From: Pectobacterium parmentieri | GTDB taxonomy: Bacteria > Pseudomonadota > Gammaproteobacteria > Enterobacterales > Enterobacteriaceae | Assembly: GCF_001742145.1 (NCBI RefSeq) | Contig: NZ_CP015749.1 | Span: 1,302,001-1,366,000 of the forward strand | DNA: 64,000 nucleotides | Direction of reading: 5' to 3' | In this document: in pieces, positions 1-64,000 of the stretch | Layout: each line of letters opens with the position of its first letter | Numbering within the stretch: position 1 is the first letter of the stretch | Notes under the pieces: model-generated | Databases searched by the model: none | What the model was told of the DNA's origin: nothing | The model's input: the letters and a program-made list of their open reading frames with translations, nothing else | Translations under genes and position numbers: made by a program

Positions 1-609
1 ATCCGCCATCCGGTTGAAGGCGACGCCCAGCCGAAACAGGCTTGAGGTGCTATCAAAATGAATACGTTCTTCCAGATGACCATCCCCGAGGCGCTGTGCG
101 GCATTTTCCAGTTTTAGCATGGCTTGCCAATGTGGTCGCATCCACAAGAAAACCGGTAGCGCCAGCGACAGCCCGATGAGCATCACCAGCAGTAAATCCA
201 GTAGCCGCATTTCGTGCAGAAAGAACAAATAAGGAATAGGGCCGACGGCGAGCACGTAGTGGCTACGGGGGATGCGTTGAATAAACGTGTATTCGTCATC
301 CAGCGCGATAATCTCTCCCTGATTCAGACGCTGTCGATTCTTGGCGCTGAGCGTATATTTGCTCACCGGCTCGATGTGCAATTTGAACGAGAGGTTTAAA
401 TCGAGCTCGCTGATGGTCTTATGCCACTCGCGCGGGGGGATCGCACGCAGCTCATTACGGATGAGATACAGCGAACTTTTCATCAGGTCATCCATGGACT
501 GGCGTCCGGCACGCTCGGCGGTGACTTTGTAGACCAGCCCGACCAGTAGTGTCATGACGACAAAGCAGGCGAACAGCAATAGAAAAAACTGGACGAACAG
601 TTTTCTCAT
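1..609 (-). CDS. rstB: RstB sensor histidine kinase, N-terminal part (3' end outside window)
   Basis: This is the inner-membrane sensor kinase that pairs with RstA. Only the N-terminal ~203 residues are present: a first membrane segment (about residues 5-27), a periplasmic stretch of roughly 110 residues, a second membrane segment (about 135-157) and the start of a HAMP linker (RLGDGHLEERIHF). The catalytic H-box and ATP-binding domain lie beyond the window edge. The ATG overlaps the rstA stop codon by 4 bases (ATGA), so the two are translationally coupled, as in Escherichia coli. Identity rests on homology remembered for the family and on the rstA neighbour. Confidence 0.85.
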   Translation of the reverse strand, partial: MRKLFVQFFLLLFACFVVMTLLVGLVYKVTAERAGRQSMDDLMKSSLYLIRNELRAIPPREWHKTISELDLNLSFKLHIEPVSKYTLSAKNRQRLNQGEIIALDDEYTFIQRIPRSHYVLAVGPIPYLFFLHEMRLLDLLLVMLIGLSLALPVFLWMRPHWQAMLKLENAAQRLGDGHLEERIHFDSTSSLFRLGVAFNRMAD

Positions 610-1343
610 AGCGTCACGCTCTCCCAAGTGTTAGGAGCGAACAAATAACCTTTATTGCGCACGGTTTTGATCCGAAAAGGTTCCAGCGGGTTGTCGTACA
701 GTTTTTTACGCAGGCGGGAAATCGCCACATCAATACTGCGATCCATGCCGTCGTAGGTTACGCCGCGCAGATTCTTCAGCAGCGCATCCCTGTCCATGAT
801 GTGGCCGGCATGGGTTGCTAACTGCCAGAGGAGATCGAAATCCGCGGTGGATAATACGATGTGCTCTTGCCCTAATGTCACTTCCCGATTGACCGGGTCG
901 ATGCAGAGTAGGCCGAAGTGCAGGGATTTATGTACTTGCAATGCGGCGGGCGCTGTATTCTCTGCCACCGTTTGTGGCGCGGTGGCGTATTGCCGTAAAT
1001 GCAGGCGCAGGCGGGCGAGCAAGACTGCGGGTGGCGTCGTTTTCAGAATGTAATCATCGGCACCCATTTCCAGCGCCAGAATATGATTCATATCGCTGTC
1101 CAGCGACGTCAGCAGCACTATCGGGCCGCTGTACTGTGGACGCAACTCCCGGCAGATAGTCATCCCGTCTTTGCCGGGCAGCATGATATCCAGCAGTACA
1201 AGGTCGGGCTGCTGCTGTTCAATAAAGGCTTGTGCCTGATCGCCTCTAGCTTCAACCTGAACATCAATATCATGCTTGCCGAGGTAGGCGGCAATCAATT
1301 TTCCAACCTCGGTATCATCTTCTATAAAAACAATCTTATGCAT
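606..1343 (-). CDS. rstA: RstA response regulator (OmpR family)
   Basis: Cytoplasmic DNA-binding regulator activated by phosphotransfer from RstB. The receiver domain carries the acidic pocket (FIEDD, residues 6-10), the phospho-acceptor Asp52 (LLDIMLPG) and the conserved Lys in the ILKT segment. The C-terminal half is an OmpR-type winged helix ending KTVRNKGYLF. The length of 245 residues is close to the E. coli protein. It lies upstream of rstB with a 4-base overlap. In enterobacteria rstA belongs to the PhoP regulon; a PhoP-box-like direct repeat lies about 80 bases upstream but in the opposite orientation (see 1424-1440). Confidence 0.92.
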   Translation of the reverse strand: MHKIVFIEDDTEVGKLIAAYLGKHDIDVQVEARGDQAQAFIEQQQPDLVLLDIMLPGKDGMTICRELRPQYSGPIVLLTSLDSDMNHILALEMGADDYILKTTPPAVLLARLRLHLRQYATAPQTVAENTAPAALQVHKSLHFGLLCIDPVNREVTLGQEHIVLSTADFDLLWQLATHAGHIMDRDALLKNLRGVTYDGMDRSIDVAISRLRKKLYDNPLEPFRIKTVRNKGYLFAPNTWESVTL

Positions 1344-1423
1344 GGTAGCTACGTCATCCCCATCTCATTGCTGATAGCATAGCCTGATGATAGAGGATAA
1401 ACGAGAAGTGAAGCGTAAATGGG

Positions 1424-1440
1424 TGTTAAGTGTTTGTTTA
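1424..1440 (+). promoter_or_regulatory. candidate PhoP-box-like direct repeat
   Basis: TGTTAA, 5 bases, TGTTTA matches the PhoP box (two G/TGTTTA half-sites 5 bases apart) at 11 of 12 half-site positions. It lies in the 208-base gap between divergent rstA and the gene at 1552. Its orientation points toward the 1552 gene rather than rstA, so which promoter it would serve is unclear. AT-rich intergenic DNA can give such matches by chance. Confidence 0.3.
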
Positions 1441-1551
1441 TTTGCCTAAATTAGATAAGCTGCGGGACGTGTTTTTTTAGATGATTCTCGCTATTTATCG
1501 AGAACGACCACGCCATAATTACTGATTATTCCACTGGGAACCGCGCTAAAG

Positions 1552-2754
1552 ATGAAACCGATTGATCAGATAAATAGCTGGATGCAGGAAGCCTTACGCC
1601 CTTATTTCGGGCTGGAGCCGTTATCGACTGAATGGGATATTTTATCCATCCGCGATGGCTATTTTATCTGTTTCGATGGCGATACGATCCGCAAGCGTAT
1701 TACCGTCACCGAGTTAAATTATCAGGAAGAAGACGTCATTATTCACACGCGTGGACGTGAGGTTATTTTGCCGAGAACCTCGCGCGGTAAAGAAAAAAAG
1801 CTCACTTACACCAGCGTTTCCAGCGTAATGGCTGACGGCATTGTGTTTTCGGCGGGTATCAGGACGCTGAACTCGGGAAGCGACGGTTATATTACCGCTA
1901 GCAATTACCGAAATTCTATCCAACTCCCGCTACCGGAATGTCGGCGTTTGGCCAGTAAAGAAGAGATAGTCGACTGGCTGCAAGCTTATCCTGAGCGCTT
2001 ACCTGCTGATTATGCGCATAAGCTGGAACGACTGATGCATATGAAAAACCAGCAGCATAAAACGGTTCCAGGCGACATTTTTCGCGTCGAAATAGACTTA
2101 CATACCGATGGCTATGTTCTGGTTATTGGCAACCTACGCCAGATGCAAAAGGACGAACTGTTTGCTGAACACAGCATTTGGAATGATGTGATGACGATGC
2201 CGCTGTTTGTTCGGCCTTACCTTTTCCGCACGACCGAGCGTAACCCTGCGCTGTCGGAGATCGTGGCATCGCCCTTGTCTGAAAAATGCTGGATTGTTAT
2301 GGATAACGCTTTTCTACGCGGTAACTATGAGTTTGTGGGATCGAAAATGTTGGTGGAAGAGGACATTTTGTTCCCAGTGGGCTATGGTCCAAGCATCACT
2401 GCACAGAAAAGTGACTATCGTCTATCGTGGGGACCTAGCTCGATCAGTAAAGCCAGTCAGGATACGGTTTTTAAGGCTCAACGTCGCTATATGAACAATG
2501 GCGCTTATAGCTGTGTATCAGCCGACTGTTTTGGCGATAGCGGGTTCCCTGATTGGGATAAAACGCTGGACAACCCGGAACGCCGTGAAGTATGGGAGCA
2601 GGTATTGGCTGAGTTTGGTTTTCCACCTGAGACGACTTACGATGCGTTTGCCCAACATACTGGCGGGATGACGCGTGCGGCTTACCTGACGTATGTGGTC
2701 GAGCATAAAGCCTACCAGCGCAAGGGGCGTGCGAAGAAAAAAGAGACGAAATAA
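1552..2754 (+). CDS. hypothetical protein with possible Imm26-like segment
   Basis: A 400-residue soluble protein with no signal peptide or membrane segment. I do not recognise the whole protein. Residues about 172-235 contain a GDIFRVEI...GYVLVIGNL pattern followed by a FVRPYLFRTTER segment, which recalls the Imm26 family of immunity proteins (GDxFxxPL...GYxxxRVL). The N-terminal 150 residues look like a separate beta-rich domain and the C-terminus is lysine-rich (KGRAKKKETK). No toxin gene is adjacent, so if it is an immunity protein it is an orphan. The ribosome binding site is weak. The codon use is not visibly foreign. Confidence 0.55.
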   Translation: MKPIDQINSWMQEALRPYFGLEPLSTEWDILSIRDGYFICFDGDTIRKRITVTELNYQEEDVIIHTRGREVILPRTSRGKEKKLTYTSVSSVMADGIVFSAGIRTLNSGSDGYITASNYRNSIQLPLPECRRLASKEEIVDWLQAYPERLPADYAHKLERLMHMKNQQHKTVPGDIFRVEIDLHTDGYVLVIGNLRQMQKDELFAEHSIWNDVMTMPLFVRPYLFRTTERNPALSEIVASPLSEKCWIVMDNAFLRGNYEFVGSKMLVEEDILFPVGYGPSITAQKSDYRLSWGPSSISKASQDTVFKAQRRYMNNGAYSCVSADCFGDSGFPDWDKTLDNPERREVWEQVLAEFGFPPETTYDAFAQHTGGMTRAAYLTYVVEHKAYQRKGRAKKKETK

Positions 2755-3070
2755 TATTCATCATCTTATTGCACGCGCTTTCGGGGCGTGCATATAGATA
2801 GACTGGATATATAATTCTTGTTAAGAGCATATGCAAAGCATATTAATGTGTTATTGCTTATTTTCTTTTATTATCAATCGGTTAATTGCGCGAGCTTTAC
2901 GTGCTTTAGCTTAATAAGTTCGCGCTAATTTATTGAGTGAGACGAGTTATAAAATGTGCTAATTATCGCGTAATGTTCCTGAAAGAACTGGACACAAAAA
3001 AACCATATGGGTACTATCGCGGGCTTGGATTTGGATGCTTTTAATCGGCATTAACTGACATTGGACTGCG
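2755..3070. other. intergenic region, no gene seen
   Basis: AT-rich spacer between two plus-strand genes. Near its start is a 7-base-arm hairpin (TGCACGC at 2770-2776, GCGTGCA at 2786-2792) without a following T-run, a possible weak terminator for the gene at 1552. No clear promoter could be assigned for the EAL gene. Confidence 0.5.
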
Positions 3071-4615
3071 ATGCATTTTTCAGGATTTAAAAAGATCACA
3101 AGAACCATTTTCATGATGATATTTGTCTCATTTTCTTTTTTGTTTTTATTAAATGAATTATTGGTTAGTCATCAGGAAAATAAACTCATGCTTCGGTCCG
3201 AAAAGTTACGCTTTCAGGCTGAAATGTTAGCAAAACAAGCACTGTCCGCTTTGAATGATATTAACGCCATTGATGATGATATGTGCTCACCAAATTATAT
3301 TGAGAAATTAAGAGTGATAAGATGGCGTCATCCCAATATTGAGGATGTGACTTCTTTAAAAGGAAATGATATTTATTGCAGCTCCTTCTGGGGAGAAATT
3401 AATCCTCCACTGCCGATTACTGTGAAAAGTGAAACGGGAAATAATAAGCCAGAATTGATTGGCGTAAAAAATAACAACAAAACACTGTATAACAATATCG
3501 GCCTTTATCAAGGCCATGCTGCGGTGTTTATCGCGCGTGAAACCTATGAAAGTATATTGAGTACGGTGGTTGATGGATACTTCGTTATGACATCGGCGGA
3601 TAAATCGCACAAGTATTTTGAATCAGATCCAAAGGGATATATTGCCTCGGGTAATTCGTTTCTGAGAAAAATGTTTACCGCTAACGCCAGTCTTTGCAGT
3701 CCTCAATGGCAGTTTTGCGTGATAGCTCAAAACGCACACAGTGGGCTACTGTTGTTAACAACCGGTCTTCTTACTTTCGTTATGGCTGCTGCATTGATGC
3801 TAGGCGGCTTTCTGACCTTTTTCTTTTTTAAGATTTTTGATAAAAGAAAATCACTGAAATTTCGCTTAAAAAAATCGATTAATAAAGGAGATATGTTCCT
3901 TGAATATCAACCTATGGTTAACGCCATCGATGGGGAAATAGCCGGCCTTGAAGCGCTGGTGAGATGGCGTGATGATATACATGGCTATGTTTCTCCTGAG
4001 AATTTTATAAAGATCTCAGAGAAAATAGGTTTTTACTCAAAAATATCTGATTTTGTAATAAAGACATCAATGAGCGAAATGTCTGTTGTTCTCAAGAAAA
4101 ACAAAAAATTAACGCTATCTATAAATATAACCGACCATGAAATTAGCGATCCAGAGTTCATTAGTCGACTGATTAGGGTGTGCGATTTATATGATGTTGA
4201 ACCTTGTCAGATAAAGTTGGAAATATCAGAACGGTGCCAATTGGCGCAAAAGGAAATCCAGCTTTTTGCTGAGAATGTGGCAAAAATGCACATCGGCCTG
4301 GCGATTGATGATTTTGGTGTTGCTAACTCAAATTTAGCGTGGCTCACAGGTTTCAGATTCGATGAAGTCAAGTTTGACGGTTCTCTAATGAAGAACCTGG
4401 ATAATAAAAATAAAGAAAAGATATTATATGCAATCTGTTCACTCATTAAGGATATGGGGAAAGATATTGTTTTTGAAGGTGTTGAAGATGCTGAACAACT
4501 AAAAATTGCCAGAGAGATTGATGCGAGTTGCTTAATTCAGGGATGGTTTTTTTACCGTTCGTTGCCAGCAAAAAACATTGAAAATCTGTTAATCAATCAG
4601 GAAGAAATAGCGTAG
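3071..4615 (+). CDS. membrane-bound CSS-motif/EAL c-di-GMP phosphodiesterase
   Basis: Hydrolyses cyclic di-GMP at the inner membrane. Membrane segments at about residues 10-30 and 226-253 flank a periplasmic CSS-motif domain (YCSSFWG, CSS at 103-105), a domain whose cysteines respond to redox state in related E. coli enzymes. The cytoplasmic EAL domain begins near 270 and keeps the catalytic signatures: EALVRW (294-299), the Asn of NITDHE, the Glu of LEISER, DDFG, the Lys of VKFDG, EGVE and QGWFF. It therefore looks active. The gene is noticeably AT-rich and stands alone, ending at a terminator shared with convergent folM. Confidence 0.9.
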   Translation: MHFSGFKKITRTIFMMIFVSFSFLFLLNELLVSHQENKLMLRSEKLRFQAEMLAKQALSALNDINAIDDDMCSPNYIEKLRVIRWRHPNIEDVTSLKGNDIYCSSFWGEINPPLPITVKSETGNNKPELIGVKNNNKTLYNNIGLYQGHAAVFIARETYESILSTVVDGYFVMTSADKSHKYFESDPKGYIASGNSFLRKMFTANASLCSPQWQFCVIAQNAHSGLLLLTTGLLTFVMAAALMLGGFLTFFFFKIFDKRKSLKFRLKKSINKGDMFLEYQPMVNAIDGEIAGLEALVRWRDDIHGYVSPENFIKISEKIGFYSKISDFVIKTSMSEMSVVLKKNKKLTLSINITDHEISDPEFISRLIRVCDLYDVEPCQIKLEISERCQLAQKEIQLFAENVAKMHIGLAIDDFGVANSNLAWLTGFRFDEVKFDGSLMKNLDNKNKEKILYAICSLIKDMGKDIVFEGVEDAEQLKIAREIDASCLIQGWFFYRSLPAKNIENLLINQEEIA

Positions 4616-4692
4616 TTTTTCCTTGATTGTCTTACTGATTCTTTAAGCATGGCATGAGGCTTAACATAATGGCAATGTAAGGTGTGAGTGAC

Positions 4693-4727
4693 AAAGAAAT
4701 GGCGTACAAGTTTCCCGCCATTTCTTT
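4693..4727. terminator. bidirectional terminator between EAL gene and folM
   Basis: Perfect 12-base inverted repeat: AAAGAAATGGCG (4693-4704) and CGCCATTTCTTT (4716-4727). It is bounded by A- and T-runs on the two sides and sits between convergent genes. Confidence 0.8.
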
Positions 4728-4737
4728 AACAAGGGCT

Positions 4738-5460
4738 TTAGCGTAACGCCCGTCCGCCATCCACGCCCAGCGTCTTCCCGGTGACGTAACTGCTTTTGAA
4801 CAAATAGTCCACCAGTTGGACTATCTCCTCTTCCCCAGGCGCGATTTTCATCAATGATTTTTCCAGCGCCTGCTGGCGATATTTGTCGTCATCTTGTTCC
4901 TGAAACAGGATCAAGCTGGGGGCGATAGCATTTACTTTCACTTCCGGTGCCAGCTTGCGGGCAAATGACCGCGTCATGTTATCCAGTGCTGCTTTGCTGG
5001 CGGCATAGGCGATGTGTTTCTCGCTACCTTTTTCAACCACGTAATCGGTCAGGTGAATAATATCCGCGCCAGCAATGCCTTGCCCGCGCAGGCACGGTTC
5101 CAGCAGTTGATTGAGTAAATAGGGGGCATAAACATGAATTTGCAGCATATCAGCCAGCGTTTGCTCTGGTGGTGTTGCGGCGCTTTCTGGCACCCAGCGA
5201 CTGGCGTTGTGAATGATGGCGCGTAGCCGCGGCGTGAGCGATTGGATTTGCTCAGCAAACGCATAGATATTCGACGTGGTAGAAAAGTCAGCGGCCAGAC
5301 AAATCGCGCCGTCTTGCTGTAACGCCTCAAGTTCGGGATAAGGTGTGCGATAGCTGATGATGACCGGGGTCGACTGCGCCAGAAATGAACGCGCCAGCGC
5401 CAGCCCGATACGCCGTGCGCCACCGGTAATTAGCACGGGAGCAGAAGAAAACGTTGTCAC
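4738..5460 (-). CDS. folM: dihydromonapterin reductase FolM (SDR family)
   Basis: NADPH-dependent pteridine reductase that makes tetrahydromonapterin and has weak dihydrofolate reductase activity in E. coli. This 240-residue Rossmann protein has the cofactor loop TGGARRIG (12-19), which has the Arg pair typical of pteridine reductases, the HNAS segment (84-87) and the catalytic pair Tyr152/Lys156 in YAASK. The C-terminus has the family GVDGGRAL ending. The start codon is GTG, chosen because GAGGAG lies 9 bases upstream. E. coli folM is also close to rstAB. Confidence 0.88.
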   Translation of the reverse strand: MTTFSSAPVLITGGARRIGLALARSFLAQSTPVIISYRTPYPELEALQQDGAICLAADFSTTSNIYAFAEQIQSLTPRLRAIIHNASRWVPESAATPPEQTLADMLQIHVYAPYLLNQLLEPCLRGQGIAGADIIHLTDYVVEKGSEKHIAYAASKAALDNMTRSFARKLAPEVKVNAIAPSLILFQEQDDDKYRQQALEKSLMKIAPGEEEIVQLVDYLFKSSYVTGKTLGVDGGRALR

Positions 5461-5641
5461 AATAAGGTCTCCTCAACACGCGAGTTAAAAGGGAAGCGAA
5501 CCGTGACAATATACCTGAGTTAACGATTATGCAGGTTATGGTTTTATACCCGGCAGGGACGGGCGTAGCAAACCCCTGGCGAGAAAAGGAGAAGGGGAAG
5601 ATGGAAACATCCCCTGAATCCACATGCGCCAATGGTTTCTG

Positions 5642-7345
5642 CTACGCTGAGCGTGCCGTTGTCGCCTCAATGGCCTGCGCCAATGAGCCGTAGAAGCTCA
5701 GTCGTCCTTCAATCGGGTGAACCTTTGCCCGTGCCAGCGTTTTTAGCGGCTGGAAGGGAATATCCGTAATGATGAGCTGTTTACCCTCGGGCAGCGTTTC
5801 GCTAAAGCGCAGGAACGCATTGAGCCCGCCCGCATCCAGCACCGGCACGGCATCCCACTGCAAAATGATGTTTTGATAGCCTTCACTGCGTACCGTCAGG
5901 TCGTTGAAGATGCGCTCTGCTGCGGCGAAAAACAGCGGGCCGTTAACGCGTAATACCAGATGATCCGGTATTTTGGTGTCCGGAAGTTCGCTCAAACGGG
6001 TCATTTGCGCGATGCGACGCATGAAGAGCAGGGATGCCAGAACAATGCCGACGGTAATCGCGATCACCATATCGAATAAGACGGTCAACGACATACAAAG
6101 CAGCATCACGATAATGTCGTCTTTTGGCCCGTGGCGCAGTAAATCCACCACTTTGTGTGCTTCGCTCATGTTCCAGGCGACGATCAGCAGCAGTGATGCC
6201 ATCGCCGCCAGCGGCAGATAAGACAGCCACGGCGCGAGTATCAGAAGCGCCAACAACACCAGCAGCGCGTGGATCACGGCGGAAATCGGCGAGTTTGCTC
6301 CTGCACGCACGTTGGCGGCGGAACGGGCAATCGCGGCGGTCGCGGTAATTCCTCCAAAGAATGGAGCAATAATATTACCGAAACCTTGGCCCATCAGTTC
6401 CGCATTAGAATTGTGTTTTTTACCTGTCATACCATCCAGCACGACAGCGCACAGCAGCGACTCAATCGCCCCCAGCATCGCCATCGAAAATGCCGCAGGC
6501 AGCAGGGCGGAAATGCTTTGCCAATCCAGCGTCATCGTTTTTCCATCCGGCGACGGAATGTCCCACGGCAGAACGAGCTGCGGGAGAATGGGTGGAATGC
6601 CTTGCCCTTGCGAACCATCCGCCAGCAGATAGCTAAAGCGGGAACCGATGGTGGCCACGTTTTCGCCCAGCAGCGACATGATCCCCATCACCGCGACACC
6701 TGCCAGCAGCGCGGGCAAGTGACCGGGTAGGCGGATGCCGAGTCTGGGCCAAACGATGAGAACCAGCAGCGTCGTTGCACCAATTAACGTATCAGCAAGA
6801 TGCAGGGTAGGCAGCGATTGTACCAGTGCCGACACTTTTTCGACGTAATGCTCGGGCACCACGGCCATCTGCAAGCCGAAGAAATCCTTGATTTGCATCG
6901 TACCGATGGTGATGGCGATCCCAGAGGTAAACCCCAGTGTTACTGAAAGCGGAATGTATTCGATCAGACGGCCGAAGCGGCAGAGCCCCATCAGCAGCAG
7001 AAACACACCGGACAGCAAGGTAGCGACCAGCAAGCCGGATAACCCAAACTGCTGCGATACGGGATAAAGAATAACGACGAAAGCCGCTGTGGGGCCGGAT
7101 ACGCTGTAGCGTGAACCGCCGCTGACGGCAATGACGATCCCGGCAATGGCCGAGGTATACAGCCCGTATTGTGGGGGTACACCGCTGGCAATCGCCAGCG
7201 CCATCGCCAGCGGGATGGCGATGATGCCGACGGTAATGCCAGCGATAATGTCGTGGATAAAACGTTGTAGCGTATATTTTTCGCGCCAGCACGCGTCAAT
7301 CAGCGCGCTGAACGGCCTGACACCGTTAATTCCGTGCGTTTTCAT
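5642..7345 (-). CDS. dauA: DauA, SulP-family dicarboxylate transporter
   Basis: Inner-membrane SulP/SLC26 transporter; the E. coli orthologue imports C4-dicarboxylates such as succinate aerobically at acid pH. The 567-residue protein has the N-terminal DACWREKYT segment, about 12-14 membrane segments, the SulP signature region [11 protein letters not shown]...SGPTAAF, the [15 protein letters not shown] stretch and a C-terminal STAS domain ([16 protein letters not shown] onward, about residues 455-560). Near-identical stretches to E. coli DauA are recognisable throughout. It is transcribed alone, upstream of folM and downstream of chaA. Confidence 0.92.
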
Positions 7346-7475
7346 CTAAGCAGAAACCAAAGTAAGGAAGTAAATCAACATGGCGGGCCTGCCGGTCCGT
7401 CGACGACAGCCTTACGATACGCCGGAGACGCTCAGAAGATCCAGAGATACATCAAGAGAAGTGCGGTTTGGCAAG

Positions 7476-7501
7476 GCTGACGCGGCGAAAACCGCGTCAG
7501 C
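7476..7501 (-). terminator. hairpin downstream of chaA, probable terminator
   Basis: Perfect 10-base arms GCTGACGCGG (7476-7485) and CCGCGTCAGC (7492-7501) with a 6-base loop, directly after the chaA stop. There is no strong T-run on the minus-strand side, so intrinsic termination may be partial. Confidence 0.5.
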
Positions 7502-7509
7502 AGGAGAGG

Positions 7510-8610
7510 TTAAAGAGTGATGGTGATTAGATAGGCAGCAAAAAGCGCTAAATGCGCACTGCCGCTCAATACGTTCGTTCTGCCTGTAGAGAATGTAATG
7601 TGGCACAGTACCAACACGGACAACATCACGACGATATGCGGCATATCCAGACCGAAGTTCAGCGTGCGGCCAGTAATCATGGCGATGATCGTGACGGTGG
7701 GAACCGTGAGTGAGATCGTTGCCAGCACGGAACCGAAAAACAGATTCATGGCACGCTGTACCTGATTTTTCAGGACGGCGCGGATAGCCCCCAGCCCTTC
7801 AGGCGAGAGAATTAACAGCGCGACCAGGAAGCCCGTAAACTGTGTCGGCGCGTTCATTTCGGTCAGTAGCGTTTCCAGCGGCATTGAATTCGTCTTGGTC
7901 ACGGCGATAACGGCAATCAGATGAACCAGAAGCCAACCGGTGTGCCACAGTGAACTGTGTGCAGACGGTTTACCGTGATGCGGATCGTCGCCGTCACCTT
8001 CGTCTTCATGCTCGTAGACAAACAGGCTTTGGTGCGTGCGCGTCTGAATCAACAGAAACACGCCGTACATTGCCGCAGAGATAGCGGCAACAATCAGCGA
8101 CTGCGTTACACTGAAATTTCCGTCAGGCAAGGCGCTGGGGAAAACCAGCACAATCACGGCCAATGGGAAGATCGCCATCAGATACTGCTTGATACCGCTG
8201 AGGTTAACATACTGCGTAGCGAACTTACGGCCACCGAGCAAGAGGGCAAAGCCCACCAGACCGCCAGTGACGATCACGATGATAGAATAGAGCGTGTCAC
8301 GCATCAGGTCCGGGCCCGCGTCACCGGTGGCCATCAGCGCCGAAATCAGGCTGACTTCGAGGATCACGACGGACAGGCTAAGGATAAGTGAACCGTAGGG
8401 TTCGCCCAAGCGATGTGCGAGCACGTCAGCATGACGTACCACGCTAAATGCACTGAAAAGAATACCGGCTAGCGCGAGGGCATTAATACCGAGAATGGCA
8501 ATAAAATCTTGTGAATTGCCCCACATGTAGAGTACGGCCAGAGCAATAACAGGAAAAATGAGTGAGTATTCATGATGGCGAGTTTTGACCACCTCAGCAT
8601 GAGACTTCAT
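7510..8610 (-). CDS. chaA: ChaA sodium-potassium/proton (calcium/proton) antiporter
   Basis: Inner-membrane cation/proton antiporter of the CaCA family that exports Na+, K+ and Ca2+ and helps at alkaline pH. The 366-residue protein has about 11 membrane segments and two internally repeated acidic motifs: LSVVILEVSLI (about 97-107) and LLILSPEGLGAIRA (about 263-276), whose glutamates are the likely ion ligands. A charged cytoplasmic loop (EHEDEGDGDDPHHG) sits mid-protein. A good ribosome site (GGAG) precedes the ATG. In E. coli chaB and chaC lie next to it; here chaC is kept but chaB is not seen. Confidence 0.92.
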   Translation of the reverse strand: MKSHAEVVKTRHHEYSLIFPVIALAVLYMWGNSQDFIAILGINALALAGILFSAFSVVRHADVLAHRLGEPYGSLILSLSVVILEVSLISALMATGDAGPDLMRDTLYSIIVIVTGGLVGFALLLGGRKFATQYVNLSGIKQYLMAIFPLAVIVLVFPSALPDGNFSVTQSLIVAAISAAMYGVFLLIQTRTHQSLFVYEHEDEGDGDDPHHGKPSAHSSLWHTGWLLVHLIAVIAVTKTNSMPLETLLTEMNAPTQFTGFLVALLILSPEGLGAIRAVLKNQVQRAMNLFFGSVLATISLTVPTVTIIAMITGRTLNFGLDMPHIVVMLSVLVLCHITFSTGRTNVLSGSAHLALFAAYLITITL

Positions 8611-8938
8611 TGTGGGTGTTCTCCTTATCCAGAGGAATGATATGGCAAAATAACCCCGTAATACTTCAAGTTAGCGCACTGACACTCGAATGACTCAGGG
8701 CATAAAGCAATTTATTAAGGATATAAAACCATTTGTTCATGGCCGTAACACAATAATAAACCGCAAAAGGTTACTAGAAAGTAGTTATAACGTAATAAAA
8801 CGAACAATATGATAACAGATTGTCGTATTGGTGCGGGAAGTTTTACGGATTTTTACGCTTTGAGCATAAATTTAAATGAAAAGGGAGAATTCATATATCT
8901 TCTCCCTATGATGATAATATCAAATGTATTTTTTATGG
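8611..8938. other. intergenic region between chaA and the siderophore-interacting gene
   Basis: AT-rich 328-base spacer upstream of chaA. It should carry the chaA promoter, but I cannot place it with confidence. A terminator-like hairpin for the upstream minus-strand gene is at 8882-8907. A short stretch near 8662 (ATACTTCAAGTT) resembles one end of an ERIC element but has no partner end. Confidence 0.4.
8882..8907 (-). terminator. terminator of the siderophore-interacting protein gene
   Basis: Arms AGGGAGAA (8882-8889) and TTCTCCCT (8900-8907). On the minus strand the stem is followed by TTTTCATTT, a short U-tract. It lies about 30 bases beyond the stop codon. Confidence 0.65.
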
Positions 8939-9742
8939 TTATTCATCAGGATTGTCCATGATATCGTGGCGTTTATGATGATAATCCTCTTCATTTAACC
9001 CTTCTCGCCAATAAGGTACTGCATACATCTGATTTCGTTCACACCCGCGTTCTCGACGCACATGGCGACGAAGCTGAACCACGATACGATCCTCACCGGC
9101 TAACCAGTAAAACGCATTTTCAGTCACCGGGAGTGCCTGAAAATGGTGGACCAGCGCGTCGGTCATTTCTGTTCCGCCGACGATCCAATGCAGTTGAAGC
9201 TGTGATGGTTTCGCGATATTGAGCTTGTCAGCCTCGCTATCGACACGGATCACCGCATGTCCTTGGGCGTTATCGGGCAGATGTTCCAGCAACGCGATGA
9301 GCGCGGGGAGCGAGGATGGGTCGGCTGCCAGATAATACGCGGCGGCTGGAGGCAGCATCGGGAGTGGGCCACCGGGCTGTGAAATACCCACCCAGTCACC
9401 AGGCTTGGCCTGACGAGCAAAATTGACGGCAGGGCCAACGTGGTCATGCAGCGCGAAGACCATATCCAGCTCCGCATCTTCTGGACGCAACGCCCTGACG
9501 CTATAGGTACGAACGATAGGGCGTGCTTCGCCTTCCGGCCAGATCGGGCCGCGTTCGCCGATGGTGGGCAGAGCAGGCTTTTGTTGTCCAGTCTGAGGCA
9601 GAAACAGTTTGAGATGCGCACCATATCGCTCGGCTGGGTAATCGCGCAACGCGTCATGATGAAACGTAATACAGCGTAAATGTGGGGAAATATCGTGAAT
9701 CTGTTTAACCTGAACTAAAACAGGCTGACGCGGCGTTGCCAT
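8939..9742 (-). CDS. siderophore-interacting protein, FAD-dependent ferric reductase
   Basis: Cytoplasmic flavoprotein of the ViuB/YqjH (SIP) family that releases iron from imported ferric siderophores by reduction. The 267-residue protein has an N-terminal FAD-binding beta-barrel with the signature RTYSVR (78-83) and an NAD(P)H-binding C-terminal half containing AADPSSLPA, WLAGEDRIVVQLRRHV and the family ending YWREGLNEEDYH. It is monocistronic. A near-ideal Fur box lies about 50 bases upstream of the ATG, so iron-starvation induction is likely. No siderophore synthesis or uptake gene is adjacent; it sits inserted in the chaA-chaC neighbourhood. Confidence 0.88.
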   Translation of the reverse strand: MATPRQPVLVQVKQIHDISPHLRCITFHHDALRDYPAERYGAHLKLFLPQTGQQKPALPTIGERGPIWPEGEARPIVRTYSVRALRPEDAELDMVFALHDHVGPAVNFARQAKPGDWVGISQPGGPLPMLPPAAAYYLAADPSSLPALIALLEHLPDNAQGHAVIRVDSEADKLNIAKPSQLQLHWIVGGTEMTDALVHHFQALPVTENAFYWLAGEDRIVVQLRRHVRRERGCERNQMYAVPYWREGLNEEDYHHKRHDIMDNPDE

Positions 9743-10174
9743 TTAATGTCTCCGTGGTAGTCAATTCCAGTATGAGAAATGATAACAACACGAGATGATA
9801 ATTATTATCATTTTGTGTCTGGCCGTTGTCATTTTCATCGAAATAAATACGTTGTTGGGGCTTTCTCATTAAGCGAAGGGCCTAAGGTAGGCTTCTGTTA
9901 TCACAAAAATGACGTTTATATCAGGAAGACGTCAAGTCTGACGCCGCGTTGCCGATTAAGTTGATATAAAAGCGGAATACCGCGTGAATGAAACATTATC
10001 ACGAAATTTTTCAGGTTTTGTGACCCGTATCAACGTTGATCGCGAAGCCATAAATGAATAACCTTAAGTTCTATGGTGTTGTAAAATTAAGCAGATGAAG
10101 CAGTTAGGTTTTTAAACGTAGGGCGAGAGCCGATCTGACAAGCAGAAAAAGAGTAGGGCTGGGGGTGGTAAGTA
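9743..10174. other. divergent promoter region of the SIP gene and chaC
   Basis: 432 bases between divergent genes. It contains the Fur box at 9794-9812 near the SIP gene. The rest is AT-rich. No ChaB-like coding sequence is present on either strand, although chaB occupies the equivalent place in E. coli. Confidence 0.5.
9794..9812. promoter_or_regulatory. Fur box
   Basis: GATGATAATTATTATCATT is close to the 19-base Fur consensus. Its core is a perfect 8-1-8 palindrome, ATGATAAT (9795-9802), T, ATTATCAT (9804-9811). Position and sequence imply iron-dependent repression of the siderophore-interacting protein gene. Confidence 0.85.
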
Positions 10175-10861
10175 GTGCTAACACGCGATTTTTTGCAGAA
10201 AGCAGATTGTAGAACGTCTTTTGGGTGTATTGAAGAAACCTTACTGCTCACGCCGCAGCAGCGGGCTGATTCGCTGGATAAGACGCTGGCGCTTCGGCCC
10301 AATAGCTGTCCTGTCTGGGTATTTGGCTACGGTTCGCTTATGTGGAATCCGGTTTTTGACGCCGAAGAAATCTGCCTGGCAACGTTGGCGGGGTGGCAGC
10401 GCGCTTTTTGTCTGCGCCTCACTATTGGTCGCGGCACGACAGCACAACCGGGGCGGATGCTGGCGTTGCAACCCGGTGGCCAAACGACGGGGCTGGCTTT
10501 CCGCCTACCGGAAACGTCATTGCGTGAGGATTTGGAGCTGCTGTGGAAGCGAGAAATGCTGACGGGCTGCTATCGTCCGCTCTGGTGCGAGCTACAGCGT
10601 AAGAACGGTGCACCGCTGACGGCGCTGGTATTTGTGTCTGAGCCGGAACATCCCCTGAACGAAAATGACATCTGTATTCAGAGTGTTGCACCGCTGATTG
10701 CCCGTGCAAGCGGTCCACTCGGCACCAATGCGCAATATCTGTTTGCGCTAGAGCAAGAGCTGAAGAATCACGGAACGGAAGATGAAAGCGTGAGCGAATT
10801 GGCACAGCGGGTGCGTACCCTGCAACAGTCCTGTCCTGCGGCAGCAGGGGGCGGACAATAA
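10175..10861 (+). CDS. chaC: ChaC glutathione-specific gamma-glutamylcyclotransferase
   Basis: Cytoplasmic enzyme that cleaves glutathione to 5-oxoproline and Cys-Gly. The 228-residue protein has the substrate loop GYGSLMWNP (51-59), the RGT/PGR region and the catalytic Glu127 in KREMLTG. It also has the conserved SGPLGTNAQYLFALE stretch. The start is a GTG: the first residues MLTRDFLQKADC line up with E. coli ChaC (MITRDFL), and a G-rich stretch lies just upstream. It converges on the ydiY-like gene with a hairpin between. Confidence 0.9.
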   Translation: MLTRDFLQKADCRTSFGCIEETLLLTPQQRADSLDKTLALRPNSCPVWVFGYGSLMWNPVFDAEEICLATLAGWQRAFCLRLTIGRGTTAQPGRMLALQPGGQTTGLAFRLPETSLREDLELLWKREMLTGCYRPLWCELQRKNGAPLTALVFVSEPEHPLNENDICIQSVAPLIARASGPLGTNAQYLFALEQELKNHGTEDESVSELAQRVRTLQQSCPAAAGGGQ

Positions 10862-10884
10862 CGACGCGGCGAGCGTAAGATTTG

Positions 10885-10912
10885 AGGTGAACAGCGAGAT
10901 CGCCGTTCACCT
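10885..10912. terminator. hairpin between convergent chaC and ydiY-like genes
   Basis: AGGTGAACAGCGA (10885-10897) pairs with TCGCCGTTCACCT (10900-10912) apart from one mismatch. It probably ends both transcripts, although T-runs are lacking. Confidence 0.5.
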
Positions 10913-10935
10913 TGAGACGCAGTGAAACGATGGTA

Positions 10936-11976
10936 TTACCAGCCGACACCAACACCCATGGTGTACAGCGTGTCGTCAACATTCCCCTGATTACTTTCGA
11001 TACGGGTACGTGACACTTTCATGGTCATAGAAGACCAGTCGGTCAGCTTGAAGCGCAACCCTGCATCCGCTTTCAGATAGATTGGAGCAGTGCCGTCAAA
11101 TGAACGCCCGAATTCACCGTTGGTGAAGGCTTCAACTGATTTGCTGAACAGATAGCGGTTGTATGCCCACTTTATCGCACCAGAGTAGAAATCATCATCG
11201 CCCTGATCGCGGTACACGAAGGTTTGGGAGTTGACCAGCGATGTCAGTGAGAACGCGCCTAAATCGTTATCCCAGAACTGATAACCGGGACCAAGACCGA
11301 AAGAACGGTTGATTTTAATGCTTTCAATCCAGTCGCGTTTGTACTGATAACGACCCTGCCAGAACCAGTTCTCATCCACGAATTTATCCAGCGCATATTC
11401 GCCAGCCGCATTCTTGGTGCTCTCGACTTTATCCTCTTTTGCCAAATGGTAGCTGGCATCAAGGTTGTGTCGCCACGTATCGTGACGCGCTTTGGTGTTC
11501 AGCGTCACATCGTAGTTGTCGGTTTCTGTCGAGCTTTTCTTATGCGACATGCCTGCGTCAATGTTGCCTTTCCAAAGGAAATCGGTCACCAGCGGCTTCT
11601 GCGCCACGATGGAGGTGATTTCGGAAAGTGGCAATGTTTGCGGACCTGCTGCTTCGTTAGAAAGCGACGGGCTCGCGACGATAGCGCGGTTTTCACCCGC
11701 TTTAACCGCCGGGTACAGTACACCTTTCTCGTAGCGTTCGCCCTGAATCACCAGGCCATGATCGCTTTCAAAGGTTTTCACCTGATCCCAGGCTACAGAG
11801 ATGGAGCCTGCATAGTCGGTGTTGATAAAGAGTTTGCCGCCGTCAAGCAGCGTGATTTTCCCTGTGACCTTGTCGCCATTGTTCAGCCAAATGGTGTCAG
11901 CGTGGCTTTGCGTAATGCCTGCGGAGAAGGCGATGACCAAGCTAAGGGAAGAGATTGCGTGTTTGGATAGTGTCAT
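10936..11976 (-). CDS. YdiY-like outer membrane protein (DUF481)
   Basis: Probable outer-membrane beta-barrel of unknown role. The start at 11976 gives a 346-residue protein with a clean signal peptide (MTLSKHAISSLSLVIAFSAG...SHA). An upstream in-frame ATG would add 40 residues and destroy the signal. Residues about 27-110 form an Sm-like beta segment (TIWLNNGDKVTGKI...), common in front of DUF481. The DUF481 barrel follows, with alternating aromatic strands (FWQGRYQYKRDW, GPGYQFWDND) and a C-terminal ...GVGVGW ending suited to barrel insertion. It is longer than E. coli YdiY because of the N-terminal segment. Confidence 0.75.
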   Translation of the reverse strand: MTLSKHAISSLSLVIAFSAGITQSHADTIWLNNGDKVTGKITLLDGGKLFINTDYAGSISVAWDQVKTFESDHGLVIQGERYEKGVLYPAVKAGENRAIVASPSLSNEAAGPQTLPLSEITSIVAQKPLVTDFLWKGNIDAGMSHKKSSTETDNYDVTLNTKARHDTWRHNLDASYHLAKEDKVESTKNAAGEYALDKFVDENWFWQGRYQYKRDWIESIKINRSFGLGPGYQFWDNDLGAFSLTSLVNSQTFVYRDQGDDDFYSGAIKWAYNRYLFSKSVEAFTNGEFGRSFDGTAPIYLKADAGLRFKLTDWSSMTMKVSRTRIESNQGNVDDTLYTMGVGVGW

Positions 11977-12047
11977 TATTGCCAAATAAACCGTGGTGAC
12001 ATGTAGTGAGATGTCCGTCAAAGACGTACAGCCGTTGAAATATCCGT

Positions 12048-12158
12048 CATACTTCGAGCTGCCTGTACGCTGACTACCCTGACTCACCCCAGCCACTTAC
12101 TTAAAAGCTCCTGGTGATCCGTGCGGTTGTCGCCTTAACGCAACTCGAATTATTTAGG
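12048..12158. repeat. ERIC-type intergenic repeat
   Basis: On the minus strand the core reads ...CCAGGAGCTT, TTAAGTAAGTGGCTGGGGTGAG, matching the ERIC core (CCAGGAGCTTACATAAGTAAGTGACTGGGGTGAGCG) closely. The outer ends, ATACTTCGAGCTGC and GCAACTCGAATTATTT, form an imperfect terminal inverted repeat. ERIC elements are non-autonomous intergenic repeats of enterobacteria. This one lies in the leader or promoter region of the ydiY-like gene. Confidence 0.8.
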
Positions 12159-12343
12159 CTAAAACGAACCGATTTAGCCCGGAACGGCAAACATTAACAG
12201 GAATCTGAGCGATGCTCTACCCGAAAACGATAATTGATTAGAATGTAAATAGTTATAAAAGTTGCTATTGATGATTAACCGCTATAACGCGATGTCTGTC
12301 ACATTTTTAGCGGTAGAAGGGAACGTCGATGTAGGGCGGTGAA

Positions 12344-12373
12344 TCTCTGGCCCAGTCTGTTTCGGGCCAGAGA
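12344..12373 (-). terminator. terminator of the acyltransferase gene
   Basis: Perfect 10-base arms TCTCTGGCCC (12344-12353) and GGGCCAGAGA (12364-12373), placed 20 bases past the stop codon on the minus strand. A weak T-containing tract follows. Confidence 0.6.
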
Positions 12374-12393
12374 AATGTGGGCGAGTGATAATG

Positions 12394-13668
12394 CTACGCG
12401 GCGCGCTGCGTGTGGGATGTATTGCTGCTAAGGAAACGCGAGATCAGTAACGTTCTTACGCGAAACACGATCCGTTCCTGGAAGAGAACGCATAGCGTCA
12501 CTGTGCTGAGCAGGAAAATGATATAGCCCGTCATGGACAACTGCACCTGACCTGCAGCGGCAATACACTGATCCCAATCGCTGAAGCAGGCCATCGGATT
12601 ACCGCGTACCAATTGTTCCAGGGTGCGGAACAGATTGAAGAGCGGAACATGTAGCGCAAAGATGGAGAGTGATGCAGCACCCAGTCGCGGCGACCAATGC
12701 TTCAGCCACTCGCTGCTAGGCTCACGCGCCAGCGCACTGAGGCACACTAAACCGACCTGAGCTGGTAGCAGCAAACCGTTGTGCAGCAGGAAGTACCAAT
12801 AGGCGTCACCTTTCGTGAATAGCCAGGTGGCGACGAGGAAATTTATAGTGATAAAAATGGCGACACCGTAGCGTTGGCTTTTGCTCAATGGTGAGCGATC
12901 TTTCTGGCGATAATGACGGAACAGCGCATAGCCCAAAATCCCAGCCAAGAATTCCGGCAAACGGAAGATCGGCCCACGTTGCAACAGTCCGGTGTACGGC
13001 ATGCCAAATTGCTGCTGCCAGATCACCCAAATCGGCGGTAGTAGATACAGCAAGCAGACGATGCCCATCCACAGCCAGGGGTGACGACTGCTCAACAGAC
13101 GCGGGGCCAAGAGCGGAAACGCCAGATAGAAGAAGAACAGCGTAGAAAGTGACCATAACGGGGCATTGAAGGTCAGGAAGTAGGGATTCCATGCCTGCAA
13201 CATCAGTACCTGCAATAACCCGTTGAACGCCAGTTGTGCATTCGTCATGTAATGGCGCAGCGTTTCGGGATCGGCGGCGGGGTCGTTGGTGTCATAAATG
13301 ACGAAACGCGCGCTGGCGACTTGTCCTTCCGGCGGTACCGCCAGCCACTGCATGAGCGTGACAACGGCAATAGAAGACAGTAGGGCAATGATATGGATAG
13401 GGTAAAGGTTAAAGAAGCGTTTAGCCCAGAACTGGCGAACAGGTTCACGCAGGCGTCCATCCTTAATGTAGACATGCGCTAGCAAAAAGCCAGACAGGAC
13501 AAAGAACGTGCTGGTCGCGAAGAATCCCATACTGGTGAGTTCACTCAAAAAAGGAATGCGCTCACGCTGGGGATAAATGTGCACGGTGTGATAAATCATC
13601 ACATAGCAGCCAAGCAAAAATCGGAGCCACTCCAGGCCGATAAATCGCTCTTTACTGACCTTCTTCAT
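12394..13668 (-). CDS. membrane acyltransferase, family 3 (OafA/OpgC-like)
   Basis: Integral inner-membrane protein that transfers an acyl group to an extracytoplasmic glycan or similar acceptor. The 424-residue protein has about 10 membrane segments. The first has the family Arg and His (LEWLRFLLGCYVMIYHTVH), followed by FFVLSGFLLAHVY, both typical of Acyl_transf_3. The start chosen is the ATG with GAGGAA 7 bases upstream; an in-frame TTG four codons earlier overlaps that site. The acceptor is unknown. It stands alone between the ERIC-containing spacer and narL; E. coli has other genes at this place. Confidence 0.82.
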   Translation of the reverse strand: MKKVSKERFIGLEWLRFLLGCYVMIYHTVHIYPQRERIPFLSELTSMGFFATSTFFVLSGFLLAHVYIKDGRLREPVRQFWAKRFFNLYPIHIIALLSSIAVVTLMQWLAVPPEGQVASARFVIYDTNDPAADPETLRHYMTNAQLAFNGLLQVLMLQAWNPYFLTFNAPLWSLSTLFFFYLAFPLLAPRLLSSRHPWLWMGIVCLLYLLPPIWVIWQQQFGMPYTGLLQRGPIFRLPEFLAGILGYALFRHYRQKDRSPLSKSQRYGVAIFITINFLVATWLFTKGDAYWYFLLHNGLLLPAQVGLVCLSALAREPSSEWLKHWSPRLGAASLSIFALHVPLFNLFRTLEQLVRGNPMACFSDWDQCIAAAGQVQLSMTGYIIFLLSTVTLCVLFQERIVFRVRTLLISRFLSSNTSHTQRAA

Positions 13669-13837
13669 GTTGTTCCTCAACGTTAAACTCGGTGTAAAAG
13701 CTTAAAAATGCGATTACGAACTAGTTTAGACGAGAGCAACGTCACATTAATTAGGATAATGGCTATAAATACCGGCGTCGTTTAGCAACCGTTTAATTTG
13801 GCGGGGTGATGGTGGTATTTTCAGCGATTTCTGCTGC

Positions 13838-13857
13838 ATCCTCGCTCGCGCGAGGAT
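13838..13857 (-). terminator. hairpin downstream of narL
   Basis: Arms ATCCTCGC (13838-13845) and GCGAGGAT (13850-13857) with a 4-base loop, followed by a second GC-rich hairpin (GGCGC/GCGCC near 13875-13888). There is no U-tract, so this is a tentative terminator for narXL. Confidence 0.35.
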
Positions 13858-13929
13858 AATCTCGATGGGAGGGGCGCCTGAGCGCCTTATCCTTACCGCT
13901 GATCATAACTGCTGGTTGTTACGGTTTGA

Positions 13930-14580
13930 TTACATGACTTTTTCTTGCAATACCCAGACTGCCGCTTCAACCCGCGATTTCAGCTTCATTTTCTTCAACA
14001 GGTGTTTGACGTGAACCTTGACGGTACTTTCCGTAATCGTGAGCTTACGGGCAATCACTTTATTGGAGAGTCCCTGAGCCAGCAATTTCAGAATATCGCG
14101 TTCGCGCGGCGTGAGCAGTTGAATATCCCGGTCACTGCTGTGACGGCTTTCACGCAGGCTGGCGGCTAGAATCGGTGTCAATGTTTCACTTAGCACCATT
14201 TTCCCTGATGCTGCCTGATGCAACGCGGCTAATAAATCTTCCGGCTCCATATCTTTCAGCAGGTAACCATCGGCACCATTTTTTAAGGCATTGACCACAT
14301 CGTCTTCATGGTTCGATACGCTAAAGACGACAATGCGGCCGGACAGTGATTTTTCCCGCAGCCGATTCAATGTTTCCAGGCCATTCATACCGGGCATATT
14401 TAAATCGAGCAGAATCAAATCCGGGTCCAGTTGTTCCGCTAGCTCGACACCCTGTTCGCCGTGACTGGCCTCACCTGCCACCTGTAATTCTGGGTCCATA
14501 CTGATGAGCTGTTTAACGCCATTGCGCAACATGGGGTGGTCATCAATCAGCAGTAGGGTGGCGGCGTCTTCGTTAATCAT
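13930..14580 (-). CDS. narL: NarL nitrate/nitrite response regulator
   Basis: DNA-binding response regulator that activates nitrate respiration genes and represses alternative anaerobic pathways when nitrate is present. The 216-residue protein has a receiver domain with phospho-acceptor Asp59 (LLDLNMPG) and a LuxR-type helix-turn-helix ([25 protein letters not shown]..., about 153-210). Its ATG lies inside the narX reading frame (8-base overlap), so the pair is co-translated. The order narL-narX / narK-narGHJI is the same as in E. coli. Confidence 0.96.
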
Positions 14581-16381
14581 GTGTTTCTCCTGTTAATGGT
14601 AGCCGGTGACGGTATTCGGAGAGGAAGTTGACATTCACTTCAGTGCCCCCCTGCGGCCGGCGTCGAACAATGCATTCGCCGTGCAAACCTCGTGCACGGT
14701 CGCGCATGATAATCAGTCCATAGTGGTTGGCGCGGCTGGCATCATCGGGAATGCCGATGCCGTTATCCGTCACGCTGAGTTCGATGTAACCCTGACGTAG
14801 TTGTAGCGTGATATCGACCTGCGTGGCCTGCGCGTGCTTATAAATATTACTCAGTGCTTCACGCACAATTTGCAGAACGTGAATGCCTTGATGAGCGGAT
14901 ACCGACTGTGGCGGTAACTGGTAATGCAGCTCGATGGGATATCCTAACCGCTTGCCGAATTCATCGACCGATGCGCGCAGTGCGGCCAGTAAGCCAGACT
15001 CCGAAAGCTTCAGCCGGAAGGTGGTCAGCAGTTCGCGCAGTTGTCCATAGGCGGTGTTCAACTCTTCCCGCATTTCCGTCAGCAGTTGCTGTGACGCGGG
15101 GGGCAAATCGCCCCCTTGCATTTGCAAGCAGCTCACCTGAATTTTCAGGCACGAAAGGGATTGCGCGATAGAGTCGTGTAGTTCGCGGGCAATGGTGGCG
15201 CGTTCTTCCATCAGCATCAACTGCTGTTGATGGTTGGATTGTCGCTCTAACGCCAGCGTACTGGTCAACTGTTCCAATAAGGTATTCAGTAACTGATTTT
15301 GATCGCGACTGAGCACGGTATTACCCGGCAATGTGGCCAGTACGACGCCGTATTGTCCGTGTTTATCGTGGAGATCCCAACAGTGAGGTTCACCCGGCAA
15401 TTCTTCACGTTTTGTCTGCATACCGCAACTCTGACAGCTATTATCCGGGCAGTGATCCGGTTGTAATTGGCTGCAATCGCTAAACTGATGAAACTGTTCT
15501 TGATTATTATCTTCATACAGCCGTAGTTGAATATTGCGCAGCGGCGTTAACGAAGGTAATTCGTTCAAGATCGGCATCAGCCGACTGCACAGCGGTGCGC
15601 CGGTATGCAGGCGTCGACTGGCACGATAAAGGAAAGAAAGCAGATCGTTTTTCTGTTGCAGATCGGCGGTTTTCTCGGCCACGCGCTGTTCCAGACTGTG
15701 ATACATGGCGGAAAGCTCATCCGACATGCTGTTCAGCACCTGTCCCAGCGTGCTCATTTCATCATGGCCATTAATGGCGACGCGCTGGGTGAAATCACCT
15801 TGCCCGATAGCCTGCGCCATCGACACCAGGCGTTGCCACGGTGTTAACAAGCGGCGACGCAGATAAAAGAACGTGGTAATCAGCAGAATAAACATAATGC
15901 CGATGAAGATACGCTGCACCAGCGTGACCATCATTAACCGCTGCTCGGTTTTATGATCGATGGCGGAAACCAGATCGTCCAGTTGCTTCACGAAGCGCGC
16001 CACATCCGGCGAGGCATCGGCAGAGTGCGTTGCCTGCCGCAGATGCGGTTGCAGGCTCTCTAGCCAGAAAACGCGTAGCGCAGTGAATTGTTCACTGAGC
16101 CCTTCCCGCCGTACAGCCTGTTGAAGGTCGCTACTGATTTCGTCTTCTTCCAGTTCTTGTAGGTAAATTTCATTCTCAGCAGAGAGCGGCACCATCGATA
16201 GCAAACGGTAGCTCTGCATACGCAGTGAGCCTGCTTTATTAATGGCGTGCGCGTTCCCTTGAATGCTTTGCGACATCCAACTGGAAACCGACATGCCGGC
16301 AATACCCAGCAAACCGAGTAGCAACATCAATAGTGCGACCTGATTGACGAGCGACAGCGGCAGCAGGAAACGTTTCAACAT
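14573..16381 (-). CDS. narX: NarX nitrate/nitrite sensor histidine kinase
   Basis: Inner-membrane sensor that phosphorylates or dephosphorylates NarL. The start at 16381 gives 602 residues beginning [18 protein letters not shown], matching E. coli NarX; longer in-frame starts add a non-homologous tail. Membrane segments are near 12-34 and 151-174. The periplasmic P-box [13 protein letters not shown] (48-60), which binds nitrate, is intact. Then come HAMP (about 175-228), the cysteine cluster (Cys265, 303, 311, 316, 319), the H-box His402 (ARELHDS), the N-box Asn512 and the G-box DNGIG (539-543). It is divergent from narK. Confidence 0.95.
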
Positions 16382-16717
16382 AATAAAGCGACCTCTGCTG
16401 GAGGAGTAGAAAACCAGTACCGAGAAGGATAACCCTTTTGGCATTTTTCCCGATCCTACATGATAACCCTATACCTATTAGTGAGTACCACCGAATATCC
16501 ATGTCTTGAAAGGGGATATGACAGTAAGAAAAAATAAAGAGATAACAGTTTGAATTATCGTTGCTTATTTTTCTATTTTTATTACTCATTAAGGAGTGTG
16601 GTTATTTTAACTCGTTTTTTTTACCTGACAGCGTGTTGATTTGCATCAACTTTACCTGCTGTGTAATCCCTAATGTTGCGCCTTAATTCTACCGCGTTTT
16701 TATTTATCGAGGTTTTT
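16382..16717. promoter_or_regulatory. narX-narK divergent control region
   Basis: 336 bases between the divergent genes. It contains the narK FNR box (16636-16649), a -10-like TAATGT at 16671-16676 and one NarL-type heptamer TACCTAT at 16472-16478. No coding sequence is present. Confidence 0.6.
16636..16649 (+). promoter_or_regulatory. FNR box of narK
   Basis: TTGATTTGCATCAA is a perfect FNR site (TTGAT, 4 bases, ATCAA). The -10-like TAATGT at 16671-16676 puts the start about 41 bases downstream of the box centre, the class II spacing used for anaerobic activation. Confidence 0.85.
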
Positions 16718-18106
16718 ATGACGCAGCCTTCATCACCCGAAAAAGTATCGCAAAGCACGCTGATAAGGGAATGGAATCCTGAAGATACAAAATTATGGCA
16801 ATCTGGTGGGCAACGGATAGCACAGCGTAATCTTTGGATCTCCGTACCGTGCCTGCTGTTGTCGTTTTGTGTCTGGATGATTTTCAGCACCGTGGCCGTT
16901 AACCTAAATAAGGTCGGATTTAGTTTTACCACAGACCAGCTCTTTTTGCTCACCGCGCTGCCTTCCGTTTCCGGCGCACTGTTACGCGTTCCTTACTCCT
17001 TCGTTATCCCAATCGTTGGCGGCCGCCGCTGGACGACGCTAAGTACCATTATTCTGGTTATTCCATGTATCTGGCTTGGATTTGTCGTACAGAATCCACA
17101 AACGCCTTACAGCGTTTTCGTTACGATTTCTCTGATGTGTGGGTTTGCTGGCGCTAATTTCGCCTCCAGCATGGCTAACATCAGTTTCTTCTTCCCCAAA
17201 TCACGTCAGGGGAGTGCATTAGGTATTAACGGCGGATTGGGTAACCTCGGCGTGAGCGTGATGCAGTTGCTGGTGCCGGTGGTGATTTTTCTGCCGATTC
17301 TGGGTTTTTCTGGTAATGGCGTTGTTCAGTCAGACGGTAACCAGATTTGGCTGCACCATGCCGCGTGGATGTGGGTACCGTTTCTGGTTATTGCTGCAAC
17401 GGCTGCCTGGTTTGGCATGAACGATCTTTCGACGGCTAATGCATCGATACGTAAGCAATTGCCGGTTTTGAAGCAAATGCACCTATGGGTGCTCAGCTTT
17501 CTGTACTTGTCCACCTTTGGTTCATTTATCGGTTTTTCGGCAGGCTTCGGTATGCTGTCCAGAACGCAGTTTCCTGACATTGTTATTCTGTACTACGCCT
17601 TCTTCGGGCCGCTGCTGGGGGCGCTGGCGCGTCCGGTTGGTGGGATGCTGTCTGACCGCTTTGGCGGTGTGAAAGTTACGCTGATTAACTTCATCCTGAT
17701 GGCGATTTTCTCGGTGCTGTTGTTTCTGTCTTTGCCGAGTGCGAACTCTGCGGGTTCATTCGGGATGTTCTTTGGCATCTTCATGATGCTGTTCCTGACG
17801 GCCGGTCTGGGTAGTGGGTCTACGTTCCAGATGATCGCTGTGATTTTCCGTAAATTAACGGGAGATCGGGTTAAAGCACAGGGTGGAAGTGATGCCGCTG
17901 CACAGAGTTCTGCTGCCACGGATACCGCCGCGGCGCTGGGCTTTATCTCAGCCATTGGCGCGATCGGCGGCTTCTTCATCCCGCAAGCCTTCGGGATGTC
18001 GCTTGAGTTAACCGGTTCACCCACCGGTGCAATGAAGGTATTTGTGGTGTGCTACGTGGTGTGCATCCTGGTGACCTGGCTGTTTTATGCCAGAAAGAAA
18101 AGCTGA
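16718..18106 (+). CDS. narK: NarK nitrate/nitrite transporter
   Basis: Major-facilitator nitrate/nitrite antiporter of the inner membrane that supplies nitrate to the cytoplasmic active site of NarG and removes nitrite. The 462-residue protein has 12 predicted membrane segments and both nitrate-signature glycine-rich motifs: GFAGANFASSMANISFFFP and GLGSGSTFQMIAVIF. The substrate-binding arginines are expected in LLRVPYSF and RPVGGMLSDRFGG. The start at 16718 is chosen from the CGAGG ribosome site and the usual NarK N-terminus. Anaerobic control by FNR is supported by the box at 16636. Confidence 0.95.
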   Translation: MTQPSSPEKVSQSTLIREWNPEDTKLWQSGGQRIAQRNLWISVPCLLLSFCVWMIFSTVAVNLNKVGFSFTTDQLFLLTALPSVSGALLRVPYSFVIPIVGGRRWTTLSTIILVIPCIWLGFVVQNPQTPYSVFVTISLMCGFAGANFASSMANISFFFPKSRQGSALGINGGLGNLGVSVMQLLVPVVIFLPILGFSGNGVVQSDGNQIWLHHAAWMWVPFLVIAATAAWFGMNDLSTANASIRKQLPVLKQMHLWVLSFLYLSTFGSFIGFSAGFGMLSRTQFPDIVILYYAFFGPLLGALARPVGGMLSDRFGGVKVTLINFILMAIFSVLLFLSLPSANSAGSFGMFFGIFMMLFLTAGLGSGSTFQMIAVIFRKLTGDRVKAQGGSDAAAQSSAATDTAAALGFISAIGAIGGFFIPQAFGMSLELTGSPTGAMKVFVVCYVVCILVTWLFYARKKS

Positions 18107-18218
18107 GCCTTTACCCGGCCCCCAACCGCCTCTTAGTCACATTTTTATGTCGACCAAGAGGTGGTTCCGTGCGCGGTTAATGCTGTCTTTTTCATGCTAC
18201 TGTGTGGCACGCGCCCGG

Positions 18219-18363
18219 CACGGGGCAGCTCAAACGCCGCTCGCCCCGTGACCCCAGGTTTCCGGAAGAAATTATGCCGCTCACGCGGTGCTTTCGTCGA
18301 TATCCGGCTTAACGGACCGCTTGCGACACGTTTACTCGCCCCATAAATGGGGCTCATCCTAAG
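18219..18363 (-). repeat. dispersed structured repeat, copy A
   Basis: Read on the minus strand this matches the element at 50436-50595. A 25-base block (18308-18332) is identical in both. Three hairpins are seen: GCCCCA/TGGGGC (18353-18338, 4-base loop), CCGC/GCGG with GTGA loop (18288-18277) and CACGGGGC/GCCCCGTG (18250-18243 with 18226-18219). Stem differences from copy B are compensating base-pair changes. I do not recognise the family; it could be a small RNA gene or a hairpin-rich miniature mobile element. Confidence 0.7.
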
Positions 18364-18493
18364 CCCGCTCCCTCCTCAGCATAATTTTTTACGCCAGAAA
18401 AATAAGGACAGAGGGAATTTTCTGAGTCCGCATGAAAATGACAGTGTTGCTGCGCACGAAACATTCTTAGAGTCTGCATAGCATGTGACTAAG

Positions 18494-18521
18494 ACGCCAC
18501 CCTTTTCGGAGCGGCGTTTTT
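18494..18521 (+). terminator. probable intrinsic terminator upstream of narG
   Basis: ACGCC and GGCGT arms flank a 14-base interior that can pair partly, and the stem is followed by TTTTTT. It would end transcription from narK or from the repeat before the narG promoter. Confidence 0.6.
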
Positions 18522-18538
18522 TTCGCGCTGCATCCAGC

Positions 18539-18545
18539 TACCCCT
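18539..18545 (+). promoter_or_regulatory. candidate NarL heptamer upstream of narG
   Basis: TACCCCT fits the NarL heptamer TACYYMT. It lies about 200 bases upstream of the FNR box centre. In E. coli narG, activating NarL sites also lie far upstream (near -195). A 7-base match alone is weak evidence. Confidence 0.4.
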
Positions 18546-18736
18546 TTACTTAATTTGCACGATTTTTCGTCGTATTCTGACTACTACCTCCAAATAGTTG
18601 TATGTATGAATTTAGTATAAACACAAAATCAGTGGTTTTATTTTTGTCTTTTAAAATCATTTATTTATGTGTTTTTTTCGTAATAGTTCTTTGGTGGTAG
18701 TTGGTGATGTACTCCGTTTTTTACACGGGGACACTC

Positions 18737-18750
18737 TTGATCGTTATCAA
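18737..18750 (+). promoter_or_regulatory. FNR box of narGHJI
   Basis: TTGATCGTTATCAA is identical to the FNR site of the E. coli narG promoter as I recall it. TACCCT at 18773-18778 is a plausible -10, placing the transcription start about 41 bases from the box centre. Confidence 0.88.
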
Positions 18751-18877
18751 GTTTGGCAGCGCCGTTGCTGGATACCCTAGCGCCAATTTGAGCGATGTGT
18801 CGTCAGCAAAAACAGATGTCTGCTACGAGCATTTCATAACGACAGGAGCCAACAGGCTTCGCAGCAGGAGAGTCCGG

Positions 18878-21800
18878 ATGAGCAAATTCCTTGACCGGTT
18901 ACGTTACTTCAAACAACTGGCCGAACCGTTTTCCGACGGTCACGGGCAGACCCTCAATAGCAATCGTGACTGGGAAGATGGCTATCGCAGTCGCTGGCAG
19001 CATGACAAGATTGTACGTTCTACCCACGGGGTAAACTGCACCGGTTCATGTAGCTGGAAGATTTATGTGAAAAACGGTCTGGTGACGTGGGAAACACAGC
19101 AGACTGACTATCCGCGTACCCGTCCGGACCTGCCTAACCATGAGCCTCGTGGTTGCCCGCGCGGTGCCAGCTACTCCTGGTATCTGTACAGTGCCAACCG
19201 CCTGAAATATCCGATGATGCGTAAACGCCTGATGAAACTGTGGCGTGAAGCGAAACTAACGCACAGCGATCCGGTTGATGCCTGGGCATCCATCGTCAAC
19301 GACCCCGAAAAAACCAAATACTACAAACAAATTCGTGGTCGTGGTGGTTTCGTGCGTTCTGACTGGAACGAAGTTAACGAACTCATTGCTGCCTCTAACG
19401 TTTACACCGCCAAAACCTATGGCCCTGACCGCATTATTGGTTTCTCGCCGATTCCAGCGATGTCAATGGTGTCCTATGCGGCGGGTGCGCGTTACCTCTC
19501 TCTGCTCGGCGGCGTGTGCCTGAGCTTCTATGACTGGTACTGTGACTTACCGCCAGCGTCACCGATGACCTGGGGTGAACAGACTGACGTACCGGAATCT
19601 GCTGATTGGTATAACTCCTCTTACATCATCGCCTGGGGTTCTAACGTTCCGCAAACCCGTACACCGGATGCCCACTTCTTTACCGAAGTGCGCTACAAAG
19701 GCACAAAAACCGTTGCAGTGACGCCGGACTACGCTGAAATCGCCAAGCTGTGCGATCACTGGCTGAACCCGAAACAAGGCACCGACAGTGCGATGGCACT
19801 GGCAATGGGCCACGTTATTCTGAAAGAGTTCCACCTCGACAAGCCAAGCCAGTATTTCAGTGAGTACGTGCGTCAATACACGGACTTACCGATGCTGGTG
19901 CTGCTGGAGCCGCGTGACGACGGTTACTACGCGGCGGGTCGTATGCTGCGTGCCTCCGATCTGGTGGATAACCTCGGTCATGACAACAATCCGCAGTGGA
20001 AAACCATCGCGATTGACGATGAAAGCGGCAACCTGACGGCACCACAAGGGTCGATCGGCTACCGTTGGGGCGATCAGGGTAAATGGAATCTGGAACAGCG
20101 CGATGGCGTGAGCGGTGAAGACGTTAAACTGCGCTTGAGCCTGCTGGGGTCGCACGACGATGTCGTTGATGTCGGTTTCCCATATTTTGGCGGCGCGGTC
20201 AGCGAACATTTCAACAACGTTGCGCTAGAAGAAATTCTGCTGCACAAACTGCCGGTTAAGCGTTTGACGCTGGCTGACGGTAGCGAAGCGCTGGTTGCCT
20301 GTGTTTATGACCTGACGATGGCGAACTACGGTTTGGATCGCGGTCTGGGTGACGACAACTGCGCACGTGATTACGACGATGTGAAGGCCTACAGCCCTGC
20401 CTGGGCTGAAGAAATTACGGGCGTTTCCCGTCAGAACATTATCCGTATTGCGCGTGAATTCGCAGATAACGCCGATAAAACGCACGGTCGCTCCATGATC
20501 ATCGTGGGTGCAGGTATCAACCACTGGTATCACATGGACATGAACTACCGCGGCATCATCAACATGCTGATTTTCTGCGGTTGTGTTGGTCAGAGCGGTG
20601 GCGGTTGGGCGCACTATGTCGGACAAGAAAAACTGCGTCCACAAACCGGTTGGACACCGCTGGCGTTTGGTCTGGACTGGCAGCGTCCGCCGCGTCATAT
20701 GAACAGTACCTCGTTCTTCTATAACCATTCCAGCCAGTGGCGTTATGAAACCGTCACGCCGCAGGAATTGCTATCACCGTTGGCGGATAAATCCCGCTTT
20801 AGCGGCAGCATGATTGACTTCAACGTGCGTGCCGAGCGTATGGGCTGGCTGCCATCAGCACCGCAGTTGAACGTTAACCCGCTGGATATCGCAGAAAAAG
20901 CGCGTGCCGCAGGGATGACGCCGCAGGAATATACCGTTGCCGCGCTGAAATCAGGTGAAATCAAATTTGCCGCTGAACAGCCGGATAGTCCGCAAAACTA
21001 CCCACGTAACCTGTTCATTTGGCGTTCTAACCTGCTGGGTTCCTCCGGTAAAGGCCACGAATACATGCTGAAGTACCTGCTGGGTACGGAACACGGTATT
21101 CAAGGACAAGATCTGGGCACGGCGGGCAGCGTGAAGCCCGAAGAAGTGGAATGGCGCGATCAAGGCGTTGAAGGCAAGTTGGATCTGGTGGTGACGCTTG
21201 ATTTCCGTATGTCCAGCACCTGTCTGTACTCCGACATCGTCCTGCCAACGGCAACCTGGTACGAAAAAGACGACATGAATACCTCGGATATGCATCCGTT
21301 TATTCATCCGCTGTCTGCGGCCGTCGATCCTGCGTGGGATTCCAAAAGCGACTGGGAAATCTACAAAGGCATCGCGAAAACCTTCTCTCGCGTGTGCCAG
21401 GGGCATCTTGGTCAGGAAACCGATCTGGTTACTTTGCCGATTCAACACGATTCCCCGGCAGAAATGGCGCAACCGTTCGGCGTAGATGACTGGAAAAAAG
21501 GCGAATGCGACCTGATTCCGGGCAAAACGGCACCACACCTGATGATGGTGGAGCGCGATTATCCGAACCTGTACGAACGTTTCACCTCGCTTGGTCCATT
21601 GCTGGACAAGCTGGGTAACGGAGGGAAAGGTATCGGCTGGAACACGCAGACCGAAGTCGATTTCCTGAAAAAGCTGAACTACACCAAAGCTGACGGTGCG
21701 GCGGCGGGCCGTCCGAAGATTGAAACGGCGATCGATGCGGCAGAAGTGATCCTGTCTCTGGCCCCGGAAACCAACGGTCAGGTAGCTGTGAAAGCGTGGG

Positions 21801-22639
21801 AAGCGCTGAGCAAATTCACCGGTCGTGACCACACGCATCTGGCGCTGAATAAAGAAGACGAGAAAATTCGCTTCCGCGATATTCAGGCGCAGCCGCGCAA
21901 GATTATCTCCAGCCCGACCTGGTCTGGCTTGGAAGATGAACACGTTTCCTATAACGCCTGTTATACCAACGTTCATGAGCTGATTCCGTGGCGTACGCTG
22001 TCCGGTCGCCAACAACTGTATCAAGACCATGAGTGGATGCGTGCTTTCGGTGAAAGCCTGCTGGTGTACCGTCCGCCGGTTGATACCCGCGCTGCTGCAC
22101 CGGTGATGAACCAGAAACCTAACGGCAACCCGGAAAAAGCGTTGAACTTCCTGACGCCGCACCAGAAATGGGGCATTCACTCCACGTACAGCGACAACCT
22201 GTTGATGCTGACGCTGGGTCGCGGTGGCCCGATTATCTGGCTGAGCGAAGACGATGCCAGAGATTTGGGTATTGAGGATAACGACTGGATAGAGGCGTTT
22301 AACGCCAACGGTGCGCTGACGGCGCGTGCGGTTGTCAGCCAGCGTGTGCCTTCGGGAATGACGATGATGTACCACGCGCAGGAACGCATCATTAACCTGC
22401 CGGGATCGGAAATCACCCAACAGCGCGGCGGTATTCACAACTCGGTGACCCGTATCACGCCGAAACCGACCCATATGATCGGCGGCTATGCCCAACTGGC
22501 TTATGGCTTTAACTACTACGGCACCGTCGGGTCAAACCGTGATGAGTTCGTCGTGGTTCGTAAAATGAAACGCATCGACTGGCTGGATGATGAAGGCCAG
22601 GACTATGTTCAGAAAGCGGTACAGCAGGAGAAAGCCTGA
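18878..22639 (+). CDS. narG: NarG respiratory nitrate reductase alpha subunit
   Basis: Catalytic subunit of membrane-bound nitrate reductase A; reduces nitrate to nitrite on a bis-MGD molybdenum cofactor facing the cytoplasm. The start MSKFLDRLRYFKQ at 18878 (AGGAG upstream) gives 1253 residues, close to the E. coli length. The FS0 4Fe-4S ligands are His50, Cys54 and Cys58 (HGVNCTGSCSW), plus the Cys in RGCPRG. The molybdenum-ligand Asp lies in MTWGEQTDVPE. An in-frame extension to 18701 is rejected because it covers the FNR box. The stop overlaps the narH start by one base. Confidence 0.97.
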   Translation: MSKFLDRLRYFKQLAEPFSDGHGQTLNSNRDWEDGYRSRWQHDKIVRSTHGVNCTGSCSWKIYVKNGLVTWETQQTDYPRTRPDLPNHEPRGCPRGASYSWYLYSANRLKYPMMRKRLMKLWREAKLTHSDPVDAWASIVNDPEKTKYYKQIRGRGGFVRSDWNEVNELIAASNVYTAKTYGPDRIIGFSPIPAMSMVSYAAGARYLSLLGGVCLSFYDWYCDLPPASPMTWGEQTDVPESADWYNSSYIIAWGSNVPQTRTPDAHFFTEVRYKGTKTVAVTPDYAEIAKLCDHWLNPKQGTDSAMALAMGHVILKEFHLDKPSQYFSEYVRQYTDLPMLVLLEPRDDGYYAAGRMLRASDLVDNLGHDNNPQWKTIAIDDESGNLTAPQGSIGYRWGDQGKWNLEQRDGVSGEDVKLRLSLLGSHDDVVDVGFPYFGGAVSEHFNNVALEEILLHKLPVKRLTLADGSEALVACVYDLTMANYGLDRGLGDDNCARDYDDVKAYSPAWAEEITGVSRQNIIRIAREFADNADKTHGRSMIIVGAGINHWYHMDMNYRGIINMLIFCGCVGQSGGGWAHYVGQEKLRPQTGWTPLAFGLDWQRPPRHMNSTSFFYNHSSQWRYETVTPQELLSPLADKSRFSGSMIDFNVRAERMGWLPSAPQLNVNPLDIAEKARAAGMTPQEYTVAALKSGEIKFAAEQPDSPQNYPRNLFIWRSNLLGSSGKGHEYMLKYLLGTEHGIQGQDLGTAGSVKPEEVEWRDQGVEGKLDLVVTLDFRMSSTCLYSDIVLPTATWYEKDDMNTSDMHPFIHPLSAAVDPAWDSKSDWEIYKGIAKTFSRVCQGHLGQETDLVTLPIQHDSPAEMAQPFGVDDWKKGECDLIPGKTAPHLMMVERDYPNLYERFTSLGPLLDKLGNGGKGIGWNTQTEVDFLKKLNYTKADGAAAGRPKIETAIDAAEVILSLAPETNGQVAVKAWEALSKFTGRDHTHLALNKEDEKIRFRDIQAQPRKIISSPTWSGLEDEHVSYNACYTNVHELIPWRTLSGRQQLYQDHEWMRAFGESLLVYRPPVDTRAAAPVMNQKPNGNPEKALNFLTPHQKWGIHSTYSDNLLMLTLGRGGPIIWLSEDDARDLGIEDNDWIEAFNANGALTARAVVSQRVPSGMTMMYHAQERIINLPGSEITQQRGGIHNSVTRITPKPTHMIGGYAQLAYGFNYYGTVGSNRDEFVVVRKMKRIDWLDDEGQDYVQKAVQQEKA

Positions 22640-24219
22640 TGAAAATTCGTTCACAAGTGGGCATGGTGCTGAATCTGGACAAATGCATCGGCTGTCACAC
22701 CTGCTCCGTTAGCTGTAAAAACGTCTGGACCAGCCGTGAAGGGATGGAATACGCCTGGTTCAACAACGTCGAAACCAAGCCGGGCGTGGGCTATCCCCAT
22801 GCCTGGGAAGATCAGGAAAAGTGGAAGGGCGGCTGGATCCGTAAAATCAGCGGCAAACTTGAACCGCGGATGGGTAACCGTATCAGCGTGTTGTCCAAAA
22901 TTTTTGCTAACCCTGATGTGCCAGAAATCGACGACTACTATGAACCGTTCGACTACGACTATCAGAACTTGCGTAAAGCGCCAGAAGGTAAGCATCAGCC
23001 TGTCGCCCGTCCGCGCTCGCTGATTACCGGTCAGCGGATGAAGAAAATCGAGAACGGCCCGAACTGGGAAGACGATCTGGGTGGTGAATTCAGTAAACGC
23101 TCTGAGGATAAGAACTTCGATCCTGTCCATTTCAACGAAATGCAGAAAGAGATGTACGGCCAGTTCGAAAACACGTTCATGATGTATCTGCCGCGTCTGT
23201 GCGAACACTGTTTGAACCCGGCGTGCGTGGCAACCTGTCCGAGCGGCGCGATCTACAAACGCGGCGAAGACGGTATCGTTCTGATCGATCAGGACAAGTG
23301 TCGCGGCTGGCGGATGTGTCTGACCGGTTGTCCGTACAAGAAAATCTACTTCAACTGGAAGAGCGGAAAATCAGAAAAATGTATTTTCTGCTACCCGCGT
23401 ATTGAAAGCGGTCAGCCAACGCTGTGTTCAGAAACCTGCGTCGGGCGTATCCGCTATCTGGGCGTGCTGCTCTATGATGCCGATCGCATCGAACAAGCGG
23501 CTGCGGTAGAAAACGAGAAAGATCTGTACCAGAGCCAACTGGATGTGTTCCTTGACCCGCATGACCCGAAAGTCATTGAGCAAGCGCTGAAAGACGGTAT
23601 TCCAAACAGCGTGATTGACGCGGCGCAGAAATCACCTGTTTACAAAATGGCGATGGATTGGAAACTGGCGCTGCCGCTGCACCCGGAATACCGCACGCTG
23701 CCGATGGTGTGGTACGTGCCGCCGTTGTCACCGATTCAGTCTGCGGCGGATGCGGGTCAATTGGCGCACACCGGCGTACTGCCGGATGTAGAAAGTCTGC
23801 GTATTCCGGTGCAGTACCTGGCGAACCTGCTGACCGCAGGGGATACCGAACCTGTCTTACTGGCCCTGAAACGTATGCTGGCAATGCGCCACTATAAACG
23901 TGCAGAAAGCGTAGAAGGCAAGATCGATACCAGCGCGCTGGAGCAGGTTGGGCTGACAGAAGCACAGGCGCAGGAAATGTACCGCTATCTGGCGATTGCG
24001 AACTACGAAGACCGTTTCGTGATCCCGTCAAGCCATCGTGAACTGGCGCGTGAAGCCTTCCCTGAAAGCAAAGGCTGCGGCTTCAGCTTTGGCGATGGTT
24101 GCCACGGCAGCGATACCAAATTCAACCTGTTCAACAGCAAGCGTATTGATGCCATCGATGTCAGCAACAAAACGCGTGATATGAACAGCAAAATCATGCG
24201 GGAGACGAACCATGATTAG
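22639..24219 (+). CDS. narH: NarH respiratory nitrate reductase beta subunit
   Basis: Electron-transfer subunit that carries electrons from NarI to NarG through iron-sulfur clusters. The 526-residue protein has four cysteine groups: Cys16-19-22-26 (CIGCHTCSVSC), CEHCLNPACVATCP, CRGWRMCLTGCP, in which Trp replaces one Cys as in the 3Fe-4S site of NarH, and CIFC...CSETC. There is no export signal, consistent with cytoplasmic assembly by NarJ. The narJ start lies inside its last codons. Confidence 0.97.
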   Translation: MKIRSQVGMVLNLDKCIGCHTCSVSCKNVWTSREGMEYAWFNNVETKPGVGYPHAWEDQEKWKGGWIRKISGKLEPRMGNRISVLSKIFANPDVPEIDDYYEPFDYDYQNLRKAPEGKHQPVARPRSLITGQRMKKIENGPNWEDDLGGEFSKRSEDKNFDPVHFNEMQKEMYGQFENTFMMYLPRLCEHCLNPACVATCPSGAIYKRGEDGIVLIDQDKCRGWRMCLTGCPYKKIYFNWKSGKSEKCIFCYPRIESGQPTLCSETCVGRIRYLGVLLYDADRIEQAAAVENEKDLYQSQLDVFLDPHDPKVIEQALKDGIPNSVIDAAQKSPVYKMAMDWKLALPLHPEYRTLPMVWYVPPLSPIQSAADAGQLAHTGVLPDVESLRIPVQYLANLLTAGDTEPVLLALKRMLAMRHYKRAESVEGKIDTSALEQVGLTEAQAQEMYRYLAIANYEDRFVIPSSHRELAREAFPESKGCGFSFGDGCHGSDTKFNLFNSKRIDAIDVSNKTRDMNSKIMRETNHD

Positions 24220-24931
24220 CCTGCGGATTATTGCCCGCCTGCTGGACTATCCCGATAGCGAGCTGTGGGAAAACAGGGCTGAGTTGATCGAAGCGGTAGA
24301 GCAGGCTGATGCCTTACCGTTGCGTGAAGGCCATCAACTGATGCAGTTTATTAACACGCTGTGTGCGGAAGACTTACTGGACAAACAGGCGGAGTATAGC
24401 GGCCTGTTTGACCGTGGTCGCGCGACATCGCTGCTGCTGTTCGAGCACGTTCACGGTGAGTCTCGTGACCGTGGTCAGGCGATGGTCGATCTCATGCAGC
24501 AATATCACGATGCCGGACTGGCGCTGGATTGCCGCGAGCTGCCGGACTATCTGCCTCTGTATCTTGAGTACCTTTCTCGTTTGGAACCCGCGCAGAGTCG
24601 TGCGGGTTTACTCGACATCGCGCCGATTCTGGCGTTGATTGGTGCGCGTTTGCAGCAGCGTGACAGCAGCTATGCCGTACTGTTCGATCTGTTGCTTCAA
24701 CTTTCAGGCAGCGACCTGCAAAGTGACGACGTCACACAATCGGTGGCTGACGAAGCGCGTGACGACACACCGCAGGCGCTGGATGCCGTGTGGGAAGAGG
24801 AGCAGATTAAATTCCTCGGCGAAGAAGGCTGCGCATCGGCCCAACAAACGCAACACCAACGCCGCTTTGCTGGCGCGGTGGTGCCGCAATATCTGAATCT
24901 TGACGCTACATCTGCGGGGGGGCAACGTTAA
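24212..24931 (+). CDS. narJ: NarJ nitrate reductase assembly chaperone
   Basis: Cytoplasmic chaperone that binds NarG during cofactor insertion and membrane attachment; not part of the final enzyme. The 239-residue, mostly helical, acidic protein has the family core [31 protein letters not shown] and [13 protein letters not shown]. It overlaps narH by 8 bases and shares TAATG with narI, so all four subunits are translationally coupled. Confidence 0.95.
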
Positions 24932-25620
24932 TGAGTGCTTTCACGAATTATTTCAATGTGTTCTTTTTTGACATCTATCCTTATCTGGCGATGGCTATTT
25001 TCCTGATCGGTAGTTGGCTGCGCTATGACTACGGCCAATACAGTTGGCGTGCGGGTTCGAGCCAAATGCTGGATAAGAAAGGGATGCGTCTGGCGTCTAA
25101 TCTGTTCCACCTGGGGATCCTGGGCGTATTTGCCGGGCATTTCCTTGGGATGCTGACGCCGCACTGGATGTACGAAGCGTTCCTGCCAATGGAAGTAAAA
25201 CAGAAAATGGCGATGTTCGGCGGTGGTGCGGCAGGTCTGCTGACGTTTGTCGGTGGCGTACTGTTGTTAAAGCGTCGTCTGACCAACCCGCGTATTCGCG
25301 CGACCTCCAGCGTTGGCGACATTCTCATTCTGTCCTTGCTGGTGATTCAGGCTGGTTTGGGTGTACTGACCATCCCGTTCTCTGCACAGCATATGGATGG
25401 CAGTGAAATGCTGAAGTTGGTCGGTTGGGCACAGAGCGTGGCGTACTTCCAGGGTGGTGCGTCTGCACATCTGGTGGGTGTTGCGCTGATCTTCAAACTG
25501 CACATCGTGTTGGGTCTGACGCTGTTCGTTCTGTTCCCATTCTGCCGTTTGGTTCACATCTGGAGCGCACCGGTCGAGTACCTGACCCGCCGCTACCAGC
25601 TTGTGCGTAACCGTCGCTAG
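24931..25620 (+). CDS. narI: NarI respiratory nitrate reductase gamma subunit (cytochrome b)
   Basis: Inner-membrane cytochrome b that oxidises quinol and passes electrons to NarH. The 229-residue protein has five membrane segments and histidines placed for two b hemes ([35 protein letters not shown]). The C-terminus [20 protein letters not shown] is the conserved family ending. It is the last gene of the operon and is followed by a strong terminator. Confidence 0.96.
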
Positions 25621-25633
25621 GCATGCATGATAG

Positions 25634-25666
25634 AAAACGGCGGTGTTGTGATGACACCGCCGTTTT
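25634..25666. terminator. terminator of narGHJI
   Basis: Perfect 13-base arms AAAACGGCGGTGT (25634-25646) and ACACCGCCGTTTT (25654-25666) with a 7-base loop, followed by TTTTTCC. The A-run on the other side allows bidirectional use with the convergent EamA gene. Confidence 0.9.
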
Positions 25667-25724
25667 AACTTTTTCCTTTTCCTCTTTCCCCGCCAACAAC
25701 ACTCACCATCGGCAGTTCAGTTGA

Positions 25725-26597
25725 TTATTTGCTTCGCGACGTCGTCCATTGCACGGCGAAGACGCTGGCGAGCACGATCGCCAAACCTAAGAACGCTGTG
25801 CCAGTGATCGACTGGGAAAGCAACGCCCAACCTAGCACCACGGCGGTAAGCGGACTCAACAACCCCAATGATGCAACGGCAACCGTCGGCAGACGCGTCA
25901 CGCCACGAAACCAGAGTCCATATGCGAGCACGGCACCCGCAAGGCAGAGATAGGCGTAAGCGGCCCACTGTGACAGGGTCAACGCAGGCAGTGGGGCATC
26001 GGCTAGCCACGCAACGGGTGCCAGCATTAATCCGCCGATGAAAAGTTGCCAGCCGGTAAGCGGCAGCACGGGCAGATCAAGCTGCCAGCGACGCGTCAAC
26101 CAGACGCCCATCGCCATGCACATCGCACCCAGCAGCGCGGCGGCGATTCCCACCGGTTCAAATGTCGTCTGCGGTGACAGCAGCAACGTGGCCATGCCAA
26201 TCACGCCGATGACCGCCGACCACAGCGTAGCCTGCTTGGGCGTTCGATGATCCACGACCCAGACTAACACCATGATCAACAGCGGCTGGATCGCGCTAAG
26301 TACCGCCGCTAATCCGCCTGGTAAACGATAAGCGGCAACAAACAGCAGCGCTTGAAAAACGCCGATATTCAGGGCGCTAAGCACGACTACGCGCCACCAG
26401 TCTTGTCGGGCGGGAAAGCGTCGGGTGAATAAAAGCAGCAGCAGACCCGCAGGTAGCACGCGGATAAGTGCCGCGGTGAAGGGCCGGTCTGGTGGCAGGA
26501 ATTCCGTTGTAATAATATAAGTGGAGCCCCAAATCGCGGGGGCCAACGCTGTGAGTATGACGTCACGCCAGTAGTGTGGTGAAGATGTGGTGTCCAT
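25725..26597 (-). CDS. EamA/DMT-family inner-membrane exporter
   Basis: Drug/metabolite transporter family protein of 290 residues with ten membrane segments in two EamA repeats (start PAIWGSTYIITTEFLPP, second repeat from about residue 150). The substrate cannot be read from sequence; relatives export amino acids, metabolites or drugs. It is divergent from a MarR-type gene, and two 18-base near-identical direct repeats lie between them, one of them 5 bases upstream of this start codon. Control by that regulator is the natural inference. Confidence 0.82.
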   Translation of the reverse strand: MDTTSSPHYWRDVILTALAPAIWGSTYIITTEFLPPDRPFTAALIRVLPAGLLLLLFTRRFPARQDWWRVVVLSALNIGVFQALLFVAAYRLPGGLAAVLSAIQPLLIMVLVWVVDHRTPKQATLWSAVIGVIGMATLLLSPQTTFEPVGIAAALLGAMCMAMGVWLTRRWQLDLPVLPLTGWQLFIGGLMLAPVAWLADAPLPALTLSQWAAYAYLCLAGAVLAYGLWFRGVTRLPTVAVASLGLLSPLTAVVLGWALLSQSITGTAFLGLAIVLASVFAVQWTTSRSK

Positions 26598-26601
26598 GAC
26601 T

Positions 26602-26657
26602 TTACCTTTAATTCAAGATACTATGATAGTGTGGATTAATTACCTTGAAGTCAAGAT
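26602..26657. promoter_or_regulatory. paired direct-repeat operator between EamA exporter and MarR gene
   Basis: TTACCTTTAATTCAAGAT (26602-26619) and TTACCTTGAAGTCAAGAT (26640-26657) agree at 16 of 18 positions and start 38 bases apart. The second contains the inverted pair CTTGA/TCAAG. One copy abuts the exporter start and the other abuts the marR start, so a protein bound at both could shut off both genes. Confidence 0.6.
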
Positions 26658-26659
26658 AA

Positions 26660-27199
26660 ATGAAAAGTCAAACCAGCGAGTACGATGCGGTAGATGTCAT
26701 TCTTGAACAGTGGCGGCGCGAGCGACCTGATTTGGATGCCAGCCCGATGGGGCCGATTGGACGCCTCAGACGATGTGCTGTGCTCATGGATCAGCGTCTG
26801 GAATCCTGCTTTTCCAAATTCGATCTGAGCAGTTGGGAGTTTGATATGCTGGCTACGCTGCGGCGTGCGGGTGCGCCGTACTGTCTGAGTCCAACCGATT
26901 TGTTCTCCACATTAATGGTGACGTCAGGAACGATGACCCACCGGCTCAAGCGTCTTGAAATCCGAGGATTTATCGAACGCGTGCAGAACGAACAGGATGC
27001 CCGTAGTACGCTGGTACAACTGACCAGTACGGGGCTTGAGCTGATTAATCGCGCCGTCGAAGCGCATATTGAGAACGAGCGGCAGGTGCTATTTGCGCTA
27101 TCTACGGATGTGCTGGCTGCACTGGATGCCAATCTCGCCACGCTATTGCGAACGTTGGAAAGTCACACTGGGCCTGCTGTACCTAAGGAGACAAACTAA
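26660..27199 (+). CDS. MarR-family transcriptional regulator
   Basis: Dimeric winged-helix regulator of 179 residues. The core includes LSSWEFDMLATLRRAG, the recognition region LSPTDLFSTLMVTSGTMTHRLKRLEIRGFI and the wing RVQNEQDARSTLVQLTSTG, all typical of MarR proteins. It is divergent from the EamA exporter, which it probably represses until a ligand binds. The ribosome site is weak and overlaps the proposed operator, which suggests autoregulation. Confidence 0.88.
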   Translation: MKSQTSEYDAVDVILEQWRRERPDLDASPMGPIGRLRRCAVLMDQRLESCFSKFDLSSWEFDMLATLRRAGAPYCLSPTDLFSTLMVTSGTMTHRLKRLEIRGFIERVQNEQDARSTLVQLTSTGLELINRAVEAHIENERQVLFALSTDVLAALDANLATLLRTLESHTGPAVPKETN

Positions 27200-27213
27200 T
27201 TCGTTGCGAAAAT

Positions 27214-27243
27214 TACCGCCCGATGCCTTCAAATCGGGCGGTA
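27214..27243 (-). terminator. terminator between marR-type gene and the DSD1-like gene
   Basis: Perfect 11-base arms TACCGCCCGAT (27214-27224) and ATCGGGCGGTA (27233-27243). On the minus strand the stem is followed by ATTTTCGC. It sits between convergent genes and can serve both. Confidence 0.75.
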
Positions 27244-27255
27244 TGACAATGATAT

Positions 27256-28398
27256 TTACCATCCGGTAATGCGCTGCCAGGTTTCCTGCTCATGCCTGTG
27301 CGATTTCAGCACTTGATAGTGTTGGTGCATGGCGGCAGTGGCGCAAGCGTGGTTAGGTAATATCCGCAGTCGCGTGCCGACGGGGAAATTATCGACCGAA
27401 AATCCGCGATCGGCGGGTAGCGCAATAATACCGTGTTCCTGATTGGTGGTGGTCACGCAGAGGCCGCTGTAAGGGGTGCCATGCAGGTCGCAAATAAGTC
27501 CGTAACCGTAATCTTTCGCCTGAGAAGCCGTACCGCGATCGCGGGAGAGCGCCATCCAGCCTGCATCAATAAACACCCAGCCTTTTTCGCGGTTATGCCC
27601 AATCACGGTGCTAACGACCGATAGGGCGATATCATCCAGCGAACAAACCCCGACATTTTTCATCACCAGATCGAATGTGGTGAACACGCCCGCTCTGACT
27701 TCGGTAATCCCGGTTAAGTCTTCGGAAAAATGCGCCGTCGGCGTGGCACCGACGCTGAGAACAGGGCAAGCAATCCCCATCGCTCGTACACGCCGTCCGG
27801 CGATGTTGATAGCTGCGCACTCGGCACGTGCGGCCGCTCTGATCGCCTCGTCCGTGCGGCAGGCGTAGGATTCTCCTGCATGAGCCAGCAGGCCAGTGAG
27901 CGTCGCACCGTTGCCGTCGATCTGTTTCGCTAGCTCAAGCAGCGTATCGCTTTCCGGCGGAATACCGCCGCGATGTCCGTCACAATCGATCTCGATAAAT
28001 ACCGAAAACGTCACGTTATTGGCGCGTGCAAAATCGGTTACCGCCCGCGCCTGTACGGTGCTATCTAGCAGAATATGGAGGTCCACACCCTTGTGGATCA
28101 GGTTAGCAATACGCGGCAGTTTGTGCGGGGCGATCCCGACGGCGTAGAGCAGGTTGGTATAACCTGCTGCGGCAAAGGCTTCCGCTTCTGCCAGCGTCGA
28201 AACCGTCGCTGGTGAGGAGGAATCTTTGAGCAAATAGCGGCCAGCCTCAATCGAGCGTAGCGTTTTGAGATGTGGGCGAACCTGGCTGCCCAGATTTTCG
28301 GTACGTTGATAAAGCCTGTCTATATTGCGTTGGAAACGGAACTCATCAATCAGCAAAAAGGGCGTTTCCAGCGTGTTAAGCCACTCGACGTTACTCAT
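27256..28398 (-). CDS. DSD1/D-threonine aldolase-like PLP enzyme
   Basis: Fold-type III PLP enzyme with an alanine-racemase N-terminal barrel, 380 residues. The Schiff-base Lys45 lies in RPHLKTL. His350 and Cys352 (LPNHACATA) are the zinc ligands that mark the DSD1-type D-serine dehydratase, D-threo-3-hydroxyaspartate dehydratase and hydroxyaspartate aldolase group. The exact substrate cannot be decided from sequence. It is the last gene of a three-gene operon and overlaps the previous gene by 4 bases (ATGA). The partners (hydroxyaspartate dehydratase-like and ornithine-cyclodeaminase-like) favour a hydroxyaspartate-type substrate over D-serine. Confidence 0.75.
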   Translation of the reverse strand: MSNVEWLNTLETPFLLIDEFRFQRNIDRLYQRTENLGSQVRPHLKTLRSIEAGRYLLKDSSSPATVSTLAEAEAFAAAGYTNLLYAVGIAPHKLPRIANLIHKGVDLHILLDSTVQARAVTDFARANNVTFSVFIEIDCDGHRGGIPPESDTLLELAKQIDGNGATLTGLLAHAGESYACRTDEAIRAAARAECAAINIAGRRVRAMGIACPVLSVGATPTAHFSEDLTGITEVRAGVFTTFDLVMKNVGVCSLDDIALSVVSTVIGHNREKGWVFIDAGWMALSRDRGTASQAKDYGYGLICDLHGTPYSGLCVTTTNQEHGIIALPADRGFSVDNFPVGTRLRILPNHACATAAMHQHYQVLKSHRHEQETWQRITGW

Positions 28399-29336
28399 TG
28401 TATGCCTCCATTTTGTTTCGCTGTCTGCCAGGCAGCAAGAATGCGTTGGCCGATATATAAGTCCTGAATGGACAAGCCGGAACTATCAAAAATGGTGATG
28501 TCATCTGGCGTGTGACGCCCCGCTGCGCGCTCGCTAATGACGTCGCCGATGGCGGTCAGCGCCACCTGGGTTGGTGCGTGTTGGAATTCACCGATGGCTC
28601 TGGACTGAGAAGGTAGATCGCAAAACAGGCGGCCTGCGGTGAACAACTCTGGCGGCAGTTCCTGTTTTCCAGTGGCGTCCGATCCCATGCTGACGACGTG
28701 CGTTCCTGCCTTGACCCACTCGGCGTTAAACAACGGCGTGCGTGATGGCGTGGCGGTCACGATGATATCCGCTGCGCGGCACGCGCTTTCGGCATCGCTG
28801 ACGTGTGCATCCAGCCCAGCAGCCTTTAGCTCTTGCGCCATCTCTGCGGATTTGCGGCTGTCACGACCGACAATCAACACGGTACGAATGGGGCGTATTC
28901 TTGCCAGCGCAGCGCATTCATAACGGGCCTGATGACCGGTTCCGAATACCGCCAGAACAGAGGAATCCGGTCTTGCCAGCAGATCGGCGGCGACGGCATC
29001 GGCGGCAGCGGTACGAAAGGCGTTAACTTTTCCGGCTTCTATGGCCGCCGCTATTTTCCCGATTTGCTGATCGAACAGCAGAATAAGGGAATTGTGGCGG
29101 GGCAGACCGTTAGCGGGGTTCCCCGGCCAGAATGATCCCACTTTTAGCCCTGCAAGCTCGCGGGTTGCAGAGGCTTTGACGCTGAATGTATTGCCCGTAT
29201 CGGAACCTTGTCCGTGTACCACCGGAAAACTGCGCGCTTCCGGTTTGCTGGCGGCGAGCAGCGCTTCACGAACGGCATCATAAGCTAGCTCATGATTGAT
29301 GAGTGCCGCCGATTCCGCTTCAGAAATAAAGATCAT
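28395..29336 (-). CDS. ornithine cyclodeaminase/mu-crystallin family reductase
   Basis: NAD(P)-dependent enzyme of 313 residues; family members are ornithine cyclodeaminases, ketimine reductases, alanine dehydrogenases and iminosuccinate reductases. Visible features are SVKAS and LKVGSFWPGN in the substrate domain, a Rossmann motif AVFGTGHQARYE and FDSSGLSIQD at the C-terminus. The start MIFISE is chosen because GAGG lies 8 bases upstream; an ATG six codons earlier overlaps the previous stop. It lies between a hydroxyaspartate dehydratase-like and a DSD1-like gene. Iminosuccinate or a related imine is a plausible substrate, by inference. Confidence 0.78.
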   Translation of the reverse strand: MIFISEAESAALINHELAYDAVREALLAASKPEARSFPVVHGQGSDTGNTFSVKASATRELAGLKVGSFWPGNPANGLPRHNSLILLFDQQIGKIAAAIEAGKVNAFRTAAADAVAADLLARPDSSVLAVFGTGHQARYECAALARIRPIRTVLIVGRDSRKSAEMAQELKAAGLDAHVSDAESACRAADIIVTATPSRTPLFNAEWVKAGTHVVSMGSDATGKQELPPELFTAGRLFCDLPSQSRAIGEFQHAPTQVALTAIGDVISERAAGRHTPDDITIFDSSGLSIQDLYIGQRILAAWQTAKQNGGIQ

Positions 29337-29346
29337 CGTTTTTTCC

Positions 29347-30321
29347 TCAAGCATTGCCGGTCAGAAATGCACCATAGCGGCTGATATCGACATTTCCACC
29401 GCTGATAATAATACCGATGCGTTTACCGCGTAGCGATTCACTGAGATTGCGCGCTGCCGCGAAGCTAAGGCACCCCGTCGGCTCAACGACAATCTTCATG
29501 CGTTCGGCGTAAAACTGCATGGTATCAATCAGGTCGTCATCCGTTACGGTTAGAATATCGTCGACATTTTGGTGAATCAGAGGGAAGGTGTAGTTACCTA
29601 GGTGCTGGGTCTGTGCGCCATCGGCGATGGTTTTGGGCGTATCGATATGCACAATGTTGCCGCTGCGGAAAGATTGCTGCCCATCGTTGCCCGCGAGAGG
29701 CTCGACGCCATAAATTCTACAGCGAGGAGACAACTGACGAGCAGAAAGAGCGGAGCCCGCCAACAATCCGCCGCCACCCAAACAGACGAACAGGGCGTCC
29801 AGCTCACCGGTTTCTTCCAGCAGTTCTTTCGTGGCCGTGCCTTGTCCAGCAATGACGTGAGGGTGGTCGTAAGGGGGAATGAGCGTCAGACCCTGCCTTT
29901 CGGCCAGATCCCTGCCGATCTGCTCACGATCTTCGGTATATCGATTGTATTCCACCACGTTCCCACCATAGCCGCGCGTTGCTGCGACCTTTGCCTCCGG
30001 TGCATCATGCGGCATAACAATCGTTGCCGGAATGCCGAGTAATTTGGCAGAAAGCGCGATGGCCTGCGCATGGTTACCGGAAGAAAAGGTGACAACGCCT
30101 GCGGCTTTCTGCTCATCTGAGAACTGCAACAGCGCGTTCATGGCACCGCGAAACTTAAATGCGCCCATACGCTGAAAGTTTTCACACTTGAAGAAAAGCT
30201 CAGCGTCAAAGGCGTCATTGACGGTGCGCGATGTCATCACTGGAGTTTTATTGGCATAGCCAGCAATACGTTCCGCTGCGGCTACCACATCGTCGAAGGT
30301 TGGGAGACGTAAGTCGCTCAT
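29347..30321 (-). CDS. threo-3-hydroxyaspartate ammonia-lyase / serine-threonine dehydratase family
   Basis: Fold-type II PLP enzyme of 324 residues from the start MSDLRLPTFDD. The PLP Lys56 is in GAFKFRGA, where Ala replaces the more common Ser of threonine dehydratases. The cofactor-binding SSGNHAQA and GGGGLLAG loops and the C-terminal SGGNVD are present, and there is no regulatory ACT domain. Relatives include serine racemase, catabolic threonine dehydratase and L-threo-3-hydroxyaspartate dehydratase. It is the first gene of the operon, with a divergent YheO-type regulator upstream. A longer in-frame start at 30396 would run through the divergent promoter and is rejected. Confidence 0.8.
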   Translation of the reverse strand: MSDLRLPTFDDVVAAAERIAGYANKTPVMTSRTVNDAFDAELFFKCENFQRMGAFKFRGAMNALLQFSDEQKAAGVVTFSSGNHAQAIALSAKLLGIPATIVMPHDAPEAKVAATRGYGGNVVEYNRYTEDREQIGRDLAERQGLTLIPPYDHPHVIAGQGTATKELLEETGELDALFVCLGGGGLLAGSALSARQLSPRCRIYGVEPLAGNDGQQSFRSGNIVHIDTPKTIADGAQTQHLGNYTFPLIHQNVDDILTVTDDDLIDTMQFYAERMKIVVEPTGCLSFAAARNLSESLRGKRIGIIISGGNVDISRYGAFLTGNA

Positions 30322-30406
30322 ATCTAAAAACCCGCTGTTAGTAATTGTGAATACCGAGGCTGTTGTCCCCGATGCTGTTGAATGCCTGATAAACAAAATA
30401 TATAAT

Positions 30407-30425
30407 ATTAGATTAATTGTCTAAT
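30407..30425. promoter_or_regulatory. palindromic operator candidate between dehydratase operon and YheO-type regulator
   Basis: ATTAGATTAATTGTCTAAT has 6-base arms ATTAGA and TCTAAT around a 7-base centre, and sits in the AT-rich divergent promoter region. Its place fits an operator for the divergently encoded regulator. Confidence 0.4.
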
Positions 30426-30591
30426 TTGATTTATCTTTAAATTCTCAACTTAGGTGAGATGTGTCGTGTGTTGCTGGCATGCGCTTCACAGGGCAAGGCG
30501 AGAATCGCGTGTGGTACTAAAGCAGATGTACTTACAGTACACTCAGCGCCAGAAAACGCACTTGTGTCGGTATGAGTATTTGGAGAGTGAT

Positions 30592-31212
30592 ATGTCTGCA
30601 TCTGGAGAAGGTCTGCTGCTGACGCAGTTAGATGCTATCGCGAAAGGGTTGAGTGAGACGTTCTCGCCATTCTGTGAAGTGGTCGTGCACGATCTGAAGA
30701 ACCCGGAACACGCGATACTTTCCATTCACAATAACCTCTCCGGCAGGGAGGTGGGTGCACCCGCGACGGAGTTGGGTCTTGCCCGCATCGCCTCACCTGA
30801 ATTTCCTAATATTTTAGCGAACTATGCTAATCAGTTTGCTGATGGGCGTCCGGTAAAAAGCACCTCGGTTGGTATCAAAAATGCGGAAGGCGACTATGTC
30901 GCCGCGCTGTGTCTGAATGTCGATATGACGCTATTTCGCGGCATGCAGAATGCGCTTGCGCAGTTCACCCAGATCGCTTCCGACTCCGTAACGGAGCATT
31001 TAGAACCAAACGGTGCCGCGGCGATCAGACAACACATCGATCACTTCGCTGCACGGTTTGCCACCACGCCACGGGCGCTAAAAGCGCAGGACAGAAAAGC
31101 CCTGCTTCAGGAATTGAAAGACAACGGCCTACTGGAAGTCAAAAAATCGATGGAAACCATTGCACAGCATCTGGGTGTATCGCGGGCGTCGGTGTATTTG
31201 TATGCGAAGTAG
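30592..31212 (+). CDS. YheO/DauR-type PAS-HTH transcriptional regulator
   Basis: DNA-binding regulator of 206 residues. An N-terminal YheO-like sensor domain (about 9-120, with FSPFCEVVVHDLKNPEHAIL) is followed by a C-terminal helix-turn-helix (METIAQHLGVSRASVYLYAK). DauR of Pseudomonas, in the same family, represses D-arginine catabolic genes. The start at 30592 is set by GGAGAG just upstream; the longer frame has no homology. It is divergent from the three-enzyme amino acid operon, so it most likely controls that operon in response to an amino acid or imine. Confidence 0.82.
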   Translation: MSASGEGLLLTQLDAIAKGLSETFSPFCEVVVHDLKNPEHAILSIHNNLSGREVGAPATELGLARIASPEFPNILANYANQFADGRPVKSTSVGIKNAEGDYVAALCLNVDMTLFRGMQNALAQFTQIASDSVTEHLEPNGAAAIRQHIDHFAARFATTPRALKAQDRKALLQELKDNGLLEVKKSMETIAQHLGVSRASVYLYAK

Positions 31213-31392
31213 GGTGATGTTTAATTATCGGCGAGCGAATGTTGTATTCTGCAGTACGTTATGCACGGTGTTGCATCATTAAGCCCCCTACCAACCACTT
31301 CTTCAATCCTCACCTATACTTGCTTAACTGCCCGATCTGCCGATGAGTGGCAAAAGAGCGGGTGTGATGAAACGAAAACGCGAGGAGTCAGT

Positions 31393-31641
31393 ATGGGTAT
31401 TCTGTCCTGGATTATTTTCGGCTTGATTGCGGGGATTCTGGCTAAGTGGATTATGCCCGGTAAAGACGGCGGTGGTTTTATCCTGACGGTGCTGCTCGGG
31501 ATTGTCGGTGCGGTCGTGGGCGGCTATATCAGCGTTTTCTTTGGGTTCGGCCGGGTGGATGGCTTTAACTTCGGCAGCTTTGTGGTAGCGATTGTCGGCG
31601 CGATCGTCGTGCTGTGGGTGTACCGCAAGATTCGGGATTAA
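31393..31641 (+). CDS. GlsB/YeaQ/YmgE family stress-associated membrane protein
   Basis: Small inner-membrane protein of 82 residues with three membrane segments rich in Gly (MGILSWIIFGLIAGILAKW, VLLGIVGAVVGGYIS, VVAIVGAIVVLWVY) and the family GKDGGGF loop. Homologues are often stress-induced; the molecular role is unknown. The start is fixed by GAGGAG upstream. A longer frame from 31261 is not supported. A stem with 9-10 base arms follows the stop at 31652-31673. Confidence 0.85.
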   Translation: MGILSWIIFGLIAGILAKWIMPGKDGGGFILTVLLGIVGAVVGGYISVFFGFGRVDGFNFGSFVVAIVGAIVVLWVYRKIRD

Positions 31642-31651
31642 TTCGGTATCC

Positions 31652-31673
31652 GTTGCCCCTGTTCAGGGGCAAC
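31652..31673. terminator. hairpin between GlsB-like gene and epimerase gene
   Basis: GTTGCCCCTG and its partner CAGGGGCAAC fold into a tight stem between convergent genes. No clear T-run follows on either side, so this is a tentative terminator. Confidence 0.45.
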
Positions 31674-31693
31674 AGACTTCCTGTGGTTAACAC

Positions 31694-32722
31694 CTAAAAG
31701 AGGTGTCCATCTAGTTGCAAAAGCTGTAAGCGTTTCTCCCACTCAATCAAATCGGTGTACCACTGTGCGGTAAAGCAGGTCGGCTGTGTTCCCGCTTGTT
31801 GATCGGTCATTAGAATATGCGCAATTTCTCTTACACCATCCCGAATGCTGCGTGTCGGTGAAAAACCTAACGTATTTTTCGCATGGGAAAAACAGAGTCG
31901 ATAATCGCGAGTATCCAGAGATTGCGTACGATGAACGATTTTCACGTTGGGCACTTCCTCCGCGACGACGGCCGCAATGCTATTGATGTTGTGATTTAAC
32001 GCGTCGCCACCAATATTAAATACGGGTGGCACCGAAAGTTGGCGATTAAGCCGTAAGGCGAGTAGTACGGCACGGGCGACATCCTGAACGTGAATGAACG
32101 GGCGCTGCTGGAGACCATCACCATCAATGGCAATGAATTTATCCCGCACGGCCATACGCGTCATAATATTGACTGAGAGATCATAACGCATGCGAGGCGC
32201 GAGACCGAACACGGTGGCATTGCGTAAAATGACCGGATGAAAGGTGGTATCGCGTAGTCGAAGAAGCTCACGTTCCACATTTAATTTCAGTTCCGCGTAG
32301 AGACTCTGTGGATGGCACTCGGTTTCTTCATCTGCGGATGTTGAACCAGAACGACCATAAACCGAGGCCGAACTCATATAGATATAGCGCTGAATACCCG
32401 CCTTTTTCGCCGTATTGGCGAGATGACACGCGCCTTCGTAATTGATGGCATGGGTGAGCGCTGATGATATCTGTGCGGCAGGATCGTTACTTAATCCCGC
32501 GAGATCGATAACGGCTTCAACATTGTGCAATATATCGGGGGTGATATAGCGTATATCGCCACGTAGCGTATGGAACCTAGGTGATTGTGGCATTTCTGAT
32601 ACAGGAAGGCCGAAGAAAAAGCGATCGAAGGCCACCACACGGTATCCATGATTAATTAATAAATGGCATAGCGGTATGCCTATGTAACCACCTGCGCCAG
32701 CGACCAGAATCGTGTTTTTCAT
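31694..32722 (-). CDS. NAD-dependent sugar-nucleotide epimerase/dehydratase (extended SDR)
   Basis: Extended short-chain dehydrogenase of 342 residues that probably modifies a nucleotide sugar. The NAD loop GAGGYIG (9-15), the active-site stretch MSSASVYG and the Tyr-Lys pair in LYAELK (YxxxK) are present, followed by RNATVFG and RPFIHVQDVARAV, typical of GalE/dTDP-glucose dehydratase relatives. The start overlaps the stop of the glycosyltransferase-aminotransferase gene by 4 bases (ATGA). This tight coupling suggests it makes the keto-sugar or final amino-sugar donor used by that fusion protein. Confidence 0.85.
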   Translation of the reverse strand: MKNTILVAGAGGYIGIPLCHLLINHGYRVVAFDRFFFGLPVSEMPQSPRFHTLRGDIRYITPDILHNVEAVIDLAGLSNDPAAQISSALTHAINYEGACHLANTAKKAGIQRYIYMSSASVYGRSGSTSADEETECHPQSLYAELKLNVERELLRLRDTTFHPVILRNATVFGLAPRMRYDLSVNIMTRMAVRDKFIAIDGDGLQQRPFIHVQDVARAVLLALRLNRQLSVPPVFNIGGDALNHNINSIAAVVAEEVPNVKIVHRTQSLDTRDYRLCFSHAKNTLGFSPTRSIRDGVREIAHILMTDQQAGTQPTCFTAQWYTDLIEWEKRLQLLQLDGHLF

Positions 32723-35700
32723 GCGTGTGCTCCTTCAACTGCGTGGCGGGCGATGGGAGAAAGGGCTAATGCACGGAGTGAAGTAATGATGAGTTCACAT
32801 TCTTCCTTCGTCATGTCGTTGTAAATTGGCAATGCCAGAACGCATGCAGACAGGTGTTCGGTTTGTGGGAGCGTGGCCTGATGCTTCCCGGCGTAGGCTG
32901 GCATGAGATGACAGGCTGGGGCGTAATAGCAGCGTACCATGATCCCTTGGGCATGCAGCGCGTGTTGTAGGTCGTTACGATTCATACCGTAGCGCTTTGC
33001 GTCTACGTGAATGGGGAGATATTGCCAGACAGGGGATTGCCCCTCGGGAGGTAAACAGGGAGTCAGGCCGGGGATAGAAGTCATACCCGCAATCAGACGT
33101 GATGCCGCTTGTCGGCGGCACGTTAATTGGGATTCCAGATAAGGGAGTTGCGCCAGCCCAATAATCGCGTTGAGTTCACTCATCTTGCCATTCAATCCCG
33201 GAAGTACACAGATGCCAGATGCATCCTGTCCGAAATTACGTATCGCTTCGGCACGTTTGATGAGCTCCGCGTCATGACTGCACAGGCAGCCACCTTCAAT
33301 AGTGTTATATGATTTCGTGGCGTGAAAACTGAAAATCTGTGCGTCGCCGAAACCACCGGTTCGTTGTCCATTGACTGTGGTGCCAAAAGCAGGCGCGCTG
33401 TCGATAAACAAGCGCAGTCCGTGGTCCCGCGCAATGTGTTGCAATACGGTATAGTCACTGGCGTAGCCATAGGCGTCCACGGCGACAATCGCGGTGGTAT
33501 TTGCAGTGATGCGACGGAGGACATCGTTGGCATCCAGCAGCGGGCAATCCCGGCTTTTGATATCAGCAAACACGGGGTTTCCCCCTGCTATAACGACTGC
33601 ATGGGGCGTGCCAGCAAAGGTAAATGAGGGAACAATGACGTCTTTGCCCCGAATGTCGGCGGCCAGTAACAGGGCAATTAACGCCTGCTCACCGTTACAG
33701 AATACGCGAGTGGGGACCGATTGATAATCAGTCAGCCGGCTTTCTAACTGGCGAACATAGGGTCCATTGTTAGTGACATGACCGCGGGTAAGACTTTCTT
33801 CGATGATCGAAGCGAATGACTCGAAAGGGGGAAAAACCGGCCTGACGATAGGGAGCGAAGGGGAGACGGGGGATTCAACGCGATCGACAAACGGCATGGG
33901 TGTGTGTTTACGCAGAGTCCGCAATCGTTTGGTGATACTGGCACCGATGCTGACGGAGGATGACAGTATTATGCGGGCACAGAAAAACGTGGAGGCACAT
34001 TGGATAATGAACATCCATTGTGTGTTAGGGAATGTCAACAAGAACAGCAGCGCTGCGGTCAGCGAACCGGCACTCCAGATAAAGAGCACTTTGTCGCGTG
34101 TGGCCGCCCACGATTTTTGTTTATTCTCCCCAACCTGATTAGTGGTCAAGCCTTTGGTTCCCCAACTGACATCGTTAATGTTGGCGATAGAGTAGGTTGT
34201 CAGATAGAGGCTGAAGACGGGTAATAGCATGAGGTAAAGAGGCATCCAGCGTATGAACTGCCGCAGATAGCGCAATGAATGCAGGCTAGTTGCAAGGCAA
34301 AGTAAGAAAAGTGCTACGCCCATGAGGCCAATGCTTGGTATGGGTGCCACCAGCAGCGTGAAGGCGAATGCGCCCCCCATTAATGCACCTAATAGCAACA
34401 TCGCTGAGACGTGGTAGCGTGTGCCACCCTCGTTAGTCAAGGTGGTACTGCGGCTCATAAAGAGGATGCTTATCCATACGACAAGGAAAAGCAGCGCCAT
34501 ACCTATGGCTGCGGCAGTAATAAGAGACGGTGCGGCGTCTGGCAGGATATGGCTGACAAACGGGTGTACGCCGGTTGCAAGCAAGATGGCGATAAATGCC
34601 GGCATGGTAAATTGAGCAATAAACTGCAACATTCCCCAAAGCAAAGAAAGCGTAATACCGCAGCGCCGCAGTGGCGAAAGAGAAGATTGTGTCATCACCG
34701 CTGGCAATCGGGACAGCGAGTGTAAGCGAGCGGCGAGGGTACTGTTGACCCAGCGCCGTCGTTGGCGCAGAAGTTCTATGAAGGTGGGGGCAGGATCCGA
34801 ACGAACGATGGCTCCTTGCTCATAACGTACTCCGCTTCCTTTATGGTGTTTGGTCAGTTCAAACCCCAGAACCCGATCCTCCGCGAGAAACAGGTTGCGC
34901 TCCAGCAAACTCTGAGGAATTAGTCCACGCAGGTAGGCGTCGAGCGGTGCGTGCGCATGTCCGCGGTTTTCACAAAATTGGCTCCATCGAATCATACTGC
35001 ATTGCCCTGGAACCACTTCCAAATAATGCAGTGCGCTGCCGATGGCCCAATCACTGACTTTTTCCCAGATAAAATCGGCGTATTGCCAATTCTGAGACAG
35101 GTTTGCATTCGTGGGAACCGGGAGCATAACGCGCGTTGTGACGGCCCCACAATGAGGATCTCGCCACATGTGTTGTAGCAACTGTACCAAACATGCTGAT
35201 TCTGTCACCGAACCGGTATCGATCTGCATAGCAAATTCGGCTTTAACAACACGCCCAACGCCCCAAAAAAACCAGGCGTGGCTATCCAACTTTCCGGCAT
35301 TATGGTGTTTGTTGGCAAGAAGTAGCGTCATGCTTTGATCCACGTTTTCAACGGCACCTGATTGATCGCAGCAGCGCAAAATATGAGATGCGGACTGTTC
35401 GCTGACCTGAAGCGTCAGTGAATTGTTCTGGTTATCCGGTCTGGGCGTTTGCATAGGTTGCAACCCCAGCGAGGCTAAAAGTGAAACGGTTGATGGATGA
35501 GCGCTGTCGGTGCCATCAAGTAGGATGCAAATGATGATATTGGGCGGACGGTTGGCAAACGTTGCGGTTAACTCTTGCTGGTTACGAACTAGTCCTGCCA
35601 GCGTATCGGCAAGCATGGGGGCTGGTTCGTTATACAGCGTGAGGCAAACCAGAATATCGGCTTGCCCGGTGGGGAGATCTCCACGTATATGCATATTATC

Positions 35701-35787
35701 ACGACAAGATTGACGGATTTCTTCCAACATCTGTCCGTTTTTGCTGTCTGTCGTCGTAGGATGGCTTAGTGTCATTGTTTTTTGCAT
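32719..35787 (-). CDS. fusion of chitin-synthase-like GT2 glycosyltransferase and DegT/DnrJ sugar aminotransferase
   Basis: A 1022-residue two-enzyme protein. Residues about 45-610 are a processive GT2 transferase of chitin synthase type: LTLYNE (49-54), QIDTGS (188-193), AEDR (302-305), QRRRW (342-346) and DVSWGTKG (539-546), with about seven membrane segments between 375 and 620. Residues about 645-1005 are a DegT/DnrJ/EryC1 PLP aminotransferase: FCNGEQAL, FIDSAPAFG (Asp796) and the PLP Lys825 in FSFHATKSYNTIEGG. The frame is continuous, with a hydrophilic linker near 620-645. One protein thus appears to make an amino sugar and polymerise or transfer it at the inner membrane. Product unknown. 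Confidence 0.85.
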   Translation of the reverse strand: MQKTMTLSHPTTTDSKNGQMLEEIRQSCRDNMHIRGDLPTGQADILVCLTLYNEPAPMLADTLAGLVRNQQELTATFANRPPNIIICILLDGTDSAHPSTVSLLASLGLQPMQTPRPDNQNNSLTLQVSEQSASHILRCCDQSGAVENVDQSMTLLLANKHHNAGKLDSHAWFFWGVGRVVKAEFAMQIDTGSVTESACLVQLLQHMWRDPHCGAVTTRVMLPVPTNANLSQNWQYADFIWEKVSDWAIGSALHYLEVVPGQCSMIRWSQFCENRGHAHAPLDAYLRGLIPQSLLERNLFLAEDRVLGFELTKHHKGSGVRYEQGAIVRSDPAPTFIELLRQRRRWVNSTLAARLHSLSRLPAVMTQSSLSPLRRCGITLSLLWGMLQFIAQFTMPAFIAILLATGVHPFVSHILPDAAPSLITAAAIGMALLFLVVWISILFMSRSTTLTNEGGTRYHVSAMLLLGALMGGAFAFTLLVAPIPSIGLMGVALFLLCLATSLHSLRYLRQFIRWMPLYLMLLPVFSLYLTTYSIANINDVSWGTKGLTTNQVGENKQKSWAATRDKVLFIWSAGSLTAALLFLLTFPNTQWMFIIQCASTFFCARIILSSSVSIGASITKRLRTLRKHTPMPFVDRVESPVSPSLPIVRPVFPPFESFASIIEESLTRGHVTNNGPYVRQLESRLTDYQSVPTRVFCNGEQALIALLLAADIRGKDVIVPSFTFAGTPHAVVIAGGNPVFADIKSRDCPLLDANDVLRRITANTTAIVAVDAYGYASDYTVLQHIARDHGLRLFIDSAPAFGTTVNGQRTGGFGDAQIFSFHATKSYNTIEGGCLCSHDAELIKRAEAIRNFGQDASGICVLPGLNGKMSELNAIIGLAQLPYLESQLTCRRQAASRLIAGMTSIPGLTPCLPPEGQSPVWQYLPIHVDAKRYGMNRNDLQHALHAQGIMVRCYYAPACHLMPAYAGKHQATLPQTEHLSACVLALPIYNDMTKEECELIITSLRALALSPIARHAVEGAHA

Positions 35788-35820
35788 AAAAAGCGTGTCC
35801 TGTAGAAATAAGGTGGTGGA

Positions 35821-37020
35821 TTAAAGATGAATATTCAGAGGAGAGAGCGATGTTCCGTCAATGTGAGCGGCAGGAAGTCGCCAAAAACGTTCAGCGACGG
35901 TGGCGTATACCGAACGAAAATCGGTAGAAAATAGTGGATTACCATCATTATCCAGCTTGTCGAGTGGACTGCGATCTCCCCAGATACCTCCTTCAACCTG
36001 ACCACCTACTAGCAGCATCGGCCCGCACGTGCCGTGATCGGCTCCACCCGATGCATTCTCTTTTGGCCGACGGCCGAACTCTGAATGCACCATAATGAGG
36101 CTGTCCTGCCAGGCTCCAATATCGATGAGTCCTTGCCGTAGCCCAAGCAGTAGCGTCTCTACTTTACTGAGTTGGCGCTCATGTTCACCGCGCAAATGAC
36201 TGTGCAAATCGAAGCCAGACAAACTGATTTTGTACAAAGGGGAACGGACATTGTTCTCTATCAGCCAGAGTATCGTTGCCGCTTGCGCGTTTTGCGGTTC
36301 AATGTAGCCGTCCTGTGTAAATCGACGGGTGAAATGGTTCTGATTGTGCAGCTTATTTTGAATCCGTCGACTTATCGTGTTGGTACTCTCCATTAGCCGG
36401 TGGATATGCTGTGCTGCCGTTGTGCTTCTCCCCCTCGTTTGGGCTGAGGGTAGGGTGAAATCGGCATTAAGTAGAGCGCGACTATCCTGAAACGTCAGTG
36501 CCTGGATCGCCGGATGGATGAGTAAAGACTGATCGCCAGAAAGAATAATGCCGTCAGTATCATGATATCGGTCCTCACGTGAAGAGGCGCTCAGAACGCG
36601 GCCAGCCCAGCCTGACTTCAGCGTCGGGGTGTCAGCACCATTGGCCCAGATTGCGGCGGAACTGAAATGAGACAGATTGGGAGAGGGATAGCCAACATCT
36701 TGTATTACCGCTAATTCTCCCTTTTGAAAGACATGAGCGAGCTTTTTCCAGGCGATATTAAAGGCCAGATCATCACTTAACGGTGCATATTCGTGGGCGT
36801 TTAACGCCAGTGTCGGGCGATAATGTCGATAGAGTGGATCCCGATAGGGAACCAGCGTGTTTAACGCATCATTCCCCCCAAATAATTCGATGACGATCAA
36901 ATGCTTGTTTGCGGGAATGGTGTTCTTGGCAACGCCGGGCAGGGGAAGCATGGCGGTTAATAGGCCCGCGCCAAGCCCGCCGAGGAGCAAGCGCCGTGAC
37001 AATGTAAACGGTGCAGACAT
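35821..37020 (-). CDS. Tat-exported DUF1501 protein
   Basis: Protein of 399 residues with a twin-arginine leader (LSRRLLLGGLGAGLLTAMLPLPGVA), so it is exported folded, probably with a bound metal. The DUF1501 body belongs to the alkaline-phosphatase/sulfatase-like superfamily and shows VIELFGGNDALNTLVPYRD, MVHSEFGRRPKENASGGADHGTCGPMLLVGG, whose His and Asp residues are candidate metal ligands. DUF1501 genes are habitually paired with DUF1800 genes, as here, 16 bases downstream. The biochemical activity is not established for the family. The link with a glycan-synthesis fusion in one operon suggests work on a surface polymer. Confidence 0.83.
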   Translation of the reverse strand: MSAPFTLSRRLLLGGLGAGLLTAMLPLPGVAKNTIPANKHLIVIELFGGNDALNTLVPYRDPLYRHYRPTLALNAHEYAPLSDDLAFNIAWKKLAHVFQKGELAVIQDVGYPSPNLSHFSSAAIWANGADTPTLKSGWAGRVLSASSREDRYHDTDGIILSGDQSLLIHPAIQALTFQDSRALLNADFTLPSAQTRGRSTTAAQHIHRLMESTNTISRRIQNKLHNQNHFTRRFTQDGYIEPQNAQAATILWLIENNVRSPLYKISLSGFDLHSHLRGEHERQLSKVETLLLGLRQGLIDIGAWQDSLIMVHSEFGRRPKENASGGADHGTCGPMLLVGGQVEGGIWGDRSPLDKLDNDGNPLFSTDFRSVYATVAERFWRLPAAHIDGTSLSPLNIHL

Positions 37021-37036
37021 AAGCAGATATCCTTAT

Positions 37037-39001
37037 CTATTTCAGATTAAATGCGGGATCAAGAGTCAGTGCCTTTAAGGTTGCGGCATGGTTATCCCGA
37101 TCGATGGAATGCCTGAAAGGCGTGATAGCCAATAGTGAACGAGCAGGTATTTGGGAATAAGGCGTCATGCCGGCGGGTAACACGCCTCCCGGTTGACTCA
37201 ATTGTGGCCGTAGGCGGCCTGTACCGTATTCGATATTGGCGTTGAGCGGGGCGTGCCGATCTATCAGGCTGGCTGTTTCGCTCCTAATTGGGGCGGTGAG
37301 GTCAAAAGATAAACTTAAGTTACAGTAAAAAGATCCTAACGGTGAGTCGGCAAGGCAGGAAGAACCTTTCGGGATGATCCAACTGGCCTGATGGGGAGAA
37401 AAGCGATAGCCCTTGAAGGAAATCCAATTGATAAATAAATGGGTATCGGGCTCATCAGCATCCATCGTAATAGTGAGATTTTCCAATACCGCAGACGCAT
37501 TGGGGAGTGGAATGTCGACGGTTTCCCACATCGGTTTCAGATTTCCTGGCTCGTTGGACGCTTGCTCTTGCCGGGTGTCCGCCCCAAGTTTTGCAGTAAT
37601 GCTGGCAAGATGTTGCCCATTGGCGGTAACGATAAAGCGTGCCGGGATCCCACGACTTTCCGATGAGAAACGTACGATTAGCCCATTGTTATCAGGGGGA
37701 GGCGGGTTTTCCACTGCGGTCCACAGTCGGGTTAACACTCTGGTGCGATCGACCAGTGTTTTACCATCAAGCCATGCTGTACCCTCTTCCCATCCCGCTA
37801 CAGAAGGGGCCATAAACGGGCTTTGCCCCAGTGCCTGAAGGTAATCCAGTAAGATGTGTTGATCGGGTAACATCAGCGACAGCGTGCGAGAAAAACCGAC
37901 GATTAGATCCAATGGGGATTTGACCAACGCCCCACGATGGCGTTCGTGCCAAAACGCCGGGCTGAGCAGCAATGCACGCATGAACGGTTTCATCGCATAG
38001 TCATGATTGCGTAGCACTTGCGCTAATGCCGATACTGTTTCAGGGTCGTCTTCTAACGAAATAAACGCTCGGTAAAATTTTCCCGCCAGACGTGTTGCCG
38101 TTTGGGGTTGCGACAATAAAACATCGACAAGCTGATCGAGCTCTTCATCCGGCGTTCCTTGAATTTTCTGGCCTAACAGCGTTTTTTCGCCGGATACCGC
38201 CGCGCTGGCGTCAAATTGATAACGCCATTGTTGGGTGGGGTTTACGCCGTGCCCTGCCAGAATTCGGGCAACCTGTTTGACGTCATTTTCACTGTAGTTA
38301 CCCTCGCCGAGGGTAAAGAGCTCCATCAATTCCCTTGCAAGATTTTCATTAGGATTCTGACGTGTATTGGACGTGTTATCCAACCCGCTAAGCATCATGG
38401 GATCTTGCAGTATTTTCCGCGTCAGAAGGCGAAAACTCTGGCTACCCGCCTGACGAAACAGGGTGAGTTGATCGAAAAAAGGCGCGGTGATTAAGGTATT
38501 GTCAAACCGGGAAACGAAATGGTTATGCCAGAACAACGTGAGACGATCGGCAAATGGGGTGGGCGTAAGGATCATTTCCTGAACCCACCACGCTTGTAGC
38601 TGGTTAATTTCGTTGATACGGAAAAAAATCATTTCCTGCTCTCGCCAGCCTTTCTGCCAGTAATCGGGATAAGGTTTTTGTACGAAAGTAGGGGGACGAG
38701 TATAAAAAGGCGTATTGAGCGTACCCAGCAGATAATCCACGGCTTGCTCCCGCGTCATATCTTTGAAACGTTCAATATCCTGCGGGGTTGTGCCGAATCC
38801 GGTACGATCTATCAGATGCCGTGTTTCTGCGATCGTTAAAGCGACACCTGGGGGGCTGAATGTGAGTGTCCACAGCATAATGAGAAAGCAGGACATGTGA
38901 AATACAAAGGATAATACTCGTGATTTTCTACTGGTTGATGAGACCCGCTGGGGGGGAAATGATGCGTGATACGCTAATGCAAAACGATCCTGTTTATGCA
39001 T
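37037..39001 (-). CDS. DUF1800 exported protein
   Basis: Protein of 654 residues with an N-terminal hydrophobic segment (about 30-55), likely a signal or anchor. The DUF1800 domain shows LIDRTGFGTTPQDIERF, LFWHNHFVSRFD and NENLARELMELFTLGEGNYSENDVKQVARILAG, all family hallmarks. Residues about 470-560 hold a beta-rich insertion (FSSESRGIPARFIVTANGQ... DADEPDTHLFINWISF) resembling Ca-dependent xylan-binding type modules, which suggests contact with carbohydrate. It is the first gene of the four-gene operon. A 14-base perfect inverted repeat begins 2 bases upstream of the start codon. Confidence 0.8.
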   Translation of the reverse strand: MHKQDRFALAYHASFPPQRVSSTSRKSRVLSFVFHMSCFLIMLWTLTFSPPGVALTIAETRHLIDRTGFGTTPQDIERFKDMTREQAVDYLLGTLNTPFYTRPPTFVQKPYPDYWQKGWREQEMIFFRINEINQLQAWWVQEMILTPTPFADRLTLFWHNHFVSRFDNTLITAPFFDQLTLFRQAGSQSFRLLTRKILQDPMMLSGLDNTSNTRQNPNENLARELMELFTLGEGNYSENDVKQVARILAGHGVNPTQQWRYQFDASAAVSGEKTLLGQKIQGTPDEELDQLVDVLLSQPQTATRLAGKFYRAFISLEDDPETVSALAQVLRNHDYAMKPFMRALLLSPAFWHERHRGALVKSPLDLIVGFSRTLSLMLPDQHILLDYLQALGQSPFMAPSVAGWEEGTAWLDGKTLVDRTRVLTRLWTAVENPPPPDNNGLIVRFSSESRGIPARFIVTANGQHLASITAKLGADTRQEQASNEPGNLKPMWETVDIPLPNASAVLENLTITMDADEPDTHLFINWISFKGYRFSPHQASWIIPKGSSCLADSPLGSFYCNLSLSFDLTAPIRSETASLIDRHAPLNANIEYGTGRLRPQLSQPGGVLPAGMTPYSQIPARSLLAITPFRHSIDRDNHAATLKALTLDPAFNLK

Positions 39002-39002
39002 G

Positions 39003-39052
39003 ATAGTAGGTTATCCCTCTGGCGTAATAAAATAGTGCGGATAACCTACTAT
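39003..39052. promoter_or_regulatory. 14-base perfect inverted repeat at the start of the DUF1800 operon
   Basis: ATAGTAGGTTATCC (39003-39016) and GGATAACCTACTAT (39039-39052), 22 bases apart. In the transcript the downstream arm directly precedes the ATG, and the AGAGGG ribosome site lies next to it in the loop edge. A folded leader could hide the start; alternatively this is a spaced operator. Confidence 0.6.
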
Positions 39053-39114
39053 GCAAAAAGAGTATGCGGCTTTCACCTTAACTGGGGTGAGCCAGACCCT
39101 GGCAAAGGTGAGGA

Positions 39115-39867
39115 CTACGCGCCATTGAGCTGGCGTTTCGCCTGAGCGAACTTACTTTCAAGCGTGCTTTTTGAAACTCCCCTTTTATCACCATAATGCG
39201 CAATTAAGGCAGAAATTACCGCATCCTGAGAGGTAAAGAGAGTATAAGCCTGGCCTGACGGCGAATGTTGATTATATAGGCTGATTAACGCGCCAATAAT
39301 CGTCAAATACGTACTTTCGCTACGTTCCCCGAGTGTGGGCTGTGTCGGATGCTTCATCGATGAGGTGTAAATAGCTTTTAGTGAAAGGTAATCATGTTGT
39401 ATATTATTACGCTGTTCTTCAAGGTTGGTGTTTTTTATACGCATCACCTCTAATTCAGTTAAAAGTATTTGCACTGAATTTATGTTTATTGATATCGGTG
39501 TTAATTGCTCCTCTGGAGAAAATAAAAAATCGGGTTTCTCGTTAGGATAATATGACATCATCCAGTTTTTTAGATCGATATGGCGAATAGACAAATCTGG
39601 ATCGCTCAAGTCTACCGGTGTCGAACGGGTAATCCCTCGTTTGCAGTGACGTAATTCCCCATTGATGAGTCCATCAATCACTCTTTCCTGATTTAACGAC
39701 AGTTTTGGCCACGTTTTAGCGGCATAATGTAAAAAAAATAAAGGATTTTTATCGAATTCCTTGAGTATTTCAGACTCTGATGTCATTAAATGGCTCCAAC
39801 GAATGGCAACTTCGATGGGGCGGTAAAATGTTTTTATAATGGGCGGGTTATTATATTTTGAAAGCAT
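39115..39867 (-). CDS. hypothetical protein, AT-rich
   Basis: A 250-residue soluble protein that I cannot assign to a named family with confidence. The N-terminus (YRPIEVAIRWSHLM) and a central IRHIDLKNWMMSYYPNEKPDFLF segment look conserved in style. Residues about 140-165 may form a coiled coil (LEVMRIKNTNLEEQRNN), and the C-terminus (GVSKSTLESKFAQAKRQL) resembles a helix-turn-helix. It is clearly lower in GC than its neighbours, which suggests acquisition. Two starts are plausible: 39867 (AAGGA upstream) and 39789 (GGAG upstream); the longer is listed. Confidence 0.6.
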   Translation of the reverse strand: MLSKYNNPPIIKTFYRPIEVAIRWSHLMTSESEILKEFDKNPLFFLHYAAKTWPKLSLNQERVIDGLINGELRHCKRGITRSTPVDLSDPDLSIRHIDLKNWMMSYYPNEKPDFLFSPEEQLTPISININSVQILLTELEVMRIKNTNLEEQRNNIQHDYLSLKAIYTSSMKHPTQPTLGERSESTYLTIIGALISLYNQHSPSGQAYTLFTSQDAVISALIAHYGDKRGVSKSTLESKFAQAKRQLNGA

Positions 39868-40265
39868 AATGAAAAAATCCTTTTTATCATTTCATCATTT
39901 TACTATTTTATTTTTTGTCGTATTCATCCTACGTTGATGTAGGGCTACTGCTGTGGTAAATAAAATGTTTACTTAACGAGTGTTACCCTCCCGTCTATTA
40001 GAAAAATACATGACATTGTCGAAAATACTATGACGTATAAGCTACTTTTGTTTTTATCCACAAGATGCTTTTTTAGTATATATTTTATTGCTTCAAAATA
40101 AGGTCAGTGTATGCCGTCATACTTCAGGCTGTTTGTGCATGGTAGTGAGAAAATCGATTACGGTTAGCGCGTAGAGCTCGCTGGAGCTGCCTATCTGTTG
40201 AATTACGGCGACGCGAGTAGACATCGATTCGGTCGATGGCCTTAACTTAGGCGGGAATGTTATTT
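39868..40265. other. AT-rich intergenic region with ERIC-end fragment
   Basis: 398 bases upstream of the AT-rich hypothetical gene and downstream of the LysE-type gene. A stretch at about 40115-40142 (CCGTCATACTTC followed by GCTGTTTGTGC) matches the left end of the ERIC copy at 12045-12073, but no core or right end follows, so it is a degraded fragment. No gene is seen. Confidence 0.45.
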
Positions 40266-40883
40266 CTAGTGAAAATAAGTTGAGATATAGGGAGAGAGTG
40301 TCAGAACAATCAGCACGATCCCGCCACCAATATTGATAGTTTTTTTCAACGCAATAGGGTTGATTCTGCCTGATGAACGGATAAGTAACTGTGCTGAAAA
40401 TAGCAGCCAGGCCGACATCATCACAATGTGTAGGGTAGCGAGTGTGAGGTAGGACACAAGCGATACCGATGAGGTACCATTGGCATTCACAAACAGTGGT
40501 ACGATAGTGACATAGAGCAGAATCGCTTTAATATTCAGAACATTTGCCAAATAGGCCTCTTTGATACCCACTCTGCCGCTGTTGCATGAGGTTGTACTTT
40601 TCTCTCGTAATCCACTTTCTATCAAACGAAATGCTAAGTAGAGCAGATAGCCTGTACCAATAACGGTAATGGTATGCATGAGCGTGGGGTAAAGGGATAG
40701 CAACCCTGTGAGACCAATGCTTGCCAGTAAACTATGCGTATAAATGCCCAGCGCAGTACCGATAATAATACGTGATACAGCGTACATTCCCCCACTGGCG
40801 ACATTGTTCATTGCCAGCGTAAAGCTTGCTCCGGGAGATAACGTTATCGGGGTTAACGCAATGATAAAGCCCAGTATATCCAT
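40266..40883 (-). CDS. LysE/RhtB-family amino acid exporter
   Basis: Inner-membrane protein of 205 residues with five to six membrane segments. The N-terminus IIALTPITLSPGASFTLAMNN has the family PGP-like turn (SPGASF) and ANVLNIKAILLYVTIVPLFV matches the conserved NPK region with Ile-Lys. Family members export lysine, threonine, homoserine or similar. The substrate cannot be read from sequence. It is monocistronic. Confidence 0.85.
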   Translation of the reverse strand: MDILGFIIALTPITLSPGASFTLAMNNVASGGMYAVSRIIIGTALGIYTHSLLASIGLTGLLSLYPTLMHTITVIGTGYLLYLAFRLIESGLREKSTTSCNSGRVGIKEAYLANVLNIKAILLYVTIVPLFVNANGTSSVSLVSYLTLATLHIVMMSAWLLFSAQLLIRSSGRINPIALKKTINIGGGIVLIVLTLSPYISTYFH

Positions 40884-41007
40884 AAGGTCGAGAGTTCAGC
40901 CCTGTGTCTGTTAGCGAGACTATACAGGAGTGTGGGATGGAAATCAGTGAGACGGGCGCATATCGCGCCCGGTGAATGAGGCAGGAAGGTCGCTAATACG
41001 GAAGGGG

Positions 41008-42102
41008 TTAATGCGTGATGATGCTATCCAGCGCGCGCAGGTGTTCCGGCTGCCATGATAGATTGACCTCAGTGCCAGCTTTCCAGTGCGGTTGAATCTC
41101 GCTGGCGGGGAGTTTCACCATAAACTGCGGCTGACCTGCGACTTCCGTCATCATCCTGACGTGATCGCCCAGATAGATGAACTGCTGAATGCGGGCTTTG
41201 ACATGTTGCATGCCGTTGTCAGTATGAGGCGCATTGACGTGAATGCGTTCCGGGCGAATGCAGAGTGTGATTTTTCGGCCAGGCGAGCTGGGTCGAACTT
41301 TCAGTGTACGCAGCGACGTGCCATCGTCCAGCGTTGCCCGATAAAACGCACCTTCGGCCTCGGCACGCGTGGCGAGCAGCGTATTATTCTCGCCGATAAA
41401 CTGCGCCACAAACGCGTTCTCCGGCTTTTCGTAGATATCGCTGGGGCTGTCCATCTGCTGAATCACGCCGTCGTTAAACACGGCAACGCGGTTGGACATT
41501 GTCATCGCTTCGCTCTGGTCATGGGTGACGTATACCACGGTCAATTCCAGCGACTGATGGAGTTCTTTGATTTCCAGTTGCATATGCTCACGCAGTTGCT
41601 TATCCAACGCGCCCAATGGTTCATCCATCAGCACCAGTTTCGGTTCGAAGACCAGCGCGCGAGCCAGCGCCACACGCTGCTGTTGGCCGCCGGACATCTG
41701 GGCGGGGTAGCGATCGGCCAGACTGGTGAGTTTTACACGATCTAACACCCGATCGACTTTCTCTTTGATATCGGCACGGTTCAGGCGACGAATAGACAGC
41801 GGAAATGCCAGATTCTCCGCTACAGTCATGTGCGGAAATAGGGCGTAGTTCTGAAATACCATACCGATGTCGCGCTGGTGCGGCGGGAGATGGTGCAACG
41901 GTGCATCGCGCAGCAGGATTTCCCCCTGCGTGGGGGTTTCAAACCCGGCGAGCATCATCAAACTGGTGGTTTTTCCTGAACCGGATGGCCCAAGTAGGGT
42001 CAGAAATTCACCTTCGCGGATATCCAGATTCAGGTTTTTAACGATCAGACGGTCGCCGTCGTAGGTTTTCTGAACATTCCTGAAGCTGACATAATTTCTC
42101 AT
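41008..42102 (-). CDS. PotA-like ABC transporter ATP-binding protein
   Basis: ATPase subunit, 364 residues, of a polyamine/spermidine-type importer. It shows Walker A GPSGSGKTT (39-47), signature MSGGQQQRVALARAL, Walker B LVLMDEPLGALD, the H-loop THDQSEAMTMSNR and a C-terminal TOBE domain from about 240. It is encoded alone on the minus strand. The matching binding protein and two permeases lie at 47041-50287 on the plus strand, beyond gabR, gabT and gabD, and no other ATPase gene accompanies them. The four proteins therefore probably form one importer whose genes are split. Confidence 0.85.
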   Translation of the reverse strand: MRNYVSFRNVQKTYDGDRLIVKNLNLDIREGEFLTLLGPSGSGKTTSLMMLAGFETPTQGEILLRDAPLHHLPPHQRDIGMVFQNYALFPHMTVAENLAFPLSIRRLNRADIKEKVDRVLDRVKLTSLADRYPAQMSGGQQQRVALARALVFEPKLVLMDEPLGALDKQLREHMQLEIKELHQSLELTVVYVTHDQSEAMTMSNRVAVFNDGVIQQMDSPSDIYEKPENAFVAQFIGENNTLLATRAEAEGAFYRATLDDGTSLRTLKVRPSSPGRKITLCIRPERIHVNAPHTDNGMQHVKARIQQFIYLGDHVRMMTEVAGQPQFMVKLPASEIQPHWKAGTEVNLSWQPEHLRALDSIITH

Positions 42103-42294
42103 TTTTCACTCTCCGGTAGTCACTGTTATTCATAAGAATGCATAAACCATGCCGGATACTGAACGAGCAGAAAATACCGTGCGATAATGCGCTAACGCTC
42201 GCTCGTTAATCAGAACGGATGCGCTGTTATGGGGCGTGTCGGGGAAAATGGCACCGTAACGGTGCGAATTGGTCTGCATGAAAACGGGGGGCTG

Positions 42295-43788
42295 TCAGAC
42301 GCCCGAATGATGGGTACCCAGCGCCTGAATACATGCCACAATCACGGAAAAAGCCTGCTCCATTTGGGGTTCTTCGACGCTGGCGTAGCCTAGCAATAAA
42401 CCGCGCTGCTGCGTCGGTTGTAAGTAGTAGCTGGAAAGCGGTTTGACCATCACACCACGGCGCAGGATCGCCGCGCTCAGCACGACATCATCAACGTGGG
42501 GAGGTAGGCTGAGCAGCATATGTAGCCCGGCATTACTGCTATCCCCTACGTAATCCGCGCCCAGATGCTGTTCGATCAGTGATGTTAATAACGCACGCCG
42601 TTTGGCATACAGCAAACGCATGCGGCGGATATGCGCGGCGTAGTGGCCTTCGCGGATAAACTGCGCGAGCGTAGCCTGTGTTAGCCAGTGTCCGCCGCGA
42701 TAGAGCTCGGAATGCGCCGTCTTCAGCGACTGCGCCAGCAGCGGCGGCAGTACCATGTAACTGACGCGCAGGCCGGGATAGAGCGTTTTGCTGAATGTGC
42801 CGATGTAGATCACCGGGGATTGCGACTGGAGTCCTTGTAGCGCGGGGATCGGGCTGCCGGAAAAGCGGAATTCACTGTCATAATCGTCTTCCACCACCCA
42901 GCAACCATGCTCTTGCGCCAGTGCCAGCAACCGTTGGCGGCGTGCCAAACTCATCACCGCACCCAGTGGGTATTGATGTGACGGTGTCACGCAAATCAGG
43001 CGCGGCGCAGCGTCGGGCGCAAGCGTTTCCGGTGGTGCCAGACCCTGTTCATCGACATCAATAGGAGCAACGCGCAGGCCGTTAATCGTCAGGACATTAC
43101 GAATCCCCCAGTAGCAGGGATCTTCAATCCACGCCAAATCGCCGGGGTTACATAGCATTTTAGCCAGCAGGTCCATTGCCTGATGGGTGCCTTCGGTAAT
43201 CAAAACCTGTTCCGGCGTACACTCGACGGAACGGGCGACGCGCAGGTAATCCACCAGCGCCAACTGGAGTTCGGGACAGCCGCCAATTGGCGAATAGGAC
43301 AGTTGTTCAGGACGAACGCGTCGTGTCAGGCGCGTCTGAATACGCCGCCATAAATCATGCGGGAAGCTGGCGATATCGGGGATGCCGGGCATAAATGCCC
43401 CCCATTGGCGAATGGACGCCCCGGCATAACCCAGCAGATGCATACCGCGACGCGAAAGCTCATGTTTAGGCTCTCGTATTTCCCCCGCATTACTGCTGTT
43501 CACTGGCAGCATATTGCCATCAGGTAACTGTTCCGTGACGAAGGTTCCACTTCCTTTGCGTGCTTCAATATAGCCTTCCGCCAGGAGTTGTTCGTAGGCC
43601 GTCAGCACCGTATTGCGTGACAGTGCCAACTGCTGTGCCAGATCGCGTGACGACGGGAGTCGCTCGCCAGCGGTAATGGCCCCATCGAGAATTGCCTGTC
43701 GGATGCTGTCGTACAAACGCTTGTTCAACGCACCATCCTGCTGGTTGGCTAAACGCTGAAGCAATAAGTCGGTTAGCAGTGAGCGCAA
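42295..43788 (-). CDS. gabR: GabR-like MocR regulator (GntR HTH plus aminotransferase-like domain)
   Basis: Regulator of 497 residues with an N-terminal GntR winged helix (about 22-86, ERLPSSRDLAQQLALSRNTV) and a fold-type I aminotransferase-like domain that binds PLP at Lys334 (GTFSKTLYPGLR). In Bacillus subtilis GabR senses GABA through PLP and activates gabTD. It is divergent from gabT here, and direct repeats in the 138-base spacer fit a MocR operator. The start is TTG, with AAGGA 8 bases upstream. The symbol is inferred from context. Confidence 0.82.
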   Translation of the reverse strand: MRSLLTDLLLQRLANQQDGALNKRLYDSIRQAILDGAITAGERLPSSRDLAQQLALSRNTVLTAYEQLLAEGYIEARKGSGTFVTEQLPDGNMLPVNSSNAGEIREPKHELSRRGMHLLGYAGASIRQWGAFMPGIPDIASFPHDLWRRIQTRLTRRVRPEQLSYSPIGGCPELQLALVDYLRVARSVECTPEQVLITEGTHQAMDLLAKMLCNPGDLAWIEDPCYWGIRNVLTINGLRVAPIDVDEQGLAPPETLAPDAAPRLICVTPSHQYPLGAVMSLARRQRLLALAQEHGCWVVEDDYDSEFRFSGSPIPALQGLQSQSPVIYIGTFSKTLYPGLRVSYMVLPPLLAQSLKTAHSELYRGGHWLTQATLAQFIREGHYAAHIRRMRLLYAKRRALLTSLIEQHLGADYVGDSSNAGLHMLLSLPPHVDDVVLSAAILRRGVMVKPLSSYYLQPTQQRGLLLGYASVEEPQMEQAFSVIVACIQALGTHHSGV

Positions 43789-43870
43789 AAGTGGATCCTT
43801 AAAATATTCAAAACTGGCACTGGATTATAGAACCATCTCGCGTCTAAATAACATCATCATCTTACAACTA

Positions 43871-43900
43871 GACTAACAGTCATCATCCAACGACTAACAG
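43871..43900. promoter_or_regulatory. direct-repeat operator candidate between gabR and gabT
   Basis: GACTAACAG occurs at 43871-43879 and again at 43892-43900, exactly 21 bases apart, two helical turns. CATCATC precedes each copy (about 43855 and 43881). MocR/GabR proteins are known to bind direct repeats on one face of the DNA. Confidence 0.55.
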
Positions 43901-43926
43901 ATGTGTTTAGGATACCGGAGCCGATC

Positions 43927-45192
43927 ATGAAGAATAGCGAACTGAATCAACGCCGTCTGGCCGCCACGCCGCGTGGTGTGGGGGTCATGTGTGATTTCTA
44001 TGCTGAGCGTGCGGAAAACAGCACCCTGTGGGATGTTGAAGGACGAGAGTTTATCGATTTCGCCGCCGGGATTGCGGTATTGAACACCGGGCATCGTCAC
44101 CCGAAAATTGTCGCCGCGGTGCGCGAACAGTTGGATCGTTTTACCCATACGGCCTATCAGATTGTGCCTTATGGCAGCTATGTCACGTTGGCTGAGCGTA
44201 TTAACGCGCTGGCACCGATTCAAGGCGCGGCAAAAACCACATTCTTTACCACCGGAGCCGAAGCGGTGGAAAACGCGGTGAAAATTGCTCGCGCTTACAC
44301 CAGACGCCCCGGCGTGATCGCCTTCAATGCCGCGTTTCACGGCCGCACGCTGCTGACTATGACGCTGACGGGCAAAGTGGCACCGTACTCTACGGGGTTT
44401 GGCCCGTTCCCCGGTTCCATTTTTCACGCACTTTACCCGAATGAAAAGAGCGGCATTACCGTCGAACAGGCACTGGAAAGCGTCGAACGTCTGATGCATA
44501 CCGATATCGCCGCCGATCAGGTTGCGGCGATTCTGCTGGAGCCGGTACAGGGTGAAGGTGGGTTCCACGTCGCGCCACCTGCCTTCATTAGCGGGTTGCG
44601 TAAGCTATGTGATGAGCATGGCATTCTGCTGATTGCCGATGAGGTGCAGACCGGCTTTGCCCGTACCGGTAAGCTGTTTGCGATGGAGTATTATGCAGAG
44701 AAAGCGGATCTGATCACTATGGCGAAAAGCCTGGGCGGCGGTTTCCCGATCTCTGGCGTGGTCGGTCGTGCTGAGGTGATGGATGCGCCATCGCCGGGCG
44801 GGCTGGGCGGCACGTATGCGGGCAACCCGCTGTCGGTCGCTTCAGCGCTGGCGGTATTGGATGTGATTGAAGAAGAAAAATTGTGCCAACGGGCGCTGCG
44901 GCTGGGTGCCGCGCTGGTCGAAACGTTGGAAAAAGTGAAAGCGCAGTGTCCGGCACTGGTAGCGATTCGTGCGCAAGGCTCGATGGTTGCGGCGGAATTT
45001 AACGATCCGAACACGGGTAAACCCTCGGCAGAGATTACCCGCCAATTTCAGAAAAGCGCGTTAGAAGCGGGCTTGTTGCTGCTGACCTGCGGTGTACATG
45101 GCAACGTGATTCGTTTCCTGTATCCGCTGACGGTTCCTGATGAGCAGTTCAGCAAGGCGATGAACATCCTGACGCGCGTATTAACACAATAG
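43927..45192 (+). CDS. gabT: GabT 4-aminobutyrate aminotransferase
   Basis: Class III PLP aminotransferase that converts GABA and 2-oxoglutarate to succinate semialdehyde and glutamate in the cytoplasm. The start MKNSELNQRR (GGAG upstream) gives 421 residues, close to E. coli GabT. Key residues are GAEAVENAVKIAR, the His of AAFHGRT, Asp238 in IADEVQTGFARTG and the PLP Lys267 in AKSLGGGFP. It is followed after 10 bases by gabD and is divergent from gabR. Substrates such as 5-aminovalerate are also possible for this family. Confidence 0.92.
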   Translation: MKNSELNQRRLAATPRGVGVMCDFYAERAENSTLWDVEGREFIDFAAGIAVLNTGHRHPKIVAAVREQLDRFTHTAYQIVPYGSYVTLAERINALAPIQGAAKTTFFTTGAEAVENAVKIARAYTRRPGVIAFNAAFHGRTLLTMTLTGKVAPYSTGFGPFPGSIFHALYPNEKSGITVEQALESVERLMHTDIAADQVAAILLEPVQGEGGFHVAPPAFISGLRKLCDEHGILLIADEVQTGFARTGKLFAMEYYAEKADLITMAKSLGGGFPISGVVGRAEVMDAPSPGGLGGTYAGNPLSVASALAVLDVIEEEKLCQRALRLGAALVETLEKVKAQCPALVAIRAQGSMVAAEFNDPNTGKPSAEITRQFQKSALEAGLLLLTCGVHGNVIRFLYPLTVPDEQFSKAMNILTRVLTQ

Positions 45193-45202
45193 AAGAGATG
45201 CT

Positions 45203-46675
45203 ATGCAACTGAAACAGTCTATTTCACTGAAACAACAAACATTATTCCGTCAACACTGCCTGATTGACGGCGAGTGGCAAGACAGCCAAAACGATGAACG
45301 TCTGGATGTTACTAATCCTGCGACGGGTGAGGTGTTGGGTTGTGTGCCGCTCGTGACGGTGTCACAAACTGAGCAGGCGATTGCTGCTGCGGAACGGGCG
45401 TTGGTTGAGTGGCGTAAGAAGACGGGAAAAGAACGTGCCGCGCTGTTGCAGGCATGGGCGCGTCTGATTATGGACAATCAGGACGATCTGGCTGCGTTGC
45501 TGACGGCGGAACAGGGAAAACCATTGGCGGAAGCGCGCGGCGAAATTGCCTATGCCACCAGTTTTATCGACTGGTTTGCGGAAGAAGCCAAACGCATTGA
45601 AGGCAACGTATTGCAATCGCCGCAGGGGCAACAGCGCTTGATGGTGATTAAGCAGCCCATCGGCGTGTGTGCCGCGATAACGCCGTGGAATTTCCCGGCT
45701 GCGATGATTACCCGTAAAGTCGGCCCCGCACTGGCGGCGGGCTGTACGATGATCGTTAAGCCTGCCGAGCAGACGCCGTTTACCGCGCTGGCGCTGGCGG
45801 AACTGGCGCAGCAGGCGGGTATTCCGCGCGGCGTGTTGCAGGTCATTGTTGGCGATGCGCAGTCAGTTGGTAAGGTGCTGTGTGATAGTCCGGTGGTACG
45901 CAAGCTGAGCTTCACGGGTTCCACGGAAGTGGGCCGGATCCTGATGGCGCAGAGCGCGCCGACGGTGAAAAAACTCTCGTTGGAGTTGGGGGGTAACGCG
46001 CCGTTTATCGTGTTCGATGATGCTGATGTGGATCAGGCAGTGAAAGGCATTCTGGCCTCCAAATTCCGTAACAGCGGACAGACCTGCGTCTGTGCTAACC
46101 GGATCTATGTGCAGAACGGGATTTATCCGACGTTGGTAGAACGGCTGATCGAGGAAGTGCGTAAGTTAAACGTGGGCGACGGTACGCAGCCCGGCGTGAC
46201 GCAGGGGCCGCTGATTGATAACGATGCGGTCAGCAAAGTCGAGCAGCACATTGCCGATGCGTTATCGCACGGGGCAACGCTATTGCTGGGCGGCCAACGC
46301 CACGAACGAGGCGGCACGTTTTTCACACCAACGATTGTCGGCGACGTGACCCGCGAGATGCGTTTTGCACGTGAAGAGACGTTCGGGCCAGTTGCACCGC
46401 TGTTCCGCTTCAGTGATGAAGCCGAGGTGATTGCGATGGCGAACGATACCGAATTTGGTCTGGCAGCCTATGTCTACACGCGCGACGCCATACGCCAGTG
46501 GACAGTGCCGGAAGCGCTGGACTACGGCATGGTTGGCATCAATACTGGACTGATTTCGAATGAAGTCGCACCGTTTGGCGGGGTGAAGCAGTCTGGACTG
46601 GGCCGTGAAGGCTCACGTTTCGGTATTGAAGACTATCTGGAAATGAAATATCTCTGCGTCGATCTTTCTCGGTAA
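45203..46675 (+). CDS. gabD: GabD succinate-semialdehyde dehydrogenase
   Basis: NAD(P)-dependent aldehyde dehydrogenase of 490 residues that oxidises succinate semialdehyde to succinate, the second step of GABA use. The family motifs are intact: TPWNFPAAMITRKVGPALAAGC, the general base Glu261 (LELGGNAPF) and the catalytic Cys295 (GQTCVCANR). The length and the GabD-type ending FGGVKQSGLGREGS...YLEMKYLC agree with E. coli GabD. It forms an operon with gabT. Confidence 0.92.
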   Translation: MQLKQSISLKQQTLFRQHCLIDGEWQDSQNDERLDVTNPATGEVLGCVPLVTVSQTEQAIAAAERALVEWRKKTGKERAALLQAWARLIMDNQDDLAALLTAEQGKPLAEARGEIAYATSFIDWFAEEAKRIEGNVLQSPQGQQRLMVIKQPIGVCAAITPWNFPAAMITRKVGPALAAGCTMIVKPAEQTPFTALALAELAQQAGIPRGVLQVIVGDAQSVGKVLCDSPVVRKLSFTGSTEVGRILMAQSAPTVKKLSLELGGNAPFIVFDDADVDQAVKGILASKFRNSGQTCVCANRIYVQNGIYPTLVERLIEEVRKLNVGDGTQPGVTQGPLIDNDAVSKVEQHIADALSHGATLLLGGQRHERGGTFFTPTIVGDVTREMRFAREETFGPVAPLFRFSDEAEVIAMANDTEFGLAAYVYTRDAIRQWTVPEALDYGMVGINTGLISNEVAPFGGVKQSGLGREGSRFGIEDYLEMKYLCVDLSR

Positions 46676-47040
46676 ATTGTTGTTCCGATAGTGGATGAAA
46701 GTGCGTGTAGGCAGCCCACGCTGGCACGCACACAGCAAACGCGCAATGCGTCTGGGTGGTGCAGAAATAGGCTGGATTGCACCACGACATGGCAAAAATG
46801 GCGAAATACAACCAGGGCAAAATGTTGACTGCACAACCTTGTTGTTTCTCAGTACCGTTCCCGCCGCCGTTTTAGTAAAACATCAATAAAATTTCTGCAT
46901 TGGCACAGTTTATGCTCATCTCTTTTTGCATAATTATGCTGATGCATGATGCATCAAAAATACAGTGCACGAAAATAGAGTACGCAAAATAGTGATATGT
47001 ATTTGACCGTTACGTTGACTACCACTCCAGGAGCAAAGCA
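46676..47040. other. gabD to binding-protein intergenic region
   Basis: 365 bases. The first part is GC-rich and may be a decayed 3' region. The last 120 bases are AT-rich and include the palindrome TGATGCATCA (46947-46956) and another overlapping GATGCAT. No credible gene is present. Confidence 0.5.
46947..46956. promoter_or_regulatory. TGATGCATCA palindrome upstream of the importer operon
   Basis: A perfect 10-base palindrome followed by AAA. The same palindrome plus AAA occurs at 50728-50737 upstream of the SDR-kinase-phospholyase operon. It is extended leftwards here by an overlapping half-site (TGATGCATGATGCATCA, 46940-46956). Confidence 0.5.
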
Positions 47041-48120
47041 ATGTCGAAACTCAATACTTCTTCCAAAGCAACAGGACTGTTCAAGCGTCATGCGCTGAAG
47101 AAAATAGCGGCCACGGTTTTTCTGGTGACGATGGCCTGTCAGGCCCAGGCGGAATCCGTCACGGTGATCTCATTTGGCGGTTTGAACAAAGATGCACAGG
47201 ATAAAGCGTTTTACAAACCGTTCGCTGCTGCGGGCAAAGGCACGGTAGAAGCCGGTGAGTATAACGGTGAAATGGCGCGTATCCGGGCGATGGTAGAAAC
47301 CGGACAGGTGGGATGGGACGTCGTGGAAGTTGAAGGCCCTGAGTTGATGCGTGGCTGTAGCGAAGGCCTGTTTGAGCCGCTGGATTGGTCAAAGTTGGGT
47401 GACCAATCCCAGTTTGTCAAAGGTGCCGTCACTGAATGCGGTGCGGGGATCTTCCTGTGGTCAACCGTCTTGACCTACAACGCCGCGAAATTGAAACAGG
47501 CACCAAAAAGCTGGGCTGATTTCTGGAATGTGAAAGAGTACCCCGGTAAGCGTGCTCTGCGTAAGAGCGCCAAATTCACCTTGGAAATTGCGCTGCTGGC
47601 CGATGGTGTGAAGCGTGACGATCTCTACACCGTGCTGGCGACGCCAGAGGGGGTCGATCGCGCCTTCAAGAAACTGAGTCAGCTCAAATCGAATATTCAA
47701 TGGTGGGAATCTGGCGCACAGCCGTTGCAATGGCTGGTATCCGGCGATGTGGTAATGACCTCTGCCTATAATGGTCGCGTTGCAGCGGCGCAGAAAGAAG
47801 GGCATGACTTCAAGATTGTCTGGGCCGACAGTATTTACGATCTGGATAGCTGGGCGATCGTCAAAGGCTCCAAACACAAGGCGCTGGCGGAGCAGTTTAT
47901 TGCCTTTGCCAACCAGCCGGAAAACCAGAAGGTGTTCGCCGAGAATATTCCTTATGGCCCGACACACGTTAAGACGACCAGCCTGCTGGCTCCGGCTATT
48001 GCTGCCAATCTGCCGACCGCACCAGATAATCTGGCACAGGCTTTGCAGGTAGATACAGAGTTTTGGATCGACCACGGTGAAGAGCTGGAACAACGCTTTA
48101 ACGCCTGGGCCGCCCAATAA
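47041..48120 (+). CDS. PotD-like periplasmic substrate-binding protein
   Basis: Periplasmic solute receptor of 359 residues with a signal peptide (KKIAATVFLVTMACQAQA). It belongs to the spermidine/putrescine-type class (PotD/PotF), as shown by VTVISFGGLNKDAQ near the mature N-terminus, GWDVVEVEGPEL and MTSAYNGRVAAAQ. Likely ligands are polyamines, GABA or a related amino compound. It is the first gene of a three-gene operon with two permeases. A strong ribosome site (AGGAG) precedes it. Confidence 0.85.
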   Translation: MSKLNTSSKATGLFKRHALKKIAATVFLVTMACQAQAESVTVISFGGLNKDAQDKAFYKPFAAAGKGTVEAGEYNGEMARIRAMVETGQVGWDVVEVEGPELMRGCSEGLFEPLDWSKLGDQSQFVKGAVTECGAGIFLWSTVLTYNAAKLKQAPKSWADFWNVKEYPGKRALRKSAKFTLEIALLADGVKRDDLYTVLATPEGVDRAFKKLSQLKSNIQWWESGAQPLQWLVSGDVVMTSAYNGRVAAAQKEGHDFKIVWADSIYDLDSWAIVKGSKHKALAEQFIAFANQPENQKVFAENIPYGPTHVKTTSLLAPAIAANLPTAPDNLAQALQVDTEFWIDHGEELEQRFNAWAAQ

Positions 48121-48162
48121 GGCCACAGTGATTTACCGCACGTGATGATGGAGAAAGTGCCT

Positions 48163-49431
48163 ATGTCCCAGAGCGAAATCGTCGCCTCTGCACCGTCTGG
48201 CGGGAGCGAGGAAAATGCGACACTGAAACAGCAATTGTGGATCGCGCAGAAAGCCTATAAGAAGCGCTCGCTGCTGCTGATTGCACCGCTGTTTCTGTTT
48301 ATCGTGGTGAGTTTTTTGTTCCCGATCACCTCGATTTTGGGGAAAAGCGTCTCCAATCCTGAATTGCGCGACAACATACCGCAGACCATTGCCGCGATGC
48401 GGCTTTGGTCGGGCAATGCTGTACCGGATGAGGCGGTCTTTCAGGCGTTGGTCGGCGATCTGCGTGATGCTCGCAGCAGCGGCAAACTAAGCACAATCAC
48501 CAAACGGTTAGGGTATGAAGGGTCGGAATATCGCACGCTGATTACCCGGACATTACGCAAGCTGCCCGTTGAGGGCAGCAGCGACATGCGTGACCAACTG
48601 ATACGCGAACAGCCGATGTGGGGGGAACTGGCGACGTGGCAAACGTTCGATCGCGCCGCACGGCCTTTCACCAGCTATTACCTGCTGGCGGTGTTTGACC
48701 ATAAAGTCGATGCCACTACCCAGCAAATCGTCCCACAGCCTGCCGATCAGTCACTGTATGTCGATGTGCTGCTGCGCACGTTGCTGATGGCGGGCGTGGT
48801 GACGCTGCTGTGCGTGGGGCTAGGGTATCCGCTGGCGTACTGGCTGGCAAAACAGCCGTCTAACCGCGCTAATCTGCTACTCATTCTGGTTTTGCTGCCG
48901 TTCTGGACATCGTTGATTGTGCGGACGGCAAGCTGGATTGTGCTATTGCAGTCTGGCGGGCTGATCAACCGCTCGCTGATTAGCATTGGCATTATCGACG
49001 AACCGCTGGTGCTGGTATTCAACCGCATCGGTGTCTATATCTCGATGACTCACATCCTACTGCCGTTCTTCATTCTGCCGTTATACGCGGTGATGAAAGG
49101 CATTTCCCCGAACTATGTGCGTGCGGCGATCTCGCTGGGTGCGCATCCATTTATCGCGTTCTGGCGGGTTTACGTACCACAAACGTATGCAGGTGTGACG
49201 GCGGGAGCGCTGCTGGTCTTCATGATGGCGATTGGTTACTACATCACGCCAGCGCTGTTGGGGGGGCCAAGCGACCAAATGCTGAGCTACTTTGTTGCGT
49301 TCTTCACCAATACCACCATGAACTGGGGAATGGCGGCGGCACTGGGTACGCAACTGCTGATCATCGTGACGCTGCTGTACGTGGTCTATATCCGCGTGAC
49401 CCGCACCAATGCGGAAGCGGCGGCGCATTAA
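48163..49431 (+). CDS. PotB-like ABC permease with enlarged periplasmic loop
   Basis: Inner-membrane permease of 422 residues, about 130 longer than typical PotB. The extra sequence lies between membrane segment 1 (LLLIAPLFLFIVVSFLFPI, about 39-58) and segment 2 (about 205), and is rich in charged residues (RDARSSGKLSTITKRLGYEG...). The remainder is a standard BPD_transp_1 domain with the EAA-loop RAAISLGAHPFIAFWRVYVP. The start at 48163 is chosen over upstream ATGs because GGAGA lies 8-9 bases before it. Confidence 0.85.
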   Translation: MSQSEIVASAPSGGSEENATLKQQLWIAQKAYKKRSLLLIAPLFLFIVVSFLFPITSILGKSVSNPELRDNIPQTIAAMRLWSGNAVPDEAVFQALVGDLRDARSSGKLSTITKRLGYEGSEYRTLITRTLRKLPVEGSSDMRDQLIREQPMWGELATWQTFDRAARPFTSYYLLAVFDHKVDATTQQIVPQPADQSLYVDVLLRTLLMAGVVTLLCVGLGYPLAYWLAKQPSNRANLLLILVLLPFWTSLIVRTASWIVLLQSGGLINRSLISIGIIDEPLVLVFNRIGVYISMTHILLPFFILPLYAVMKGISPNYVRAAISLGAHPFIAFWRVYVPQTYAGVTAGALLVFMMAIGYYITPALLGGPSDQMLSYFVAFFTNTTMNWGMAAALGTQLLIIVTLLYVVYIRVTRTNAEAAAH

Positions 49432-49468
49432 GCACGATATCCATAACCTTATACTGGGGAGATAACAA

Positions 49469-50287
49469 ATGAGACAGCAGGGTGAAGTGGGTATCCGTCT
49501 GTGGAACACGTTCTTTAATTTCTATGGGGCGGCGATGCTGTTGTTTTTAATCGTTCCCGTGCTGGTAATTGTTCCGCTCTCTTTTAATGCGGGCTCGTTT
49601 CTGAGCTATCCGCTGACGGGATTTTCCCTGCGCTGGTATCGCGAATTTTTCAACTCTAGCGAGTGGCTGGGGGCGCTGGGCAACAGCCTGCTGATTGCGC
49701 CGCTGGCGACATTACTGGCAACGGTGCTTGGCGTGTTGGCCTCGGTCGGGCTGGTACGCGGTGAATTTCGCGGTAAATCGCTGGTGATGGCGGTACTGAT
49801 TTCGCCGATGATTGCACCGGTGGTGATTGTCGCGGTCGGGATGTTTTTCTTCTTTGCCAAACTGTCGCTGTTGAACAGCTATTTAGGGCTGGTATTGGCA
49901 CATGCGATGCTGGGTGTGCCGTTCGTAGTGATTACGGTCACAGCGGTCTTGAAGAATTACGATCATAACCTGACGCGTGCGGCTGCGAGTCTGGGCGCGT
50001 CGCCGCTGCTGGCCTTCCGCAAGGTGACGTTTCCGCTGATTGCGCCGGGGGTATTCTCCGGCGCGCTTTTTGCCTTCGCGACCTCGTTTGACGAGGTGAT
50101 CGTCACGCTATTTCTTGCCAGCCCACGCCAGCGCACGTTGCCGCTGCAGATGTTTGCCGGCATTCGCGAGAACCTCGACCCAACGATTGCCGCCGCCGCG
50201 ACCATGATGGTCGGTGCCGCGCTTGTGCTACTGATCGTAATGGAGATCCTGCGCCGCCGTTCGGAGCGGCTACGGAGTGGGGGGTAA
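49469..50287 (+). CDS. PotC-like ABC permease
   Basis: Second membrane subunit of the importer, 272 residues, six membrane segments. The EAA loop RAAASLGASPLLAFRKVTFPLIAPG, which contacts the ATPase, is intact. It lies 37 bases after the PotB-like gene with its own ribosome site (GGGGAG). No ATPase gene follows; the candidate ATPase is at 41008-42102. Confidence 0.88.
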   Translation: MRQQGEVGIRLWNTFFNFYGAAMLLFLIVPVLVIVPLSFNAGSFLSYPLTGFSLRWYREFFNSSEWLGALGNSLLIAPLATLLATVLGVLASVGLVRGEFRGKSLVMAVLISPMIAPVVIVAVGMFFFFAKLSLLNSYLGLVLAHAMLGVPFVVITVTAVLKNYDHNLTRAAASLGASPLLAFRKVTFPLIAPGVFSGALFAFATSFDEVIVTLFLASPRQRTLPLQMFAGIRENLDPTIAAAATMMVGAALVLLIVMEILRRRSERLRSGG

Positions 50288-50435
50288 TCAGATGCTCTTG
50301 GTGTATGGATTATTTTCGTGCGTATTTGATCCTTTATTTTCCCTTCGCGTACTGTTTTTTGCACGTAATTAATGTAGAGCGCAATAGGAGTTGGTTGTTA
50401 TCCGGCGTAAGAAATTATGCTGAGGAGATATCAGG

Positions 50436-50595
50436 CTTAGGATGAGCCGCATGGATGCGGCGAAAGCTTGCGCCACGTAGGGAACGTGTCGCAAGCGGTC
50501 CGTTAAGTCTGATACCGACGAAGGCATCGCGCAGCGACATAATTAGCGCCGAAAAAGCCAGTGGTCAAGGCGCTGCGGCGATTGAGCGCGCCTTG
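50436..50595 (+). repeat. dispersed structured repeat, copy B
   Basis: Forward copy of the element at 18219-18363. Hairpins: GCCGCA/TGCGGC (50446-50451, 50456-50461), GCTTGCG-CACGT/ACGTG-CGCAAGC (50466-50496), TCGC/GCGA (50527-50537) and CAAGGCGC/GCGCCTTG (50566-50573, 50588-50595). The loop GCGGCG..TGAGC of the last hairpin and a 25-base block at 50483-50507 are shared with copy A, while stem bases differ in pairs. Not recognised as a named family. Confidence 0.7.
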
Positions 50596-50727
50596 TCGGG
50601 CGTGTGATGAAGTCACAGAGAAATAACGCTACTAATACGCACGAAACTTTCACACTAGGATGTATGTAGTCGTGAAAAGACTAAATTTTGCTGAAATTTT
50701 CTTCAGCTTTTTTTAAAAGCCAATTTA

Positions 50728-50737
50728 TGATGCATCA
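50728..50737. promoter_or_regulatory. TGATGCATCA palindrome upstream of the SDR-kinase-phospholyase operon
   Basis: Identical to the palindrome at 46947-46956, including the following AAA. It is placed about 80 bases upstream of the SDR start codon, suitable for an operator. Confidence 0.5.
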
Positions 50738-50739
50738 AA

Positions 50740-50757
50740 CACACATTTTGATGTGTG
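50740..50757. promoter_or_regulatory. CACACAT inverted repeat near the SDR promoter
   Basis: CACACAT (50740-50746) and ATGTGTG (50751-50757) with a 4-base centre, immediately after the TGATGCATCA palindrome. It may be a second operator or an extension of the first. Confidence 0.4.
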
Positions 50758-50815
50758 CTGTGTAAAAAGCATATTGTGTAAAAAGATTATTGTACAACGG
50801 CTCAGGAGATTCGGT

Positions 50816-51550
50816 ATGACAGCGCAAAAAACGTTACTGCTGACCGGTGCCAGCCGGGGGATTGGGCATGCTACCGTTAAGCATTTCCACGCGGCAGGGT
50901 GGCGGATCTTTACCGCTTCACGTCAGAGCTGGGCAGAAGAGTGCCCGTGGGCGGAAAAGCTACTCAATCATATTCATCTCGATCTGGAGGATATTGATAG
51001 CCTGCAACAGATGCTGCCGCTGATTAAGGAAAAACTGGGTGGGCGGTTGGATGCGTTAGTCGATAACGCGGGGATTTCGCCAAAAGGGGAAGGCGGGCAA
51101 CGTCTTGGCATACGCGACACGGACTATGCTACCTGGCTGCGTGTTTTCAACGTCAACCTTTTCTCCAGCGCGCTGCTGGCAAACGGTTTATTCGATGAAC
51201 TCAAGGCATCACAGGGATGCGTGATTAATATAACCTCGATTGCAGGGTCGCGTGTACATCCCTTTGCTGGCGTAGCCTATGCCACCTCAAAAGCGGCGCT
51301 ATCGGCGTTGACGCGGGAAATGGCGTTTGATTTTGGTCCGCACGGCGTTCGCGTCAATGCGATTGCGCCGGGAGAAATCGAAACCTCGATTCTGTCACCC
51401 GGTACGGATGACATTATTGCGCGACAGGTGCCGATGCAGCGCTTAGGTAAGCCCGAAGAGGTGGCAAGTTTGATCTATTTTCTCTGTACCTCCAGTGCTT
51501 CTTACGTCAACGGTGCAGAAATCCATGTGAATGGAGGACAGCATGTCTGA
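50816..51550 (+). CDS. SDR-family oxidoreductase
   Basis: Classical short-chain dehydrogenase of 244 residues. It has the NAD(P) loop TGASRGIG (10-17), NAG at 84-86, catalytic Ser141, Tyr155 and Lys159 (YATSK), and the C-terminal HVNGGQHV. Its substrate is not evident. It is the first gene of a three-gene operon and overlaps the kinase gene by 8 bases. With a kinase and phospholyase for an amino-alcohol downstream, oxidation or reduction of a hydroxyl or keto intermediate is a reasonable guess. The start is fixed by AGGAG at 50804-50808. Confidence 0.82.
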   Translation: MTAQKTLLLTGASRGIGHATVKHFHAAGWRIFTASRQSWAEECPWAEKLLNHIHLDLEDIDSLQQMLPLIKEKLGGRLDALVDNAGISPKGEGGQRLGIRDTDYATWLRVFNVNLFSSALLANGLFDELKASQGCVINITSIAGSRVHPFAGVAYATSKAALSALTREMAFDFGPHGVRVNAIAPGEIETSILSPGTDDIIARQVPMQRLGKPEEVASLIYFLCTSSASYVNGAEIHVNGGQHV

Positions 51551-52664
51551 CGGACGGCTTACGACCTTTTCCCCCGAGTTCCCCTTTCCTGCGTCCAACC
51601 AGCCGGTATTTGCCGAGGCTTTACCACACGATGACGAGTTAATGACGCAGCCTGTACCGCAGGTTTCCTGCCAGCAGGCGTTGGCGATAGCGCAGCAAGA
51701 ATATGGTCTGTTTGGGCAGATGACGCTGCTTCAAGGTGAACGGGATCTGAATTTTTGTCTGACGGTCACGCCAGACGAACGCTATATGTTGAAAGTCATC
51801 AATGCGGCAGAACCCGCCGACGTCAGCGATTTCCAAACTTCATTATTGTTGCATCTGGCTAGTCAGGCGCCGGCGCTGCCCGTACCGCGTATCAGGCCGA
51901 CACAAGAAGGTCTGTCAGAGGCATGTATTGACATTGATGGCGTACCGCTGCGGGTGCGGTTGGTGAGTTATCTGCCAGGGACACCGCAATATTTGGCTTT
52001 GCCCTCGCTAACTTTGATGCAGCAACTGGGCGGCACACTGGCGCAGTTGGATCATGCGCTTCATGGCTTTACGCATCCGGCGGCAAATCGTTCGCTGCTG
52101 TGGGATATCAGTCGGGCAGCGCAGGTGCGCCCTTATCTCGATTTTGTTGCTGAGCGGCAGCAGTATCAGCATCTCCTGCGTATTTTTGACCGTTATGACC
52201 ATCATGTTGCCCCTGAGTTGGCGACGCTGCGTCATCAGGTCATTCACAACGATCTGAATCCGCATAACGTGCTAGTGGATGGCACGTCGCCGACGCGGGT
52301 TACCGGCATTATCGATTTTGGCGATGCTGTATTTGCCCCGTTAATCTGCGAAGTGGCGACGGCGCTGGCGTATCAGATTGGCGATGGGACAGATTTGTTA
52401 GAGCATGTTGTGCCGTTTGTTGCGGCATACCACCGTCGTATGCCATTAACGCGGGATGAGATCGCGCTACTGCCGGATCTGATTGCGACCCGCATGGCGC
52501 TGACCCTGACCATTGCGCAGTGGCGCGCATCACGCTACCCCGATAATCGAGAGTATCTGCTGCGTAATGTACCGCGCAGTTGGCACTGCTTACAGCGCAT
52601 GGTGACCTATTCCCATACGCAGTTTGTGACTCGCCTACAGCAAGTTTGTGCGGAGAAAGCATGA
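51543..52664 (+). CDS. aminoglycoside-phosphotransferase-fold kinase, hydroxylysine-kinase-like
   Basis: Protein-kinase-like small-molecule kinase of 373 residues. Lys84 (YMLKVIN) is the probable ATP-binding lysine; the catalytic loop is HNDLNPHN (235-242) and the metal Asp258 is in IIDFGDA. It is not an antibiotic resistance gene by context: the next gene encodes a phospholyase-type class III enzyme, the same pair (5-hydroxylysine kinase and 5-phosphohydroxylysine phospho-lyase) known in animals and in some bacteria. The start at 51543 (GGAGGA upstream) overlaps the SDR gene by 8 bases; its stop overlaps the next start by 4. Confidence 0.75.
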   Translation: MSDGRLTTFSPEFPFPASNQPVFAEALPHDDELMTQPVPQVSCQQALAIAQQEYGLFGQMTLLQGERDLNFCLTVTPDERYMLKVINAAEPADVSDFQTSLLLHLASQAPALPVPRIRPTQEGLSEACIDIDGVPLRVRLVSYLPGTPQYLALPSLTLMQQLGGTLAQLDHALHGFTHPAANRSLLWDISRAAQVRPYLDFVAERQQYQHLLRIFDRYDHHVAPELATLRHQVIHNDLNPHNVLVDGTSPTRVTGIIDFGDAVFAPLICEVATALAYQIGDGTDLLEHVVPFVAAYHRRMPLTRDEIALLPDLIATRMALTLTIAQWRASRYPDNREYLLRNVPRSWHCLQRMVTYSHTQFVTRLQQVCAEKA

Positions 52665-53965
52665 TGAATCAGAGAAAATCCACGACTGAAATGACAACAA
52701 CCGAAGCGTTACTGGCGCGTCGTCAGCGGGTGCTGGGCAGCGGTTATCGCCTGTTTTATGAAGAGCCGCTGCACGTCGTGCGCGGCGAAGGGGTGTGGCT
52801 GTTCGATCATCAGGGAAAACGTTATCTGGATGTTTATAACAATGTGGCCTCGGTCGGGCATTGTCATCCGGCGGTGGTTGAAGCAATGGCGCGCCAGAGC
52901 ACACAGATCAATACTCACACACGTTATCTGCACCATGCGATTGTCGATTTTGCAGAAGATTTGCTGAGCGAATTTCCCGCCGAACTGAACAATGTGATGC
53001 TGACCTGTACCGGCAGTGAAGCTAACGATCTGGCGCTGCGCATCGCCCGACATGTTACGGGGGGAACGGGTGTCCTGGTGACGCGCTGGGCGTATCACGG
53101 CGTGACCAGCGCGCTGGCGGAACTGTCGCCGTCGCTGGGGGATGGCGTGGCGCTAGGCCGTCATGTGAAGCTGATCGATGCGCCGGATACCTATCGCCAG
53201 CCCGGCGCATTTCTTACCAGCATTCGTGATGCCTTGGCACAGATGCAACAGGAAGGGATTCGTCCTGCCGCGCTGCTGGTGGATACGATTTTTTCCAGCG
53301 ATGGCGTGTTCTGTGCGCCGAAAGGCGAACTGGCGCAGGCGGCGACGTTGATTCGTCAGGCGGGCGGGGTGTTTATCGCAGATGAAGTGCAGCCGGGCTT
53401 TGGTCGCACTGGAGAATCGCTGTGGGGCTTTGCGCGTCATGGCGTCGTTCCGGATTTGGTGAGTCTGGGGAAACCGATGGGCAATGGACACCCGATCGCC
53501 GGATTGGTAGGACGTTCCTCGCTGTTCGATGCCTTCGGGCGAGATGTGCGTTATTTCAATACTTTCGGCGGTAACCCGGTTTCCTGTCAGGCAGCGCACG
53601 CGGTGCTGCGGGTGATTCGAGAGGAGCAGTTACAGCAGAATGCCCAGCGGGTCGGCGATTATTTGCGCCAAGGGTTGCAGCAGTTGGCGCAGGATTTTCC
53701 GCTGATTGGCGACATTCGAGCTTACGGCCTGTTTATCGGTGTGGAGTTGGTCAACGATCGTGAAAGCAAATTTCCGGCAACTGAATCTACGTTGCAGGTG
53801 GTGAACGCGATGCGTCAGCGCGGTGTGCTGATCAGTGCGACAGGGCCTGCGGCGAATGTGCTAAAAATTCGCCCGCCGTTGGTGTTTTTGGAAGAACATG
53901 CTGATGTGTTCTTAACTTCGCTGAGTGATGTATTAGCGGTCATCGCCGCCCCCACACGAGAGTAA
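52661..53965 (+). CDS. class III PLP enzyme of the phospho-lyase (AGXT2L/PHYKPL) type
   Basis: PLP enzyme of 434 residues on the class III aminotransferase fold. Residues 60-70 (NNVASVGHCHP), RYLHHAIVDFAEDL, APDTYR, Asp241 in IADEVQPGFGRTG and PLP Lys271 in GKPMGNGHPIAG match the subgroup containing ethanolamine-phosphate phospho-lyase and 5-phosphohydroxy-L-lysine phospho-lyase closely, more so than GabT-type transaminases. Together with the kinase it would phosphorylate a hydroxylated amine and then eliminate phosphate and ammonia to give an aldehyde. The start overlaps the kinase stop (ATGA). Confidence 0.8.
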   Translation: MMNQRKSTTEMTTTEALLARRQRVLGSGYRLFYEEPLHVVRGEGVWLFDHQGKRYLDVYNNVASVGHCHPAVVEAMARQSTQINTHTRYLHHAIVDFAEDLLSEFPAELNNVMLTCTGSEANDLALRIARHVTGGTGVLVTRWAYHGVTSALAELSPSLGDGVALGRHVKLIDAPDTYRQPGAFLTSIRDALAQMQQEGIRPAALLVDTIFSSDGVFCAPKGELAQAATLIRQAGGVFIADEVQPGFGRTGESLWGFARHGVVPDLVSLGKPMGNGHPIAGLVGRSSLFDAFGRDVRYFNTFGGNPVSCQAAHAVLRVIREEQLQQNAQRVGDYLRQGLQQLAQDFPLIGDIRAYGLFIGVELVNDRESKFPATESTLQVVNAMRQRGVLISATGPAANVLKIRPPLVFLEEHADVFLTSLSDVLAVIAAPTRE

Positions 53966-53999
53966 ATAATTGCGCGGGGGCGGCGAAAAAGGGGGGGGG

Positions 54000-55526
54000 T
54001 TAGATACGGAACGCGGCAACGGCATGGCTCAGTTCACCCGCCCGCTCTGACAGTGAACCTGCGGCAGCGGCGGCTTCGTTAACCAGCGCGGCGTTTTGCT
54101 GCGTGACCGTTTCCATCTGTGAAATGGCGGTATTAATCTGCCCAATGCCCAGACTTTGTTCATTGCTGGCCGTGGAAATTTCAGTCACGAGTGATGCCAC
54201 GCGTTTTATGTCTTCCACCACGCTCTGAATCGTACTGCCCGCGTCGATGACGATAGTGTGGCCAAGGCTCGCCTGTTCGACGGACGTCCCGATCAGGTTT
54301 TTAATCTCTTTGGCCGCGTTTGCACTGCGTTGCGCCAGCGTGCGGACTTCACCTGCGACGACCGCAAAGCCTCGTCCCTGTTCCCCCGCGCGAGCCGCTT
54401 CCACGGCGGCGTTTAACGCGAGGATATTGGTCTGAAACGCAATGCCGTCGATCACGCTGATAATATTGGTGATTTTCTCTGCGGATGAGACCATGTTTTG
54501 CATCGCCGATGTAACATCGCCCATCATCTTGCCCCCGTCGACAGCGAGCTGTGAAGCCGTCGTCGCCAGTTGGCTGGCGTGGGCTGCGTGGGTGGCATTC
54601 TGTTTGACGGAGGATGTCATCTGTTCCATTGATGCTGCGGTTTCTTCCAGTGAGCTGGCCTGCTGCTCGGTTCGGGAGGAGAGATCGATATTGCCGCTGC
54701 TAATCTGGCTGGATGCGGTCGCAATGATATCGGCGTTATTGTGTACACGCTCTACGATATCGGTCAGATTTAGCACCATTTCTCGCAGTGCAGTTTGTAA
54801 CTGCCCCATTTCATCGCGCGAGGTAATGGCGATGCGGTGTGTCAGATCGCCGCTGGCTACTTTTCTTGCTAACTCCACGGCATTTTTTATCGGCACGGCA
54901 ATCGACATAATCAAGCGCCAACCTGATAACGCAACGATAACGATTCCCGCCAGAAGGATAATCACTACGGAAGATAATATATTATTGAAACTGCTTTGTG
55001 ATTCGGAATAGAGTTCTTGGCCAACATCAGATTGTAATTTAATCAGTTGGTCGGCAATTTTTTGCAGGGGTTCATATTCGCTTTTTAATGTGTGATTGAT
55101 AATATATTCTAATGCGTCAGTGTCATTTTTCTGTATTGCATTAATTGCAGGAATAACGGCTTTTTCATTGTATTTTTTATATAAAACGGCAAACTGTTCT
55201 TCTAAGGTTTTTTCTTCGCCGGTTAAATAGGTTTTGCTGTATAAGTCCCATTGCGCATCATAAATTTTTTGTGCTTCTGCGATGTGCGCCAGTCCTGCTC
55301 TGACGTTGTTTGGCTGCGAGAGATCAACGCTGACAATTTCAAACATCACGTTGTTCACCTGCCTGGTGATATTATCCAAATAACCCAGCGCGATCAGTCG
55401 ATCCTGATACAGCGTTTTCATAGATTGATTGGTATTATTCATACCAAACAAGCCGGTAGCAGAGACAGCCAAAAGCAATAATGCCATTAACAACATAACC
55501 GAAATTAATTTAAGTTTGATGCTCAT
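54000..55526 (-). CDS. methyl-accepting chemotaxis protein
   Basis: Inner-membrane chemoreceptor of 508 residues. It has membrane segments near 10-30 and 188-210 around a periplasmic four-helix-bundle sensor, a HAMP domain (about 212-265) and a cytoplasmic coiled coil with the signalling tip [25 protein letters not shown], split here by context around residue 375. It ends [11 protein letters not shown] and lacks the NWETF-type CheR/CheB tether, so its methylation depends on other receptors. The ligand is unknown. It is monocistronic; a run of nine G residues (53991-53999) abuts its stop codon. Confidence 0.9.
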
Positions 55527-55775
55527 AAGTACCTCTAAATTACTCCCAGATAAGGAGCGGTATTCTTATATCGACGGGAAAAAGAGAAGGTTTATATTGA
55601 GATTAACTAAAATTTAAAAATGGCATGAGAGGGCTTGTGATAGCAGTAATTTACATTGGTTTACAAACTGTTCGCTATTCTATGCTGACTGCTTGGTAAT
55701 AATTAAAATATTATCCTAGCCGGAAAGTTACCGTTACAGCCAAATGATGAAAATAATCGTTATCCTTAATGACAG

Positions 55776-55812
55776 CCCTCTTCCCCGTGTGCGAAAACGC
55801 GGAAGAAGAGGG
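55776..55812. terminator. hairpin downstream of the PAP2 phosphatase gene
   Basis: CCCTCTTC (55776-55783) pairs with GAAGAGGG (55805-55812), with inner CCG/CGG pairing. It lies 6 bases beyond the phosphatase stop on the minus strand. No U-tract is clear. Confidence 0.45.
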
Positions 55813-55818
55813 TAACCA

Positions 55819-57114
55819 TCAACGATGTTGAGCCAACGTCACAGCATCATGGAGATTAAGGCGCTGCCAGAAATTCTGTGCACCTTTATCACCTGACTCA
55901 CCGGAGAGCGGGTAACCATCAGCCAGCGCGGTTTTCACCATCAGGTTTCTGCGTTGGGCGGCGGAGAGCTTTGGCAGTACGGCGTCGAGCAGGACTTCGG
56001 CACCCTCGGGAACGCTAACCGCAGACGTCGCGTCAGGCTGAGCTGGCAGCCCATACGTCATGGTGTAGCGATAAAATGTTTTCATTTCCGGTGCGGTGTA
56101 AGGGTCGTCCTGTGGCGAATTTTTAGCGCAGTCGCTCAACGTGGTGCCACAGGCTTTCTCTAACGCGCTGCGTAACTCGGCTTTGGCCTGTTCAAACAGC
56201 CGACGATACTGTGGATCGTTGAGATAATGTGCCACATTGCGTTCGGCAATCATTCGTGAACCCATCACGTCCAATGGATAATGGACGCCCAGCACGACAC
56301 GCGAGTAGCCATAGCGCGCACCGCGATCGATCAGCGGAACAAAACGCTCAGGGATCATTTCCGCTAGCAGTAGGGCATCGGTGTAACCCGTGTTGGTATG
56401 CCCGCTCGGAAATGCGCCGCCGGTAGCGGTATACGGTTTGTTATCGCCAATTACGGCGGTATCTGGCACCAGATGAATCGTATTGTTCGGCTGTAGGAAA
56501 GGGCGAGGATAGTTAAAATGTTGCTTGGCAGCGGACGTGCTGACGGCGGATAGCTTGAGCAACACGGCGGCCTTACGAATTTCACCGCGATCGTAGGCGG
56601 TGATAAAGACCTTGCCCAACCGTGGGCCCAATGCATCAGCCAGATAGTAGAGATACCCCTGGCCCTCTGCATCCACCAGTGCCTGTTCGCGCTGACCCTT
56701 CGTGGCTTCACGATTAATGCGTGTCACGATAGCGGTGTTTTGCTGCAACACATCAGTAGAAAGGTGTGAAAAGGATTCCAGTAGCGCAATGCCTGCCTGC
56801 TGGTTGGCTTTTACTGCGAAGTCATAGCTGCTGTTGTGGAGCCACTCGATGTCTGCCTGTTGTGATGTTTCTTGTGCCTGTTCCAGTTGCGCACGGGTGA
56901 GCTGTGGGGCATCTCCCTGTATCGCCTTGCGTAGTGCGGCCTGAATGGATTGCTCCAGTTCTATGACGCGAGGACGGTTACTGGCCTGTGTGGTGGTATC
57001 GACAATGGTGCTGATAGTCGAACTCTCCGACTGAGGTGGGGCTGCAAACCCGGAAAGCGGGAGTAAAAACGGTAACGTTCCGATCGTGGCAAACAGAGTC
57101 GTGTGATAACGCAT
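55819..57114 (-). CDS. periplasmic PAP2-family acid phosphatase
   Basis: Exported class A acid-phosphatase-like enzyme of 431 residues with a signal peptide (TLFATIGTLPFLLPLSGFAA). The three PAP2 motifs are intact: KQHFNYPRP (Lys...Arg-Pro), PSGH, and SRVVLGVHYPLDV with the nucleophile His. An N-terminal helical extension of about 170 residues precedes the catalytic core, which makes it longer than PhoN/PhoC. It probably removes phosphate from organic phosphates in the periplasm. It is monocistronic. Confidence 0.85.
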   Translation of the reverse strand: MRYHTTLFATIGTLPFLLPLSGFAAPPQSESSTISTIVDTTTQASNRPRVIELEQSIQAALRKAIQGDAPQLTRAQLEQAQETSQQADIEWLHNSSYDFAVKANQQAGIALLESFSHLSTDVLQQNTAIVTRINREATKGQREQALVDAEGQGYLYYLADALGPRLGKVFITAYDRGEIRKAAVLLKLSAVSTSAAKQHFNYPRPFLQPNNTIHLVPDTAVIGDNKPYTATGGAFPSGHTNTGYTDALLLAEMIPERFVPLIDRGARYGYSRVVLGVHYPLDVMGSRMIAERNVAHYLNDPQYRRLFEQAKAELRSALEKACGTTLSDCAKNSPQDDPYTAPEMKTFYRYTMTYGLPAQPDATSAVSVPEGAEVLLDAVLPKLSAAQRRNLMVKTALADGYPLSGESGDKGAQNFWQRLNLHDAVTLAQHR

Positions 57115-57324
57115 GATAGTATCCTTAATGGGGAGGATAAACGTTGGTTGGTGCTGGATCAGGCTAGATGCAGATTGTGATAGTAATGTTTCAGGATATA
57201 TTTTGAGATACTTATCAACGAATTATCATGCTTTGTTATGTTTTAGAACCCACCATGACGTATTCTTGGATAAGCCTAAAAGGAAATATGAAGCCGGAAA
57301 ATCAGACAAAGGGGAAATGTCGGT

Positions 57325-57987
57325 ATGAATATAATTTTTGATTTAGATGGAACCATTATTGATTCTGTTCCGGGAATTAAAGAGAGCCTTATTTACGCCA
57401 TTCGAAAGCAAGGGCATATGATTGATGACGGCATTGACATTGCATCGCTCATTGGGCCACCCATGCACAGTATTGTCAGAACACTGTTGGAGCCTTATGG
57501 TGACAGCAGAGTAGAAGAAACAATAAACATTTATCGTGCGCATTATGGTCAATTCGGACTTTACAATAGCGTTATCTATGAAGGGATACTGTCAGTGCTG
57601 AAAACCTTAAAACAGCGTGGCGATAAACTCTTTATTGCGACATCTAAAAGACAACTATTCGCTGGGGAAATACTCGATGATATGAAGATAAGCCCCTTCT
57701 TCTCAGACATTATAGGGACGCCGTCGGATGGAAAAATGGATGATAAGACGAAACTATTAGCTTATTTACTGACTCAAAATGGGTTGGAACCACGTTGTTC
57801 AATCATGGTGGGAGATAGAGGGGATGACATTATTGCAGCACAAAACAACCAGTTATTATCCGTCGGTGTACTATGGGGATACGGAACGGCCAATGAGCTA
57901 GCAACCCATCAGGCTGACATCCTGTGTGCTCAGCCAACTGAGTTATGTCAGGTGATCGACAAGATAATGTCATCACACCCTGCATAA
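57325..57987 (+). CDS. HAD-family phosphatase (phosphoglycolate phosphatase-like)
   Basis: Cytoplasmic haloacid-dehalogenase-fold hydrolase of 220 residues. It has the nucleophile motif FDLDGT (Asp6, Asp8), a helical cap (about 16-85), motif II ATSKR and motif III/IV MVGDRGDDI. The nearest annotated types are Gph and pyrophosphatase PpaX; the substrate is uncertain. It is AT-rich and stands alone. Confidence 0.82.
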   Translation: MNIIFDLDGTIIDSVPGIKESLIYAIRKQGHMIDDGIDIASLIGPPMHSIVRTLLEPYGDSRVEETINIYRAHYGQFGLYNSVIYEGILSVLKTLKQRGDKLFIATSKRQLFAGEILDDMKISPFFSDIIGTPSDGKMDDKTKLLAYLLTQNGLEPRCSIMVGDRGDDIIAAQNNQLLSVGVLWGYGTANELATHQADILCAQPTELCQVIDKIMSSHPA

Positions 57988-58384
57988 CTGCGCGTGACTA
58001 TATAGAAGTAGAAGGCATAAAAGAGTTTCTAAAAAACAGAAGGGTGATTTGCTTTTTTTATCATTGACGCAAAGCTCATTTCTCTCTAACTTAAATAGAC
58101 AATAATTTTTTAATATTTTATTGATTTATAAGAAATTAATCTGATTATAACAAGAATGACAGCCATAAATAGCCCGGCTATTCCTCAATGCAAAAAGGCG
58201 ATGAAGAGCCTATCTCTGTTCAACATAACAAGTGAAACCGTTCCGTGGGATAGGCTTAATGCCCGCTAATGCGAAATGATTTTACCCACGAACACAGGTT
58301 TCCCTACATCAGACAGGCATACGGTTGCGTGTGCCGACGTTACATCTCTTAAAATAGTCAGCAACAGCAGGAGTGAGTCAGGTA
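57988..58384. other. intergenic region upstream of the MetN-like gene
   Basis: 397 AT-rich bases. An 8-base inverted repeat, AGCCTATC (58207-58214) and GATAGGCT (58249-58256), spans a 34-base spacer. No MetJ boxes (tandem AGACGTCT) were found although the downstream transporter is of the methionine class. No gene is seen. Confidence 0.5.
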
Positions 58385-59407
58385 ATGATCCGGTTAGAAA
58401 ACGTGAGCGTTGATTTCCCCGCCGGTAAAACTGCACAGTCCAGAGCGGTAAACAACGTCAACCTGACCATTCAACAGGGTGAAGTTTTTGGGATTGTCGG
58501 CACCAGCGGCGCAGGAAAAAGTACGCTGCTGCGGACGATCAATTTATTGCAGCGCCCAACCGAAGGGCGGGTGTTTCTGGGCGATACGCTGATCAGTAAT
58601 GCTTCTGGCCGCGAACTGCGCCAGCATCGGCAACGTATCGGAATGATCTTCCAGCATTTTAATCTGATGCATACCCGCAATGTCTATGACAACGTAGCGT
58701 TTAGCCTGCGGGCCGCCGGTAAAAGCAAAGCGGACATTGCCGAGCGCGTGCCGGAAATTCTGGCCTTGGTTGGATTGCAGGATAAAGGGACCGCGTATCC
58801 AGCACAGCTAAGCGGTGGGCAGAAGCAACGTGTGGGTATTGCCCGTGCCATTGCCAACCACCCCGAAGTGCTGCTGTGTGATGAACCCACTTCGGCGTTG
58901 GATTTGGAAACGTCGGCGTCTATTCTGGCGTTATTAAAAAGTATTAACGTTCGATTAGGTATTACGATCGTGCTGATTTCCCACGAAATGAGCGTGATTA
59001 AAAGCATTTGTCAGCGCATGGCGGTAATGACGAGCGGGAATATTGTGGAAGAGGGAGAGGTCTTTACGATCTTCTCTGCACCTCAACACCCCTATACCAA
59101 ACAACTGGTTAGCCATACCACGCCAGTCGAATTACCCGATCGCTTTAAGAAAAATAATAAAGGCGTCTTGCTAAAAATACTCTTTGCTGATGATTCGGTA
59201 GAACAACCGATATTATCCGATGTTGCGCAGCAATTTCAGGTATCAGTAAATATTCTTCATGGCAATATTGAATACATTAACGATCGTGCGTTAGGACATA
59301 TTATCGCCCAGATTTCATACCGTGACGATCCCGCAGCGGAAAATCTCGCCGCGGCTATTGCGTATATTCGACAGAATACCTTTGGGGTGGAGGTCATCAA
59401 TGACTGA
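58385..59407 (+). CDS. MetN-like ABC transporter ATP-binding protein
   Basis: ATPase of a methionine-uptake-class (MetNIQ) importer, 340 residues from the ATG at 58385. It has Walker A GTSGAGKST, signature LSGGQKQRVGIARAI, Walker B LLCDEPTSALD and a C-terminal NIL domain (about 250-340), the substrate-sensing module of MetN. An in-frame GTG at 58373 is rejected because it overlaps the AGGAG ribosome site (58369-58373). It overlaps the permease gene by 8 bases. E. coli-type MetN is recognisable but divergent, and MetJ sites are missing, so this is probably a paralogue with another amino acid substrate. Confidence 0.85.
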   Translation: MIRLENVSVDFPAGKTAQSRAVNNVNLTIQQGEVFGIVGTSGAGKSTLLRTINLLQRPTEGRVFLGDTLISNASGRELRQHRQRIGMIFQHFNLMHTRNVYDNVAFSLRAAGKSKADIAERVPEILALVGLQDKGTAYPAQLSGGQKQRVGIARAIANHPEVLLCDEPTSALDLETSASILALLKSINVRLGITIVLISHEMSVIKSICQRMAVMTSGNIVEEGEVFTIFSAPQHPYTKQLVSHTTPVELPDRFKKNNKGVLLKILFADDSVEQPILSDVAQQFQVSVNILHGNIEYINDRALGHIIAQISYRDDPAAENLAAAIAYIRQNTFGVEVIND

Positions 59408-60059
59408 GTTAATCAGTGAATTAATTTTCGCCTTCGGTGAAACCTTCACGATGGTGTGCATTTCAACGCTTTGTGCGGTGGTATTCGGTCTGCCGTTAGG
59501 TATCGCGATTTATGTGACCGATCGTCATTTATTCTGGCAGAACCGTTTTATCTATCTGGTATCGACCATTCTGGTGAATATTATTCGCTCGATCCCCTTT
59601 GTGATCCTGCTAGTGCTGTTGTTGCCATTAACACAACTGCTGTTGGGTAACACGATAGGGCCTGTAGCGGCGTCAGTCCCGATGTCGGTAGCGGCGATTG
59701 CGTTTTATGCCCGTCTGGTGGATTCCGCACTGCGTGAAGTCGATCCGGGTATTGTGGAAGCGGCTGAAGCCTTTGGTGCCAGCCCGACGCGTATCATCGC
59801 TACCGTACTGTTGCCGGAAGCCTTGGCTGGCTTATTACGCGGCCTGACGATCACATTGGTCAGTCTGATTGGCTACTCGGCGATGGCCGGGATTGTTGGC
59901 GGCGGCGGTGTCGGCGATCTGGCGATCCGTTTTGGCTATTACCGTTATGAAACCGAAGTCATGGTTGTGACGGTGATTGCGTTAGTCGTGTTGGTGCAGG
60001 TCGTACAAACGCTGGGCGATATGCTCTCACGACGGGCGAATAAGCGCGAACGCCGCTAA
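59400..60059 (+). CDS. MetI-like ABC permease
   Basis: Inner-membrane permease of 219 residues with five membrane segments. It has NIIRSIPFVILLVLLLPLTQ and the coupling loop EAAEAFGASPTRIIATVLLPEA, then GYSAMAGIVGGGGVGDLAIRFGY, all typical of MetI. The start at 59400 overlaps the end of the ATPase gene and is preferred over a longer frame from 59322 that would lie wholly inside that gene. Confidence 0.9.
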   Translation: MTELISELIFAFGETFTMVCISTLCAVVFGLPLGIAIYVTDRHLFWQNRFIYLVSTILVNIIRSIPFVILLVLLLPLTQLLLGNTIGPVAASVPMSVAAIAFYARLVDSALREVDPGIVEAAEAFGASPTRIIATVLLPEALAGLLRGLTITLVSLIGYSAMAGIVGGGGVGDLAIRFGYYRYETEVMVVTVIALVVLVQVVQTLGDMLSRRANKRERR

Positions 60060-60091
60060 ACCGCGACAGATCAGGACTGCAGAGAGATGTC

Positions 60092-61204
60092 ATGAAAATA
60101 GACAAAATTGTATTACGAAAAATGAAAATGGCGTTGAAAACGCCATTTACCACTAGTTTTGCGACGCAGACGGAAAAACACTTCTCCATCGCGGAAGTTC
60201 ATGCTGGTGGGCAAATTGGTTACGGCGATTGTTCAGCCATTTCCCTGCCATTTTATAACGAAGAAACCAACGTCACCGCCTGGCATATTATGCGTGACTT
60301 CCTAATCCCGATGGTTAAGCAGGCTGGATATATTGAGCATCCTTCTTTGGTGCGCGATATTTTTGCGCCAGTAAAGCGTAATAACTGTGCCAAAGCGGCA
60401 ATCGAAGGCGGTATTTGGGATGCTTACGCGAAGATAAAAGGCGTACCGCTGCATCAATTACTGGGCGGCGTGCGGGATAAAGTCGAAGCGGGTGTCAGTA
60501 TTGGTATTCAGGAAACGCCCGATAAATTAGTCAGCGTAGTCGATAATTTCCTGAACGAAGGCTACAAACGCATCAAAATAAAAATCAAGCCGGGAAAAGA
60601 TTACGACTATATTGCGGCACTGCGTCAGGCGTTTGGGAATATCACGTTGATGGTGGATGCCAATTCTGCCTACACGCTGGACGATATCGACTTCTTTAAG
60701 CGCATTGATAAATTCAACCTGTTGATGATCGAACAACCGCTGGCACATGACGATATTATCGACCACCGTAAACTTCAGGCGGCAGTAAATACGCCTATCT
60801 GTCTGGATGAAAGCATTGCCTCGGTAGAGGATGCCCGTAAAGCGATCGAACTGGGCAGTGCCAAAATCATCAATATTAAAGTGGCGCGCGTGGGCGGTAT
60901 TACTGAAACCAAGCTAATCCATGACTACTGTCAGGCGCACAACATTCCGGTGTGGTGCGGTGGCATGCTGGATACGGCGGTCGGCAAAGCGCACAACATT
61001 GCAGTGTCTACGCTGCCGAACTTTATCTATGCGCACGATATTCCACCGTCTTCCCGCTACTGGCATGAAGACTTCATGCTGCCGTTTGTTGAATTAGACA
61101 GTGACAGTTGCGTCGCGGTGCCAAATAAACCGGGAATCGGCTTCGATATTAACCCTGAACTGTATGACAAATACTGCTACGGACAGGAAACCTTTTTGTT
61201 TTAA
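60092..61204 (+). CDS. enolase-superfamily racemase (N-acylamino acid racemase/OSBS or dipeptide-epimerase type)
   Basis: Enzyme of 370 residues in the muconate-lactonising subgroup of the enolase superfamily. The catalytic lysine pair (KIKIK, Lys162/Lys164), metal ligands Asp189 (VDAN), Glu214 (IEQP) and Asp239 (LDES), and second base Lys263 (NIKVARVGG) are all present. The pattern fits N-succinylamino acid racemase/o-succinylbenzoate synthase better than mandelate racemase. No menaquinone genes are adjacent; it lies inside a MetNIQ-like operon, between permease and binding protein. Racemisation or epimerisation of the imported amino acid derivative is the likely role, by inference. Confidence 0.78.
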   Translation: MKIDKIVLRKMKMALKTPFTTSFATQTEKHFSIAEVHAGGQIGYGDCSAISLPFYNEETNVTAWHIMRDFLIPMVKQAGYIEHPSLVRDIFAPVKRNNCAKAAIEGGIWDAYAKIKGVPLHQLLGGVRDKVEAGVSIGIQETPDKLVSVVDNFLNEGYKRIKIKIKPGKDYDYIAALRQAFGNITLMVDANSAYTLDDIDFFKRIDKFNLLMIEQPLAHDDIIDHRKLQAAVNTPICLDESIASVEDARKAIELGSAKIINIKVARVGGITETKLIHDYCQAHNIPVWCGGMLDTAVGKAHNIAVSTLPNFIYAHDIPPSSRYWHEDFMLPFVELDSDSCVAVPNKPGIGFDINPELYDKYCYGQETFLF

Positions 61205-61503
61205 TTGATGTTGATTAAAGATTTTTTAGTAAGCCTTTTTTAGTAAAACATATGAGTAGTAAAACGTTATCCAACACCAGGGAATAACGTTATAAAAATA
61301 GAGAAAAATAATGAGTGATGTCGCACTGTGCATAAGAGTGTGGATTTAGGGAGAAACACGGTGATGAGATTCCCGCAGGGATGCCTCGCACCGTGGTCGC
61401 TTCCGATATCTCGATCTTAACCCTGTGCTGCTGCTCTACATAATGAGAATGCCGTTAGCAAAACGGCTAACACTGACTAAATCGGACAGACAGGAACGCA
61501 ACG
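61205..61503. other. leader between racemase and MetQ-like gene with inverted repeat
   Basis: 299 bases. CACGGTG (61357-61363) and CACCGTG (61389-61395) can pair about 110 bases upstream of the binding-protein start. It could be a terminator of the upstream operon, an mRNA stabilising stem or a leader element. No gene is seen. Confidence 0.4.
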
Positions 61504-62313
61504 ATGCGATTGAAAAAACTCATTCCACTCATGCTGGCGTTAGGTATCTCTCAGGCTTACGCAGCAGATTCAGGCAAAGAAATCACCATCGGCGTATCGC
61601 CGGGGCCGTATGGCGACATGGTCACGAAAGCGATCAAGCCGGAAATGGTGAAAAAAGGCTATGACGTGAAAGTGCGCGAATTTAGCGACTACATTCAGCC
61701 GAACCTGGCGCTGTCGAATAACAGTATCGACGCTAACCTGTTCCAAAACCGCCGCTATCTTGACCGCTTCAGCGCGGATAAAGGGCTGAAACTGGCGGAA
61801 GTGATCACCGTGCCGACCGCCAGCATGGGATTCTACTCCAACAAAGTACACTCGCTGAATGAGCTGAAAGCCGGCGATATCATTACGTTGCCGAACGATC
61901 CGTCAAATCTGGCACGTTCACTGGATTTCCTGCAAAAATACGGCCTAATCAAGATCAACCCAGACATTACGCCGACTAAAGCTTCTGTGCGTGATATCAC
62001 AGAAAACCCGAAAGGGCTGGTCTTTAAACCGCTGGAAGCGGCACAGTTGCCGCGTGCACTGGGTGGCGTAACCGGTTCATTGATTAACGCGAACTTCGCG
62101 ATGGCTGCGGGTCTGAACCTGTCTGACGCAATTCAGTTAGATGTGCTGCCGGAGGACTTGAAAAATATGATTGTTGTGCGTGCGGAAGATGCCGACAAAC
62201 CGTTTGCTCAGGATCTGAAAGCCGCCGTTCAATCCCCGGAATTCGCCGCATTCTTTGAAGATAAAAACTCCATGTTCCACGCGTTCCAGAAACCTGAGTG
62301 GATGAAGAAGTAG
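61504..62313 (+). CDS. MetQ/NlpA-like substrate-binding protein without lipobox
   Basis: Periplasmic receptor of 269 residues in the NlpA/MetQ family. The mature protein starts near EITIGVSPGPYGDMV and contains DYIQPNLALSNNSIDANLFQNRRYLD and NANFAMAAGL, typical of MetQ. The signal peptide (MRLKKLIPLMLALGISQAYAA) has an AYA cleavage site and no Cys, so this is a soluble periplasmic protein and not a lipoprotein as MetQ usually is. It completes the MetNI-like importer upstream. A good ribosome site (AGGA) precedes the ATG. Confidence 0.87.
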   Translation: MRLKKLIPLMLALGISQAYAADSGKEITIGVSPGPYGDMVTKAIKPEMVKKGYDVKVREFSDYIQPNLALSNNSIDANLFQNRRYLDRFSADKGLKLAEVITVPTASMGFYSNKVHSLNELKAGDIITLPNDPSNLARSLDFLQKYGLIKINPDITPTKASVRDITENPKGLVFKPLEAAQLPRALGGVTGSLINANFAMAAGLNLSDAIQLDVLPEDLKNMIVVRAEDADKPFAQDLKAAVQSPEFAAFFEDKNSMFHAFQKPEWMKK

Positions 62314-62507
62314 TTCTCCTTTCAAGCTGCCAGTGACCTATTACTTGTAGGCCACTGGCTTCCTCACTAAAACCTGTATCAACCAGTAAATACTCTCTTA
62401 GCTAACATATTTTGCTAACGCAAAGATAAAAATATTTCAAGTGTTGTGATTTTTTGTATAAATGCCATTCTTTGTAAGAGGTATTAACACAACACAACGA
62501 GGGTTTA

Positions 62508-62798
62508 ATGAAAAAAATACTTTCTGTGGCCGTATTGGCACTGGTGCTGACGGGATGTGCCCAACAAACGTTTACACTAAAGAATGACGCTGTTGCAACA
62601 CCTAAACAGGTGACAACGCATCACTTCTTCGTCTCTGGGATTGGTCAGAAGAAAACCATTGATGCTGCGGCGGTATGTGGCGGTGCTGATAAAGTTGTTC
62701 GCACTGAAACACAGTTAACCTTTGTTAATGGGTTACTTGGGTTGGTGACGTTCGGGATTTATACTCCGAGAGAAGCGCGCGTTTATTGCTCAATCTAA
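62508..62798 (+). CDS. Bor/Iss-family lipoprotein
   Basis: Outer-membrane lipoprotein of 96 residues with lipobox LTGC (Cys17). The mature sequence (AQQTFTLKND, THHFFVSGIGQKKTID, LTFVNGLLGLVTFGIYTPREARVYC) is unmistakably like phage lambda Bor and Iss of E. coli, which increase serum survival. No other phage gene is nearby, so it is either a resident gene or a relic of a prophage. A strong terminator follows. Confidence 0.92.
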   Translation: MKKILSVAVLALVLTGCAQQTFTLKNDAVATPKQVTTHHFFVSGIGQKKTIDAAAVCGGADKVVRTETQLTFVNGLLGLVTFGIYTPREARVYCSI

Positions 62799-62839
62799 AC
62801 TAAAGACGGCTTTTAATAGTATATAAGGCTGTCTCACGA

Positions 62840-62868
62840 TAAAGCCATCTCCTGTCGAGATGGCTTTA
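62840..62868 (+). terminator. terminator of the bor-like gene
   Basis: Perfect 12-base arms TAAAGCCATCTC (62840-62851) and GAGATGGCTTTA (62857-62868) with a 5-base loop, followed by TTTTTTCTTTT. Confidence 0.88.
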
Positions 62869-62978
62869 TTTTTTCTTTTCCCCGCTGGTTATTTGGAGCT
62901 AACGGCTTCCTGTGTAACCATGATTTAACGTGTCCGGTAATGTCACACCGCTATGTCGTTTGGGCACGATAGGGCGTG

Positions 62979-64000
62979 CTATTGTTGCCTGTGCCGTGCC
63001 AGCAATTGACTTCCTTGCTCACCCAACTCCCAGAACAGACCGGTCATGATCGACAGCCCTTCGCGAGCGACGGATTTCAGCAGGTGTTCGTTAACGGCGT
63101 GCTGGCCGCAGGCCGGATAGGAGTGGGGGATCCACAGCGTCGGCAGGCCGAGGATGTCGGCGAAGACGTCGTTAGGTAGCGAACCGCCAAGATTCGGCAA
63201 CAGCGCAGGCTGTTTACCACTGATTTGCTGCATCAGTGCCAGCGTCCAGTTTACCAGCGGATCTTCAGGGTTAAACCGCGTCGCCGGAGAGGTGTTAAGG
63301 ACTTCAACGTCTACGTGGGTAAAACCATGCTGGTCGAGGTGTTGACGCACATGCTGCGCCAGATGCTGCCAGTCGGTGCCGACCACAAAGCGCAGTTGGC
63401 AAATAGCGGTGGCATCAGCGGGAATCGCGTTTACCGGTTTATTTGGGTTACCGGTAATGAACGACAGCACTTCCAGCGTGTTCCAGGCAAATAACCGTTC
63501 GGCGGGCGTGAGTCCCTCCGCCCCCCAGTATTCATCAATCGCCGGATCGCCTTCGCCACCTGCGGGATCAATCGTGCTGAGAATGTCGCGTAGCGCTGGC
63601 GTCAGCGGCGGAGGAAGCAGGGCGTCGATATTCATTTGACCTTGCCCATCGACCAGACTGGCCACGGCATTCGCTAACTGCGTACCCGGATTGCTCAGCA
63701 GCCCACCCCAGTTACCGGAATGGTACGCCTGATCGCGCGCGTTGATGCGTAAACGGAAATTGGCACAGCCGCGAGAGCCAAGGAACAGCGTCGGACGTTC
63801 TGCATTAAGACGTGGCCCATCGGAAGCGATAAACATGTCGGCGGCCAGTTCCTGTTTGTGCTGTTGGCACAGGTTGGCAAGCTCTGGTGAACCAATTTCT
63901 TCGCCCATCTCGAACAGCAGTTTGCAGTTGAAGCCCAGACGCTGCCCGCGTGCCTGAAACACCTGTTCCAGTGCCATCAGGTTAATACTGTGCTGGCCTT
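62979..64000 (-). CDS. M20-family metallopeptidase, C-terminal part (5' end outside window)
   Basis: Zinc-dependent amidohydrolase/peptidase of the M20 family (ArgE/DapE/CNDP-like). The frame stays open to the window edge (GQHSINLMALEQVF), so the start and first metal motif are missing. The visible part includes the catalytic glutamates in LLFEMGEEIGSPEL, the dimerisation domain (about YHSGNWGGLLSNPGTQLANA onward) and the C-terminal metal histidine in CGQHAVNEHLL. The substrate is unknown; the family hydrolyses dipeptides and N-acyl amino acids. Confidence 0.85.
   Translation of the reverse strand, partial: GQHSINLMALEQVFQARGQRLGFNCKLLFEMGEEIGSPELANLCQQHKQELAADMFIASDGPRLNAERPTLFLGSRGCANFRLRINARDQAYHSGNWGGLLSNPGTQLANAVASLVDGQGQMNIDALLPPPLTPALRDILSTIDPAGGEGDPAIDEYWGAEGLTPAERLFAWNTLEVLSFITGNPNKPVNAIPADATAICQLRFVVGTDWQHLAQHVRQHLDQHGFTHVDVEVLNTSPATRFNPEDPLVNWTLALMQQISGKQPALLPNLGGSLPNDVFADILGLPTLWIPHSYPACGQHAVNEHLLKSVAREGLSIMTGLFWELGEQGSQLLARHRQQ

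What the first reader, a model, noticed from the sequence alone, without database searches (positions are those of the whole stretch)
18219..18363. Two-copy dispersed element with compensating base-pair changes in three hairpins
The copy here (minus strand) and that at 50436-50595 share a 25-base identical block and loop sequences, but the stems differ in pairs. Hairpin 1: GCCCCA/TGGGGC versus GCCGCA/TGCGGC (one C-G to G-C swap). Hairpin 2: CCGC/GCGG versus TCGC/GCGA (C-G to T-A). Hairpin 3: CACGGGGC/GCCCCGTG versus CAAGGCGC/GCGCCTTG (C-G to A-T and G-C to C-G). Four compensating pairs with conserved single-stranded parts indicate selection on a folded RNA, or a DNA hairpin recognised by an enzyme. 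I know no named family for it.
Basis: seen in the sequence. Interest (0 to 1): 0.8.

Follow-up and report, generated by a model that had tools for sequence, protein, structure and literature searches.

The report
Dispersed structured repeat with GGA hairpins
The two sequences are a damaged and an intact copy of a folded element that is scattered between the genes of Pectobacterium and many related bacteria, and its strictly conserved loops look like docking sites for the global regulator CsrA/RsmA.

Summary
The sequences are two members of a dispersed family, not a two-copy element: 20 of 20 scored candidates in this genome match, and 25 of 25 genus genomes have copies. Copy 2 (50387-50676 +) is complete. 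In 69 matches, 60 of the 67 loci from 18 other genera, 31 of 33 pairs show two-sided changes and 96.8% of cells pair. Wobbles favour the element strand (G.U 74, A.C 13 events). Loops of hairpins A and B hold GGA in 69 and 68 of 69; the hairpin C loop never does. The core overlaps Rfam TwoAYGGAY, already predicted to bind CsrA (PMC4333381), but the window copies miss its cut-off. Tn5-like inverted ends and one copy with a 9-bp duplication suggest past transposition. Best reading: a mobile or formerly mobile 3'-UTR element carrying a CsrA/RsmA-binding RNA fold. CsrA binding, transcription and transposase are inferred, not shown.

The parts
18126..18411 (-). Copy 1: deletion derivative of the long form; keeps both P0 arms, P1, hairpins C and D and the 3' end (GACTAAGAGGCGG); lacks hairpin A and the 5' arm of B
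   Evidence: HMM hits 18132-18356 and 18348-18411; outer 3' end by eye; alignment
18338..18353 (-).
   Evidence: position; alignment
18308..18332 (-). 25-base block identical in both copies; 3' arm of hairpin B and of P1
18277..18288 (-).
18219..18250 (-).
18425..18496 (+). Remnant of the 3' end of another copy in the opposite orientation, directly beside copy 1
   Evidence: HMM hit 18425-18484 +; outer end by eye
50387..50676 (+). Copy 2: complete short form
   Evidence: HMM hits 50387-50480 and 50483-50656; model R1 166.4 bits; 3' end by eye
50412..50419 (+). P0, 5' arm (pairs with 50538-50545)
50538..50545 (+). P0, 3' arm
50429..50443 (+). P1, 5' arm (pairs with 50498-50514); helix swapped as a whole between subtypes
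50498..50514 (+). P1, 3' arm
50446..50461 (+). Hairpin A, GCCGC-ATGGAT-GCGGC: ANGGAN-type GGA loop, predicted CsrA/RsmA site 1
   Evidence: position; GGA in 69 of 69 matches
50466..50496 (+). Hairpin B with AGGGA loop, predicted CsrA/RsmA site 2; long forms carry the inner module in place of this loop
   Evidence: position; GGA in 68 of 69 matches; junctions near model positions 114 and 189
50527..50537 (+). Copy 2 hairpin C (TCGC/GCGA)
50566..50595 (+). Copy 2 hairpin D (CAAGGCGC/GCGCCTTG)
50690..50714 (+). Terminator-like hairpin and T run just after copy 2, placing the copy in the likely 3' UTR of the permease-like gene ending at 50287
   Evidence: 1 found, 0.6 expected in shuffles; gene

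Best explanation
The finding is two members of a high-copy intergenic element family. Each intact member, once transcribed (most simply by read-through from the gene upstream), folds into a conserved RNA: an outer stem P0 holds a closed domain P1 that presents two hairpins, A and B, with GGA loops, then hairpin C, followed by 3' hairpins D and E. The paired GGA hairpins are predicted to be held by one CsrA/RsmA dimer, so that each copy tethers that global regulator to a 3' UTR or titrates it. The copies were probably spread by a transposase that recognised the Tn5/IS50-like inverted ends (CTGTCTCTTA..CACA) and inserted near transcription terminators. Shown: copy number, fold, covariation, GGA conservation, rarity between divergent genes. 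Supported by few cases: ends, target duplication, terminator target. Inferred: transcription, CsrA binding, titration, transposase.
For: Copies in 25 of 25 genus genomes, in 27 of 149 genomes of the family, one per genus, and 20 of 20 scored candidates in this genome. Structure: 18 of the top 20 covarying column pairs; 31 of 33 pairs with two-sided change, 96.8% of cells paired against 42.2% or less when slid. Strand: G.U 74 against A.C 13 cluster events (p 1.6e-11). GGA in loop A 69/69, loop B 68/69, loop C 0/69; CA(N)GGAYG in 64/69. Published CsrA/RsmE site: GGA in a hairpin loop, ANGGAN hexaloop, RUACARGGAUGU (PMC7652899, passages). TwoAYGGAY was proposed as CsrA-binding for two such hairpins (PMC4333381, passages), and Rfam and R1 match the same places. 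Context: divergent gene pairs only 2 of 139. Ends: L119 has CTGTCTCTTA at both ends and an 8-of-9 duplication inside a dyad.
Against: No transcript or binding data. Stems A and B are longer than in SELEX ligands (four or fewer contiguous pairs; PMC7652899), loop B is not an ANGGAN hexaloop, and the strict core ACARGGATGT is in only 6 of 69 matches. Only two GGA hairpins per copy, against about 20 in CsrB (recalled). No orientation bias in tandem gene pairs (47 sense, 38 antisense), and both window loci carry copies in either orientation. G.U is about ten times rarer than in RNase P RNA. The U.G pair that is nearly fixed in the Pectobacterium-centred set (144 sequences against TA 7, AG 2, TC 1) is U.G in only 41 of 68 across genera, C-G in 19. 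One of the five measures (further pair types) does not exceed shuffles. Only 1 of 19 copies with both ends recognisable has a clear target duplication, and the mean match (3.0) does not exceed the best of 1000 shuffles (3.16). The end pattern at up to 2 mismatches is absent from this genome. Tn5-type transposase domain in 0 of 25 genus genomes. None of the 60 loci fetched from other genera shows CTGTCTCTTA with one mismatch or less in the flanks searched.
Confidence: 0.5

Rival explanations
1. A DNA-level mobile repeat: hairpins are recognised as DNA (by a transposase or as terminator-seeking palindromes), and paired changes come from hairpin-templated repair or exchange between copies, with no RNA function.
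For: Inverted ends and a 9-bp duplication in L119; site occupied in either orientation at both window loci; mosaic subtypes with whole helices swapped; G.U only 1.7% in covarying pairs against 15.9% in RNase P; no sense bias.
Against: Wobble asymmetry between strands (74 against 13 events) and invariant GGA loops with varying stems are not expected of two-strand palindrome correction. A transposase that uses one DNA strand only would still give the asymmetry.
Confidence: 0.25
2. A structured 3'-UTR RNA with another task (RNA stability, RNase or Hfq binding, termination), not CsrA binding; the GGA loops serve tertiary contacts or another protein.
For: Unpaired positions other than GGA are also at least 95% conserved, e.g. 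alignment A2 columns 54, 82, 111, 119 and 124. Copies lie downstream of at least one gene in 137 of 139 cases. The unrelated YPAL repeats might influence upstream transcripts (PMC2229807, section 11).
Against: GGA in both of two adjacent hairpins and in none of the hairpin C loops is the known signature of paired CsrA sites (PMC4333381, PMC7652899; passages).
Confidence: 0.2
3. A branch of the known YPAL/RU-2 repeats of Yersinia and Erwinia carotovora.
For: Same kind of intergenic, dyad-seeking, hairpin-rich repeat, reported in E. carotovora (PMC2229807 table); RU-2 too has two GGA-loop hairpins in an outer stem.
Against: No HMM hit and no significant BLAST match to the 156 aligned copies; R1 gives at most 11.3 bits on the 8 YPAL-type loci tested; YPAL exists separately in this genome, 5 of 5 scored candidates, and 6 of the 8 YPAL-type loci reach the cut-off of Rfam Ysr224.
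Confidence: 0.05

Closest known systems
TwoAYGGAY RNA motif (Rfam RF01731, clan CL00106)
   Same: Outer pairing that encloses two hairpins with GGA terminal loops; R1 and RF01731 match the same place in L181, L395 and L396 above the Rfam cut-off and in six further loci below it.
   Different: Window copies are below the cut-off, as are 18 of the 20 R1-positive loci tested at the R1 place; here the core sits in a larger fold (P0, C, D, E, and in the Pectobacterium group a terminal hairpin with inverted ends) and occurs as a dispersed multicopy repeat, which the one passage read on RF01731 in PMC2864571 does not mention.
YPAL / RU-2 / Rfam Ysr224 (RF02770)
   Same: Enterobacterial intergenic repeat near dyads, rich in hairpins, with two GGA loops.
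   Different: 168 bp, different sequence, reported target duplications of 3 to 26 bp; present separately in the same genome.
AaHKsRNA22 (Rfam RF02902)
   Same: The inner module in loop B of long forms is similar to sequences of other genera that match RF02902 (L184 40.4 bits, cut-off 39.8).
   Different: The module of the one Pectobacterium long copy tested (L045) shows no such match; the module is only an insert in the element, and it also occurs on its own in other genera.
CsrB/RsmB-type CsrA-sequestering RNAs
   Same: GGA in hairpin loops.
   Different: One copy holds two sites; dispersed copies instead of one dedicated gene; binding untested.
Bacterial MITEs (ERIC, NEMIS, RUP and others)
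   Same: Short non-coding, dispersed, inverted ends, likely target duplication.
   Different: Ends resemble Tn5/IS50 (recalled) and no Tn5-type transposase was found in the genus.

Membership tests
TwoAYGGAY (RF01731) | Score at or above Rfam gathering (43 bits) | tested here: not met
   Window copies: no RF01731 match listed. Of 20 R1-positive loci from other genera, 8 have a match overlapping the R1 place, 2 of these at or above 43; L397 has one elsewhere in the locus, 45.2. L181 43.7, L178 34.7.
TwoAYGGAY (RF01731) | Two adjacent GGA-loop hairpins inside an enclosing stem | tested here: met
   A 69/69 and B 68/69 with GGA; structure counted.
YPAL/RU-2 | Sequence homology to the 168-nt RU-2 | tested here: not met
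   No nhmmer hit, best BLAST to the 156 copies E 0.94; R1 at most 11.3 bits on 8 YPAL-type loci.
Miniature inverted-repeat transposable element | Terminal inverted repeats | tested here: met
   Left-like end in 62, right-like in 78, both in 39 of 157 copies at up to 4 edits; L119 has CTGTCTCTTA at both ends. End pattern 58 places against 23 for the reversed control in 25 genus genomes, none in G000. Not seen in 60 loci of other genera at one mismatch or less.
Miniature inverted-repeat transposable element | Target-site duplication | tested here: inconclusive
   L119 8 of 9 bases; the other 18 of 19 show at most 5; mean 3.0 against shuffled 2.2, maximum 3.16.
Miniature inverted-repeat transposable element | Partner transposase with the same ends | tested here: not met
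   Tn5-type domain PF02281 in 0 of 25 genus genomes; other transposase families not searched, apart from Y1_Tnp in this genome.
REP elements with TnpA-REP | Linked Y1 transposase (RAYT) | tested here: not met
   One Y1_Tnp in this genome, no element HMM hit in its fetched locus L288.
CsrA/RsmA-binding RNA | GGA in hairpin loop, usually paired | tested here: met
CsrA/RsmA-binding RNA | Binds CsrA/RsmA | not testable with these tools
   Needs binding or cross-linking data.

The most novel reading that the evidence does not exclude
TwoAYGGAY, an orphan structured-RNA motif, is the core of a family of transposon-like elements that spread ready-made CsrA/RsmA-dimer sites into the 3' UTRs of enterobacterial genes. 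Tens of copies per genome form a distributed CsrA sponge, or wire the genes they land behind into the Csr network, so that mobile elements shape a global post-transcriptional regulon.
Probability: 0.3. Interest if true: 0.82.

Novelty: new variant of a known kind. Interest (0 to 1): 0.6.

Why it matters
It links three things that the passages read here treat apart: dispersed enterobacterial repeats, the orphan TwoAYGGAY motif and CsrA-binding hairpins. If CsrA binds, every genome with tens of copies carries a distributed decoy pool, or tens of extra CsrA-controlled 3' UTRs, that differ between strains; in Pectobacterium RsmA is a global regulator (recalled). The strong covariation gives a ready secondary-structure model, and binding can be tested with one gel shift.

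Tried and rejected

Led nowhere: clean empty sites. At window locus 1 one of 23 genomes lacks the element, but its filler is unrelated. For L119, in 9 genomes of the genus of G145 the downstream flank aligns in 9, but the upstream flank in only 2, and the exact insertion point does not align. A first reading that the G.U shortage alone speaks for DNA was weakened when ambiguous helices were set aside: outside P1, P1x and P00, and without helix P1in that holds the U.G pair, 112 G.U against 13 A.C cells remain. The mean target-duplication match over 19 copies gave no clear signal. Rows set aside: L017 (same element as L002), L016 and L018 in the first alignment; 274 chained hits to 217 near-complete ones to 187 distinct copies, then copies under 270 bases and near-duplicates (187 to 180 to 156); 44 of 183 copies from the gene-context count because a predicted ORF overlapped the element; P1, P1x and P00 from the wobble count; 10 of 40 RNase P genes, for which no locus was fetched. 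One search lists 19 copies, those with both ends recognisable and distinct flanks.

Full report
What is there. Copy 1 (18126-18411, minus) lies between a NarK-family transporter gene (16673-18106 +) and narG (from 18701 +), both above NCBIfam cut-offs; copy 2 (50387-50676, plus) lies between a gene whose best match is a PotC-type ABC permease (ends 50287 +) and a short-chain-dehydrogenase-like gene (from 50753 +), both below the cut-offs shown. BLAST with copy 1 finds 18 places in this genome. In a sample of 59 genomes all 25 of the genus have copies and none of the 34 others at this BLAST threshold. A pattern scan names the genus and its neighbours: of 120 stretches (80 rows printed, scan stopped at its limit) the printed rows are Pectobacterium, Brenneria, Samsonia, Candidatus Symbiopectobacterium and one genome labelled Serratia marcescens, plus two rows (Nannocystis, a Clostridia MAG) in which the element HMM finds nothing.

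Anatomy. Alignment of copies shows two forms, about 300 and 380 bases as extracted: 119 and 50 of 187 distinct copies fall in those length bins. They differ by a module of about 75 bp that replaces the loop of hairpin B, with a junction near model positions 114 and 189 in many short copies. Copy 2 is a short form. The fold of intact copies is: P0 (AAATTATG/CATAATTT), P1, hairpins A and B, hairpin C, then D and E; minimum-energy folds of single copies agree mostly on A, B and P1 and vary elsewhere. P1 is swapped as a whole between subtypes, e.g. AGGCTTAGGA/TCCGTTAAGCCT, GAGCACCGAG/CTCGAATAGTGCTC, AACGTTTTCAGGA/TCCGTCAGGAAAACGTT (sequences printed; the last read as reverse complement).

Covariation. 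In a sequence-only alignment of 156 copies, 9 of the top 10, 18 of the top 20, 22 of the top 30 and 27 of the top 50 column pairs by corrected mutual information fall in the 61-pair structure, out of 46,971 pairs; the helices were seeded from that same ranking, so this is not a blind test. Parsimony on a tree from the unpaired columns needs at least 396 changes between Watson-Crick types over 38 variable pairs; exchange between copies will inflate this. In 34 short forms, 12 of 33 pairs have changes on both sides, 98.2% of cells pair, and slid structures reach 48.4% at most; four of five measures exceed nearly all shuffles, the number of further pair types does not (23 against 23.7). A covariance model R1 from these finds the core in 27 of 149 genomes of the family, one per genus, with 20 of 20 scored candidates matching in five of them, this genome included, so copy numbers are lower bounds. 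Sixty loci from 18 other genera plus seven of Pectobacterium and Brenneria gave 69 matches. On that alignment, which is fitted to the model, 31 of 33 pairs have two-sided changes, 96.8% of cells pair, and slid structures reach 42.2% at most.

Strand and molecule. Wobbles tell which strand folds. Without the ambiguous helices and without helix P1in that contains a frequent U.G pair, there are 74 G.U against 13 A.C events over 54 sequence clusters (p 1.6e-11). In the cross-genus set, without the U.G pair, 45 against 13 (p 3e-5). The U.G pair is present in 144 sequences of the 156-copy set (TA 7, AG 2, TC 1), but across genera in only 41 of 68, with C-G in 19. This favours folding of the element strand, as RNA or single-stranded DNA. 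Against RNA: in covarying pairs G.U makes up 1.7% of cells, against 15.9% in 30 RNase P RNAs of the same family (30 of the 40 found), treated alike; A.C is 1.0% and 1.1%. The sets differ in divergence (mean identity 68% and 87%), and many copies descend from few masters, so I do not read the shortage as decisive; it stays unexplained.

GGA loops. Across the 69 matches, loop A holds GGA in 69, loop B in 68, loop C in 0; 64 hold CA(N)GGAYG, 6 the strict ACARGGATGT. Hairpin A is typically C-ANGGAN-G. CsrA SELEX gave RUACARGGAUGU with GGA in a hairpin loop, and RsmE structures show an ANGGAN hexaloop (PMC7652899, passages). TwoAYGGAY (RF01731) has the same double hairpin and was proposed as a CsrA binder on that ground (PMC4333381, passages). 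R1 and RF01731 meet at the same places: L181 (46.7 and 43.7 bits), L396 and L395 (52.0 and 49.2 in Rfam), and six further loci below the Rfam cut-off; 12 of the 20 loci given to one search show no RF01731 match at the R1 place. The window copies do not reach any Rfam cut-off. So the core works like TwoAYGGAY and is probably homologous to it, but the window copies fail the formal membership test. Copy 1 has lost hairpin A and half of hairpin B and would not bind by this route.

Context and mobility. Of 183 copies examined, 44 were set aside because an ORF overlapped them; of the other 139, 52 lie between convergent genes, 47 downstream of a gene in sense, 38 in antisense and only 2 between divergent genes. 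The ORF finder was a simple one of my own, and the copies include orthologues of the same sites (both window loci above all), so these counts are not independent. There is no sense bias (47 against 38, p 0.39). Both window loci are occupied across the genus in either orientation: locus 2, 15 forward and 7 reverse of 22 read (one more lacked anchors); locus 1, 15 forward, 7 reverse and one empty of 23 read (two more lacked anchors). Copy 1 sits beside the inverted 3' end of another copy. The ends read CTGTCTCTTA..CACA, close to the Tn5/IS50 outer end (recalled); at up to 4 edits both are seen in 39 of 157 copies. The end pattern at up to 2 mismatches occurs 58 times in 25 genus genomes against 23 for the reversed control, but not in this genome; of 30 loci fetched for it 27 have an element hit. 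L119 (Brenneria) has both ends and an 8-of-9 duplication (GGCGACGCC/GGCGACGCG) in the loop of a dyad that looks like a terminator. The other 18 of 19 copies show no such duplication, no Tn5-type transposase domain is in the genus, and copies from other genera lack this end in the flanks searched. The inverted ends thus look like a feature of one branch, and past transposition is likely but not proven.

Known relatives. YPAL/RU-2, reported from Yersinia and Erwinia carotovora (PMC2229807 passages and section 11, PMC2759123 passages), is a different family: no HMM hit and no significant BLAST match to the aligned copies, at most 11.3 bits with R1, separate copies in this genome, and 6 of 8 such loci at or above the cut-off of Rfam Ysr224. 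The inner module resembles AaHKsRNA22 in other genera (L184 40.4 bits, cut-off 39.8; others below) and occurs there on its own, in L187 and L192 as repeated units beside tRNA-like sequence. For novelty I searched the held library for Pectobacterium with intergenic repeats, for MITE, Serratia and ERIC terms, for TwoAYGGAY, for the Aggregatibacter sRNA name, for CsrA with intergenic repeats, for Pectobacterium small RNAs, for YPAL and for CsrA with MITE. From these listings and the passages read I found no text that describes this repeat family or ties TwoAYGGAY to a dispersed repeat. Most subscription papers are not held.

Verdict. Real, multicopy, strongly structured; ordinary in kind (a dispersed intergenic repeat), new in detail, and with a testable and unusual proposal: mobile CsrA/RsmA-binding 3'-UTR elements.

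Noticed in passing
window 18425-18496 (+): Remnant of the 3' end of a second copy, inverted, directly beside copy 1 and next to a terminator-like stem (by eye; not flagged by the scan); the narK-narG gap has received elements more than once.
   Followed up: partly
L198-L219 and L228-L251: At both window loci the genus carries copies of different subtypes in either orientation at the same intergenic place (15/7 and 15/7), as if the site were re-used or inverted repeatedly.
   Followed up: partly
L187, L192 (other genera): The inner module occurs alone and repeated next to tRNA sequence and pieces of it, resembling AaHKsRNA22 below the Rfam cut-off.
   Followed up: partly
L323, L334 and G000: A separate YPAL/RU-2 (Rfam Ysr224) repeat family lives in the same genome.
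   Followed up: partly
covarying pairs of the 156-copy alignment: G.U pairs are about ten times rarer than in RNase P RNA although A.C is equally rare; a few master copies, copy exchange or a DNA-level process could explain it.
   Followed up: partly
L361-L386 (other genera): Upstream of several distant copies stand TTGACCTTG-like motifs (L369-L371, L378-L386) or a shared TTTCCTYACATAC-like stretch (L361-L368), perhaps the ends of other branches of the family.
   Followed up: no
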